Part shown: positions 1-64,000 of the stretch, in pieces
How positions within the stretch are numbered: the stretch's first letter is position 1
Layout of the letters: the number at the start of each line of letters is the position of its first letter
The notes under the pieces: model-generated
The model's input: the letters and a program-made list of their open reading frames with translations, nothing else
What the model was told of the DNA's origin: nothing
The model's database searches: none
Program-made: the position numbers and the translations under genes
NCBI RefSeq assembly: GCF_025024155.1
Contig: NW_026251786.1
Location: 103,647-167,646, forward strand
Reading direction: 5' to 3'
Source of the DNA: Gamsiella multidivaricata
Lineage: Eukaryota > Mortierellomycota > Mortierellomycetes > Mortierellales > Mortierellaceae
DNA length: 64,000 bases

Positions 1-48
1 ATAGACAGTTGCTTCTTGTGAGCTCTTTTCGAAAATATTCGATGTGGG

Positions 49-2887
49 TCATTCTTCTTCGTGGCTCGAGGGTAGCGAAGTTGAAGAGCACGATGCTGCT
101 GCTAGCGTGGCTTCGTACTCTTCTGCATACACCTTGACCGCTATCTGCTCCTGCTCAATCACTTGGGCATCCTCATCCATAAAGTCGCTTCTATCTTGTC
201 CTTCGTTTGACCTTGCAGGCACCCGTCCTTTGAGAGACTGCTGTAGCTCCAAGATCTCCTTCTCAATCTGCAGATAGCTTTCTGTATTCCCGAATAAACT
301 CTCGTGGTCCGGGACACTCATGTTGTGGTCCGTATCGGCGTCGCTATACGCCTCTGCAAAATCAAAGTCCCGTACATCTGCCTCGTGGTTCTCCTGCAGA
401 GGCGATGGCGGAGCGTAGAGTGAGTTTGGTGAGTTTGCTTGCTCATGTTCTCCAGATTGAGTCAATGGCGGATACGGCAGCGCAGTATGAGGATGCAGTG
501 GCGAGTGGGGAGACAGAGGCGTTTGGCCAGTATTTGCGCGTGATAAAGCCTCTACAACAGAGACATCGTTCTGGTGCTGCTGCTGGTGTTCCTGATGATG
601 GTTCTGGTCCGATATGCTACGGTCTGATATGCTACGATCCGCCTCCAAGGATACCTGGGCCATGACCGTGGGCGAAAGCGGATCGGATTCAACAGCATTA
701 TTGATAGCGTCGTCCGACGGTTGGGACCTTGGTGGGGTCCAGCGTCTGGCGTCGGGTGAGGTACAGGACTCTGACGGCGAGGAGGCCGTCTGTGAGCTGG
801 CGGGAGCCCTGAAGGTCGAGAACAGGTGGTCATGATTAGGTGAATGCATTGCTGTTGGTGAGGTAGAGGATGAGGAAGCAGGAGAGGCGGAAGTGGTCGA
901 TGCCGCAGCCGATGTAGGAGCTGTGCTTGCGTTCGAGCTGGCTGAGATTGAGGTCGACGACATGGATGCGTATCCAGAGTACCCAACATGATCTGAAGTC
1001 GCTCTTCTGGTACCTAACCCAGTCCGCATATGTAGGTCGCTTGCGCGGCGGCTCGCCATCTCGTTCTTCAAACTTGCCGAATATGCCTTGGCGCGTTCAC
1101 TGGCGCTCATCTGGTTCGGGTCGCGTTCCAGCGATGTGCTGTGGGTCGAATGGCTGGAGATTGTCGATATTCGGTTCGCCTTGGATGCGGGCTCGGTTTT
1201 GGAGAATCGACTCACCGAAGTTGGTCGGGTTGGCTTAGCAGCGTCAGCGTTGTATGAGGCAGGAACAACTCTCTGCGGGCCTCCATTGGTAGCTAGGTTG
1301 ATCGAGGGAGTGCGCTGCAGCATGGAGCTGGGTGTCAGGGCGCTGCTGCTAAGGGGGCGACTTCTCTGAGAAGCCAGGCGCAGGGTTCCATGTCCAGCAC
1401 TATCAGAGGTATCTGCGAGCGAACCAGTCCTGCTGGCTGGTCCATGATTTCGCGTTAGGGTATGATGCTGCTGAGACATGCTTGACTGCAGTTGCTGAGA
1501 CGGAGGCTGCTGTTGATGGTGGTGTTGGTGTTGGGTTATATGGTAGGTATAGGGTTGTGTTGACTGCGAGGTATGCGGGGCAGAGGTGGAGGGCATCTTA
1601 AAGGAGGCGGAAGGTGCATGTTCCGTCATGGCCATCGTTCTTGCTCGCATGGGTCCTGTCCTGCTAGGTCCTGTCCTGCTCAGTCCCGTGGTAAGTTCAC
1701 GGCTCGACTGGTGACGGGGCAACTCTCCTGTATCTCCAAAGCGACCCATAGAGGATGCTGAACGTGCCGTGGATGCAGTTATTGTTCGTGCCTGTGATAC
1801 TGACGATCTAGAATCCGGCAGCAGATATTTCAACACATTCCCTGGTAAAGTCGTAGTGAGACTAGAGAATAGACAGAAAAAAAAAAGAGAAAGAGAGAGA
1901 GAGCGGGTTAATGAAAGGTGAGCAGGGCATGTCGAGATGGACAGAAAGGGAGAGAGCAAACGAGAGCAAAAGAGAAAGCAGTAAAATAGGAACAAGAACA
2001 TGAGCAGAAGAACAAGGTCGAGCTTGCTTTCATTTTTTAGCTCGCTGCGATGACGATAGCAACTACAAGGATGATAGCGAGGGCGATAATGATGATGGAC
2101 GAATAGACATAGTGCAAGTTTTGCAAAAAGGGACTTACATCTGGGCACGGTCAGGAAACTTTTCGGCGTAGACCTTGAAAGACTTTCGACTGGTGTCCCT
2201 AACCTCTGGAGCGGCATCGGAGACACCCTCCTTCAGCACGGGCTCAAAGGCGGCGACGAAGGGCTCGAGATCCTGACTAGGAAATTGCGCAATGCAGGTG
2301 GCAATGAGACCGATGCAGGCAATTCTGAGGGCTTTGTTGTTGGTGATGAAGGCCTGGCAGGCCCTGGGGAGGGTGGTGAGACAGCCGGCGTTGATGATGC
2401 TATTGAGGGCCTTAACTGCACGGCTGACCATGACCTTGTTTGTTCTTGCGCATACTTTGAGAAGCGCGCCTGTGAAGAAGTCGGCAAAATGGAAACCAAA
2501 ATCACGACCCATGGCTGTCGACAGCTTCTCGACCAATTCGCAAGCGGTTCCCGATAAGCGGGTTCTTTCCGTCAAGAGCTAGCAGGAGGCGATAAGATAT
2601 TGTTATAAGTCGGGATTGCAATGAAATAAGATAGGCATCCAGTGACAGCAATGGCATAATGCCATTGTTGATAAGATAGACAGAAGACTTACTGAGTCTG
2701 TAAAAGCCTTGCGATGAGACTTGATGAAGGAGATGAATTCGTGGTTCTGGGCGATGGAGGAGTGGCAGGCAGAGCCGAGACTCTTAATGGCGGCTTCCTT
2801 TGCGGCCCAGTTGTGTTCGGTCTCTGGCTGCTTAAGGACATTGTCGAGGTCATGGTAGTTGAGGTGGGCAGCATTGGTGGCAAGCAT
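49..2887 (-). CDS. CLASP-family microtubule-associated protein (single N-terminal TOG/CLASP_N domain)
   Basis: Three exons, 2887-2693, 2578-2139 and 1807-49, joined in frame to about 797 residues. Residues 1-210 form a HEAT-like alpha solenoid of the CLASP N-terminal type; segments such as LLTERTRLSGTACELVEKL and the VRDTSRKSFKVYAEKFP end are typical of TOG arrays in CLASP/Stu1/Cls1. The rest is low-complexity, rich in Ser, Thr, Gln and His with scattered basic SxIP-like stretches, as expected of a microtubule-binding linker, and a short acidic coiled-coil-like segment closes the protein (ELQQSLKGR). CLASPs stabilise spindle and cortical microtubules at plus ends. Only one TOG-like domain is present, and the usual C-terminal CLASP domain is not evident, so the protein is shorter than yeast Stu1. 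The start at 2887 is the first Met of the domain exon. It is divergent from the sirtuin gene, with 482 bases between them. Confidence 0.8.
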
Positions 2888-3369
2888 GGTCTCTTGATTT
2901 TGATGGGATTGAGTTTTTCAATCGGTTACTCGCTGGGAGAGGAAGAATTGAGCGATCAACCGGCGAAGAGAGTGAGCGATTAAAAGTAAAGGAAAGAGAA
3001 GGGAAGAGAAGAACACTATTATTGTTTAATTGTTTTGGGATAAGATAGCCGTGTGTTGCAGAAGAGCAATAAAAATAAAAATAAAAAGGGCGTAAACAGA
3101 AAAGGATAGGACCGGGAAGATGGAAATGAATGGAAAGGAGGAAGGAAGGAGGGAAGGAGAGATGGAAGGAAGGGAGTGATGGTGTCGATGGATGGATGGC
3201 GGCCTTTGTTGGTAATTAGTTGTGGAAGTAAAGCTAGGACGACGAGTGCTGAGTGGAAGTAAAGGTAATGAATAAAACATGATTCAGTTTTATGTTACTT
3301 TGTACGCCTTCCCTCCCTCCTCTTCCTCCTCCTCCTCCACTCACTCCTTGTTGAATCCAATCGTCCTCA
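2888..3369. promoter_or_regulatory. Divergent intergenic region between CLASP and sirtuin genes
   Basis: A 482-base non-coding stretch that must hold both divergent promoters. It has a strand-biased purine tract (AAGG/GGAAGGA units, about 3110-3180) and a CT-rich stretch (about 3308-3345) just before the sirtuin start. I see no clear TATA box. Confidence 0.4.
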
Positions 3370-4515
3370 ATGCGTCTACGGATTTCCCTCCAGTCGGTCT
3401 CAAAGGCCTTATCGACTGCATCGACTGGCCAAGCAAGAGCGCCGTTCCCGATTGCTGTCCAGGAACTCGCGTCCTTCCTGCGCGACAACAGCCCTAACAT
3501 CGCTGTCCTTACCGGCGCCGGTGTATCAACGGACTCGGCCATCCCAGACTACCGCGGACAGAACGGGACCTACACCCTCAACCCAGACTACAAACCCGTC
3601 TTCTACCAGGCATTCGTCGCTTCGGATGAGGCCAGACATCGCTACTGGGCCCGATCCTTCCTTGGGTTCCCTCCTGTCCTGACAACCGATCCCAATCCAA
3701 CCCACTATGCCCTCGCTGCCTTCCAATCGCCATCCCAAGCACAATTGCAATCGTTAGCATCATCTACAGCTTCATCGTCACCATTATTGGATTCATCACC
3801 AACTCAGGGACCGGCTTCACCTCAATCGAATTCATATATCAGGACTCTAATCACACAGAATGTCGACGGACTGCATCAAAAGGCCGGAACCAAGGATGTT
3901 ATCGAGCTTCACGGGTCCTTGTATCGCGTCAAGTGCATGGCCTGTGGCCATGAGAAGGATCGCGCAGAATTTCAGCGCATTCTGGCTGATCTTAACCCAG
4001 ACTGGAACGACCTGATCCAGTCCCAGACCGCCACCAATCTCTACGCAAGAATGAACGCCGACGGAGATGTTGAGATCAACACTCCAGACCAACAAAAGCT
4101 GCTCTCCAGCTATTCATCCTCCCACAAACTCGACTACCGGACCTTTCAATATCCGACCTGCTCTTGCTGCAGAACCGGCGACTACAAGCCCAGTGTCGTC
4201 TTTTTTGGCGAAAATGTGCCCGCCGACGTCAGGAATCGGTCGCTCCAGACCATTCAGGGAGCAAATGGTCTCCTCGTTATTGGCTCTTCTCTGGCAACCT
4301 TTTCTGCCTATCGATTAGTCAAATTAGCCAAGGACACAGGTATCCCCATAGCCATGATCAACCTCGGCCAGTCGCGAGGTGACTCGCTTGCGGATTTGCG
4401 CTATGACGAATCGAGTACGCAGTTATTGAAGGCAGTCGCGCATGAGCTAGGTTTGGGAGAGATCCAGGGCGCAATAAAGCGCCGCAAGCGCACCTTAAAT
4501 GTTGTCGGATCCTGA
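3370..4515 (+). CDS. SIRT4: Sirtuin, class II (SIRT4-like), probably mitochondrial
   Basis: Single exon, 381 residues. NAD-dependent protein deacylase or ADP-ribosyltransferase of the Sir2 family. Visible motifs in order: TGAGVSTDSAIPDYRG (about 48-63, NAD-binding), TQNVDGLHQKAG (about 163), catalytic His in IELHGSLYRVKC (about 181), zinc cysteines CMAC (about 188) and CSCC (about 260), PSVVFFGENVP and GSSLATFSAYRLV. The STDSAIPDYRG signature is closest to SIRT4 and its bacterial class II relatives. The first 25 residues (MRLRISLQSVSKALSTAST) are basic, hydroxylated and free of acidic residues, consistent with a mitochondrial presequence. A Ser/Pro/Gln-rich insertion (about 118-155) separates the first Rossmann half from the NVDGLH motif and is longer than usual. 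Confidence 0.93.
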   Translation: MRLRISLQSVSKALSTASTGQARAPFPIAVQELASFLRDNSPNIAVLTGAGVSTDSAIPDYRGQNGTYTLNPDYKPVFYQAFVASDEARHRYWARSFLGFPPVLTTDPNPTHYALAAFQSPSQAQLQSLASSTASSSPLLDSSPTQGPASPQSNSYIRTLITQNVDGLHQKAGTKDVIELHGSLYRVKCMACGHEKDRAEFQRILADLNPDWNDLIQSQTATNLYARMNADGDVEINTPDQQKLLSSYSSSHKLDYRTFQYPTCSCCRTGDYKPSVVFFGENVPADVRNRSLQTIQGANGLLVIGSSLATFSAYRLVKLAKDTGIPIAMINLGQSRGDSLADLRYDESSTQLLKAVAHELGLGEIQGAIKRRKRTLNVVGS

Positions 4516-4760
4516 CAACTACACATTCTACACTGCACATATGCATGGCTCATATATGAGAGATGCTGCCTTCTGCCTCCTTATGTTCATATGCATTCGT
4601 GGTCACGTCCTCTTCATCGGAAGGCATTGATAATACAGCGTGATAGATGTATGCGTATATGTATTGTAAAGATAATGCAAGTTCAATGCTATTGGTATGG
4701 ATGCTTCTGCGGCTCTTGCTATTAATATGCACATGCCATGTTGTAGTTGCGCGAAGCATG

Positions 4761-5939
4761 TTAGGATCGAGGAGGATGAATGGACACTCGTTTGCGGACC
4801 GCAAAGAGTCGCGATGGAGTGACCTGGCCCACGAGCCCTACCGCAATCATGCCTAAACCAAGCGCAAAGATCCACTCATGGTTAAAGTTTCTCTTCATCC
4901 AGTTCGTCAGCACCGACAGCCAGAGGGCTGACCACAACACTGCGATCGAGATGTAGCCCGCAACTCGATGGATGCGAATGATCCTCGCATGGCCTATCCA
5001 CTGAAAGATTCTCCGGGGTCCATAGGCTACCGCGATCCCGAAAACAACCTGCAGAAAAAAGATCAACATGGCTGCGCACCCAAAGAGGGCATGGTTCGAG
5101 ACAAAATGTTTCTTCCCCAGTCGGTCCTTGTTGGCATAAATCGCCACAAACCCAGCGAGCGAGAAGACAAAGGCGAAAGTGTGGAGGAGACCATGTAGAG
5201 TTCTGGCGGTCCTTTTTTGGCTTGCTTTCTCGAGCGGCTGGAGAATCAGGATGGCTGTTTCGAGTTTCGAGCCGAAAGAACATGAAAAAGGAACCGAGGA
5301 TCAGTTCAAGTCCAAAGTGACAAAATTGTTCAATTGAGCACTATTAGTGCAAGCCAATGCGATACCTTCAGTAGCAACAAAGCCATAGAGGCCCATGCAG
5401 ATGGGGTGCCAGGAATACGGATAGACCCAAGGCGCCTTGGCAGTGGCGCCAGCCAACGTTCCAAAAAACACCAGAAGGCCTAGTTGAGCAGCAACGGCGA
5501 GTAACATTTGCACGCGACGATTCCGATGACGGTGCGAGTGGTGTCGGTGAGCAGTGGTACCGAGGTCTTGCGTTGCAAGATCGTCGTCGTTGCCTTCGTC
5601 GTTAAGGAGAGAAGAGGACGACGAGGCCGAGGAGGAATCGGTCGAGTGCGCACTGTCACCTTCTTCGGCGTCCGAGTCGGAGTGGTTGACGGAGGAGTTC
5701 TTTTTATTCTTTAGGGGTGATTGCGATTTGTCGAGCGCGTGATAGTCTCGAACATGTGGTCCTTGAACTTGTTGCTGCTGTTGCTGTTGTTGTTGTTGCT
5801 GCTGTGGAGAATATCCAGCAGGGACGGAGGGGACGAGAAAGGGGCTGCTTTCTTCGTCGTTTGTGCTCTTCGTCTTCGGATGATACATCCTGTGGCTTGG
5901 ATGTTGCAGTCGATCTCTGTACCTGAGGATTGAGAGCAT
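4761..5939 (-). CDS. Cytochrome b561-domain membrane protein without a DOMON domain
   Basis: Two exons, 5939-5366 and 5254-4761 (111-base intron), about 355 residues. Residues 1-130 are disordered, with a 12-residue polyglutamine run, an acidic Ser-rich patch and a His-rich stretch. The C-terminal half is a eukaryotic b561 fold with about five to six hydrophobic helices and likely haem-ligand histidines at WHPICMG (H178), LHGLLHT (H212/H215), NHALFG (H245) and RIHRVAGY (H286). Such proteins move electrons across membranes from ascorbate or a similar donor. Many family members carry an N-terminal DOMON domain; none is seen here. MYHPKTK at 5888 is an alternative start. A separate in-frame signal peptide exon further upstream cannot be excluded. 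Confidence 0.82.
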
Positions 5940-7197
5940 GCACCAGCACCAGTTGCAACAGACAAAGTAAAAATACAGGACGATCGGGATAGAGTCATTA
6001 GTAAGTGAATATTAGCTTTGTTCTGGCTGCATTGCGCCCACAGGCAGAGATGTAAAAGAAGCGCAAGAAGGCAGGTTACACCAGGCTAAAAAGAAAAAGA
6101 AAAGGTCGCAGCGCACGCCATGGGAAAGCGGAGGCCATGAAATGACGAGATCAGATAAACACTTTCTGCGGTTGAAATTACTAAGCGACGGAATGGCTAG
6201 TGGTATTTTCATTGCGCCCCTCCTTCTATCCGTAGGTACTCCTATTTCTTTTATTCATTCAGTTGTCTTTCATAACATAGTGGTGCAGTCTTCTTTCCCT
6301 TCAGCATTACTCTCCGAATAAATAAGAGAGAAAAGAACTGTAATTCAACATGCTGCTTACCAAAGGATGAAAAAAAAGTATTGAATGATGGTATCAAATG
6401 AGCAGTGCTGCAGTTGCTATTAAAATACGAAGGAGCCGAGGTGAAAATGGATGGAAAATGGATGGGTGCGAAGTATGGGGCGCAGCTGGAGGAAATAAGA
6501 CGATGAAGAAACAAAGGAGTGGAGTCGGAAAAGAGGATGGAAGAATGAGAAAAAGAGGGGTGGAAAATGTGGGGAGTGTGTGAGAAGAAAGAAAGGAGAG
6601 AGAGAGAGAGAAGAGTGAGGATCAGATATCATTTTAAGCTGTTCATTTGGATTGGATCTGATAAGACAACCGCACCCGTCTCCACTGTTTTTTTCCATGT
6701 TTCATTTCACAATGCATGGGTTCATCAACCTGTTTACACCCAATAATAATGAACGCGAACCATGACCATGCATAGGCATACGCACACGTGCACAAAAAAC
6801 GCGCTCTTCCTCGACGCTCTGCTTTTACGAATACACTCACACACACACAATAATGAACGCGCATTTACATTATGTTTTTCTAGCGTGTGTTGGTACGCAT
6901 TTCTGCGTATGCGGCGGTAGCGAAAGACTGCATCCACGAACACGTCTCCTGTCGCTCTCTGTTACCTATTCCACTCCTGCAACATGAACGCGAATGTGCA
7001 TGTGGATGTGAGCGTATACGCATATATGAAACCAGACTGTCTACCTGTGTATGTACGTGTATGCGTGTATGGTGAATGCCATTTTTTTTGTTTGTCTGTG
7101 TGCAGTGCACATTGCTTCTCCTGCTGTGCTCATCCTCCTTTGCTTTGATTCATCCTCATTTCTTCATCTCATTTTCCTTCATTCCATTTCATTTCCA
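5940..7197. other. Intergenic region, no supported gene
   Basis: About 1.26 kb between divergent genes. It contains purine-rich tracts (about 6420-6620), a short CA repeat (about 6837-6850) and AT-rich stretches. Open frames here are short, antisense to each other and carry no recognisable domain. The segment before 7198 is pyrimidine-rich and probably the leader of the downstream gene. Confidence 0.5.
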
Positions 7198-10100
7198 ATG
7201 TACTCCCCAGGGAGAATGACACCGACCTTGGACCCAGAGTCCGATCCGGCCCTGACGCAGACAATAGCCCACAAGATCGGGGACGAGTGGGTGACCTTTG
7301 ATGTCCCCGTCTCAACCGTCAGCTCCACGGGAGAAACCATTGTCATGCTGCAGCCCATTCTCGACATCTTTCCCGAGACCGTCGCTCTCTGCCGTACCGA
7401 CAGAACCTCGGTCCCCTTCATGACCAACTCGGACGATGTCTTGTATGTGAATACAGATTATCAATCACCAATTGTTGTTTCTGCTTCGACCAATTGAGCT
7501 GCCATTCGAGCGATCTTGACCGCTAATACACTCCCACCTTTTGTTCCTCAGAATGGTGCCAATGCGAGTACTTTACATTGAAGACGAAGTCCTCTTGGTT
7601 GTACCCGCTCACGCGTCAATAACGTCACAGCAATTTCAAACCAGAACATCCTCGCCCTCGCCCATTCTTCCCGAGAGCACATTGCCATCCTTATCCCACA
7701 GTCATACCCCTTGGCCTGTAAACAATCCCTTTGACGCTGCGGCAGACACACATAGCCCGAGGTCCGAGTCCTCTCTGTCCTTTACCTCGGCCTTGTCTGA
7801 TACCGGGCTTGATCATAATGTCTTTGAGCTCCAGTCGCTTGCCGGCACATTATCTGACTCCACACACACTCCAGCTTCAAACTTCTCTCTTTCGACCTTA
7901 CTCCACTTGGGCGCAGCAATATTCGCACAATCGGTTCCCTTGTCAGAACAACCAGTGCCCCGTCTATTTATTATCCTTCCAGACGCCAAACCGAGACATT
8001 GGGACGAAACCTCTCTAGTCAGTGCCACAGCTCCCACATCTTCACATCCAGATGTCCGCGAGCGGGATCCACGGACCTTTCGCCTATACTTTCTGTGCGA
8101 CTGCAGTGAAGGTGCAACCTTCCCCCTCCATATAGAACCTAACACAACGGAACATGGCAATGACAATGGCAATGGCAACGGCGAGGAAAAAATTGATTTA
8201 CGAAATTGCTCCCATATCGCGGACCAACCTGGCTACGAGATCCTGAATATGAAGCAATTCTGTGAACAATTCGGAACCTACACGCTACTGCTCCTTCGAG
8301 TGCTCAAGCACGGCATCTACTCGGTCGAGAAGAGGGGATGCATATCACAGCCCAAGGTTACAGTCCCTCCTCTTTCTCAACGCCAGTATACTGATGTGCT
8401 TCAGCCTTTCACCTGGGAAATCGAGGAACGCGTCTCTACCGCCATCGAAACTCTCGAGAGGATATTAGCGTTCGAGAAAAAACTCGAAGGCATGGACGAG
8501 GCCACACCACCTGCGATCGATCTACGGCGATTATGGGAATGCGTCGAAAGGCTACGGGTCGGAGGAGAGATGTGGGTTGAGAGTATGCGCCGAGTTTCTG
8601 CCCATGATGAGACCACTCGGTGGATCTGCCACGGCCATTACCTATCCACGTTCGACCATCTACGAGAGGACCGCAAATTGCTGATACGGCGATGCAGAGA
8701 GATTCTTGGAAACGAACATGGGAATGGTATCAGCGAACAACTGGACAACAATTGTGCAGACAATAATTCCACATGCGGGTCTAAGGACAAGGCTGTGATC
8801 CTAGACGACCGAAAGAAGCACCTCAGACTCACAAGTGAATTGACAAGTGCCCATGCCAAGCAGTTGGAACTGCTTCTCGGTAACGACTATACGGTTCAGG
8901 AGATGAGCTTAGTCACCTCGCTCTTGAACAAGGATCTTTTGAGCGTCATCACAGATATGATTCTTGGCTCCAATATTGAGCTATGGCACTTATCGCTCGT
9001 ACCCAGGCAAGCAAGCACAATCATCCCTGGAGGAGCTTCATCCGCACCCGCACTGCATCTGTATTCGCACACAAGGGGAGAAGCGAATGCATCATACGAG
9101 TCTATGACGATGTCAGGATCTCAGCCCGATGTGAACCTGGACTGTCATGCAGAGTATTTGAACGGAAATCTGCATTCCATCTGTAGCTTGCTTGTACTTG
9201 ACCGAATCCAGAGCCTTGATATCCCAGATTTCGGCCATGGACTCTTTACCAGTCTGGACCCGAGTGCCGGAGAGTTCCCATACCTGCGCAAGTTGCGCCT
9301 GTGGGGTTCGGATCCTACGGGCACACGCGATGCGGACCGAGCGGAGAGATCTTTGGCCAGTCCATGGAACACCTCCGGCTTAGGTTCTCTGCTAAAGGCA
9401 TTTACCAACTTGACGGAGTTATGCCTCTCAGGTATATTCCTCGGCGACAGTCTGACATCAGCCAAGAATGATCACTCTCACCCACTTACCGAGGTTACAC
9501 AGTCATTATTCTTCCTACCATATCTCTCTGTGCTGGAATTATCATCATGCGGTCTGCTACAGAAGCACTGCGCAGAATTGGCGAGATCGCTGGCCTTGTT
9601 GGATAACCGAATCACCCATCTAGACATACACAATAATTGGATCGAGGACGAAGGCCTCGGAGAGTTATTATGGTCGGTCGGTCAACATCTCTTTGCTCTG
9701 GATGCACGGAACACTGGGTTTGGCGGCGTCAGCGCTTTTGCTCTCGCAAGCATGCTAGAGAGCCACGAACATGAGGTCATGCAAAACCAAATCAGCGGCC
9801 ATGCTAGTCGTAAGGCAATATACCGGATCCTCAAACTGGAAGAGATCACCAATCCACACAGTCAGCTATGGCCAATGGACCCAGCCTTGCGCTCGCTTAT
9901 TCCGAGGACCCCAGACTTGGATATCAACGGTCGTCAGCATCTTGTCCGGGCATTAAAGCTGTTGGAGCCCAAGGAGCTGTGCATTCGCATTGGGCTTGGA
10001 TTTCAGGACGAGGACTTTGCCTCGGCATTCGCAGGAATGAAGAGCCTTGACTGCCTGGAACGCCTTCAGGTATCGAACTCGAACTTTGGGCCACTTGCAG

Positions 10101-10222
10101 CTGCAGCTATGCTCAAGGTGTTCAGGGCGACATCTTGCAGGATAAGTGAGCTCGATATCCAATCAACTTTATTGTCAGAGCGCGCACGGGAGGAAATATT
10201 AGATCAAATACTAAGCTTTTGA
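7198..10222 (+). CDS. Large LRR-containing protein of a Mortierella-type family
   Basis: Two exons, 7198-7442 and 7552-10222, about 971 residues. I recognise the layout from unnamed proteins that are abundant in Mortierella genomes (from memory, not searched). A short N-terminal module is followed by the block PRLFIILPDA...FRLYFLCDC (about 200-260), then a conserved helix-rich part containing GYEILNMKQFCEQFGTY and RWICHGHYLSTFDHLRED. Leucine-rich repeats run from about 610 to 960 (for example LRKLRLWGSD, LTELCLSGIFLGD, LSVLELSSCGL, ITHLDIHNNWIEDEGL, LERLQVSNSNFG), ribonuclease-inhibitor-like in spacing. There is no signal peptide or membrane helix, so it is probably cytosolic. The LRRs suggest a protein-binding or recognition role; the biochemical function is unknown. 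The start is the first Met after the pyrimidine-rich leader; Met at 7216 is possible. Confidence 0.75.
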
Positions 10223-10370
10223 AAAACATGAAGCGATGAAGACAGCGTGGTCTCCTCGATTCATTCTGTAAAAGTCTGCGTCGTGTAGAATGGGGGAGTT
10301 GGTTTTGCAATTATTCATACAAAACCATAAAGTCTATAGAAAACAGGATCAATACTATAACAGCTTTTGG

Positions 10371-11683
10371 TCAAGGGTATGCAGAGGCAGCCATCTTGTA
10401 TTGGCTTCCGTGATTGAAGCTGCCTTGTCCTGCCATTAGGCTGTGGGTCGACTGTTCCTGCTGCAGTCTCAATTCTTCTCTCTCAATCTCGTCTGCGACC
10501 CAAAGAGCGCAGCCCACGATGTTGGTCCAGACAAACAAGAGATTGGCGATCGGGATCATCTCCAGAGCCACTGCCACAGCACCGAACCTGCGGTCAGAGA
10601 ATGAAAAAAAAAAAAAGAGAAAAAAGAGAAAGCGAATGAATATGTGTCTGTTCATTTACGTATCAATGTAGGCCCCAAAATAACATGGGTGTATTGTCAA
10701 GAGCTATCTTCTTACCCAGAGTATTCACTCCTTCGCTGCCATGCCTCGCGTCTGGATTGCAAGACTGAGATGTTGCGGATCTCGGCATCGTAGTGGAATC
10801 GAAGGCCAAAGGTCAGGACCCAGCCATTGATGGTGACAAAAGCCATCTGGCCCAGGACCGGGACGATATTGAAAGGCAGCGTGATGATCAAGACGAGAAT
10901 CTAGATGCCATCAATATACGCAAAGAGAAATAGCTCATGTTAACGAAGTACCCACTTTGAGTCTTTTCTTTTTGGCTGTGTGTGTTCACTTTGTACGGAA
11001 TGCATGTGGAGGGCTTTCTCACAAAAAAATAAAATAGAAAATAGATACGGCGATGTGATGGATCGTCAACATTGGCTGATTACCTGGAAGAGCAAAATCC
11101 ATAGACCGCCCGATACGCCGCGCATGCATTTGACAAGGTCATTGCCCTCGTTCTGTTTGAGAACATGCTTCAATCCTCGCAGCTTCAGAACGCGGTCAAA
11201 GAGACCGTCCTGGTAGATGGGCAGGATAATGAGGTAGAAGAGGATCGATAGTACTGCCACTTCGAGCAACACGAATATAACACACACAATCCTACAGATT
11301 GAACAGGTGGAGTCGTAAGTAGTGTTCTCTGTGTAATATATGTATTCAATGGAAAAAACTGAAGCACGTTTGTACCATGCAACGGCAGCAGGACATTTGA
11401 CTGCGATGAGGGCATGTGCCTGTAGCTTGAGGAGGTAGGCGAATCCGAATATAAGGACGGCCAGACCCCAGAGAATAGTTAGGAGGATGGGGCAGATGAG
11501 GTTGCTGAACAGGGAAGGGTGTCTCAGCATGTAAAAAATCCCTTGGGCTGCACATTCAAAATTGCACGGTCAGCATGAGGTGGGGTGAGTGGGCTGTTGT
11601 TTTACGAATGAGAAAGAAGTGCTGGCTCACTGGATGAGTGTTGTTTCTTTACCAGGATAGGTGGAGGGAATGATGGGCGCCAT
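10371..11683 (-). CDS. EI24/LDS-family integral membrane protein (RRT8/LDS-like)
   Basis: Five exons, 11683-11653, 11547-11376, 11291-11084, 10900-10716 and 10587-10371, all in phase, about 270 residues. The start MAPIIPSTYPAQGIFYMLRH and the sequences ITLPFNIVPVLGQ, INGWVLTFGLRFHYDAEIR and FGAVAVALEMIPIANLLF are typical of the fungal EI24-domain proteins that include yeast LDS1, LDS2 and RRT8, which associate with lipid droplets, ER membranes and spore-wall formation. At least four long hydrophobic segments are visible. The cytosolic C-terminus is short and Gln-rich. The family assignment is secure, but the role in a non-yeast fungus is not known. Confidence 0.85.
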
Positions 11684-11962
11684 GGTTTGGAGGAGGAAGG
11701 AGGAGGATAACGGAGTGAAAAGTGAATGCAATGGAATTGTGCCTGTGCTGGAAGGGAGGGGGGCAGTTGTTATAATTCCGGTTTCAGTGCCAGGCACAGC
11801 CACAAATGGCTGTTGTTTGGCATTTTTCTTAGTCTTATCTCCTCCTGATTGATTGGCTGTTCGAGACTATGCAAGAAGACCGCATTGTGTGCAAAAGAGG
11901 AGAAGACCCATCTCCTCGTCAAAAGCAACCTGCACCTGTCCAGCACAATTATCGCTAGAAAG

Positions 11963-11995
<33 letters not shown>

Positions 11996-12090
11996 CGAAA
12001 AGATGCATCAATGGCTGTGTCAGCTCGCCTGTTCTTTCGACTATTAGTCCTAGCAGCATTCGCTCGACCAGCTTAGCGCGCTCAGCGCTC
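11684..12090. other. Intergenic region with long poly(A)
   Basis: About 400 bases upstream of the EI24-family gene and downstream of the RPA-interacting protein gene. It includes a run of about 28 A (about 11962-11988). No coding signal. Confidence 0.5.
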
Positions 12091-13188
12091 TTACCTATGG
12101 CTCTTAGCAGTGTTGGCGATGTGGAGCAGCGCTTCTTTCTCTAGGACAAATCCGCAGAGTGCGCAGCTGGACCGGATCCCTTCAGATTGACTTTGGCTAA
12201 CAGTGGGCTCGAACGCGAGCGGCCCAGACCGACATCGGACACACGGACCTCTAGAGAGCAGAGTGATGGCTAATGATATCGTGGCAGCCATATCGGAGCC
12301 CTGCTGAGGAATGGTTTCATATGCTTTCTCTAGGCGCATGTAACGGTCGATTGTCTGGTCCATAACTTGCATCTCCATGTCGACAACCATGTCGTATGTT
12401 GGATCGTATTCCGGTGTATCTATTCCAACGATAGAAAATCGTGAACGAACTCTTGTCAGAAGTCGTTCTTGAATTAAGCCCTTTACGGATAAAAATAAAG
12501 ACAGCATGGCGGCGAAGTGCAATTCGATCAGCATACAGCGTTGTAAGAGAATGTCTTGTTCAATTCCCTCGATTTCTTTGTCTGTCATTCCCTGGAAGGC
12601 TTGAGAAAGAGCTTCAAAGTTTTCGTCCTTAAATGTCTCCCATACCTCTGCAACGATACGCTATTAAACAAGAACCAGAAGCAAAACGTCTGTATGAGGA
12701 AAAAAACGCTGACGGCAGGCGAAGCGCTGGTTCTTTTTCTTTTTCTTTTTTTTTTTTTTTGCTGAGCAATGATTCCTGAAGCAACAAGTATTTACCCTCT
12801 CCTCTTCTTCATCGATGACTGAAATTTCCGATACTGATTCTCCAACGACTGCTTGAACGGGTGCAAACGATGATATGGGGTCCAGGGCATTGCTTCTGGA
12901 TTGCAAGCCAGACCGCCGAGCATTGTGAATAGATGTCCGTCTGTCCTTGATGCGGTCTTCGATCTGTGTGATGAGCCGCTTGCGCCATTGAGTTGTGTTT
13001 CCTACTCCATGTTCCTTTGTCAAAGATACGCGTCCATAGGAAGAATCGTTGAGCTGACCTGCCCTGACTCCAGCTCCTACCATTTGCTCTGAAATGGTTG
13101 TGATGCCTATTTGGGGTGATGACCCTGTTGCTGTGCTAGATGAGACTGCAGGTGGTTTGGTTGATGTTGGGGTAAATGTAAATTCCAT
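12091..13188 (-). CDS. RPAIN: RPA-interacting protein (importer of replication protein A)
   Basis: Two exons, 13188-12796 and 12660-12091, joined in phase 0 to 320 residues. The three-part layout of the RPAIN/RIP-alpha family is visible. A basic segment WRKRLITQIEDRIKDRR (about 67-85) matches the N-terminal block. A central block follows, with EVWETFKDENFEALSQAF and MTDKEIEGIEQDILLQ. The C-terminus has a putative zinc finger with CVRC and CALC pairs followed by a late His (HIANTAKSH). In animals the protein carries the RPA single-stranded-DNA-binding complex into the nucleus for replication and repair. The N-terminal 60 residues are Ser/Thr-rich and disordered. Budding yeast has no obvious orthologue, so this is useful evidence for an early-diverging fungus. 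Confidence 0.8.
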
Positions 13189-15004
13189 CCTGATCCAGAT
13201 TCTAATTCCTTTGTCCTTGGTCTACTTGGATCGCTTGAATCGCTTGAATCAGACAAAGTCGAGTTGTGAAGTAAAGGCTAACACGCGAATACGGGGGTAA
13301 ATAAAAATTGAAGATGGTGCTCTAAGGCGCAGTCATTCGTTTCTGCTGTAATCAATGGCTTTACACAGCGATGGTTTTTTGCACAAAAGGAGCCATGAGT
13401 ACGACCATAATCACGGGTACGACCATGACCATAGATCCACACAATCCTAGATGCCCTTTGAAGGGAGCCGTGGAATATGCAGGCGCCGGATACTCAGTAG
13501 CAAGCCCGGCGTGGAAGTGCCATACCAAGTGCGGACCCTTTTTACATTACGCTCCATTTTACTCGCGATTTCTACCATGTTTTCGCTCTTGCTTGGTCAT
13601 TGGATGCTGTGGAGACAGCCTCAAGCCAAATCATTGCAGTGCGATGCAGTGGGCGCGTTGGAGCGTGAGTGGTGGTCGCTGAGCGCATTTTCCTTTCCTT
13701 TCTCTCTTCCGCACACTCTTTCGCTCTCTTTTTTTTCTCTCTCTCTTCTCTTTTCCTACAACAGTAGCAACTGAGGCAATTGAACCATGGGATACATATT
13801 GGCCATTGGATCGTGCGTGGGAAAAGAGTCCGCAGGTCAAGTTTTTGGGTGCCTCTAAAATTTGGTGGCGTTGTAATTCCATCTTCACCCATTTTTTCAA
13901 TTGCCCGCTTTTTGGCAAATAAAGTTTACAAACCCCACCTTTTCACTTCAATGCGGTGTATTCCCGAGCCATTCCGAGCGCGCAGGTCCACCAACCATAG
14001 CCAAATTATGCCAAATCATCTGGCCTCTAATTTCTCAGGACGACTAAGGATCTACGACGGAAAGTAAAGCAAAGGTAAAAGATGAGTACAGGTAATGAAG
14101 ATTACCGACAGCAAGAGACTGATTAACATGTAAAGTTGGTTGCTCGAACGCGCCTACCAGAATAAAGAGCACAATGCGCCCGTTGACTTTGTACCTTGTA
14201 ATACAAATCGCCCGCGCGAATGTGCGGCGTGTTGGCAATGATACAGGCCAATTAGCCCAGCTAATGACAGCATCGCATCTTTTTTTTTTTTTTTGAGTAA
14301 CTCCGTCCAGGTTGCAGGTGCCCATGTGCAGATCCCTGAGTGGCGCGGGCATTTATTCGCTCCGCCGCCCATGATCGTCTTCATTTTTTACGCATTCACG
14401 GAGAACAGAGGTCATGCAACGTCCTCCAATGTATTTGGGCCCTCTTCACCAGTCTACAAAGCATATATTCGTAGCAGGTTAGTCAATGGATTGTTTGTAG
14501 TGTATAAATCCATCCCAGGATTCCCATCGATAGTACGAGAGGATAAAGCAGTGGATTGGCCGCAACCCATGTTCACACAGCACAATGGAGGGGGGTTTTT
14601 TTTACGCCGACAACGAAAAAAAAAAAATGAATGGAGATAAAACAGAGCGCATGCCAGCGAATAGTCTTGTGAAGAAGGCGAAGAAGAAGGAGGGCAGGTA
14701 CAAGAGGTACAAGATGATATGGATACATAGGCGGGCAATTTTTTTTCTTTCTGGAGGTGTAATATAGACTACAAGTACGGCCAGTCAGCTCCATGTGCTT
14801 TGTACCTTGGAAGCGATCGATCTGAACGTTAAAAACAGTATAGGTGGCCCTTTTCTTCAAAGGGGGACCCACTTTTTCGCACTCGTTTCTTATATAAAGG
14901 GAGCTCTTTTCTACTTTCCTTCTCTCTCTTCTCTCCTTCGTTTCTTCACATCAGCACTATTTTCTACAAATATTTCTTCGAAGCACATTCATACCCGTAT
15001 CAAG
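13189..15004. other. Intergenic region upstream of allantoicase
   Basis: About 1.8 kb with no supportable gene. Open frames at 13371-13682, 13780-14067 and 14293-14640 have no domain, biased composition and overlapping antisense frames. The last 500 bases look like the allantoicase promoter, with GATAA motifs at 14542 and 14636, a TATA box at 14891 and a CT-rich leader. Confidence 0.5.
14891..14900 (+). promoter_or_regulatory. TATA box of the allantoicase gene
   Basis: TATATAAAGG lies 114 bases before the allantoicase ATG and is followed by a pyrimidine-rich initiator-like tract. Two GATAA sites (14542-14546, 14636-14640) lie further upstream and could bind the nitrogen-catabolite GATA factor (inference). 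Confidence 0.6.
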
Positions 15005-16373
15005 ATGACCAACACCACCGCACTTACCAACACCGTCGTCCCCGTCGAGAAGATCCAGGAGACTTTCAAGGACTATATTGGTAATAATCTCCTTCCATCT
15101 CCACCGTCATCTTCAGATGATCCATTGTATATCTCCAGTTACTAACAGTCTGTCCCCGGTCTCGCTTTCTCTCTTTATCGGCTTCAATTCCTCGATCCGT
15201 ACCACTGGTTATCACTCCCTATCCCGCCAACAACCTCCAACAACAACAACGACGACGACGACGACGACGACGCCGACAATCTTAACAAATGCTCAATGGT
15301 TGAACGGTTACTGGAATTCGCTGTGATCAGACCTCGCTGTCGCTACTCGCGGAGGCAAGGTCTTGACCTTCTCAGATGAATGGTTCGCCGATTGCAAGAA
15401 TCTCCTCACCGCCACCGCCCCCATTTCCGCCCCCGGTCGTTTCGTCCCTACCGGCGCCTGGTATGATGGATGGGAGACTCGCCGACACAACGCTCCTAAC
15501 TACGACTGGTGCGTCATCCAGCTCGGATATGCCGGTACCATCGCCGGCTTTGAAGTCGACACTTCCTACTTTACCGGCAACCACGCTCCCTTCGTCTCTG
15601 TCGAGGGCTACACAGAGTCTTCGCCTTCTAAGGCTGCAGTCCGCACACACGAGGAGTGGGCTGCTGTCAACTGGGTCCCTGTCCTTACTAAGGTCGCCCT
15701 CAACCCCAACTCGCGTCATGGCTTCAAGCTTGAGCAATCCACTGCCGCACACTATACCCATGTCCGCTTCTGTATGTACCCCGATGGAGGCGTTGCCCGT
15801 CTCCGCGTCTACGGAACCGTTCATCAAGTCCATCCCGAGAACAAGCACGAAATCTATGACTTGGCTTCCGCGGCCTCAGGATCGGTCATTACCGATCTTT
15901 CAGATGCCCACTACGGTCACCCCTCTAACATGCTCCTCCCTGGACGTGGCCACGACATGTCTGACGGCTGGGAGACTAAGCGCTCGCGTGCTCCCGGCCA
16001 TGTCGACCACTGCACCATCAAGTTGGGTCAACCTGGCCACGTTACCGACATTGAGGTCGATACTGCTCACTACATGGGCAACCCTCCCAAGGCCGTGACC
16101 ATCGCTGGATTTGAGATTGGTTCAGATACTCCCATTGTCCTCTTGGATCAGGCCCCCATGACTGCTCACCGTCAGCACTTCTTCAAGGTTGCCAACGACT
16201 TGACCGAGAAGCGCATTGCCAAGATCCAGGTCGTCATGATCCCAGACGGTGGCATCAAGCGTGTCCGTATCTGGGGTGCCGCTCAATTGCCTGCTATCGA
16301 GCCAGAGAACTCTTTGATCGGCGTCCGCCAGGAGCTTCCTGACGAGCACACCTGGAACCAGAAGAAGAACTAA
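15005..16373 (+). CDS. DAL2: Allantoicase (allantoate amidinohydrolase)
   Basis: Two exons, 15005-15080 and 15331-16373, 372 residues; the phase 1 join gives KDYIDLAVATRGGKV. The enzyme hydrolyses allantoate to ureidoglycolate and urea in purine degradation. The protein shows the internally duplicated beta-jellyroll layout of the family: two copies of a block with DGWETRRHN...CVIQLG...GFEVDTSYFTGNH (about 60-110) and DGWETKRSR...CTIKLG...IEVDTAHYMGN (about 235-285), each ending in a PDGG(V/I)xRxR(V/I)(Y/W)G motif. Length is normal for fungi. The 250-base intron carries an ACN/GAC triplet repeat. The substrate pathway links it to the NCS2 permease at 55125, although the two genes are not clustered. 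Confidence 0.95.
15236..15272. repeat. (CAA)n(CGA)n trinucleotide microsatellite in the allantoicase intron
   Basis: CAA units pass into seven to eight ACG units inside the 250-base intron, ending 58 bases before the acceptor at 15330. Confidence 0.85.
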
Positions 16374-16561
16374 ACGCCCTCACGTAAAAGCATCATAGAC
16401 ACCATGAGAAATAAATGTAAAAAATATCTTTGTACAGTGAAGTTGTATAGCTTGCATGTGTGAAAGAAGGGAATGGGCATTTTATTTGACAAGACGGACA
16501 ATTTCCCGAGAAGAACTGTGAATGTACAATAGCGTATGACATCTACAGGCCCATAATCCGC

Positions 16562-17765
16562 TCAAGATGCATCTTGCTTAACCTCCAAATGCGCCACGAC
16601 GTCAGCTAATTGACCAAACTCCTGCAGTCCAATAGACCGGTTGGGAGCAGATTCTATGGATACAGGAGTAAGAGTCCCAAGCATACGCTCGTCAGTGTTC
16701 CTGACTCTGCAATCAAAAGCCATATGTCCAGACAATGAATAGACACAACATGCGCAACATACCTCTTGACTTTGGATACAGAAGTCTTGTTGTCGCGTCG
16801 TATCTCCATCCCCGGGTAGCAACAAGCTCTATATGTATTATGGAAGAAATTCCGTTGCTGCAGATTAGTATATAGAGATCCTTTGCATTACCAAGAGTAT
16901 AAATTAGAAACGAGTGGCCCCTTACGCTCTGCTGCCGAGTCCTCCTCGAGCCAGATGCGCGATGCTGCCAATTGAACAGGAAGCGAGGTGTATGCTTTTG
17001 CCAACAAATCTAGCTCCCGGTCCTGAATCGAGTCTGCAAAGGAGAAAAGGACGTACATTTTCAGCAATATTAGCATGACTTCTCACACGCGATTCCCATG
17101 ACGTATTTACAAGCTGCAGCATGGTCGTTGCTGAATTACCTTGCAGCACAGCGATCAATGGTGCAAGCGAAGAGTTCCAGCGAGATTGGTGTAAAAGCGC
17201 ATAGATGTCCTTCAAATTTCCGTTCTGTCGCTCCCACTGCCGCATCAATTCCATGACCTGGATCAGCGTCGCTAGCTGCGGCGCCTGAGCCCTGTAATCT
17301 TCAGGAATTCGATGGACGAGACTGCGTGCCGAATATCTAATCCAGTTCACAAATTGAAAATTCAGTATCATTGCCAGTAAAGCGTGTGGTCTAAGGCACC
17401 ACCATCTCGCCCGCAGTCCAGTCCTTTTTTTAAAAACAGTCCCGTTTGTCCGCGCAAGTCGATTCACGTACAGGTCATGAGCGATGAGGTAGGACGCCAA
17501 GAGTGGCTCGTAGATGGTATTCAAGGGAACGGCATCAATCTCGATGGCAGACACCTGTGCGGAATGAGAGGGTTGAACTGGAGAGTGAGTCTTTTTTTTC
17601 TTTTTTTGCCTTCCATGTTCGCCGCGGTTGTTGCAGGTCAGTCCTGTTGAAGTCGAGCGGTACCTGGAATTCCAGTTGCTCGTATAGGGGGATTAGTTCC
17701 TGATAACGCCCTGCCTTGAGATACGCGTCTGCCTGCTCGAAAATCTGCTGTGCGGGTACCGTCAT
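16562..17765 (-). CDS. CSN8: COP9 signalosome subunit 8
   Basis: Six exons, 17765-17664, 17554-17472, 17336-17140, 17033-16926, 16828-16763 and 16704-16562, in phase, 232 residues. The CSN8/PSMD8/eIF3k helical domain is visible: YEPLLASYLIAHDLYSARSL (about 48-67), HRIPEDYRAQ, then a block ending in LLHQSRWNSSLAPLIAVLQ. A winged-helix PCI end follows, with AKAYTSLPVQLAASRIWL and a GWRYDATTRLLYPK strand. CSN8 is the smallest PCI subunit of the complex that removes NEDD8 from cullins and so controls SCF ubiquitin ligases. The C-terminal 45 residues after YPKSR are not conserved as far as I can tell. The gene is divergent from PIG-C, sharing 594 bases. Introns are 74-117 bases except the first. 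Confidence 0.85.
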
Positions 17766-18359
17766 TTTCTTTTAGACGTGGTGCGTGGTGTGTAAGTTGA
17801 AGGAAGAAAGGTAAAGAGAAGTCGAAGATCTAGCGCGAACCAAAAATCAAAAGAAGGGGCTGAGTGGAAAGTCGGCCCCCATCGCCACTAACTGGCCTTC
17901 ATTCGACATTCATTTAGGGACAGGACCAGGACCAGGACTAGAACCAGGAATAGAGGCTGAAAGCAAACAGGCCGGAGCTGGGACAAGGATACAAATTAAA
18001 CGCAGCATCAACTCTTCATGGAGCGGACACAATCCTTGTTCAACTACTGTCCTCGGGATGGAAGACCTTTCAGGGAGGATGAGCGGATCTGTCCTCTGTG
18101 CGACTTTCAGAGGTACAGCAATTGTGCCCGCAGGCCTGCTATCGGATCGACGCGTCTCTGGTAAGGAGGATGATACTGACAATTCAATTCAATTCGATTC
18201 AATTCTTGCCCACAGAAACATAGATCAGGTAACGTACTCCGTTGCGGACCATTGGATCGTTTACAGGCAGAGACACCGTTTGCTAACGCTACTAGTCTCA
18301 CTTTGTTTTTCATTGTCATACTATCACAGGCGCTGAACCCCCATCCTGGGACCATATCG
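17766..18359. promoter_or_regulatory. Divergent promoter region of CSN8 and PIG-C genes
   Basis: 594 bases between the two start codons. It contains a GGACCA/ACCAGGA repetition (about 17920-17945) and overlapping AATTC motifs (about 18180-18204). No clear TATA box. An upstream exon of the + strand gene cannot be excluded. Confidence 0.4.
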
Positions 18360-19656
18360 ATGAAACCAAGAGCGCCATGGAGGAAATTGCTCTATGTGAA
18401 ACAGGAGTATCCAGATAACTATGTGGACGATACTTTTCTAGAAGAGTTGCAAAAGAACGGTATGTCGCCTGCTCGCATGTTCAGAACTCATGTTACAGTG
18501 TCTTCAGCTTCAGCACCTGGCAAGCGGCATCCTAATTTCCATACTCTGCGGATAAAAATAATAGCGAATGTACGGCATTATGAGTATTGGTCTGTCGTCC
18601 TCGAATCAACCATCATCAGCCAACATATATCATCGATCGTCATATTTGTCGCCATCTTTATCTATCTATACAAAAATCTCCTCAGCTCATATGCATTAAT
18701 CACCATGGGGACTGTGGGAACAGCTGTTGGGTATGGGTTCTGGGATTGGAGCAACACTATGCTGACGCCGGACTCCAACTACCAGCGTAGGTCCATTAAT
18801 ACATACTCTTTTCGGGCCAGCCTGCGTCAATGATTTCCGTCAATGATCCGAGTACTGAAATTGTCAGCAATTTGTACCATTTTTTTTTTCGCTCTACTAG
18901 GACGAAAGATCTTCAAGGGCGCAGTGCTATTCTTCTTGACACTCCTTGGACTCACTCCGATTCTGAAGACGCTGACAGAAAAGACGTCCAAGGACACGAT
19001 CTGGGCCTTGACAGTGATCTTATTCTTGGTCAATCTAGCCTTTCATGACTATGGTAGTGGCAACAGACGCAATATTAAATACCCAGGCTCGCTGTCAACG
19101 AATGCAGCCATTTTTGCGTCCGTAGTACTGGCATCGCGATTCAAGACAAACCTTCATGTTTTTGGACTTATGTCATTCGCAGTTGAGTGGTTTGCACTCT
19201 TTCCGATGCTCCGGCGGCAAGTCAGGGTAATGCAAATCGAATTAAATGGATCTTAACCGCATTATGAATACTTGTTTGCTATTCTGACAGACTATCCGTA
19301 TTTCTTTGGTGCGTATAGAGCATCTCGCAAAGAGGGAATTTGGCGCTGACTATAGTCCTGTTCTTGACGGCAACGACACTTTTCAGCCAAATCTCACCTG
19401 CGATTGTCGTCATTTATATCCTGGGTATGGCGTTCTTGACATTCATCTGTCCATTCTGGCTAATCTGGATCCAGCGGTATAAAAAGTACGTTCTTGGAAG
19501 GTCGCTTAGATCGAACAAGCTTGTGTTGGCTCAAGCAATGTCCTTTTATTGATCCACGCTAATGCTATTGCCCTTTTGTTTTCTAGCGAGATCCATGGAC
19601 CATGGGATGAAGCCCGGCCCAAAATCCAGCATGGGCGCTCTGTTGACTACAATTAG
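18360..19656 (+). CDS. GPI2: PIG-C/GPI2 subunit of GPI-GlcNAc transferase
   Basis: Five exons, 18360-18459, 18565-18786, 18901-19226, 19319-19485 and 19587-19656, in phase, 294 residues, the normal size for PIG-C. The family opening WRKLLYVKQEYPDNYVDDTF (about 6-25) is followed by VRHYEYWSVVLESTIISQH. Eight or so hydrophobic helices follow, including HDYGSG and NAAIFASVVLASRF (mid-protein) and the end EIHGPWDEARP. It is a polytopic ER subunit of the complex that transfers GlcNAc to phosphatidylinositol, the first step of GPI-anchor synthesis. The ATG at 18360 gives the conserved N-terminus directly. Confidence 0.94.
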
Positions 19657-20546
19657 CCCTGTCCTATACCAATAAAAGAGCCGATAAAAGGTTCTTGAAG
19701 CGCTGGTTATTATGACGGATATGTTTTGCGCCATCAATTTTGTTTTAAATGGTTGGCTAGAGACTCAAAAGGTACCAACTACTCAACGGGAAAGCTGATC
19801 GACCAAACAATACTGAATCAACGGGTTTCTTTGATAAAGTGCTGTTGTTTTCGTGCGTGAACGCAACTCTATTATGATATCTGGGACCTTAATGAACCCT
19901 CGTAAAAAAATATAGTTTGTCCCTGGACGATTCTGTCATTCCTCGAAAGCTGGTCTGCCCCTCCAACAAAATCAGCTACATCACTCGACTTAGGAGGGCT
20001 GATTCTTAATTAGGGCGTCTTTATTTTTAAGCGAGGGCGCCGGTTTACTATGCAGCATTTGAGGCTGAAGATCGCTGAGGATCGCTGAGGATCGCTGAAG
20101 ATCCATAGTACCGTGGTACAAATGCTGGACACGATCGAGCGATACAAATCCATCGAAAACCGTAATCTTCCCGATAAGCAACAACAACCACAGCATATCA
20201 ATCGTGTTATTTTGAACACCTAGACGCCAGTTTACTATGCACAACCGAACCTAAAGATTCCATGGTGCTAAATGTGTGTCAGCCGACCAGACGCATGCCC
20301 TGGCTGGGCGGGTTCAATTGACAGTGCAGAATCACTTGGCGCCAGTATTCTTTGGATCCATCGATTCATGGTTCAGTAGAACATCTTTCCTTTATGCTTG
20401 GTAAGTTTTTGTTGATCATATAATAAGTAGTATGGCACAGCTAAAAATACAAAGGGTGGATATTGATAATCATCCTCGTCCACTCCTTACTAAAACGGAC
20501 AAAATACACGATAGGAATTATTAAAAAGAAACTGCGTCCAGCCACT
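19657..20546. other. Intergenic region with a duplicated block
   Basis: About 890 bases between the 3' ends of the PIG-C (+) and histidine kinase (-) genes. It contains the repeat structure described at 20043-20241 and otherwise nothing I recognise. Confidence 0.5.
20043..20241. repeat. Degenerate duplicated block with internal 10-base tandem repeat
   Basis: GTTTACTATGCA occurs at 20043-20054 and again at 20230-20241, each preceded by a CGCC-type hexamer. Each is followed by a similar but diverged stretch (AAGATCCATAGT versus AAGATTCCATGGT). The first copy also holds three to four tandem ATCGCTGAGG units (about 20067-20103). Confidence 0.6.
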
Positions 20547-23500
20547 TCACGGCCTCCACTGTCGCTGCTCCACACCTCGGACGGTGCCTGTGCTCGACGT
20601 GTCAGAGAGCATGCCCCCGCTGGCATCCTGAGTCTCGTTATCGGACATGGGCGTGTCTGCTCGTGCCGTGTAGGACGAGTCTGTCGTGATTTGGGTTGAC
20701 TTCGCCATGTTCATCGTGCCCATCGTGTCTGCCGCCTTGACACTGTCGACTGTCGCGTTGTATAAGATCCGATCCAGTTGCACTCCTCCACGGAACGACT
20801 CCTTGTCATCTTCCTCCTCCTCCTCCTCCTCCTCTTCTTCTTCTTCTTCTTCTTCTTCTTCCTCTTCAGTCTCATCGTCGTCATCATTGTCGCTCGACAT
20901 TACTCTGGGATCCTTGATTAGCAAAGGCGGGATACCCGTGGTAGGGTCCACAGAGAACGATCCCAGGCGGCTACGACCGCCTTCCCTGAGCTTCTCCTTT
21001 CTCTGCTCCTTTTGCGCCTTGCTCCGCTCCCGCCGCTCCTGTCTCTGCTTTTGCGAATGACGCCTGGCTGCACGGCTGGCATCCTGAGCCATGCTGACCA
21101 TCGTCATTCCGCCGCCTCCTCCACCGTGACATTTAAGGACACCTTCGCTGTCGCTCAGCACCAGTTCACCATGGTGTCTATTCCGCTGCCGAGGATGATG
21201 AGAATATGAGCCCTTCCTGTGTTTAGCACTGTCCAGTCTCATGTTCACCAGCTGCAGGTCATCCGCGCCTTTCATGCCTCCCTGAGAACCCTCTTCGCCG
21301 ACTCTGTCTTCTTCGCTAACCACCTCAGAATCATCCAGCCCCTCATCCTCTTCCTCTTCGTCTTCCTCATCCTCATCGTCCTCCTCCATAAAGTTGACTT
21401 GCTCCTGTGGCCACTTGTCGCTGCCAGGCATCACCTCTGGCGTCGCCGGAACTGACTCCCGTGCGCCTGTGGCCCTAGCCCCTGCCAAGACAGCCATACT
21501 TCGACGCCTGAGCATCTCGCGCTTCTTTTTCTGGATCAGTTTACGTTCGTGACTCAGCTTCTGTTCGCGCTCAGCATTGGCTCGATCATCCAGCCACCGC
21601 TCCAGGATCGTGCAGAGCTCCTCTTTCTTGATGGGCTTGGAGAGATATGCGTTCATTCCGCTAGCGATACATTTCTCCCTGTCTCCAGGCATTACACAGG
21701 CCGTCATCGCGATGATGAATGGTTCTGTCCCTGTAATACCCTCCACCGAGGCGCGAATCTCCCTCGTCGCCTCCAAACCGTCCTTGACTGGCATCCAGAC
21801 GTCAATAAAGATAATGTCGTACTGCTTCACCATTGACGATCCTGCGTTGAGATCACCGTTACCACCAGAATCACGAGCCCGCGCTACGGCTTCGGCACGA
21901 GCCTGGCACTTGTCCACGGCCTCCTGGCCATTGTTGGCAAGCTCCGGATGGATACCTATGCGGTTCAGCATTTTCGAAATAACTTTCTGGTTCACAGGAT
22001 TGTCGTCGACAAGCAGACACTGCAAGGACTCGAGCTGACGTTTGCGCTCATGTTCCTGAAGATCCAGGTCAGGTGCAGCAGAGGGTGCCAGTGGCCAGGA
22101 TCCTGTCATCAAGCCGTGGAACATGCTAAACAGCTTGGTCTGCTTGACGGGCTTGATCAGGTGCCCCACAGATGGGTCAGCATCGATACCCGAGGGATGC
22201 AGCGAAGGCGAAGACGGGGCCCCCTTCTCCGAGGAATTTGAAGAGTGCTCTTTAAGTGAGCTCCAAGTTTTGGCCGCTAGCATACTGCTGTTCAGGATGT
22301 TAGGCGTGCAGGTGGTCTTGGGATATACAGACGGGTTTTGTACCGATAGCGAATCCTTGGAGCGATTGCTCCGTAGACTGTCAGCCAGGCTTTCGCGGCT
22401 GGTGCTGGCGCTGATGATTGAGCTAAAAGCATCTTCCGCATGGGTCGTCGCAGTCGATACTGTGCTTGAAGGGTTGGCCTTTGATGGTCCGAACGTGGAA
22501 GGATGACTACGGCGATGGTACGAAACCAAGACACAGGGAACTGGCTTTTCCTGTCGCTTCTTCCCTTCTTCACTGTCAGAGTCATCATAAGGAATACTTC
22601 GCACTTGTTGAAGAACCACCAGGCCGGGGTTGGTCTTGGCCTGCGGTTTGTCGACATCAATCATGATCACGTCCACATGGTTAGGGTTCTGCCTCAGGTA
22701 ATCCAGACCCTTGGGAACGCTCAAGACGAGCACCTTTCGGAACCCCCACGTCGACGATTGATACAACCATGAAGTTCTGCTCACACGACGGTCGTCAAAG
22801 ATCAAGAGTGTCTTGTCACTGAAGAAGGCCAGGTTCAGTTGCTGGGCTACGGTCGAGCCCGGCTTGGGCGAATCTAAGAGCGTTGTAAAGTAGAATGTGG
22901 ATCCCACTCCTTCTTCAGACTCTGTCCACTAACAGTATAAATTGTAAAATACAAAATTCCGTTAGTATAGATGTCGATCGAACAATGAATGCTCTTCAAC
23001 TCCAATGCCCCCATATCATGCCTGTCTTACCATTTCACCGTCCATCAGCTCCACTAGTTTCTTGGAGATAGCCAGGCCAAGTCCCGTTCCACCAAAGTTT
23101 CGGGTGACAGAGTCGTCCGCCTGCGAGAAACTCTTGAAGAGACGATCCATTCGTTCAGCAGGGATACCGCAACCTTGGTCCGCGACAGACCAGAGGAGGT
23201 CCATTTGATGCTCTTGGGTGCGCTCATGATCTTTGAGAGGATCCTGGAATGAACTACGACCGGTGATCGTCATGGACTGGCGATGCTTGTTCCCCGACCG
23301 CGGAGCAATAGAAGGGCGGACCTGACCCACAACTGACTCTGACGACCCTTGGTCGACGTGGAGCATCAGCTGCGAAGATTCATGCTCAGTTTCGTCGGCT
23401 TCGTCGTCCTCATAAACTCTGGCACCTGATCCGGGAGCTGGCTTGGGTTTGGGCTCAAGTTTGACCACAATGTTTCCCTTCTCCGTAAACTTGATGGCGT

Positions 23501-26500
23501 TACTCAGTAAATTCAGCAGGATCTGGCGGATTCGAACAAGATCTCCCAGGACTTGCATAGGCGTATCAGGATGGAGTACAAACGTGAGACCGAGTCCCTT
23601 TGTGGCGGCTTGCATGGAAACAAGATTGCAAACGGATTCAAGCAGCCACGGAAGATTCAAAGGCTCGGGAGATAGCTTCAGTTTGCCGGAATCGATCTTG
23701 CTGAAATCGAGAATATCGTCAATGACGGCCATCAGCTGGTTTCCGCTCGACTCGATCGTTTCGGCGCAGTCCATCAAGTCCGGAGAGAGATCGGACTCGA
23801 GTAGGATACGCGACATGCCAATAACTGCGTTCATAGGCGTCCTAACATATTGTTTTGTCATTCGGAAGAAAAGGGCTTATGTCAATATATCATTTTATCA
23901 ATTTTCGGATCATTCATATTCCATGACACATATTCCATAACACATATTCCACAAAGAAGATAGTAAAAAAAAATAAAAAATAAGAAGCATACCTGATCTC
24001 ATGGGACATGTTGGCCAAAAAATTAGACTTTGCCCGGGCCGCATCCTCTGCGTGGTTTTTGGCTTTACTGAGATCCACCAAGAGCTCTTCCGTCCGAAGT
24101 CGCTCCTCTTCCAGTTCGGCAGTGCGTGTTTGAAGATGCATGGTCCTGGTCCGGACCAACTCCTCCATGTCGTTAGCATATTTTTCCAGTAGCGCTGCCA
24201 TGCCTCCAATCATATCGCCGTCTGGACTGATGAGTCTCAGACGATGCAAAATAGAAGCAAACGAAGGGCGCAGACAAGGATCAGGCTGGAGGCAGTTGTG
24301 GATTAAGTTGTTGATTGCATTGATACTCTCATCCGAACCGTCGTCCAGCAAAAGGTCCGGTCGCCAGTGGTTGTGCTTGATCCGGTCCAACAATGTGAAC
24401 GGACCCTCGACAGGGTCCAGCGCTGCCAGCTGTCGCACGTATGGCGCCTTGCGCGTCATGATCTCGTTAAAAACAATTCCCGCACTATAAACATCTCCAG
24501 CCTTGCTCGCAGTCTTGTAGAGGACAGAGTCCATATGAACCATGTTCTCGGGTGCAACCCATTGACCATCCTGGATCTCCTTGACAGTCCTTGCCGCTTG
24601 GTACGTTTTGCCTCCCATCTCAAAGTACTCCTCTCCAGGGGTGTTGTGAAAAGGAAGAGAGATGATAGAGCCGTTTGCATAACGACTGTCGCTGCTCATT
24701 CGCAACGAATTTCGCTGTGTGCTGTATGTTCCTTCTGCGGATCCACGAGAGGACCTTCCATTGCCGGGTTGTTGGGATTCGTACAGTTGCGTGAGTCCGT
24801 AGCCACCCACCTTGACCTCCCAGCGACTAGTTACGACACAGTTCGAGGATCGTAAGCCGCCGTGACACTGAATTTTGGACTGATGCAAAAACTCCATGCC
24901 TCGCGAGATATCGCTCATGAACGAGAGCTTGAACAGCCAATTGAAATTCAGGTCTGGATGTGCCAAGACCTCCGTCAGCGTCCCTTTGGAGCAGTGTTCA
25001 GTTACAATACAGATATCCGGGGGTTGAAGACACACACCCACCAGTTCGACCAGCTTCGGGTGTCGCAGCTCCATGACGTCCATGATCTCAATGCGCATCT
25101 TGCGCGTCAGATTGACCTTGGTTCCACCGATACGACGGACAAACACGGGTAGATTGCGGTACACTCCAATGGCTTTTCCAGAATCATCCATGGGTTGGAT
25201 CCCGGACATGCCTCCAACAAACGTGGAGTGGCTTCGTTGAAACATGCCGGTCGGTCGAGTAGCCCCTTTGCCGACTCCAATATGCTTGCTCGTATGCAGT
25301 CCTTGCTCTGCTATTGATCCAGAATCCTGAGTGCCGAGTCCGCTGTCGGAATCATGATATACGCCCATAATTCTCTTGTAGTCCAGCATCCAAGAGTCAT
25401 CTTGCAGGCGTGAACGGCGCTTTCGGGTGCGGAGGAAACAATAAACGAGCGAAGTTGCAACTGCGGCAAAGAGAACGAGTCCGAGCGGCAGAAATATCGC
25501 CAGGTTGATACTGTTATTTTTCTGCTTCATAGTAAAGTAGTCTCGACACTCCGGCGCGTTCTGCCCAGATTCATCACAGCTCATGCAGAAGGTAGATCCA
25601 GTCTGATTAGTGAACTTGCCGTTGGGGCAGATAGTGCAGTTGAGGCTGTTGTACTGGTCGCTGTAGTGTTGCACTGGGCATTTTTGACAATACGGTTGAG
25701 CAATATGCTTTCCAGAGGGGAGCCGACAAAGGAGCGATGATCTATCGACGTTTGAAAAATATTGGCCCATGTCGCAGACATAGCTGACCTCAGATGGTCC
25801 CGTAGAAATGAAGTTCCATGTCTTGTCCTGCATAACCGACGAGAATGCAAGCTCGAAGACAGCCATGAATCCGTTGAGATACGACTGCTGTGACCACACC
25901 CTACGGACCTTGCCCGACACATAATCTGTCAAAGATGTTGCCGATAGCCCTGTGGTCGTGACCATGACACTCGCGTTAATATCTCCCTTGGATGAGATAA
26001 GGTATTTGATGTTTTCGTAGAGCATGGTCGAAGTGGTGTGAATGCTGTCGTATTCGTAAACGCTATTGACTTCAGATATTTTCCTAGATGCTCCCGAAAG
26101 ATCACCAGGCGCCAAGCGCACGCAGTATGTCTCGAAAGGTGGAAGAGATCCTCGCATGGCCACCATCCTATCATAGAGCCCTCGGCACATGAGTAGCTGC
26201 TGCTCGGGCCCATCATTCTGAGCTACGCAGATCGGATGCTTGCCTCCGTTCTGTAAGATCACGTCCGCGTAATCGCTCCCAGCCTTGTATGCGTTTTCAC
26301 CAACCCACGAAAGGCTCTGATGATCAGTCCAGTTATATGGCGACCCGATGCCAACGATGGGAAACGGCAGGACTTGATTCAGAGTGTGGTTCCAGGGAGA
26401 CAAAGGATCACAACCCATGGCTGCAGCGGACGTATCATGCCTCAGGTCGTCGCATATTTGCTGGAGAGTCCTGTTTGTGGCTGCTGTCCGCGACTCGACC

Positions 26501-28984
26501 TGCTGCTGCGTCTTGTTCAACGCATAGTTGATGTAGGCACTTTGTGCGTTGCTCACAACCAAGCCCTGTATCTGTGGCTCGTTGAGCGTCTGGTTGATGC
26601 TGAGTTCGACAGTTTCCTGGCGAATTGGGCTGTCGAACCGGTACTCCGTCATGTTCCAGTTGAGGAATGTTGCTGCATCCCGTGCTCCTGTCGCCATTGC
26701 GTCCCAGTGCTCATTGATAGGTGAACTATATATATGCATTAGCGCCATATACAAACCGGAGGTTAGAGAATCAGATCCACAATATAATACAAGGAATGAG
26801 TAAAGAACATACAAGGTCTAAGAACTTGCCTGCCAGTGATGACACTGAAGTGCCGCGCGTAATTAACAAAGTTACTCATAGTCCACATCTCTTGCGCCAG
26901 CATGTCCTTTGCATTTGCGGACGTTACCAGCTTTGGTCCTGTCAAGATCTGATCCTGGGCAATCTTTTCGCCCAGATTGAGCTGTAAGATTGATCAAATT
27001 CGCTGTGATTAGATGCATGTCTTGATTGCTGAAGAATAAGCAACCATTGCGTTCAAACAAGAGGCATTTCATACCTGGACATAGAGAAGCAAGATAGGAA
27101 TCAGGGTCTGGAGATACAGCAGGCTGGAGATGGAGTAATGGAGGACGCCCCGCTCGAACGCTTGCGCCATGTCCTTGTTAAAGTCAAAAGCAGCAACCTT
27201 GTATGAACGCGTGTTGTTGAGGGCGAGCATCAGCGAGGGGCTCAACCCTGAGTACATTGGGGCGGTAAGAAAGACAATTCCTGTAACTGCATTCTGTTTA
27301 AGGACGACTTCTGCGACGCTCTGAGCATTTGTAGACGTGGTACTGTTGCGCGACTTTTCGACATAGATGACATGGTCCGTCAGGTTGGCAGAGACTTTGG
27401 CATCGGCATCTAGAAAAGCCTGCAGGACACCATTGCAACGATCGAGCAGCGTGGGTATCCTGCTGGGGCCATCGATGCAGACAAAGTCCTTGACACCTAG
27501 AGCAATAGCAAGTAGAGATTAGAAATAGGGAGCTTCAAGTCGGAACGGATTTGCAAATACACCAGCTCATGGGCTGACACGGATTTCAAGGGTTTCAATT
27601 TTTTTGCACATACGCATCTTAAATATGCGTTTGTGAAATTTTCGTTACACGCCTGCCCTCGGGCTGGCGTATTTCTGTCATACGCATTTAGAAATACGCA
27701 TCAAAATTACTGAGTTTGAATCCCCCTGATAATGCGCGTACAAAAACCCCCCATAACTGAAACCCCCTAATGGCTCCATGCTCGTATTTCGAAGATCAAG
27801 AACAAGTGATTTACTCACCATCCTTAAGCAGCTCTTCTCCAATAAGCTTTCCGGACATGTACTATCATAGGCATGGAGGGAGCAGAAGAGGCATTTTTTT
27901 TATAAGTACGCGTGCCAATTGCTCATCACTTTCTGTTTTTTAACATATCCTCAGCCTATACCACGTTTCTTTATTTCTTCGGGATCAAAGACTTACATCG
28001 TCGGACATGACAGCGAGGATACCCAGGTCTTTGGCAGCCTGCAACCCTGAGTAGACAGCAATGATGGGGATGTTCTTATCCTTGGCTGCCTGAATGGGTG
28101 CCTTGAGGACATCATAGTCAGGGATAGAGACAATGAGGGCATCAATGGGGTTTTTAATCGCATCGTAGATGGAGGAACTCATGCGCTGTACGTCATAATC
28201 GACCCCCGAAAGCACGTCTGTAAGGGTCAGGGGAATGTACAATTTCGCATCGAGCTTAGCGTCATCACCGATGAGGGCCGTTGCTGAAAGAAGAAAAGGA
28301 GAAAAGGAAAATCAAGCGGAGGGTCGGAACAGCGCAGTGTAATGCATGGGAGAGGGAGAAGGATACAGATTTAAGTATATGTAGTGGGCGGGTTGTTATT
28401 AATACATTGACCAATAAGAGTTTCAAAGTAAAAGAAAACCTACCATGGGTGATAAGCGAGATGCGGTAGGAGGGTGGACTGTCGACGCAAGCAGGCGAGT
28501 CAATATGATAGTCGGAGAGGGTGGTGACACCCTGTACGGTTGAGGGCGTGTTCGTGGGCACTGGGGGGGATGAGGGGGAGGGGATGACAACTAAGGTCGA
28601 GGTGATAATCCCAGGTTGGGGGCTCAAGGAAGGTGGTTGCTGGGCGAGCGTGGGGGCAATTGAGAGGGAAATTAGATAGAAAAGGGCGATGAAGAAGTAG
28701 TGGAAGTGTCTATGTCCTCCGTAGAATAGTCGTTTGCGTCGTTGGTGATATTTTTTGCATTGTTGATGGTATTGACGGGGTCGTGATTCTTGTTCTTGTT
28801 CTTGTTCTTGTGGAGAGGGTGTGGGGTAACTGCGCGATGGAGTGTGAGATGGAGTGTGAGATGGAATGTGATCATGAGAAGAGAAGGGGAGGCCAAGGGG
28901 AGGGCGGGGCGGGGGCAGCTGGCGGAGCGCAGTGGACTGGAGGCGGGAAGAGGAGGATGCCGCTGCAGAGCATGGTCCCCTCAT
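20547..28984 (-). CDS. Receptor hybrid histidine kinase: tandem PBP1 - TM - guanylyl-cyclase-type kinase homology domain - HisKA - HATPase - receiver
   Basis: Eight exons (28984-28444, 28283-27997, 27861-27819, 27496-27075, 26981-26830, 26725-23993, 23841-23031, 22928-20547), all in phase, 2456 residues. Order: long N-tail with a hydrophobic signal segment (about 92-115). Two sugar-binding PBP1 modules follow (about 185-480 with DALIVSIPDYDVLKAPIQAA; about 482-800 with GKHPICVAQNDGPEQQ). A Cys-rich stalk (about 830-875) and one TM helix (about 884-908) come next. A kinase homology domain (about 1000-1315) carries ICIVTEHCSKGTL, HGGLRSSNCVV and VGGYGL, so the catalytic HRD and DFG aspartates are gone. 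After it comes the coiled coil EKYANDMEELV...LEEERLRTEELL. HisKA has NMSHEIRTPMNAVIG (phospho-His about 1388). HATPase has N, G1 and G2 boxes (LSNAIKF, DQGCGIP, GGTGLGLA). A degenerate receiver-like segment (about 1699-1812) precedes a full receiver (about 1963-2113, Asp in IFIDVWMPVKDG). The acidic tail has a long Glu run. The intron 26829-26726 is GC-AG. It is likely a plasma-membrane sensor feeding a phosphorelay. Confidence 0.88.
27585..27775. repeat. Fold-back, MITE-like element inside an intron of the receptor kinase gene
   Basis: Within the 322-base intron 27818-27497 the sequence is close to an imperfect palindrome. The ends carry GGGTTTCA and its complement TGAAACCC. The centre is the near-perfect palindrome ACGCCTGCCCTCGGGCTGGC (27649 onward, ending GT at 27670). 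ATACGCAT/ATGCGT motifs recur on both sides. No open reading frame lies inside. It resembles a non-autonomous fold-back or MITE insertion; no target-site duplication was identified with certainty. Confidence 0.55.
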
Positions 28985-29962
28985 ATCCGCTTATTCGTTC
29001 GTGGAAGGATGAATGGCTAAGAAAATGTAGTGCTCCTGATGGGGAATGTGAAAGGAGAGCAGACTGAATCAAGTATCGATGTGAGATGAGGATTAGATTG
29101 GATTCAGACAGCGATGTAGATTGTGGAGAGGGTGTATGGATGGGAAGGCGCGATGCGATGCAGAGAGAAAGAGAGGGAGAGAGAGTGTGTGTGATGGATC
29201 ATCATTCCATTCCATTCCATCAACAACCGAGTGAATGTATTTGTCGGACAGAAGAGTGTTAAACCGAGTGGCGAAGGCTACAGTCAGATGGGGAGGGGCA
29301 ATGAATGTCATTGTATTTCGAGACCATACCACGTTTTTTTTTTTATACTTTGCGCGATATTCACTCCCCACTCCCCTCCATCCCCCTCTTCTACGCCCAA
29401 CCAAAAAGATCTTTTTTTGGCACTAGGTTAGCGAAACTAGTGAACTAGTGTCCATTCAATTGGACCCCGAAAGGACGGAAGGGATTAGCTGCATTCATAC
29501 CTCATTAATACCATGCCAATATACCTACATGTGTCATAGACAGCCAGCCTGGCTCCCGCTTGATAAGACGCCAAAGACACTAGTCTAGTGGGATGTAATT
29601 GGTACTATTTTTATTTTTCACACGGCGACTTTATGGCCAACAGGTTTGTAGTAATAAGGTTTGAGCAATCGCCGTCATCTCAAAATGACTGAAACCCAGG
29701 AACAAACATTTCGATATCAGGTCACACGAATCCGGTGCCCAATTCCACCGCAGTTTCCACCAAACTGGCGTCCATGCGCATCCACGCATGTACGTTCGTA
29801 TCTGCTCTAACATTGTCATTTCAATATCTCAATACCATCAAGCGTAAGATTCATAAGTTTGTTCGCAGACATTGAATGAAGATATATTTTACAAGTGCTT
29901 AGAACTGAAAAACTGCTAGATAGTACACGAATAAAACCATAGTAAACAGGAGACTTCTCGCT
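28985..29962. other. Intergenic region upstream of the receptor kinase gene
   Basis: About 980 bases between the start of the receptor kinase gene and the 3' end of the next minus-strand kinase gene. It includes a GA-rich tract (about 29160-29195), a CCATT repeat (about 29205-29220) and AT-rich stretches. No coding evidence. Confidence 0.45.
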
Positions 29963-32900
29963 TTAAACAGCCACGGCAGAGGGTTGACTCATCCGCTGGT
30001 CCTGGCATTCCACCGTCGGTGGAAGATGATATGGCTGTGGCTGCACCTGGCTCTGCTTCGCACGACGCTTTAACAGCGTAGCCTGGTTCATATTCAGCTG
30101 GAAACCCGCTCTGCGGCGTCTGCTGGCGGACGAACTCGTTGTCGATGTTGACGTACTTGTACTCGTCGTATTACCGGACCGAGTTCCAGACGAATATCCT
30201 CCTGATTTTGACGAGGATGATATGTGGTGCGATGGAACCGCCACGCCTGCCTGCTGCTGCTGCCTTAAGTACTTGCTGTGATTCTCTGCCGCAATCTGCT
30301 CTTGTGCACGTTGGTACTCCTTCTGCTGTCTGTGAAGGACGCCCATGTCCTGCTTTTGCTCCTGTCCATTGATTCGCACTCCATCCATACTAGCTGCAAT
30401 AACTTCATCCTCGCTCATATTCGACCCGGATCCAGACTCATCCGAATGCTCGCCCTCCTCGTCCTCCTCATTCAACTGTGTCATAAATGCCTGGCGCTGG
30501 CGTGTTTCCAATGACTGGTGTCCCCCGGGTTGTGGCGTGTGTCGACGACGCGACTCCTCACCCATACGATGAACCGCATTCGACACATCAAAGACCTCCT
30601 TAAGACCAACACCCGGAGACAACGGATTCTCGGCTCTGCGTCTGTACGGTGTCCTGGGGGTTCTGGGTGAGCCATAGTCTGGCGTCATAGCGGCCACTCC
30701 AGCCAGGATCTTGTTCTCTGCAAACATAGGCGAGGCAACTGAAATCTCTGGAATCGTGCTCTTGACAGCGTCCTTGGCCATGGGCTGCTCACCAGCCTTG
30801 ATCCAGGGATGGGCCAAGAATTGATCGATCGTGTATCGCTCATGGGGGTTCACGCACAATAAATGTGAGATGAGATCCTTGACTAGATAGGGAGAATAAA
30901 AAAGGCATTCGAAAGAATTGCAGGACCATCGGTCAGCTCACTTGCACAAAATTTTCCTTATAAGCTGCCAAGAACAAACAGACGATCGTCAACAACATTG
31001 TAGAACGTACCTTCAGAAGAGATTTCATCCCACCAGGGACTCAGGAATGTGAACTGACCGCGCGCGACCTTCTCCGTTAATGCCTGGATACTTTCATCGT
31101 AGAATGGAGGGAAGCCAACCAGCAGTGTGTACAACACACAACCAAGCGCCCACATATCGACCGACTTTGAGTACCTCTCATCCTTTACAATCTCCGGAGC
31201 GGTGTATCCAACAGTACCGCAGGGCGTCATTGTGTGCTCGTCCCAAACAACCTTCGACAATCCGAAATCTGCAATTTTGACTCGTCCAATGCCGCCTCCG
31301 CCAATACCAGGTTGGAAGATACCCTCGTCCTCCTTATCCTCATCAGGCTTGTAACCGGGAGGAGAGGGGATGATAGGAATGGGCTCGAACAAGATGTTCT
31401 CGGGCTTGATGTCACGATGGATGACACCCTTTTCCTCATGCAAGTAGCGGATCGCCTGTGCGACCTGGACAATGACATGCCGCGCCAGATCCTCTGAAAA
31501 GTATGTCAGCTTGACAATGCGATGGAAGAGTTCGCCGCCCGTTGCCAACTCCAATACGAGAAAGTAGTATTCGTCTGACTCAGAAAAGTCGTAAAGCTCG
31601 ACGATTCCTGGATGGTTCAGCTGACGCATGATCTGAACTTCCTTCAAAATGTTGGCCCTCTACAGGTGATAACGATACGTCCAATATACAGATAGATGGA
31701 CAACACAATGGTGAGGATTAGATGGAGGGTTTAAACCGTCTGAAGCTGGCCTAGACGCAGAAATCTGATGCCTACCTCGGTCACACGCGGCTTCTTTTTC
31801 ATGTCGCGATGCAGATGTTTGTTCTAAAAGATGGGTCCAAATAGAAATACCAAGAAACGCGGTTAGACGCTGTTACATTTTTTGCCATCCTAAGCTGATA
31901 AATAGATGGGTGGATGGATGCAAGGATGCGCGAGATGGTTCATTGAGCAGTAGATATGACAAGTTACCTGGTGGGCATTCATGTCAAACTTGCGGACAAC
32001 CTTGATAGCAACCACGCGATCAGTCTTGGTGTCATGGGCCTTGAACACGTTGCTGAAAGCACCACTAAGAAAACAAACAGGGGCGAGTGTGGTACAAAGG
32101 ACAGGTTAGTTTGCGTTTAGGGAGACAAATGTACTGTGCTAGATTGGTGGCAATTCAAGCTCATTTAAATGAGACGTGTTGATTGGCTGAAACAAGGGAA
32201 ATAGTCAGCGTTACAGTTACAGCCCATGACTCCCTGACTTTCTGTCACCAACTAGGCATGCAACGAGGAACTAGCTTGTTCTGAGCAATAGGGTACAGAT
32301 CCGACAGAGGATGTGTGAACGATGTTGACGATAGTGATGGCGATGGGAGAATGGGAACCAAATGATATGCAATCAGGACAAAACGACCGGGTATTATGAT
32401 AGCAATTCATAGATGCTTTCTAGTGACGCAGCAGCAGCAGAACTACAGTACAAAGAGACGTGGTGTCCAGTACACAGGTCCCTTATTGGCAAGAAAGGCG
32501 GAGAGAACGAGAATAGGGGTGATGCTGATAATGATGATGCTTAGGACAATGATGACATAATGTCGTCATGAGAACAAAGAAATTTGAGGCAAAAAAAAAC
32601 GTACGAATGGGAAAGAACCTCACTGGGACCCTGTTGCGCCAACCAGCCTGGCCCCCTTCCTTCCCCCCCCCTTTTTTTTTTTTGCGAATGGGATCTGTAA
32701 TTATTGATACAAAAAGTCCCCTGAATGTGGGACCCCGTCATTGGCACATAGACACATTGCACAGTGCAGACACTTACTCTCCCATCTTTTCCAGAAGCGT
32801 GAAGCGCTCTAATCCTGGATAGGTCGGCATCATGTTTTTCTGCTGGTTCGCTTCAGCAACCATCCTCGATGCGGCCTCTGTGTTGCCATTGACGCCATAA

Positions 32901-33340
32901 GCTGCTGCGGTATCACTATAGCTGTTGTTGTTCCTGGTATTCTTAGTCTGCTTCTGTTGTTGGTGTTGCTGTTGTTGGTGGTGATGGTGTGCCTCGGCAG
33001 TGTTCACAGGCGCAGCAATAAAGTGCTGAGCAGATGATGCTGCATAAGCGTTGGTATTGTTGTGGTTGTTGGTATCGATATTGTTGCTATGAATCATATT
33101 GCCAGAATCTTGAGTGGGGGAGGAACTTCTGGAGGCAGAGGTGGACTGTGACATGTGTGAGCAGGAGAGAGAGCGCGAGTGTCGGGGTGAGTTGGATGTA
33201 GAGGTGAAGCCGGTGCCAGAGTCTCGGTTCTGCATGGTGCGAGGAGTGGAAGAAGGGGACGAGGGGTGGTGGGACGAGTTCTTCTGCTTCTTATGGCCGT
33301 AGCGGATAAAGTTCTTGAGCGTGGCAATGATTGGAGACAT
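29963..33340 (-). CDS. RCK2: Serine/threonine kinase of the RCK2/Srk1 (MAPK-activated, CaMK-like) family
   Basis: Five exons, 33340-32778, 32064-31968, 31823-31776, 31659-31011 and 30882-29963, in phase, 758 residues. The kinase domain runs about 178-485: GxGxFSNVFKA glycine loop (with MGDGAFSNVFKA), catalytic lysine in VVAIKVVRK, HRDIKPENILF (about 317), ADFGLSK (about 366), TMTPCGTVGYTAPEIV activation loop. The insert EPIPIIPS...EDEGIFQPGIGGGG between HRD and DFG is a hallmark of Rck2/Srk1/CMK-like fungal kinases. Rck2 and Srk1 are phosphorylated by the stress MAPK Hog1/Sty1 and act on translation and mitotic entry. The N-tail (180 residues) is Ser/His/Gln-rich; the C-tail has SP/TP sites (TPDYGSPRTPRTPYRRR) that could be MAPK targets. 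The first intron is 713 bases, far longer than the others. Confidence 0.93.
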
Positions 33341-33382
33341 TGAGTCGATTGTTCAATCTCGCTGTGGTGTCAAGAAAAGGAT

Positions 33383-33407
33383 AGTGATGATGATGATGAT
33401 GATGATG
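33383..33407. repeat. (GAT)n microsatellite
   Basis: About eight GAT/ATG units just upstream of the RCK2-like start codon on the opposite strand, in its probable 5' leader. Confidence 0.85.
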
Positions 33408-34010
33408 ACTGTGAGACAAGAACCTGGTGCTTGGAGACGAGCGAGGCGAGAGAAAAAAGAAGCGGGGGAGCATCTAGCTTTTAACGCTATCATACACGCA
33501 GAAAAATGAATTTTCTCAGTAACAACAGCATACTTCTGGTGGATTCCAGTTGCCTGTTGCCTGTAAAGAGAAAAGAGTGTTCTCGGCCAACGACAGCAAG
33601 CAAAAAGAGGAATGAGGAGTATGACAACATTGGTGGTCATCATCATCTCGAATCTCGAATCCCGAATCTCAATCGCGCTCTTTTCTTTGGAGGAAGGGGG
33701 TCGAGTGCCCTGTGCAGTTGGCCTCTAGTAAAAAGATGTATGCTGTAATGGTCCGAGTGCGTGTCATCGTATACACAAGGTTGCCCTCAATGACGAAATG
33801 AAGGGGTGGATTATGGATTATTGGCCACTGCAGTGCGAGGGAGGGAAATAAGGTTGGCTGAAGTTGGTTGCCCATAACACCATCCATCCATGGTGTTGTC
33901 AACGTGCATTGTGCAGTGCTGTCTTCGATTGGTGAGGCACTTTTCTTTTTCTTGCTTGATCGCACATGGATCCATCCATGGATGTATACCGTTGCCTGCA
34001 GCTGCATATG

Positions 34011-34036
34011 CATCTGCATCTGCATCTGCATCTGCA
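34011..34036. repeat. (CATCTG)n hexanucleotide microsatellite
   Basis: About four tandem CATCTG units in non-coding DNA. Confidence 0.85.
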
Positions 34037-37000
34037 TGTCTGCTTGGACAATGCACGACCTATATCATCGACGCAACTTCTTCAGCTTGACTCCGTCATC
34101 TCTTGCTTATTTATTCCCACTGTAAAAAAACGCAGCTGACTCGTTCTCAGCAACGCTCTTTTGGTTGCATTACCATAGCAGACGCAAAAGTTTGACCTCT
34201 TAGACCTGATAGCCAATCCATTCTGTAAAACTCTTTCCCATTGGCGCTCGATGGACGTAAACACGTCGGTTGTCAATGACGACGGAACTCGTTCGCTTCA
34301 TACTCGCTCGTCATTCATGACCGAGGATCTTTAGCTCGTTTTCGTGCTACAGAACGCGCCAAGTAGAACCATGACAGCACCGTATGAATCAATTGGAGTG
34401 CCAATAAAAAAAATAGACGCGTTTGTGGATTTCTAGCTATGTTGGTCTCCGTTAGACGTTGCCGAATATTTGGTCCGCATCGGATATTCGCGTCGCCTAC
34501 CATTTTTGAACCGTTGGATCCTGACCTAATGGATTTACCTTATGGGACCACCTGTTGATACTAGAACAAACGTAAAGAAATGGTTGGCGTCTTCGAAGCC
34601 ATTGTTGTACATGTTGTAGTCTGCCGCTCAGGAAGCATAGAACTTTAAATGCAAAGTGCGGCCAGGGTATGGGGGATGTTGTAATTGGCAGAGATTGAGG
34701 GGCGTAGCATATCCAAATGAACCCTCGTGAGGAATTTGGATGCAGAGTGCAATAAAATAGAGGGAATCGACAGTAAAAGTAACAAGAAGGATCCAGAGGT
34801 AAATAAGAGGCTACTGGAGGTTAAGTGAAACCATAGAGAGCGAGGAACGAAGTGAGCTGTGGAGTACTTTACGTCAAGTGCTAGAAAGCCAATGAGCAAC
34901 AGTCAAACAGGGCCTTCTATTTATCTACGGACGATAGACTCACAGTTGGAGTGGTCTATCGGATCGACAAAAAGTAACGGCACAAAGAGTAAAGAGTTAC
35001 AGGGTTCACAAGGAAACGGTATGCACGGAGTGCACTTTGGTGGCCGAGTCTTTGTCGTTGCCACTATTCCCCGAAAAAAGGTGTTTCGCTCTTTTAGAAG
35101 TGTGGTCGCTTAAACTCTCACGGAATTACACAGCAGGAAGGTGCCGAGTTTGCTATCGAAAAACATGAGGACTTCTTTTTTCGCAGCACAGAGCTAGCAG
35201 GGATTACCAAGTTAGTCCGGTACCAAAGTATAGCATGAACTAGACCATGAAAAAACTCTCCGGCAAGCAGCCATTGGGCAATCGGAACTCAACCATAAGA
35301 AGGCAGAATCCTAAAAAATGAAAAAAAGCCAGGAGTTAGACAACATCCCGATGTGCCCACGGAGTATCTTTGGGAAGGTAGAACTAAACATTGGTACTCT
35401 TTACAATGTCCGATCTTCACCCTACCGGGGCCCTGCTGCTTGGGTTCAGATGAAGGAGCGTGTTAACCATTCAAAGGAATGGTTATCCAATACGAGCTGG
35501 TTTCCAAAAAAAAAAAAAAAAAAAAAAAAGCTCAATGAGAACATAGCCTACCACAAACTAGGCGCGGATTCGCCCCCGGCGTTGAAGCTCATGGCCAATA
35601 GGGCAAAAAGACTGATGAGCGGCTTAACGGCGAAATCGGCGTCGTTCTAGTGGTGGGCGTGTCTGAGATAGAGGACCAGGGAATAGAACAAACCTTAATT
35701 TTAAGAACGGCGAACCTTAATGCGAACAAGCGCATCCACTATGAAACCCAAATCACGAATGGACTAGAGATAAAGAAAATACAGGATGGCACGAACAGAA
35801 TGCTGCAGTCTACTGTACAACGAATGAATCTGAGGAAGAATCTCTGTGTATACCCTACATCTGTATTGGTGAAAACGCTGTCAAGTGGTGCGATGTGGCG
35901 ATGCAAATGCACTCCCTGTCCTTTTTTACTCTGCAAAAATATGGAGCCGACAACGGCAGCAGGACACGATAGGCGGTTGAAAACAGTCAATTCAGGATGA
36001 GAGGATGGACAAGAGTCGACAAATAGGTCGTCAAGCGTATGTCAAGGGATAGGGATGTGCTTCTTGCTGCTAATAAATCCGGTAATCAAAACAAACACAA
36101 ACAAATAAAACACTCGAATTCCGTTCACACGACACACAGAGAGCGTGTTTAGCGTATGTGCTGTTTAAACCTGGTAAAAAGAAAGGCACGGAACCGAGGG
36201 CTGAGGGAAAATCAAAGTGATGTCCTCGGGACGGTTGCACAAGTGTGATCGAGGACGCATATTTCGGTAATAACAGTGAAGTACTGTGGACTAACTGACC
36301 ATCTATCCCTCCTTCTACTGAAGTGCACACAAAATAAAAAAAGTAATAACAACAACAGACCACTTAAGCGGAATACGTAAAAAAACGGCCAAAAGACAGA
36401 GTGAAGCTTTCCTCCATAGCTAGGGTTCCAGAATCCATGCAGATTTCATTCCCACCCGTAGAGTACAAGCACTTTGTTTCAGTCAAAACGGATGTCTGCA
36501 TCTGCGGGCCCTTTTTCTTCTCTCTCCTCGGGCTGCCTTCCCTGTCTATACCTGAGCATGCCATGTCATCCCATCCCATGGAAGAAGCAGAAAAGAGAAA
36601 GTGTATTTCTTAATGAATTACGATGATCTTAAACTTAGTGTGGACTATAACCCTGTTTAGTCTCAAAGCCAGAAATCCAGGGACAAAAGGGCCAAAAACA
36701 CAACCGAGCCAGCAATAAGTCGCCTGTGGACAGATGAGCAGATATGTAGAAGCATATTTGCACTAAAGAGTTAAGAGTTGAGTACGAATAATTCAATTCC
36801 TTCCATCGAGTCGATCTTGACCTCCCCCATCCAAACCAGGTTGTAAGGGAGGTCTGCTTCATTGGAAACAAGGAGTAGTCCAAAGAGCAAAGGTTGACTA
36901 CCAGTTACATGTATCGACTCTTTAGAGCGAGACCATGTGTGGCAGTGTGGGGAGCTGTCGAGAGTTAAAAAGTAATTGCAGTCATTTGATGGCACAAAGG

Positions 37001-37386
37001 GCTATGGTCACACCCTCCTTCTACTCCTTGGCTCCTCAGCTCCTTTATCGGACTTTTTATAGTGTCGTACCGTGCCATGAATGTCCATGTAATGCAAAGC
37101 AGTGGTTTTCTGCATGGGATCTTCAGGGTGTGGGAGAAAGGGGCGGAGATGGGTGGACTGCAGAAGCGTGTGCCTCAGCAAGGTGCCTCAACCCAGTCTG
37201 AGGACAACGCCATAATAAGGCGTAGTAGCATAGCCATGTAGGCATGCATAGTACTTGTAGAAAAACTGAATAAAAGAAAAAAAAGAAAAAGAAACCCTTA
37301 TACGACTGAAGGCATGGTAAGGAAAGTGAATACAGGCCATAAAAGGATACTGGGATGCGCAAGCATACCTTTTCTTTCTTTAAGCG

Positions 37387-37394
37387 TATAAATA
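37387..37394 (+). promoter_or_regulatory. Probable TATA box of the symporter gene
   Basis: TATAAATA followed by a long CT-rich tract. It is 429 bases before the chosen ATG, so a 5' leader intron (possible donor GTAATC at 37582) is likely. Confidence 0.45.
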
Positions 37395-37822
37395 CCTGGG
37401 ATTCTTTGTCCATTTCCCACTCTCTTTCCTTTCTTTTGTTACCACCATCCTTCTTTCTTGTCATCCTCCTCCTGCAGCTCTCTTCTTGTGTATCGTTCAC
37501 TTCCCAATCTCGTTTCTTCAGCCGCCGGTCTCGTCTTTTCTACTTTCCTACTTTCCCACGGATTTGGTTGTCATCCTCTAGGTAATCCATTTACTCAAAC
37601 ACACGCCACCCAACCCATTCGGTTGTTTGCCATTGCGATTGCCATTGCGATTGCGATACAGTTTCGTCTCTTGTTCTGCCGAGTATGAATAAAAAAACTG
37701 AGACATATCAAGTGCTCGCATGTATCATCTTAATTAACCAAAAAAACCCTTTCAACCGCCTGCACCCTGCCAATCAACTTTTCCCTTCAGTCCATCACAA
37801 GTACCACTCTACAGCCGTCTTA

Positions 37823-39566
37823 ATGAAGAACCCATTCCAACTTAAGGAGGCCGAGACCGAGACCCCGGCCATCTACGCAAATGAGCCAGCGAAGCAGCGC
37901 GGCAAGGTTGCGACCGCTGCCCTCAGCGTCCTGGCGCCGTTCGTGTATGTCTTCGGCCTCCTGCGCAGGTATACAAACCTGACTGTCTGGATCATCATCA
38001 GTATGATTGTCGGTATTATCGTCGGCAAATTTGCACCCGACTTTGCTGTCCAGATCGAGCCCATGGGACGTCTCTTCGTCCGCATGATTCAGACCGTGGT
38101 GGTACGTGCTTCGCTGAAACAGCAAAACAACAAACATAGCATAACGGAGCTGTGCTGTTTGTGGATCGTTAAAACGCCCATGTGGATTTTTTTTTTTTGG
38201 GCCGCAATCCACCACAACTAATATGTAAAACTACATTTTTCGGAAATAACAGGGTCCTCTGATTTTCTCAACATTGGTTGTCGGTATTGCTGGACATGGA
38301 GATGATTTGATCAGAATCGGCCGCCTAGCCGTCAAGTCCATCGTCTATTTCGAGGTCGTCACTACCTTTGCGCTCATCATCGGTCTTCTCTCCGTCAACA
38401 TTGCCAAGCCCGGCAAGGGCTTCAGCATGGATGGTCTCGTTGCGCCCACAGGCGATAACAAGCCCATCACTTGGGTCGATGAGATGGAGAAAATCGTCCC
38501 CCAGTCCTTCTTTGCCGCCATGTCTGACCACGCCGCCGTTTTGGCCATCGTCTTCTGTGCCGTCATGTTCTCTGTCGCAATCATGAGAGCCGACGCAAAG
38601 TCCAAGAAAGTCATGCTAGACTTCAACGCCTCGCTGTCCGCCATCATGTTCAAGGTTGTGGAACTCGTCATGAACTATGCCCCCATCGGTATCGGATGCG
38701 CCATTGCTGCCACGGTTGGAAAGTATGGTCTTGGTGCCTTAGCTGCTGCAGGGAAGCTGGTCGGAACCCTTTATGTTACCCTGATCATCTTTGCGCTGAT
38801 AATCATCTTGCCCGTCGTCGTCATCTGCCGCCTCCCTCTCAAGGACTATGCCAAAGCTGTCGGCCAGCCTTTCATCATGGCCTTTGCTACCGCCTCGTCT
38901 GAGTCTGCGCTTCCCAAGGCCATGGAGAACATGGTCGCCTTCGGTTGCCCTCCCGAGATTGTCGCCTTTGTGATCCCCACCGGATACTCCTTCAACTTGG
39001 ATGGATCGACTCTTTATTTAGCTCTTGCCTCAATCTTCTGTGCCCAGGTTGCCGGCATTGACAAGTCTGTGGGCGAGCAGATCGTTATCATGATTACCCT
39101 CATGCTGAGCTCCAAGGGTGTTGCTGCCGTCCCACGTGCCTCGTTCATCGTCTTGACCTCGACTCTTACGAACGCCAACATCCCTCTGGCTCCCCTGGCT
39201 CTGATTATGGGTGTCGATGCCTTCATGGATATGGCCCGTACTTCGATCAACGTGCTCGGCAACATGACCGCTTGCGCCGTGGTTTCGCGCTGGGAGGGTG
39301 AGTTCCGCAACGATGCCTGGCACGCCCGTCAGGCCGGTCAGACTCCCGAGACCCTTGCCATGGACGAAGTTGAATCCGAGGAGTACAACCCTGATCACCA
39401 TCACGTACATGGCTCGGCTGCACACGGCAACCATCCTCGCATGGGTGGCCTGCACGCTGAAAAGGCTTCAATCCGCTCTGTCCATTCGACCTCCTCGGCA
39501 GTCGAGGCTTACAACGGCTCCAACACGCAGCAGCGCCATCACACCCAGGGTGATAACATTGTATAA
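37823..39566 (+). CDS. Dicarboxylate/amino acid:cation symporter (DAACS, GltP/DctA-like)
   Basis: Two exons, 37823-38101 and 38253-39566, phase 0 join, 530 residues. Secondary transporter of the SLC1/DAACS fold that takes up glutamate, aspartate or C4-dicarboxylates with protons or sodium. Conserved features: the Ser-rich hairpin FATASSESALPKAM (about 307), GYSFNLDGSTLYLALASIF (about 336, the NMDGT region, here NLDGS), the second hairpin SSKGVAAVPRASFIVL (about 380), and DAFMDMARTSINVLGN (about 415, substrate-coordinating Asp, Arg, Thr, Asn). About eight TM helices are visible. A cytosolic His-rich C-tail of about 90 residues (HHHVHGSAAHGNH) is added. The FNLDGS and MARTSINVLGN forms are closer to bacterial GltP/DctA than to animal EAATs (impression only). 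Confidence 0.93.
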
Positions 39567-39901
39567 ATACACCCACGGCTCTATTCTGGATCTCGGATGC
39601 TCTCCATTCTCCTTCTCTATCTAATAACTATGTATGTATTTCCACGTCATGGCATCCGTATCCTTGTAGCATCTTGTACAATAAACATCCAGCCAAAAAA
39701 AAAAAAAAAGAGGACGAGAATGTGCCGCCGCAACGCGAGCGTGCACTGGTCAGCATGTTTAAGTGGACGCGACCCTTGCGATTTTGAAAGTGACTACATG
39801 CGACCGAACTACACGTGACTCTGTTGATCTTTTCAGCTTTCTGCGCTCGCGACAAAGAGGTTGCTTCTTGACACATCCCTCACAAGTCTTCGCTTCGTAA
39901 A
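39567..39901. other. Short intergenic region between symporter and eIF2B epsilon genes
   Basis: 335 bases. A canonical AATAAA-type signal (about 39680) and a run of 14 A follow the symporter stop. The right part is the eIF2B epsilon promoter, without a clear TATA box. Confidence 0.5.
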
Positions 39902-42664
39902 ATGCCACCCAAGGAGAAAGTCGAATCAACAGAGCAGGTTCTGCAGGCTGTCATTCTCGCCGACAGCTTTGACGAGCGGTTCCAGCCCATTACCCTCCAG
40001 ACAGCACGCGTACGTCCTGACTCTGATCGGTTCCAGAAAGAGAGAGAAAAAAACCTACAGGGGAGAGGACTGAACGACTAGACTACCAAACAGGGAACTA
40101 ACTGTGAACAAAACATACGTGTGATTTTGTGCCTTATTGATTTATGAAGTGCTTGTTGCCGCTCTGCAATGTCCCATTAATCTCGTACACATTCGAGTTC
40201 TTGGCCGTCGCCGGTGTACAGGAGATCTTTGTGTTTTGCTGCTCGCACTCGGATAAGGTCAAGGCCTTTGTTAAGTAAGACTCATTCTTTCAAACCAGGA
40301 AAAGCCAACTATTTAGCTCAATTGCCCCCATACGACAGCAATCCTAGACAAATATCCGACTCATTGGCATTTTTTATTCTCGGCTTTTCTCTTGTTTTTT
40401 TTTCTTCCTTCTCCAAAAAATAACACGTTAGGCAATATGGAAAGTCGTCGAACATGAAGATCCATACGATCGTGTCTCAGGAGTGCATGTCTGTTGGAGA
40501 CGCTATGAGAGAGCTGGATGCGAAGCAACTGATCGACACTGACTTTATTCTCGTCAATGGAGATGTGGTTTCGAATATGAAGCTGGATAAGGTTCTGGAG
40601 GAGCATCGCGCAAGACGGCAGGCTGATAAGAGTGCAATCATGACCATGGTTCTCAAGAAGGCTAGTCCGCAGCACAGGAGTCGGTAATTTTTCTTGTTTT
40701 CATGAATGAGTCACCATGACACTTTTCTTTTGCTCCATGTTTGCTTGTGGACCATCTGAACTGCAGACATACAAAAACAAGTGGCACAAGACCTGATCGA
40801 AAAAAAAAAAAAATAACTGTTGTTTCTCTTCATTTTCTTTTTGCTATGTTATAGCGCTGTTGGAGATGGATCGCTCTTTGTTCTGGACCAGTCCTCCAAG
40901 GAATGCTTACATTACCAGCCCTTGAAGGCGTTTAAGAGCACACGTCGGGATCGGAGAATGACCATGGACATGGAGATCTTTGACAAGCACCCGGAGGTGC
41001 AGGTCCGCAACGATTTGATTGATTGTCAGGTCGACATCTGCTCTGTCGAAGTACCGGCATTGTTTACAGAGAACTTTGATTACCAGGACATTCGTGCGGA
41101 TTTTGTCCATGGCATCCTGACGTCGGATCTCTTGGGAAAGACGATTCATTTCCATGAGGTCAGTGACGTTTATGCGGCCAGGGTCCGGAGTACACAGATG
41201 TATGACGCAGTGAGCAAGGATATCATCTCGAGATGGACGTTCCCCATGGTTCCAGACAGCAACTTGCAGGCTGGAGACTGTTATGAGTTCAGACGGGGAT
41301 TGGTCTACAAGGAAAAGAGCGTGGTGCTGTCGAGGACCTGTGTTGTTGAGGAGAAGGTTGTCATCGGAGCTAGGACTCAGATCGCCGAGGACGCCGTGTT
41401 GTCAAATTGTGTTATTGGCAAGAACTGCGTTATTGGTAAGTACCCTAGCTATTCTTTTTCTCTTTACTTTTTATTTTATTTTTTTTATTTTCATTTTCTC
41501 GTCAGACATGAGTTGTGGTTTCTATTAATCTCACATAATCTTGTCAATCGCTGATAGGCGCCAATGTCAAGATTGATAATGCTTACATTTGGGATAATGT
41601 TACGATCAAGGACAACTGCGTAGTCCAGCACAGTATCATTGCCAACGGCGCCGTTTTGGAAAAGGATGTCACTGTCAACAAGGGATGTTTGATCTCGTTC
41701 AACGTAACTATCGGAGCCAATACGACAGTACCAGCGTATTCTCGTTTAACAGCATTGGCAGAGGACGAAGATCAGAATTCGGTCACGGAGTTGATTTCGG
41801 ACCCTGCATTTGTAGGCCCCACTGGCAGGGGTCGTCCCTTCAAGGAGGCAGAGGACTCGGACGATGAGGACGATGAGGCTGATCCTAGAAACAAGCAGGT
41901 GAACCGCCTGGCTTATGACATGTCGGCCCTCAAGCTGGATAGGCAGGCGCAGGAGGAATCTGCGTCGGAGTTCGAGAGCGAGGCCTCGGATGTGGAGGAG
42001 GAAGAGGTCAACACGGCCGAGGAGCTGGACCGCGAGATTGCACAGACATTAGAGCGTGCGTTCAAAGAGGGTCACGAGGTTGATATTGCGGCCCTAGAGT
42101 TGAACACGTTGCGCATGGCCTCGAACTCGAACTTTCACGAGATGCGAAAGCGGATTATTCCCGGCGTGCTGAAGAACATAGATCTATCTGCGAAGCCTGG
42201 CTCAAAAACGACGGTCAAGGAGGTCCTGGTTCGATGGGGACCCTTGATTGGCAGGATGATCCACGACGAGGCAGATCAAATCGACGGACTGTTTATTCTG
42301 CAGCGGGCATGTGCAGGATTGCACGAGGACAGCACTCAGGCACAAAAGGTCTTTGCGCCTGCGCTGCGATACTTTTACGACGAGGATATCACAGAAGAGG
42401 ACTCGATCTTGAACTGGTACCGCTCTGATAAGAGCCAGCAGGGCACTGAGACCGAAAAGCGGCTGCGCGAAGTTGTAAGACCGTCAGCGACATGAATCAG
42501 CATGTTTAATCTGTATCAATGCCAATTGTCTCCTAACACGACTTTGTTCACAACACTTATCTTCATAGGCCACCCCGATGATTCAGTTCCTGGAGCAGTC
42601 TGATTCAGAAGAAGAGTCGGACGACGACGACGACGACGATGATGAAGACGACGAAGAGGAATAG
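39902..42664 (+). CDS. GCD6: Translation initiation factor eIF2B subunit epsilon
   Basis: Six exons, 39902-40009, 40150-40274, 40432-40683, 40855-41435, 41558-42474 and 42569-42664, in phase, 692 residues. Catalytic subunit of the guanine-nucleotide exchange factor for eIF2, the main control point of translation initiation. Order: nucleotidyltransferase-like domain (about 12-230; LQAVILADSFDERFQPIT, CLLPLCNVPLISYTFEFL, DFILVNGDVVSNM), left-handed beta-helix hexapeptide repeats (about 340-430; VVIGARTQIAEDAVLSNCVI, ANVKIDNAYIWDNV), acidic linker (about 455-520), and the HEAT-like W2/eIF5C catalytic domain. The protein ends in the aromatic/acidic motif typical of eIF2B epsilon, followed by an Asp/Glu-only tail. 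Length is close to yeast Gcd6. Confidence 0.96.
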
Positions 42665-42902
42665 ACGCAGCCTCTTGCTTCACGTCAGGAGCAGTGCTTG
42701 CAAGAAAGCTGAACTTAATAAACTCATACATCCATCATCAAACGGTATCATTGTTGCATTACTGGCATATTCACAATTGTTTTATGTACACAGGATGGTC
42801 TTTAAAAGAATGAAGAAAAAAATATAGTACCCAAAGATAATTGTCTGCCTGTATGAGCGCTGCAGACCTTTTTTTTTTTTTTTTTACCAGAATCACCTTC
42901 GA

Positions 42903-45900
42903 TTACTTCCGGCCAAAAAGACCGCGTTTCTGTTTGGCGCCCTCGAGCGAAGGTTCGAACTCAAGAGCAAGATGCAACCTTCCGCCTGATCCGCTCAATG
43001 GTCCCCAAAAGTCTGCCCTGTACTCGCCTGGATGGGCATCCGTGCTGGGCTGGATGTACTCCCACAGACGCAGCTCAAACTCGCCCAGGTCCTTGTCGCT
43101 TCCGATCGTGTTGTGGTCGCGGACCATGAAGTTGATCGTCACTGGGTGTCCCGTCAGATTGGGAACCACCATAGACTCGCTCCAGTTGGGCGACAGGTTC
43201 TCCTTCTTGACCTTAGTCTTAAACAGGGACTTGCCGCCGATCGACACTCTGACATAGGGGTCACTGGTGCCGCTCTTGTCCACACCCAAGAGGCCGTCAG
43301 CCTCAACCACATGAATCGTTAGGTTGCCGGGTTCACCAACAATATCTCCGCTTTCAAGACCCATGGATGTATGCGACCGGACCGATCCAACACTTGTGCG
43401 GGGAACAGAAGACGAGACGACATTCAACGAAGTCTCTGAGTTTGAAGGACGGACTGTAGCCTGACTATTGATATCTGACGACTGAGGCATCATAGCTGTT
43501 GTCATTTCAGGCGCAGGCGCAGGTGCAGGTGCGAGTGTAGGTGCGAGTGCAGGCACAGGTGCAGGCGCAGGTGGAAGCGAATCCAGCGATGCTCGCGAAT
43601 CCGACTTATCCTTGCGAAGTCCAAGGGCCGAGGCTCCTGCGGAGATGCCACCAAAGACACCCTTGCCAACAGTACCAACGCCCTTTCCAACAGTGCCCAC
43701 GCCCTTCAGAGCGCCCTTGCCGACTGCACCGCCAACATCTAAGGCTCCCTGTCCGACTGCTCCAACACCGTCTGCCATGAAACCCACACCACCAGTAACG
43801 ACTCCCACACCAGCCATGCCGGCCTGACCCACTCCTCCAATAAAAGTCGAAGCAAATCCTGCCTTCTTACTTGCCGACAAGAACTCGGGCATGAACTTGA
43901 TACGCAACTGGACTTCTCCCTGGTTGTGCTTGTTCCGCAAAGATACCAGGAAGTCATTAGGCAAAACGAGCTGAATGTTGCGCAGATTCAGAGAGCCAAC
44001 ACCAAGTGACTTGGCTGTCGAGAGCTGGTTCCAGTCAAAGACCTCGAATGTAAACTGGTCGTCAACACGAGACGACTAGAGAAGAAAAGGGACGGAAGGT
44101 CATCAGTGGTCATCACCCAATACGAGAAGAGCGATGCGGATACGGTGGGCAGTGATGATACTTACAATTGGCACGACAAAGGACTCGTTGTACTCAGGAT
44201 TCAGGGTTTTCTTGACCACCTCGGACTTGTAGACCTCTTTGCCATTCACCTTGAACACAAGATATGGGTCACTAGCGCCGCCTCGATCAGCGGCAATCAG
44301 ATTCTTTGCACGCACAAGGTTCACGGTCAAGTTGCCCATGTCTACCGGACGTCAATTGTAAAGAACAGAATAGAAATCAGTATACGGACAACGTAGGAAA
44401 CAAGTGCGCACACACGAGCCGAATGCAAAACAATAACAATACGTACTATCGAGACGCTCCTTGGGCAAGAGCTCGATGTTCACAGGGAGGTATTCAAATT
44501 TCAAGTGCAAAGATCCGCGCTGGTCATGCTTGTCCACAATTGGGAAGCTTGCCCCGTCGGCCGGGGTGGTCTCGAGAAGCGTGCGGATGTGCTGCGTAAA
44601 GACGCCAACAACAGGGTCCTTATCCACTGACGACTTCTCTTTAACTACAATAATGAGCTTGGCATACTCGAGTTCCTTGACGAAAATGTCTGCAACTTCG
44701 TTCCACTTGGGGTTGCGAGACTTTTGCAGCTGAGACTTGAATTGATAGCTATCGCTGTCGATATAGAACTCGCAGTAGGTGCCTGAGCGGTCCAGCTGAG
44801 CACCGATCAGGTGCGTGACCAGAATACCAGAATCATAATCCAAGGCTTCCTGTGCGGGAATAGTTCCTGGCGGCAAAGTGACCGCAGCAGCCTCGGTGGG
44901 GGCCCTGATAGAATTCTCTAGATTGCTAGGCGATGGATCCACGGTTTCAACAGTCTCGATCTTCTCGGCAGGGACAGCTGCAGTGGATTTCTCGGCCTCC
45001 GTGGCTTCCTGGGCAAGCTTGAGAGAAGGATAGAATGAGAGCTCATAATGAAGCTCACCTTTGGTGCTGCCATCCTTCTGCTTCAATGGAGCCCATCTAT
45101 CGATAGCCGGACGAGCAACATATCCTGCCTTGTCCGGAAGCTCCTCAACCAGCTCTGCCACAGCAAATTCGGTCCTGCCCAATGTCCTGTCCTTCGTGAC
45201 CTTTTGGAAGTCGAAGCATTCAAACTCGAACGTCTGCTTCATGGAGTTGACAGCAACGTAGAAGATTTCGTTCCACACAGGGTTCAAGTTGCTGTCGATG
45301 ACCTTGGTGCGCCCACGGCTTATACCCTTGTCCCCGGTGATGACGACGTAAGGGTCTGAATTGCCTCCGATCTCGACATTGCGAAGTTCTCGCGCACCAA
45401 GCATCTGGATACGAATCACTCCAAATGCAGGCTTGTGGGCGGAAGGATTCATGTCGTCGCTCATCAGGATGGGCTTCCAGACACCATTTATCTTCAGCTT
45501 GCTAATACCCTCACCGCCCTGGAGGTTAACCCAGTCAACCTTGTCGGTAGTATCCTTAATCAGCTTCTTGGCAGAGACACCATAGGAGCCAATGACGTGG
45601 CTGTCGGAAATAACCTCGACGGTAAGTTGAGCGGCCTCAAGGTCGGTGACAAAGACGTCGAGATCTGCGCCCCAGGCGGGGCTGGCTCCGCTCATGCTCT
45701 TGGTAGTATGGACCACCTTTCCGTTCAGATAGACCTCGCAGTGCGACTTTGTCTTGCCGGAGCGAGCAATGTCCTTGGCCTGCGCAAGATTAATTGCCAA
45801 AATACCAGAGTTGGACTCGACTGGGATCATCGTGGTACCATCTGCAGAAGGTTGAGGGACCTGGACAGGGAAATAGGCAGCACGGACACGAACCGCTCCA

Positions 45901-48266
45901 CGCTCCTTGCCGTTGCGAAGCACTTTGCACCAGACGTCGTCCTGAATAGGGTCCTCCTCCAGTGATTTCAAGTCAAAGTTGGCCTGACCCAATGGGCGAT
46001 CCTTGCGAACATTATCCTTGTCAAAGAGCTCCATACAGACGACCTCGTTCAAGTTGTTGACTAAAATGGTGTTGGTCTCGTTCCAGACAGGGTTCAGGCT
46101 ATTATTCAGAGAAAAGTTTGCAGCACGTCGTTGTCAGCAAGACGCGTGAGACTAAGAACTTGCCTTTATCCATATCCATGACCGTAATCATCGCATGGAG
46201 CAATAAAACTTACGTGTCCTCCTTCACAGCGGTAGTGGCCAGCTCAGGACGGTTACCGAGGCGAATCTTGCAATAGGGATCCGAGTTTCCAACCAGCTCG
46301 GTATTCTTGAGGTCCTTGGCATTGTAGATCGTGAACTGCACCACACCAGCTGCGGCAGTTAGGGATGCGCCACCAGTCATCATCTGCTCCAAATCAAGCG
46401 TGTAGACGTTGGGAGCGTACATCATAGGTCCCAGGATCGCATGGGTCTGATCACGGATAAAGGATTGCAATCCTGGGATCTATTTTTGGTGCATTAGCAT
46501 AGTAATATGGCTCAACGTTAGACAGCGTAATAATCCGACTGTTTTGGGATAAGAACAGAAGCGAGCGAGATGATAAAGAGAGCACTTACATTCATGATAT
46601 CCATTCCAAAAGTCTCTCCGCCAACAGGCTTGAGAACATAATCGATCTCTGGGGGTTCAAGGAAGCAGAAATCAACGGTCTTGACATGGGGGAAATTCGA
46701 CATCAACTTAAGTTTGAAGCGCATGTGTCCCTTGAAGGACATGTCCTCCACAAGAATGGGAATGCCAGCACCGATGATGCCCTTGCCGACACGGATAGTC
46801 AGGCAGATCTTTGGGTTGATCTGGGTACGCAACTGTCTGGGAGTCATGTCCTCGATATCCGTGGGCGTGAACGACACACGCCAGTCCATCAACTACAGTT
46901 AAAAAAAAACGTTCAAAAGGAACCGTAGCGAGTAAGCGTATGATACAGTGAAACTTTAATCCCACAGGCGAGAATGGACTGCTCCATGAAACCGCAGAAA
47001 AAATTATTGACATAAAAGAGCGCAGGTCCAATGAACCAAATGTTATGGAGCCAAGGAATAAAAATAACCCTACCACCACATCTGGGTCAGTCTTGGGGAA
47101 TGCCTTAACACTCTCGACGCGAGGAGCCTTGGTTCCCAGAGTGAAGGTGGTTAGTCGGATGGAATCGAGAAAGGCGGGCGTCTGGTCGACCAGGATGCCG
47201 TCGACAGTCTGTACGACCGTCGAGCTGAGAACGGGCTCGTAGATCAACCAGAACTTGGACATGAAGTTATTGATCCACTCGGTCGTCTCAACATCATTCT
47301 CAAGCTATCCATGAGCACAGCGGGGATGAATTAGACAGGCAAACATACAGACAAGCAGAAAGAATGCTATTCAACACGCTAAGATCAAAAATAGACATAC
47401 CGCGTTCTTGATCAACTCGCGAGTGATATCGTCTCTTGCGTTGCGACGGAAGCGACGGATTGAGTTCTTATAATACGTAGCTAGTAGGAGTGAGAGCGTG
47501 AGAGCATGAATAGCGAATAAGTCAGGCAGAGTTCAGTCTGAACATGCTGTACGCTTTGACAGCGCGTTCCTCCCCCCTTTCTGCTGTTGCATTGCAGCAG
47601 AATACTATATAGTCCATCCACCCTATCGCAGCCGGCGAAATACTCCATAGGGCACTTACCACCAAAGGCAATGATTAGAACCAAGGACACAAAACCGCCT
47701 CCAAGTTTGAAGACAGCGAAGCAAACGACCGGAATCACAAAGAGGGCGGCGGCATTGTGCCAGAAGGCGCCAAACAGAGCACTGCTCGCAAACTCCTCCA
47801 TCCAAATGGACTTGTCACGAAACTCGTTAGTGGGACCATCAGTGCGCTTGTATGCCTCGATCCAGCCGATTCGTGTCACGGTTGGGAAGGCTCCAGGGAT
47901 GCGGTTCTTGAGGTCTTCGACAACACTGGGCTTGACTGCAGCATCCTTTTCAGGACTTCCGTCTCCAGTTGCGACCGTGGGAGCCTTTTCAGTTTTGTCA
48001 GATGATGGTGCACTGGGCTGATCTCCATTGATAGCTTCGGCCCTTTTGGCGTCAAGCTTTTCTGTGGTTGGCAAGTCTACGGGACGGATGTCGGAGGGAA
48101 TAACTGTGCCACCGATGGCCTTACCGACGGCCTCATTCAAGCGGGCCTGTCCCGGGATTTGAGGCGAAGGGAAATCGTCGTCGGCTCGTGGAGGGGCGAT
48201 ATCCAGGCCATTAATCGTCTCCGGCCCAGGGACGGTCTGACCAGTGGGCTGTTGAGTGGGATCCAT
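42903..48266 (-). CDS. Tricalbin / extended synaptotagmin-like protein with SMP domain and six C2 domains
   Basis: Eight exons, 48266-47660, 47480-47401, 47304-47074, 46892-46590, 46479-46214, 46098-44447, 44341-44166 and 44075-42903, in phase, about 1495 residues. ER-plasma membrane tether that moves lipids at contact sites. Residues 1-150 are a disordered cytosolic tail; a hydrophobic hairpin (about 160-205) anchors the protein in the ER. The SMP lipid-transfer domain spans about 225-440 (ETTEWINNFMSKFWLIYEPV, LMDWRVSFTP, PGLQSFIRD). Six C2 domains start near 450, 590, 720, 917, 1047 and 1353. Four (1, 3, 5 and 6) keep a SDPY calcium-loop motif; the second and fourth (HCEVYLNG, TYCEFYIDS) lack it and are probably calcium-independent. 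A Gly/Val-rich segment (about 1188-1258) lies between the fifth and sixth, next to an Ala-Pro repeat. Confidence 0.93.
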
Positions 48267-50212
48267 TCGGAACTAAGGAACCAGGCAAACTATTGAGGTC
48301 CAAAGTTTGCAGAAGGTGGGCGACGATAAGTATTCATAGCTATATCAGGCTAGCAGTGGGCTGGCATGAATAGGGTTGCAATGAACCGTAGACATGATTG
48401 CTACAGCAGAGAAGAGCGATGTAGAGACGCACCAAGGCCAATTGATTCGTGTCTAATAGAGACGTTCAAGAAGTAGAAGTATGAGAAGCGAGGAGTTGTC
48501 GGGAAGAAGTGCAGGAACAGGGGCGGAGAAAAAAAAAAGCGAGAGAAAAAGGGAGAAAGAAAAGAATGAGAAGAAACAGATAAGTAATAGGAAAGAAGGG
48601 AACTTGTTGAAGAGAAAAGAGGAAAAAAGAAGTCCACACTTCCAAAGCGGAGAATGCCATGGCATAGCATCGCACTTGCATGCACAGGCTCATCCTCATT
48701 TGCATTCTCATTTCACTCCCGATCTCGTTCCTATTCCAATCCTTATCTTTCCTGGAGCTACAGTCTGGCGAAGTAACATGTTATCCTATCTCGGCCGAAT
48801 CAGATCCCATCAACCTCGTTCCTCCTTTCTTCCAGCGCACTTCTGCTTGCACACACAAACACGTAACTCGCAGCAATAGCCCGTTCCTGAGCAAGGAATC
48901 TCGAAGGGGCGATCATACTTGATGGCGTATCTCTTCTTTTTATATATCCGCTCATTTTTCACGGCTCAGAGAACGCGCTTTTTTTTTTTTTTTTTTTTTG
49001 ACACCATTTGTGAACCCATTGTTGCTTTTCTTTTTTGCAGCTCAGCGGAGAAGATTCGTTGCAATTGTCACGGTAAACTATGTACGGTACCTTGCGAAGA
49101 AAGGGATTTCGTTAAGTCAGGGACGCAAGTATTGTCAGTCGGATATGGAGGCCTACGCGGGCTCTTGCTGACGATATCTTTTTTTTTTCTCGGTGGCTAG
49201 GCTTCCGGCAGATAATGAACGGAGAACAGGAGCCGATATAGCTAATGTCGCTTGGTTGATGGCTGCGTCGTTGCTGGGGCCAGAAATGAAAACGAGGTGG
49301 ACAGAGAGGGAGAGGAGATGAGAAACAGTGGCGGGTAGAAGGTAAAAGATAAAAGGTAAAGGTAAAAGGCAAAAGGCAGCAGGAAGGGGTGTGTGTTGCT
49401 GGCTGCTGATTGGCGCGTCAGACCAGACCAGACCAGACCAGACCAGACCAGACCCAGCAGGACCAGAGGGCCATGGAGCAGGTGTGCCATATCCCGTGCC
49501 CTGTCCTCGCCTCCATTCCAGTGGCATAACATCAGGAACAGCGTCTATGGAGGTATGGGGTCAAGAAATAAAAAGCTTATCTCAGCACGAATGTACTACA
49601 GCACTCCCTGCTACTGCTGGGTCACAGCACCATTGCGCCACTGCACTCACCTGCACCGCTATTTGGTCTCGAGCAGGTGCCGATCGGCTCCAATCGCAAA
49701 GACATCACCCCAAAAGATAACCTACATCTACATCTACATGCTGTTGTTTGCTTTGTTCAGCCTGCATGAATGCCGACAGTTTGACTCGGTCCAAACGCGG
49801 TTAAAAAAGAAACTCAATTCTTGGCCGAATGGGCCTTTAAGCTCGTCCAAAGCGCGGGAACATCCTCCATACCACAACATTCTTTTGGAGTTGTGTCTCC
49901 TCTGCTCACTTCATATCTCTTCCTACCTCCCTCTAGACTATCGCCACGTCATCTCTAGACCCAAGTATGTGCGCCAACAACTTAGCAGCTATAAGCAAAA
50001 CACCAGCTGTAGCTTTATTCATTTCATGAGGACATAATAGACCGTGATATTCTTTGATTTTTCAGGCACGAAAGATCGCTCTGGGTGTGAAAAAAAAAAA
50101 AAAAAAAAAAAAATCGCGCCAGTCACCCACAAGTGGCTGAGCTGTGTTGTGCCTGTTGCTTCAGCTCGAAAGAGGCCTTTGGACAGCACACATCCTGCGA
50201 CATTCAACGACC
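48267..50212. other. Intergenic region between tricalbin and PUS10 genes
   Basis: About 1.95 kb between divergent genes. It has a polypurine tract (about 48520-48620), a T run (48980-48999), GGTAAAA repeats (about 49345-49375), the GACCA repeat at 49421-49453 and a run of about 23 A (about 50091-50113). No open frame with domain support. Confidence 0.5.
49421..49453. repeat. (GACCA)n pentanucleotide tandem repeat
   Basis: Six perfect GACCA units followed by GACCC. Too short and spacer-less to be CRISPR-like. Confidence 0.9.
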
Positions 50213-52407
50213 ATGGCGAGCACAAAGCATCACACAGAGGAGCTGCAGAATGAGGCCAAGAGACTCAAGAGAGACATTGACGATAATCGCATTGAAGGTG
50301 AGGGGTCTCTTTACAGTCTTCTTTTAAAAAAAAAAAAGTTCCCCAGACTAACACTAGGACCATGCCTTTTTTTCTTTCTGCAGAACTGAAGGCCAGACTA
50401 GACAAAGCTTTACAGGATGGCCTGAAGGAACTCACCCGGAATCCAACATGCATTAATGTGCTCTTCAGTATATCGTGCTGTGGCCGCTGTATGCTTCGAT
50501 TCCTCGGTATCCGGGACTATGAGATCTATGAGCTGACATCCAAGGAGATCAAGGAGATCCTCACAGGTTTCCGCACAATAGCGCCGACAGCAACAGCTAC
50601 AGTAACGGAACCTCTCGATGCTGCGGATCAGGAGCCGTTATGTATCGCCTGTGTCGGGACTGTTCAGCATGCAGAGGACTTTGTAGACGAGATCGTGGAA
50701 CGGATCCGGAAGGAGGCATATGTGACAACAACGTTCAACATGAATGTGACTCTCCCGACAAGCACTCTGGTCAGGAACCATGCCATCGCTGTTTACTGGC
50801 GCCAACAACTCTCGGCCTACCCAATAAGTCAGGTTGACATCAAGGAGATCTTTAAGCTGCTGATCAGTTGGCCTGTGGAAAGACAGACAGGGCTGACATT
50901 GGACTTTTCGGTAAGCGACACAGGGATATCTTTAACTTTTATCATGCGGATCAAACTGTTATGTCGGGCAAGCTGGCTAATTGGCCCATGTTCTCGGCGT
51001 AATAGAGCGAACTCAGGATGCAAGTGTCCGTGAAGCATGAAGAGACTAAGGACGACCACGTATTCCTTTCAAAAATGAAAGAATCAGGTTTAATTATCAA
51101 GTCCAAACGAGAGAATGTAAGTTGGTCGCCACTGATGTTATTCCCGTGCGTAGTGAATGGCGAATCGGTATTAATATCTGCAACGCAATACCCGATTTTA
51201 ATAGAGGAAAACCATCATTGTGGGCGATGGCAGGCATCACGTCGTCAAGGCTCTTACATCCGTCAGCGACGAGCGATTTGCATCGTAAGTGTCTGCTTGG
51301 ACATACCTTTATGTTTTCTTCTATATGTTGGCGTCAGGTTCAGAGCAAAGGATGTGCTGACAAAGGGTTCCCTTGTTCGTCAATACGGTCTTATGCAGTG
51401 TAGGAACAGTGCCACCAACCGCCATCTCAACAAAGCCAGAACTGGAAAGCATTGAAATGACCAGAGAGTCCGTTTACATGGGCGGCCGCTATCTCAAGTA
51501 TACCCGTGATGTTAGCCAAACGCCATGGGCTATAGGAACGACAGTCTTGGCTGAGCTCTCGGTTTCAGGAATTATTTGCGATCCAGTCAAGGAAGCACAT
51601 CGCGCTGATGGTAAGTAGTGACCATGTTAAATTGAACGGATGATTTGCTTTTGCATGCACTATCTCGTCTTTTCACTGAAAGTACTTTGTAATGGCCATT
51701 TTAGATTACAAGTTCGTTACGGCAGGACGCGAAGACGCCAATGTTCGTATGTTGGGCAACGGACGACCATTCTATATCGAGTTGATCAACCCTAGAATAC
51801 CCGCCCTCTCGGCCGATATCATTAAAGAGCTAGAGGAGAAGATCAACACAATCATGCCAAACAAGGTTCAGCTCCGCCGTCTCACTGCTATCACGCCCGA
51901 GGATTGCAAGGTTATCAAGGATGGCGAGGAATCAAAGACAAAGAGTTACAGTGCGTTGTGCTGGACTTCAAACCCAGTGGATCAGGACATGATTGACGCC
52001 GTGAACGAGTACACTAACAAGTCCTTTTCCGTTGAGCAGCAGACACCCATCCGAGTTCTACAGAGGTATGTACACCATATGTAATTGGACGTCTCAGTAT
52101 GCCGCCATCTCCTTGCCTGTTATATGCTAAGACCATTCTTTTGAATTTGAAATACACTAGGCGCGCTCAAATGATTCGCAAGAAGCAGATCCACTCATTG
52201 AAGGCATTTCCATTAGAGGGTCATTTCATGGTCGTTCACCTGCACACTGAAGCTGGAACATATATCAAAGAGTTTGTTCACGGTGATCTCGGTCGTAACC
52301 AGCCCAGTCTTGCGTCGATCGTGGGATGTGAGGCAGACATTATGGAGTTGGATGTGTTGGAGGTTGACCTGGAGTTTCCTCCTCAGCCTAGCCCTGAAAT
52401 GACATAA
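50213..52407 (+). CDS. PUS10: tRNA pseudouridine synthase Pus10
   Basis: Seven exons, 50213-50297, 50384-50910, 51006-51116, 51205-51284, 51399-51610, 51705-52065 and 52161-52407, in phase, 540 residues. It makes pseudouridine at positions 54/55 of tRNA. The N-terminal part has the zinc-binding cysteine pairs of the Pus10 THUMP-like domain (CCGRC about 60, CIACVG about 115). The C-terminal part is a pseudouridine synthase fold: GGRYLKYTRDVSQTPW, then GREDANVRMLGNGRPFYIE (the Asp is the expected catalytic residue; about 349), IELINPRIP, QTPIRVLQRR, and the closing LHTEAGTYIKEFVHGDLGR and DIMELDVLEVDLEFPP. Pus10 is general in archaea, animals and plants but missing from budding yeast. A T/A-rich region and a poly(A) run precede the start. 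Confidence 0.94.
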
Positions 52408-53822
52408 TAATAATAATGATAATAACAACTCCACGTCATGGCAGTCGAAGCCCTTCTCGACGAGATTTTAGTCAATGTCTTCTTGTATCTGTTGCTGCTG
52501 CTCTGTTTGAAACGCCTTTTCTTTGCTTGAAGATCCTGAATGCTTTGGTTTCTAAAGGTGGGAAAGATCTGGATACGCTCGTTGAGCTCCGTTTGGGATG
52601 GACAGATGATTTCGTCGATTGACCGTTGAGGCGCTTGTGGATTGGTGGGATATGGTGTGGGCTACGGTGTAGAGTACGAGGGAAGACGCCAAAGTCTGGG
52701 AATGCGGGGCGCGAAGGGGGCGAGATGTTCAAGTGGACCGATCCCATATCCCCCTCCCCCCCTCCTCCTCCCGTCTCTATTCATGACGCATATTTTGGAT
52801 GAATAAGTCATACGCTGAAGCGAGCGAAGCAAGACGCGTACCTTGCAAAAAGTACATGCGGCTCCTAGAGTAACACGCGAAATACATCATTTACGCCGCC
52901 AAAAAAAAACTCCCATGGTGTCAACTTCTCGGAACTATACTCCTAGTTGCCCGCACAGATGCTTTGTTTGCCCGTTTTTCTAAGTATTTCACAGAAGCAA
53001 AAACACGCCCGAGAAGAGCTTGTTTTTTTTGGTATATAAACGACCGCCCTCGCTTGTTTGTTTGTTGCTTCCGCTTGTTTTGCTGCCTGCTTGTTTGTTT
53101 GTGGTTTGTTTGTTTTGCATGTTAGCACGACGCTGAGAGGGCTTTGTTGGTTCTTCATTGAACATTCAAGCAGCTGACAGACGAATGAAAGACTTCTCGA
53201 ACTGAGACGTAGCTGGTATGCAATGAAAAATGAAGTTGTATCCAGGAACACGGTACGCGACCGGGCGTATAATAATAGGACTCTATCTCATCTACTGGAT
53301 CTATGCTGGCATTCAATCCGCTGCCTTTCCCCCCCCCCCCCCCCCCCTCTTATTCGTGGTCCATTGAGTGCAAGTCCTGCTTCTTACTTATTATGCGTAG
53401 AATAAGGCTGGGGCTCGGACGTTACATGTACGTTTGTTTTAAAAGCAAGCAAAAGAACCCCAACAACCACAGTCTTGTCCATGGAAACAAGTCTAGTGAA
53501 AAACCAGTCCAGATCAAGATAATGGAACGGTAGGACAAGGAGGCGACTACAATACAACCGTTGCTAGTTCAAGTGTCCCTGTGACCTTTGCAAGCGACAA
53601 TGCGGGGAAGGTGGACGGGAAAAAGTCCTGTTTGTAGCCTGTTTTCCTGTTGCTGTTCCCTGCAGTTAGTCCTTGTTCATTACGGTCGTACATTAGCATC
53701 AAGTTTTCATGTTCGGGCGGATACATCTTGGGACAACACCGTGTATAGCTTCGTGTTTGGATGAATCAAAGGAAGCGATCGGCACGGCGATGTCCAGCTG
53801 TTTACGATCATTGCTTATGAAG

Positions 53823-53866
53823 GAAAGCCTTTTAGTTCTCTATCTCATTGGACCTAAAAGGCTTTC
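53823..53866. other. Perfect 13-bp inverted repeat (hairpin)
   Basis: GAAAGCCTTTTAG at 53823-53835 is exactly complementary to CTAAAAGGCTTTC at 53854-53866, with an 18-base loop. It could form a stable hairpin in either transcript strand. The function is unknown. Confidence 0.6.
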
Positions 53867-54928
53867 TCATGTCTCACACGGCGATCGCCGCATGGGTAGA
53901 TTCTACGTGGCATTGATAGTCCAGATAAAGGGTTCCCTCGTGGATGTGGATGGCGAGTCTTGTCGTCAGACTGCATAGGAAATAAGAACCCCGACACTAC
54001 ACTCCGACTGGGTAAATCATTATACTTTCAGGGACCAAAGTATCGCTGTTAAGCTGAGGTTGCGCAGGATGGAGAGTTCTCTTCCCCATGGTTGGGTTAC
54101 AAAATGCGGGGTAAGCTCTTACGAACTTATCGAGTCTCCACCTTTTGCGTCCGTAACTCTAAATGAAGCCTCCTGCGAATCAGATACACTGCCTCACGTG
54201 CGCTTTGTTTGTCAGAGGACGTCTGTGTGTCCTTACCGAGGAAAAAAAGCGCGAAAAAACGCGGGCAACTTTATTTCGAAGGATTACAGAATAAAGATCG
54301 AGCGAGGGAGCCAGGCCTACTGGTCTTACCAATCTAACTGGCGGAAAGTAGACACCTGTTAGCCTATCTCTCTTGCCTCTAGTCTCACTTGTTGAACAGC
54401 AGAAGAGGTGGAGTTGCCTGCTCACTTCTTTCGCTTTTGGGTCCGTGATACATGATACAAGTACAGACACGGAAACCATGCATCTCAAATTCGATGGCCA
54501 GCCTTGGGTTATCACTGAGAGGTTTGGCTGCCCTGAATACCGAGGGTAGAATTTCCCTCGCGCTCTAGAATAGGCTATGATTTGTAGGGTACGACAAACA
54601 GATAAAAGTGGAGAAGAGATTAGTTTACAGAAGAGGGCGTGGTGGGTGGACATGTAGGGATGTCGGAGATAACTCCCGGAAGAAAAAAAACCTTGACCCC
54701 GCATTCCGTGAGATGCCATTATTGGACAAAGTAAAGCAGCATTAAGGTTCTTCGTGTATGCTCATGTACACGGGCAGCTGTTTGCTGCAGCATCACCACC
54801 ACTAATCTAGTCCGTCTCTACATGCGCCCCATGTCCATGCCCACACATGTAAATCCCTGGGCGTGCCTTGACAGGTTCATATGCTGACTGACTGCGTGGG
54901 TATTGAAGATAATATAGGCGAGTGCAAA

Positions 54929-54936
54929 TATATAAA
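54929..54936 (+). promoter_or_regulatory. TATA box of the NCS2 permease gene
   Basis: TATATAAA 196 bases before the ATG, followed by a CT-rich stretch. GATAA occurs at 54908-54912, 54668-54672 and 54601-54605. Confidence 0.55.
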
Positions 54937-55064
54937 TGTGGGGACATTGGTGCTCGTTTTTTTTCTCTTTCCCCAGACTCGTTCTCGCCACTTCGCTCGA
55001 TCCTCCTATTCTTTTCATATTTCTCATTTATTAGCACACCTCATCTTCCCACACCCCCCCACCA

Positions 55065-55086
55065 CCCCCCCCCCCCCCCCCCCCCC
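55065..55086. repeat. 22-base homopolymeric C run in the permease leader
   Basis: An unbroken C tract flanked by further CCACC/CCCTCC sequence, ending 38 bases before the ATG at 55125. Confidence 0.85.
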
Positions 55087-55124
55087 ACCCCCTCCGCCAG
55101 TCCAAGATAAACTTGCACTGAAAG

Positions 55125-57068
55125 ATGCCTGAAATCACACAAGAGCCCGGGGCCACATCTCCACCGGTCTTCATCCTCGATCCCCATGCCAATCGCACGC
55201 GGGAAGAGGACATCGACCTCTCGCACACCGTCGGCAAGGTCCCGAGCTGGCAGGCCATCCAGCAGTCAATTGGCACCCGTTCTGGTTGGTTCGGTGATTA
55301 CGACTACGGCTTTCTCTGTACACCTACTCTTCCTGGGTTCACGGTTACTCGCATCCCTCCCTTCTTTGGCCTCAAGGACAGGCTCCCACTTATACTCGCC
55401 ATTATCATGGGTAAGTAGAGAGCTATCCATGTCTTGTTCCCCTTTTACTCACTTAATGCCTGGCTTGTCAACCCCTTTTAATGGTTCTCACTCACTTCAC
55501 TTGTAGGCTTCCAGCATGCATTAGCCATGATTGCCGGTGTGGTGACCCCTGCCATCATCATGTCTGGCACCGGTAGCAACGGCCTCAACTTTCCCCCGGC
55601 AATGCGCACCCAGATGGTCTCCACTTCTATGATCACATCTGGTCTGCTCTCCCTCGTTCAGATCACTCGCTTCAGGCTCGCAAAGTCCCAATACTTCCTC
55701 GGAACTGGATTGCTCTCTGTGGTCGGCACCAGTTTCATTTTCTTGCCTGTACTCCAGAGCTCTGTTTCCAACATGTACGCCTCTGGTTTCTGTGAGAGTT
55801 CCCTTGACCCATCTGGCACCCGTGTATATGCCTCCTGTCCACAGGCCTGGGGTGCCTTCCTCGGAACCTGCATGGTCTGCAGTCTTTTGCCCATCCTCCT
55901 TTCATTCGTTCCTCCCCGTGTACTCAAGAAGGTCTTCCCCCCCATCGTCACCGGTGTCACAGTCATGCTTATTGGAGTCCATCTGGTTACATCTGGCATG
56001 GCTCAATGGGGAGGCGGAAGCGGACCTTGCCGCTCTCAACCCACTTCTGGTCCCTTCGTCAACTGCCCAAGCAACAGCGCCCCACGGTCAGCACCATGGG
56101 GCGATGCGCAATGGATCGGTCTCGGATTCTTGGTCTTCTCAGTCATTATGCTTGTCGAGTTCTTTGGATCACCCTTCATGAAGAACGCCCAGGTGGTGAT
56201 CGGTCTTGTTGTCGGAATGGTTGTTGCCGTTGCTTGCGGATACACGGACTCGTCCTCGGTCGACGCCTCGCCCGTGGTTACCTTCTTGTGGACCAAGACC
56301 TACCCACTCTCGATTTACCCACCAGCCATCATTCCCTTATTAATCACATATACCCTCGCCATAGTCGAGAGTATCGGAGACATCACCGCCTCGTGCGAGG
56401 TTTCTCATCTATCGGTCGAGGGTCGCGAGTTCGAGTCGCGTCTTCAGGGCGGTATCTTGGCTGATGGTATCGCCGGTATCCTCGCACCTCTATGCATGAA
56501 CTCGCCCATGAGCTGCTACGCCCAAAACAACGGCATCATCTCGCTCACACGCTGCGCCAACACCATGGCTGGATACATGTGTTGCTTCTTCCTCATCCTC
56601 ATGGGCGTCTTCTCTAAGTTTGGAGCCCTGTTCCTCATGGTACCTGATTCCGTTCTTGGAGGCATGACCACCTTCCTCTTTTCCAGCGTCGTGGTCTCTG
56701 GTATTCGTATCTTGTCTTTCTTGCCCTGGACCCGCCGTGAGCGTTTCATTGTTGCGACGGCCTTGACTCTCGGCATGGGCACATCCTTGGTTCCTGGTGT
56801 CTTGACCCACATGTTCCACTACACCGGTACCAATGCCTTTGTGATCTCTTTGATCAGCACTGCCAACATTGTGCTCGATACCGGCTTTGCCCTCGGTGCT
56901 ATCGTCAGCTGCCTCCTGAATGCGCTCTTGCCCGCTAACCCACCCATGGCTGCGGAGCCCATCATTGATCGCCATGGCCCCACTCCCTCCGACAAGGAGA
57001 TTACGGAGATGCAGGTCGAGGCCCAGTCAATCCACGAGAGCATGCTCAATGGTAAACACCACCACTAA
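55125..57068 (+). CDS. NCS2/NAT-family xanthine/uric acid permease (UapA-like)
   Basis: Two exons, 55125-55410 and 55507-57068, phase 1 join, about 615 residues. Proton-coupled purine transporter of the plasma membrane. The Gln-His pair of TM1 is present (GFQHALAMIAGVV, about 97), then ESIGDITAS (about 384) and the nucleobase-transporter motif QNNGIISLTR (about 435), which matches the NAT consensus and fits a urate/xanthine-type substrate profile. Twelve or more hydrophobic helices are visible; both ends are cytosolic. The C-tail has acidic and His residues, as in fungal UapA/UapC where it directs trafficking. Substrate choice among urate, xanthine or both is an inference. It is linked to allantoicase by pathway. 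Confidence 0.95.
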
Positions 57069-57182
57069 GATATCTATACCAAATATCGAATATCTTTCCT
57101 CCCCTCTCCCTTAACTCCATTTGTATTATCTATTCTTTTTGTAAATAAAACTTGCTTTCTTGTGATAACTCTGTACTTGGCG

Positions 57183-59010
57183 TTATTTTGGATCGGGAAC
57201 TGTGGTTAGATTGGGTTTGGAGACATACATTATACATTTCCCATCTGCGTTGCATTCAAGGCGTCTCTTCAGCTCAGGGCTCTCCGCCAATTCCGTCCAA
57301 AACGGCGTGCAGCTCAAGTGCAGTGCCATATTATTGATCTGAGGGTTGCATGGACAGCGATCAGGGCAATACGCGATCGAGCCATAGCTCCAGCCGAGAT
57401 GTTCCAGGAAGAGGGTATCAGACCGAGGCGCGAGGAGTCCCAATCCAATAGTGGTAACGGCCGCGTCGCTCCATTTGTGATAATAAATGGGACCCTGCCG
57501 ATCGACATATTCAAAGTACGCTTGATATGCTGGCGAGCGGAAGAAGTTGACCCGCGCAATGGAGGTTTCAACGCCGTAGGTGCATGCAGTGCTAGAGGAG
57601 GGTATGTTGGTGGATGCGATTAATCTGATGTTCTAGAATTGCAAAAGAACAGAATTGTCTTCAGGCTTGGACCCTTACAATGCGTCGCCGGCTTCTCTGA
57701 CCAGGAATGCTTCGTCCCTGCTATCTGGAATGAGCTCTGGGTGTGTCGACTTGAATCTCTCAATCAGAGACAACGCTCCAGGGACACTTGCCTCATTGAC
57801 GGTCGACAACAGTGACCAGGCTATGCCAGTACGAGGATGATGTTAATGAACCGCATAACATGTACAGAACAGGAAATTTTACATATGGATATCTGGACTC
57901 ACCGAACTTTTGCCCCGAGCTCTTCAGCATCAGCATAGGATCCTCCTCAACGTCACACAAGATGCACACGCCTGGATCGACTCTCCAAAAGAACTCGTAC
58001 TGGTCCAGTAATTTGTGCTGCGCCAGGAATCCACTCATGTATCGCCACCTATGCCGCTCCAGTAACGAAGTTTTGTTCATCCCCAGTCGCATCTTAGCAT
58101 AGTCCCCGTTCCGAACCATGGCAGCTTCAATCCATTTGGGAAGCCGCCACTGCTCGTGCGGGATCGTACCAAAGGTCGTGGTGCCCTTTGTGAGTTGGCT
58201 AATCAAATTCCGAGACCGTGTTGTCAGCGGAAGAGGCGTGAGAACGATCCATGGGTAGTTGCGGTCCCTGTTGAAGCGATCTTCGATTTGGCGGACTGTC
58301 TCTCGAGCTTTCTGGAGCTCGTCTTCGTGCGTAAGGATAACGAAGACTCCGTTGGCCCTTTTGACTTGGAGGGCTGAATCACCTCCGGTCGTGTCGCTGC
58401 TTGTTGGATCCTGGTCAGTGCTCATTGACAGATGTTCCATATCGTTGTTTTTATGGCCTGCTGCATTGTCTCCCCGATCCGGTGTTTTCGGATATTCAAA
58501 TAGTAAACCGATATCCGGACCTTCAAACTCCTCCAAAGGCTGTTGATAATTCCATTGATGATCTCCGAATGCTTTCTGTTGAGGGAGCTGCTCTCCTGTC
58601 TGCTCTTTTGGGTCACCCAGTAGTACTTGGTCGCGCTCCGTCTGGCTGTCGATATCTCCTTTACTTTCTTCACTGGCTCTATTGTTATCCTGGGTACCAA
58701 TAGCCATGTCACCTTCGAGACCATGACCTTCCACTTCGTTTAGTAAACCATGCGGAGATAAAAACAAGGCACCTTGCTGATGCGAACTAGATGACGATGC
58801 TGTTGACCGCGCATATTCAACCAGAACATGCTCAGTAGAGTGCACATTGTCGAGCACAATTGCTGTTGGGTCTATGCCTGGTCGTGTGGCGGTTGGCTCG
58901 AAGTTCTGTGGCAAAAGTGTGATTATGAACAGGTATCCAAGTTCCCAGGTTGTAGTAAAGGTGACGATGACGCGGATGAGTCTGGCGTTTCGGTTGGGCG
59001 CCTGAATCAT
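57183..59010 (-). CDS. Divergent glycosyltransferase family 15 (KTR/KRE2-like) protein
   Basis: Three exons, 59010-57903, 57820-57679 and 57624-57183, in phase, 563 residues. Type II Golgi topology: a short tail, a TM segment (about 15-33) and a long disordered stem (to about 205). The GT15 domain follows (RANGVFVILTHEDELQKAR, FNRDRNYPWIVL, then a Trp-Arg-Val metal/donor segment, FFRSPAYQAYFEYVDRQG, and YYHKWSDAAVTTIGLGLL). Active enzymes of the family add alpha-1,2-mannose to O- and N-glycans. Here key parts differ: the donor/metal segment is WRVDPGV instead of WRxEPDV, and the YNxCHFWSNFEI block reads CTYGVETSI (about 431-439), so the expected nucleophile Glu is Ser. It may be inactive or have a changed activity. 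Confidence 0.85.
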
Positions 59011-60546
59011 CTCGGACAGATTGTCTCGTGCTCCTCTTCTTGATGCTACACTTTCTGGCGAGATGCGAGTGTTGCTGGTTGTACTGTGTTGAAGGAAAAG
59101 AGTAGAATGTTAGGTGGGCTGGAATGCTTGGTGGAAGCAGGGGGCTATTGAGTTATGCCGTGTCCGGAAAGGAGAAATATAATACATCCCTTTTTGGTGG
59201 CGCGAAAAGGGACACGACTTCATCGGTCTCCAGAGCATCTCCTTCGACGCCATGGTTGGCAAGCAGCTCTACGACTTTCATCTCGCTCATTAAGCCATGT
59301 TCCATTTAATGCCTCATTGAAAGCATCCTTTATCACCAAGTCGAGGGTGGCCATTATATCGGCAACCGAAACGCCCGGACGTCCAACGCAACATCTGTGG
59401 CTATCCTGTGGAGGGGCTTTGGTGGGCAAACTGATCCTGATAGTGGTTTTCCACACTAAAGGAAGCCCCCTGCCTGGGCTGCTTGGCGAACTGGCAAGTT
59501 GATATACGCTTACCGGTACTTCTGAGTCTGATGTCCATACTTGGGCATGATGCTCGGCAGTAGAGCACAAATACGGCGGCCAACAGGTCCTCCTTCCTGT
59601 GCACCTTCTATTCTACACAAAACCTACCCTACCATGATTCTCTACGCTACAATATTCCAATTCTTCTGATGCTTAATCGAAATACTCCCACTCATCCTCG
59701 TCTCAATCGTCTTTCCTATTCAAACTATCCACTATCTATTCTTTAAGCGATCTACTCGTCCACCTCTACCTCATGAGCCATTGTAGCCTACGGTGCGTTT
59801 CCATGGTCTGTGTCATTACCGGCTCAAACACGGCTAGGAATCATAGCCGGTCAGGTCTGTGAGAATATCTGGACTTGACAAGGATTTGCACCGGTTCTCT
59901 TCCAGCTGCAGGGCTATACGATCAAGAACAGAGCCACGCTTCGAGCCTTCTTTCCAGCGGAGGGGACAAGTGCAAGAATAATGACACAACATATGCCGCA
60001 ACAAGAGCAAGAGTATGAGTATTTAAATAAAGATGTTCTTATACAGAATACGTTTTGGTTACTCCTTGCAATGCAAAGCAGCCCAAGGGCCAAAGTAATC
60101 GCATGGCGTAGTTAGATAACCGAGCCCGCAACTCCATGAAATTTTGGTGGCAAAGCCAATTTGGTCTGCTGTAATTTATTTGGGTTTGTTGCGGAGAACC
60201 AAGGGTGTTTGAGGCCCCAGACGCCATAGCAAGGTGGTTTCTCTGGTGCCAAAGGCACCGCTCCACATTACTGAGGAAAGGACGTTGCGTCGCTTGGTGT
60301 ACTTGACTTGTTCAGTAGGGCAGTCACCCGTTCCAACTGACTTGGTTGAACCTTCGTCCTAGTCGTTTCTCGTAGCTCGTACAGCATGGCGCGTCCGCCA
60401 ACCAGAACGCGAAAAGCTTTCACGTGAGGGTTCTTTTTTCGAGAAACATCTTCAGGACCAACCAACTTTGCTTCAAAAAGGCCGAAGACTTCGCTGCCAC
60501 ACTTGCCACCAGCAACGAATCCACCATCACCACTACCATCACTGCC
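59011..60546. other. Intergenic region between GT15-like and cyclophilin genes
   Basis: About 1.5 kb. A weak frame on the minus strand (59570-59220, 116 codons) and frames at 60266-60039 and 60465-60268 lack domains. A short inverted repeat CGGCTA...TAGCCG lies at about 59831-59849. In-frame sequence from 60424 may extend the cyclophilin. Confidence 0.45.
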
Positions 60547-62111
60547 ATGCCTAACCCACGCACCTACTTTGACATCACCATTGGAGAGGAGCCCATTGGC
60601 CGCATTGTCTTTGAGCTGGTAATGAACCTACACTCGCCATGTTCCTGATCATGACTTTTACTTCAGTTTCACCTCCTCACACATCTTCATATCTTCGCGT
60701 CTACGTCTACCGCTAGTTTGCCGATGTCGTTCCCAAGACTGCCGAGAATTTCCGCGCCCTCTGCACAGGTATGGTGCCAACAGAACGCTCCTAGTGTCCT
60801 GTTGGCTGTACAATTGCTCGAGATTAGGACAGGCATCTAAGGTCTCTTCATTTTTTTAGGCGAAAAGGGCATCGGGCAGAGTACCGGCAAGCCATTGACG
60901 TACAAGGGAGCACCATTCCACCGCATTATCCCTGTAAGTGTCATCCCATCTTTAATCGTTCGTGGCCTAGCTTGCTGTGCAAGATCGAACAATTTCCTTA
61001 CGATTACTCGCTTATTTCATTTAGGACTTTATGATCCAAGGAGGAGACTTTTCCAACCAAAACGGAACTGGAGGCGAGTCGATCTACGGTGCGAAGTTTG
61101 AGGATGAGAACTTTCAATTGAAGCATGACAAGCCCTTCCTACTGTCAATGGCCAACGCTGGTCAGAATACGAATGGATGTAAGTGTTTCATTAAAGTCAT
61201 ACAGTAGCCTTGATTGATACCTCTGATATGACAGCAGTACTGACATCGTGTGTCCTTGGATACTACAGCCCAGTTCTTTATCACAACGGTCCCTACACCT
61301 CACTTGGATGATAAGCACGTCGTTTTTGGAAAAGTTCTCAAGGGTATTTCTGTTGTCCGTGAGATCGAGAGGACGCCAAAGGGCAGTGGTGATGCACCCC
61401 TGTCCCCTGTCATCATTGCCAACTGTGGTGAACTGGCGGAGGGAGAGGATGATGGCGTAGCTGCTCCTGATGCTGGCGACAAGTATGCTGATTGGCCAGG
61501 TACGCTTATCAGGAACAATGGAACGTAGATTCAGGTTTAAAGCGCTCTATGAAACCCATCCGCTAATTATATCTTTTTCTTTGTTATAAAAAAAAGATGA
61601 TTATGAGGGATCTAAGGAGGACAAGGACTTGGTCGTGGTTGCACAGGACCTCAAGAACCTTGGCAACAGTTTTTTCAAGGTCGCAAACTATACCAAGGCG
61701 ATGAGCAAGTACAAGAAGGCGATCCGGTATCTGAACGAGAAGCCCGTCTTTGACGACGATGACGCGCCAGAGTTGGTGAAAGAGTTTTACGCGGTCAAGA
61801 TCCCTTGCTATCTCAATCGTGGATTCTGCGCATTGAAGCTGGATCGGCCCGAATTGACGGTCAAGGACATGACTATAGTGCTGGAAATGGAACAGTACCC
61901 CTCGGACGCGGATAGGACCAAGGCATACTTCAGACGCGGATTAGCATATTTGAAGATGCATGACCTGGACAGCGCAAAAGCCGATCTGGAGAAGGCTAAG
62001 AAGTTGTCGCCAAAGGACGGTGGCGTGCTGAAGGAACTCGAGGTCGTGAACGCGAAGCTGACAGCGAAGCGCGAGAAGGAGAAGAAGGCTTACGCCAAGA
62101 TGTTTGCATAG
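60547..62111 (+). CDS. CYP40: Cyclophilin 40 (peptidyl-prolyl isomerase with TPR domain)
   Basis: Six exons, 60547-60618, 60717-60768, 60860-60933, 61025-61178, 61269-61499 and 61597-62111, in phase, 365 residues, the normal CYP40/CPR6 size. Hsp90 co-chaperone with prolyl isomerase activity. The cyclophilin domain (about 1-170) shows [47 protein letters not shown] (active-site Arg), [18 protein letters not shown] and HVVFGKV. The divergent loop GKPLTYKG is present. The C-terminal half has three TPR motifs (about 205-345; [50 protein letters not shown]) that bind the MEEVD end of Hsp90. The frame stays open upstream to an ATG at 60424, which would add 41 residues. Confidence 0.95.
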
Positions 62112-63152
62112 ACGCGATAGATCGATTTTGCATTAATTGGACCTGCAGCACTAAACTAATGGGAAAAAAGCGCAGGCTTACTGACATCCACAAAGTTCTT
62201 TGCATCGCGTTGATGAAGAGAAGCGTTACTATGGAATACTATTGAGATTGCAATGTGATAGGGCGCAGCAATCAGAGCGGAATTGTCGCACGATACAGCT
62301 AATCTGTGAGAAATGAAGTCGAGTATCAGTTGATCACCACTCTCTGTTCAGTCATCATGATGGGTATCTACTCATCCTCCTCAACTTCTGCGGTTCTGCG
62401 AATCTGCTATCTTCTTGTCCCTCTGACAAAATAAAACTGACTGTTAAGGCAACGAAGACATTGTTCCTGCGAGGGACTACACCCCTGCCTCGACTCAATA
62501 AGGCAGAATGTGGTTATGACTGACATCAAGAGACATATCAGGGGACAAGAAAGCAAAGGAACATGAACTGCATGAATAATCCGCTTGCATCATCTCATTA
62601 CCTGAGGTACGCAACTTGCAACTTGTACTGGTGTGAGTAAAATTTGAACCACCTCATGCGTATGCAGCATCATAGTCTATCCTGATGTCAACCAGTACCT
62701 GGTTCTCGCCTTGTCCAGAGAGCGCGGACCCAGACGTAAATCCCTTGTGGGTCCATCGGACATCCTCTGCTTTTTTTTTTTTTTTTTTTTTTTCTCTCAG
62801 ACAAAGTGGTCGCCTTATATAAACATGACCGATTCTCTTTGTTTCCCCCCAAAGATCGTCTTCCCCTATACCCCTGTACTCTCTCGCTTCCTCAACTACT
62901 CTTTGAGCAATCTTTTCGGCGAATACCGCTCCTCCCCGTCTCTACCTTCTTGCCTCCGTTAATACAGACACTACTATCCGGTATGCTTGGTCAACGATTC
63001 CAGCACGAATCCTCCAATCATGGTAATAAGACGAAAGAGTAGAATGTCAAATTACATCGAATCTTGCACACTTCTTCATCCTAATCACCCACTGTGCCTT
63101 CTTAAACACACCAGTTTCTTTCCTAGAAGAACGCGAGCCTGGCTTTAACATC
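62112..63152. other. Intergenic region upstream of the small 3' gene
   Basis: About 1 kb. It contains a T run (about 62771-62793), TATATAAA at 62816-62823 and a CT-rich tract with possible leader exon and donor (about 62978). No coding signal. Confidence 0.45.
62816..62823 (+). promoter_or_regulatory. Possible TATA box of the small 3' gene
   Basis: TATATAAA preceded by a long T run and followed by a pyrimidine-rich stretch. It lies 330 bases before the proposed ATG, so a leader intron is likely. Confidence 0.4.
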
Positions 63153-63895
63153 ATGTCCCCTGTTGGCCGTAGTCGAGCTTTCAAGAGAATTCATTTGCCA
63201 AAGTAAGCGTTTTCGCAAGATACGAACACTCAAACACGAGTAATGAAGTTGCAGTGTCTGATCGGACGCGTTCTCGCGCCTTTCCCTCCATCTGTATAGC
63301 AAAAAGATGAAAACTATGAATTCGGATGGACCTCAAGCGTCGTTCAGCAATACCGCTGCGCGCAATAGTTCTGGCCGGATTGGACGAAAGCATGGTAGGC
63401 TAAATTACTCAGGAACAAGCACAAACTCAGTCCTTGTCCTTGCTATCGATGCTAATCAACCATCCGTTGCTGGGGATGGTACACAGCCTGGAGAATAGAC
63501 GATACTCTTGTAGAAGTTCATGCTCCAAGCGGTATTAATGGTGTCTCGTATGCGTACGCAAAGGTAAGAAGGGCCATTGACATATCTCGACACTATGGAT
63601 TGTCTTGCAATTCATAACTAACACTTCCTTTTGCCTCCCATATTAGGGCCCAGCTGGCCAAACACCATTCCCAACACTTGTCGCGATGTCTGGTTACTTT
63701 CCTCAAGACCAATTGCAACCCAAGTCCCCTACCCACTGGAGCTACAGCAATCCATATGCCCCTCCTTCCATGATGCCCAAGCACGAGGAAGAACCATCGT
63801 CAGTGATCTCCCCTCAACGACTACTCCCTGAGAACTTGATGCCAAAGCAGAGCGCAACAGTGAATGAGATATCCTCTTTGCAGCAACAGCAATAG
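63153..63895 (+). CDS. Hypothetical small protein, four exons
   Basis: Exons 63153-63202, 63300-63394, 63499-63563 and 63647-63895 join with consistent phases to 152 residues. The N-terminus is basic (MSPVGRSRAFKRIHLPNKK), the middle reads DDTLVEVHAPSGINGVSYAY, and the second half is Pro/Ser/Gln-rich (SGYFPQDQLQPKSPTHWSY, ending in a Gln run). There is no membrane helix. I recognise no family. The exon phases support a real gene, but every exon is short and the start could be elsewhere. A polyadenylation-like TATTAAA lies about 60 bases after the stop. Confidence 0.5.
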
Positions 63896-64000
63896 CCAGA
63901 CTGGTTCTGTTCTTTCTGTGCCAGCGATAGTATATATTCTGTGAAAAATGTTGTATTAAACATTGCACATATTGTATCCCAGACAGTGCGCAGCAGTTCA

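Follow-up and report, generated by a model that had tools for sequence, protein, structure and literature searches.

The question raised by this locus is whether a fungus possesses the intracellular transducer of animal receptor guanylyl cyclases (RGCs), coupled to a different output. In the 64,000-nucleotide stretch of DNA that we analysed (the window), the initial annotation had described an RGC-like front end fused to a hybrid histidine kinase, and its coordinates proved exact: an ATG at 28984, a stop codon ending at 20547 and eight exons lacking an internal stop can be read from the sequence. Six of the seven introns are GT-AG and one is GC-AG (26829-26726); the gene model rests on splice sites read from the sequence rather than on RNA. 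The protein comprises, in order, tandem sugar-binding-protein-like domains, a Cys-rich stalk, a membrane helix, a pseudokinase, a signalling helix, HisKA, HATPase and a receiver. The domain scan that the annotation had proposed returned Peripla_BP_4 (residues 207-433), PK_Tyr_Ser-Thr in two stretches (best 1020-1133), then HisKA (1380-1445), HATPase_c and Response_reg (best stretch 2031-2105); no Pfam family of the protein is a guanylyl cyclase catalytic domain, and HisKA stands in its place after the helix. All motifs quoted earlier are present in the translation, including HGGLRSSNCVV (1103), VGGYGL (1121), EKYANDMEELVRTRT (1329), LEEERLRTEELL (1353) and HEIRTP (1390), with one correction of order, since ICIVTEHCSKGTL (1053) precedes HGGLRSSNCVV instead of following it.

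Table 1 Features of the gene and its protein, in window numbering.
Feature	Position	Strand	Description and basis
Source	NW_026251786.1:103,647-167,646	forward	Gamsiella multidivaricata, GCF_025024155.1; 64,000-nt window
Whole gene	20547..28984	-	8 exons, 2,456 aa; splice sites and open frame; like architecture in relatives
Exons	28984-28444, 28283-27997, 27861-27819, 27496-27075, 26981-26830, 26725-23993, 23841-23031, 22928-20547	-	
Hydrophobic stretch, probable signal sequence or anchor	28643..28699	-	residues 96-114; hydropathy, inference
Ectodomain 1, sugar-binding-protein-like	26835..28471	-	residues 172-480, exons 1-5; Peripla_BP_4 5.6e-20; CUT2 sugar-binding protein 4ru1 61 bits
Ectodomain 2, fold of ectodomain 1 repeated	25771..26724	-	residues 483-800; predicted fold
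Cys-rich stalk	25546..25776	-	residues 799-875, nine Cys; Ephrin_rec_like borderline; Cys columns conserved in 18 rows
Membrane helix	25444..25500	-	residues 891-909; strongest hydrophobic 19-mer of the protein
RGC-type pseudokinase (by sequence)	24205..25170	-	residues 1001-1322; R1012, G1105, G1123 at catalytic Lys, Asp, Asp positions
Signalling helix	24049..24225	-	residues 1316-1374; a single helix predicted over 1318-1374; profile, model, spacing
HisKA (DHp)	23685..24033	-	residues 1380-1445; His1390 at 24003-24001; split by intron 6 (23992-23842)
HATPase_c region	22881..23684	-	residues 1446-1679; low-complexity insert; split by intron 7 (23030-22929); N1507, D1614, G1616, G1644 and others conserved
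Receiver	21597..22040	-	residues 1960-2107; D1971, D1972, phospho-acceptor D2039, T2072, K2094

The assignment of the pseudokinase to the RGC kinase homology domain was borne out by several lines of sequence comparison. Searching PDB sequences gave GC-A at 142 bits (E 1.5e-40) and GC-C at 99, with CTR1 as the best other kinase at 56; a profile from which the helix had been removed, the comparison with tyrosine-kinase-like (TKL) kinases on which the annotation had staked its claim, gave 187, 136 and 107 bits, respectively. Among the 7985 candidates scored in a database profile search, the first rows beyond the fungal family were RGC proteins (144, 136 and 133 bits), followed by CTR1-like kinases (108 and 107). 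Reciprocally, an RGC pseudokinase plus helix (P0155) searched against the fungus's own genome retrieved the gene under study first (109.6 bits), then an interrupted copy (97.2 bits) and other kinases from 61.5 bits downwards. Fungal and RGC rows were separated from other kinases with support of 100/98 in a tree of 44 rows, which used nine of the 15 other-kinase rows offered (P0157 was too long, P0089 too short and P0098 without a match; L017, L019 and L020 were also left out), and of 98/95 in a tree of 39 rows, for which single domains were sought and a pairing rule kept four of 14 other-kinase rows, making it smaller and not simply better. Neither tree decides whether the fungal rows nest within the RGCs: support was 81/22 in the larger, and RGCs as one clade gave an AU p of 0.459 in the smaller. 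The suggested structure comparison was also run, and left RGC and other-kinase rows nearly tied, so that its ranking alone does not discriminate. The PDB and profile searches, the trees and the reciprocal search agree in showing the pseudokinase to be of RGC type.

The helix that follows carries the YAN..EELV..RT motif of a dimerisation or signalling helix. A profile of the helix alone retrieved GC-A as its three top rows (E 0.001; next row 0.35), and the match to the GC-A helix was better than all 200,000 of 200,000 shuffles, supporting the earlier identification as the RGC dimerisation helix; single-sequence helix searches retrieved no RGC, which were found only by the helix profile. A complete HisKA-HATPase-receiver directly after it, as the annotation had stated, is seen both in the Pfam order and in a fixed spacing: Tyr1331 and His1390 are 59 residues apart in 111 of 113 measured family rows, one exception being longer by 14 residues, or two heptads. 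HisKA retains its phospho-accepting His and HATPase its N/G boxes; His1390 is His in all 105 aligned rows, and the receiver Asp, Thr and Lys are kept in 96-97 of 97. In a comparison of the histidine-kinase half, scores were 147 to 397 bits for 28 bacterial-type rows and, for other kinases of the same genome at most 167, where the bacterial-type rows had been picked for likeness, the top row (P0107) counts two kinase cores and several of the own genes are intron-split. Another histidine kinase of this genome (L008) likewise has an intron directly following HEIR. The genome also has two Hpt matches and further receivers.

Outside the cell, the likeness to RGCs ends. The ligand-binding part is, by sequence and predicted fold, a tandem of the bacterial sugar-binding type and not that of the animal receptors, and therefore the RGC likeness of the proposed front end is limited to its intracellular portion. 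No ANF_receptor-type ectodomain was found, Pfam giving Peripla_BP_4, and hhalign to three RGC ectodomains, a thin three-row profile, detected no kinship (probability 0.2%). The stalk match to Ephrin_rec_like (827-865) is borderline, scoring 21.4 bits on the full protein and 23.2 on the exon where the cut-off lies at 23.1.

Could the unusual order arise from an adjoining receptor pseudokinase gene and histidine kinase gene wrongly joined in the gene model? The join across intron 6 does come from splice-site reading, and the annotation had accordingly singled out the exon 6-7 junction (23992-23842) as the point to check. That junction is less critical than supposed, because exon 6 (26725-23993) is a single open frame that alone holds ectodomain 2, the membrane helix, the pseudokinase, the signalling helix and His1390 within MSHEIR; the joint is therefore not an artefact of the model. 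In 117 of 123 family rows, moreover, a match to the pseudokinase is followed by one to the histidine kinase, and in a further copy of the gene, on contig C90, an intron occurs at the identical place and phase, leaving a wrong join with a negligible chance. Convergence of a decayed, ordinary TKL relative on an RGC-like sequence is very unlikely, given that RGCs outscore other kinases by wide margins whether or not the helix is included, that both trees support the fungal plus RGC grouping, and that the adjoining helix bears the RGC motif.

The remaining alternatives concern what the kinase-like domain does. In 101 of 108 family rows, those with a full match, Asp occupies the DFG position in 12 (absent in 89) and the HRD position in 50, and Lys occupies the VAIK position in 37. 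Kinase residues have thus decayed in the family while the histidine-kinase residues are conserved. The Asp and Lys that persist in some rows could be read as signs of a dual Ser/Thr/Tyr and histidine kinase; the missing DFG Asp, and the replacement of all three residues in the studied protein, make this highly improbable. Somewhat less improbable, though still unlikely, is a platform for docking or folding that binds Hsp90-Cdc37 or other partners without gating the histidine kinase, a role brought to mind by the GC-C structure solved with Hsp90 and Cdc37 bound, as described in PMC10400071. Mechanical coupling is instead what one would expect from the fixed spacing and from a helix predicted to lead unbroken from pseudokinase to the region of His1390, and with such coupling docking as well would be compatible.

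The architecture is not confined to this gene. Named family sequences are from Mortierellomycota and Mucorales, and judging by their sequences Mucoromycotan databases contain the architecture widely, in part with names that mislead: some members are labelled 'RGC' or 'guanylate cyclase', and for several so named no cyclase domain is listed. None of the matches listed outside Mortierellomycota and Mucorales had it (7988 and 7985 candidates, both numbers capped, and 6883), a weak negative because of the word prefilter and the limited candidate numbers. Nor was a fungal receptor cyclase found in the same genome: its class III cyclase matches number just two, both adjoining a PP2C-like frame (Pfam-confirmed for L010, by eye for L009), which marks them as Cyr1-like adenylyl cyclases. 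Guanylate-cyclase-family matches are reported to be abundant in Glomeromycotina (PMC8778642).

According to PMC3019232, RGC kinases are believed to be confined to metazoans; none was present among 30 fungal proteomes (PMC2838846), and in all, two kinome papers saw none in the fungi or oomycete that they covered. Another study, which spanned 72 genomes, described no fungal architectures of the receptor-kinase type (PMC6733946). We found no published description of a pseudokinase-histidine kinase receptor in the open literature, although a 2017 survey of early fungi, in which Mortierella elongata is covered and membrane histidine kinases without precedent are noted, may depict the protein in a figure or supplement (PMC5285503). 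The annotation's remark that no protein of this order had been described thus stands for the open literature, but not for databases, where the order recurs across the family.

The computations show how the domains are ordered, that pseudokinase and helix are kin to those of RGCs, that kinase residues were lost and phosphorelay residues conserved, and that helix and His keep a fixed spacing. We consider it likely that the protein acts as a receptor hybrid histidine kinase in the membrane, with an intracellular transducer that is homologous to the one in animal RGCs and works as a chain from gate to phosphorelay. For its ligand class, dimeric state, direction of control and downstream partners, we infer the following. 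The tandem binding domains of a dimer would be closed by a ligand that is probably small and carbohydrate-like, and the change would travel through the stalk and membrane helix to paired pseudokinases acting as a gate, not as enzymes. These would rotate or free the parallel signalling helix. In animal receptors that helix sets the cyclase; here it is predicted to run unbroken towards the histidine-kinase dimerisation helix. Once the HATPase domain had phosphorylated His1390, the phosphate would pass to Asp2039, from there to a phosphotransfer protein and finally to response regulators.

This arrangement suggests that outputs were swapped on a shared signalling module. Modular exchange, as proposed initially, is a fair inference; its direction and date are not settled by the tree. 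One scenario, which we regard as evenly balanced, is that the RGC pseudokinase and helix formed an old transducer module that the common ancestor of animals and fungi already had (or that crossed between them once), that animals added a cyclase to it and Mucoromycotan fungi a phosphorelay, that ligand domains were also exchanged, and that sugar-like ligands switch the fungal family. If true, the module is not an animal invention, and fungi own a family of receptor pseudokinases. The existence of an RGC transducer in a fungal family that is conserved alters the metazoan-specific picture of RGC kinases and exposes misleading database labels. To our knowledge, how an RGC pseudokinase controls the part downstream is an open question in natriuretic-peptide receptor biology, on which the fungal family would be a natural experiment. 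The protein is also a candidate nutrient or partner receptor for Mucoromycota.

Each part of the protein resembles a known system. Bacterial CUT2 sugar-binding proteins (4ru1) match ectodomain 1 in sequence and ectodomain 2 in predicted fold; here, in contrast, the domains stand in tandem within a eukaryotic receptor. Group X hybrid histidine kinases likewise have a Ser/Thr-kinase-related domain before the histidine kinase, with a GAF domain between the two and AAA-type domains, and we know of none with a receptor ectodomain; the studied protein, by contrast, has no GAF domain in its Pfam scan. Such a Ser/Thr-kinase-related domain is listed in a figure legend that does not name the group (PMC4965123). 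AAA-bearing metagenome kinases gave no match to the pseudokinase profile (P0089, 8.3 bits; P0098, which also has GAF, none). Sln1 is a group VI hybrid histidine kinase. Fungal membrane kinases of its type share the HisKA-HATPase-receiver with conserved residues, and in Sln1 a signalling helix precedes the histidine kinase (PMC1592074), whereas the studied protein has a pseudokinase between membrane and helix, a placement of the helix after a kinase domain that the same source, where it treats such helices, states for animal RGCs only. With those receptors (GC-A/NPR1, GC-C) it shares the RGC-type pseudokinase, the YAN-type signalling helix right before the output domain and the membrane helix in front; unlike them, it has a histidine kinase and receiver in place of the cyclase, and a bacterial sugar-binding-type ectodomain in place of ANF_receptor.

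The receptor gene consists of eight exons on the minus strand which, with splice sites placed from the sequence, join into a 2,456-residue open frame. Six of its introns have GT-AG borders, and the remaining one, the fifth, is GC-AG. No evident link connects the receptor with its five Pfam-identified neighbours in the window.

Coordinates of the receptor gene and its neighbours
Feature	Position	Source
Exons 1-4 of gene	28984-28444, 28283-27997, 27861-27819, 27496-27075	
Exons 5-8 of gene	26981-26830, 26725-23993, 23841-23031, 22928-20547	
Intron 5, starting GC rather than GT	26829-26726	
Allantoicase	15327-16370	Pfam
Dicarboxylate symporter	38250-39563	Pfam
Tricalbin-like C2 protein	42906-46133	Pfam
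Xanthine/uracil-type permease	55482-57065	Pfam
Mannosyltransferase	57796-59109	Pfam

The closest relatives, from Mortierella and related genera, share 61-71% identity over residues 480-1400 (best 30 of the matches listed), which suggests a mortierellaceous host. From the matches listed we assembled a family of 123 rows, comprising the window protein and 122 database proteins (P0001-P0086, P0115-P0135, P0138-P0152), and excluded 28 bacterial-type rows (P0087-P0114) and outsiders (P0136-P0137, P0153-P0161). From their source names, we take the named members among these matches to be Mortierellomycota and Mucorales. Sequence matching to the window protein's parts places a pseudokinase before a histidine kinase in 117/123 rows and recovers all five parts in full order in 74/123. 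A histidine-kinase match is absent from five of the 123, presumably short or partial models, and one shows the reversed order, histidine kinase before pseudokinase; odd orders are due in part to weak secondary matches.

Across 101 aligned pseudokinase rows out of 108 (seven partial rows excluded), 61 carry Arg at the Lys position and 37 carry Lys, 50 retain Asp at the HRD Asp position, and at the DFG Asp position 77 have Gly while 12 still have Asp. In contrast, among family rows with a full match, the phospho-accepting His1390 and D1614, G1616, G1618, F1628, F1631, G1644 and G1646 are invariant (105/105 aligned rows), N1507 is kept in 103/105, the other two being gaps, receiver residues D1971, D1972, T2072 and K2094 are invariant (97/97), and D2039 is kept in 96/97, with one gap. 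Because kinase residues have decayed while histidine-kinase and receiver residues are conserved, the pseudokinase is, judging from these alignments, retained as a fold and the histidine kinase as an enzyme.

The signalling-helix Tyr lies 59 residues from the phospho-accepting His in 111 of 113 measured rows; the other ten of the 123 comprise nine lacking the His motif and P0041, missed by the search pattern. This near-constant spacing fits a parallel coiled coil in which phase is important, in line with an earlier proposal for the signalling helix of Sln1 and receptor cyclases (PMC1592074). In P0083 the spacing is 76, the extra stretch resembling an unspliced intron, and in P0013 it is 73, through an exact 14-residue (two-heptad) insertion in the helix, a natural test of coiled-coil phase. 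Given the observed anatomy and conservation, the most likely scheme leads from binding through pseudokinase gating and helix to phosphorelay. We infer that a ligand would close the tandem sugar-binding-type domains within a putative dimer, and that control would run outside-in: the pseudokinases would gate the helix, which would set phosphorylation of His1390, the phosphate then being passed on to Asp2039, to an Hpt protein and to response regulators.

Searches of the organism's own assembly (37.5 Mb, 180 contigs) gave 14 HisKA, two Hpt and 20 receiver matches (17 above cut-off); components for a phosphorelay therefore exist. The only class III cyclase matches are two, both fungal adenylyl-cyclase-like, and hence nothing in this search points to a guanylyl cyclase in the assembly. 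A second copy of the receptor gene, on contig C90, has its pseudokinase in pieces (353224-354794), HisKA at 354972 and a receiver at 357861, and shares with the window gene an intron after HEIR at identical place and phase. A third (C103:114007-115575; loci L012, L013, L022) has a pseudokinase interrupted by stop codons (114007-115030), a receiver piece downstream at 115351 and no HisKA match in the genome search; it looks like a decaying paralogue. Another histidine kinase (L008, C136:106816-106971) also carries an intron right after HEIR, matching intron 6 of the window gene in position. This shared position may be a clue to where the histidine-kinase half came from, or may mark a place where introns preferentially insert.

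Previous studies describe receptor guanylyl cyclase (RGC) kinases as undetected in Phytophthora and believed metazoan-specific (PMC3019232), RGCs as not found in any of 30 fungal proteomes (PMC2838846), and a signalling helix after a kinase domain as confined to animal RGCs (PMC1592074). Others report that no receptor-kinase architecture was found in fungi, hybrid histidine kinases being the sole resembling group (PMC6733946), and that no fungal guanylate cyclases are described, yet family matches occur in Glomeromycotina (PMC8778642). The initial annotation knew of no described protein with this order; we likewise found no description of the pseudokinase-histidine kinase receptor architecture in the open literature searched, but databases do contain such proteins, labelled variously as hypothetical, as histidine kinase, as 'RGC/RGC protein kinase' or as 'guanylate cyclase'. 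Five fungal entries (P0121, P0019, P0125, P0083, P0150) have been given labels like 'Receptor-type guanylate cyclase gcy-13', 'RGC/RGC protein kinase' or 'guanylate cyclase', and their listed Pfam domains include no cyclase. A 1,100-aa protist protein from EukProt, P0136, combines a phosphonate-binding-like ectodomain, a kinase domain and a guanylyl cyclase. In the tree the kinase of P0136 clusters with other kinases, apart from RGCs, and the protein may therefore represent an independent fusion of receptor, kinase and cyclase. By membership, we rate the window protein a hybrid histidine kinase; it is predicted to resemble receptor guanylyl cyclases in its manner of working and to differ from them in its output.
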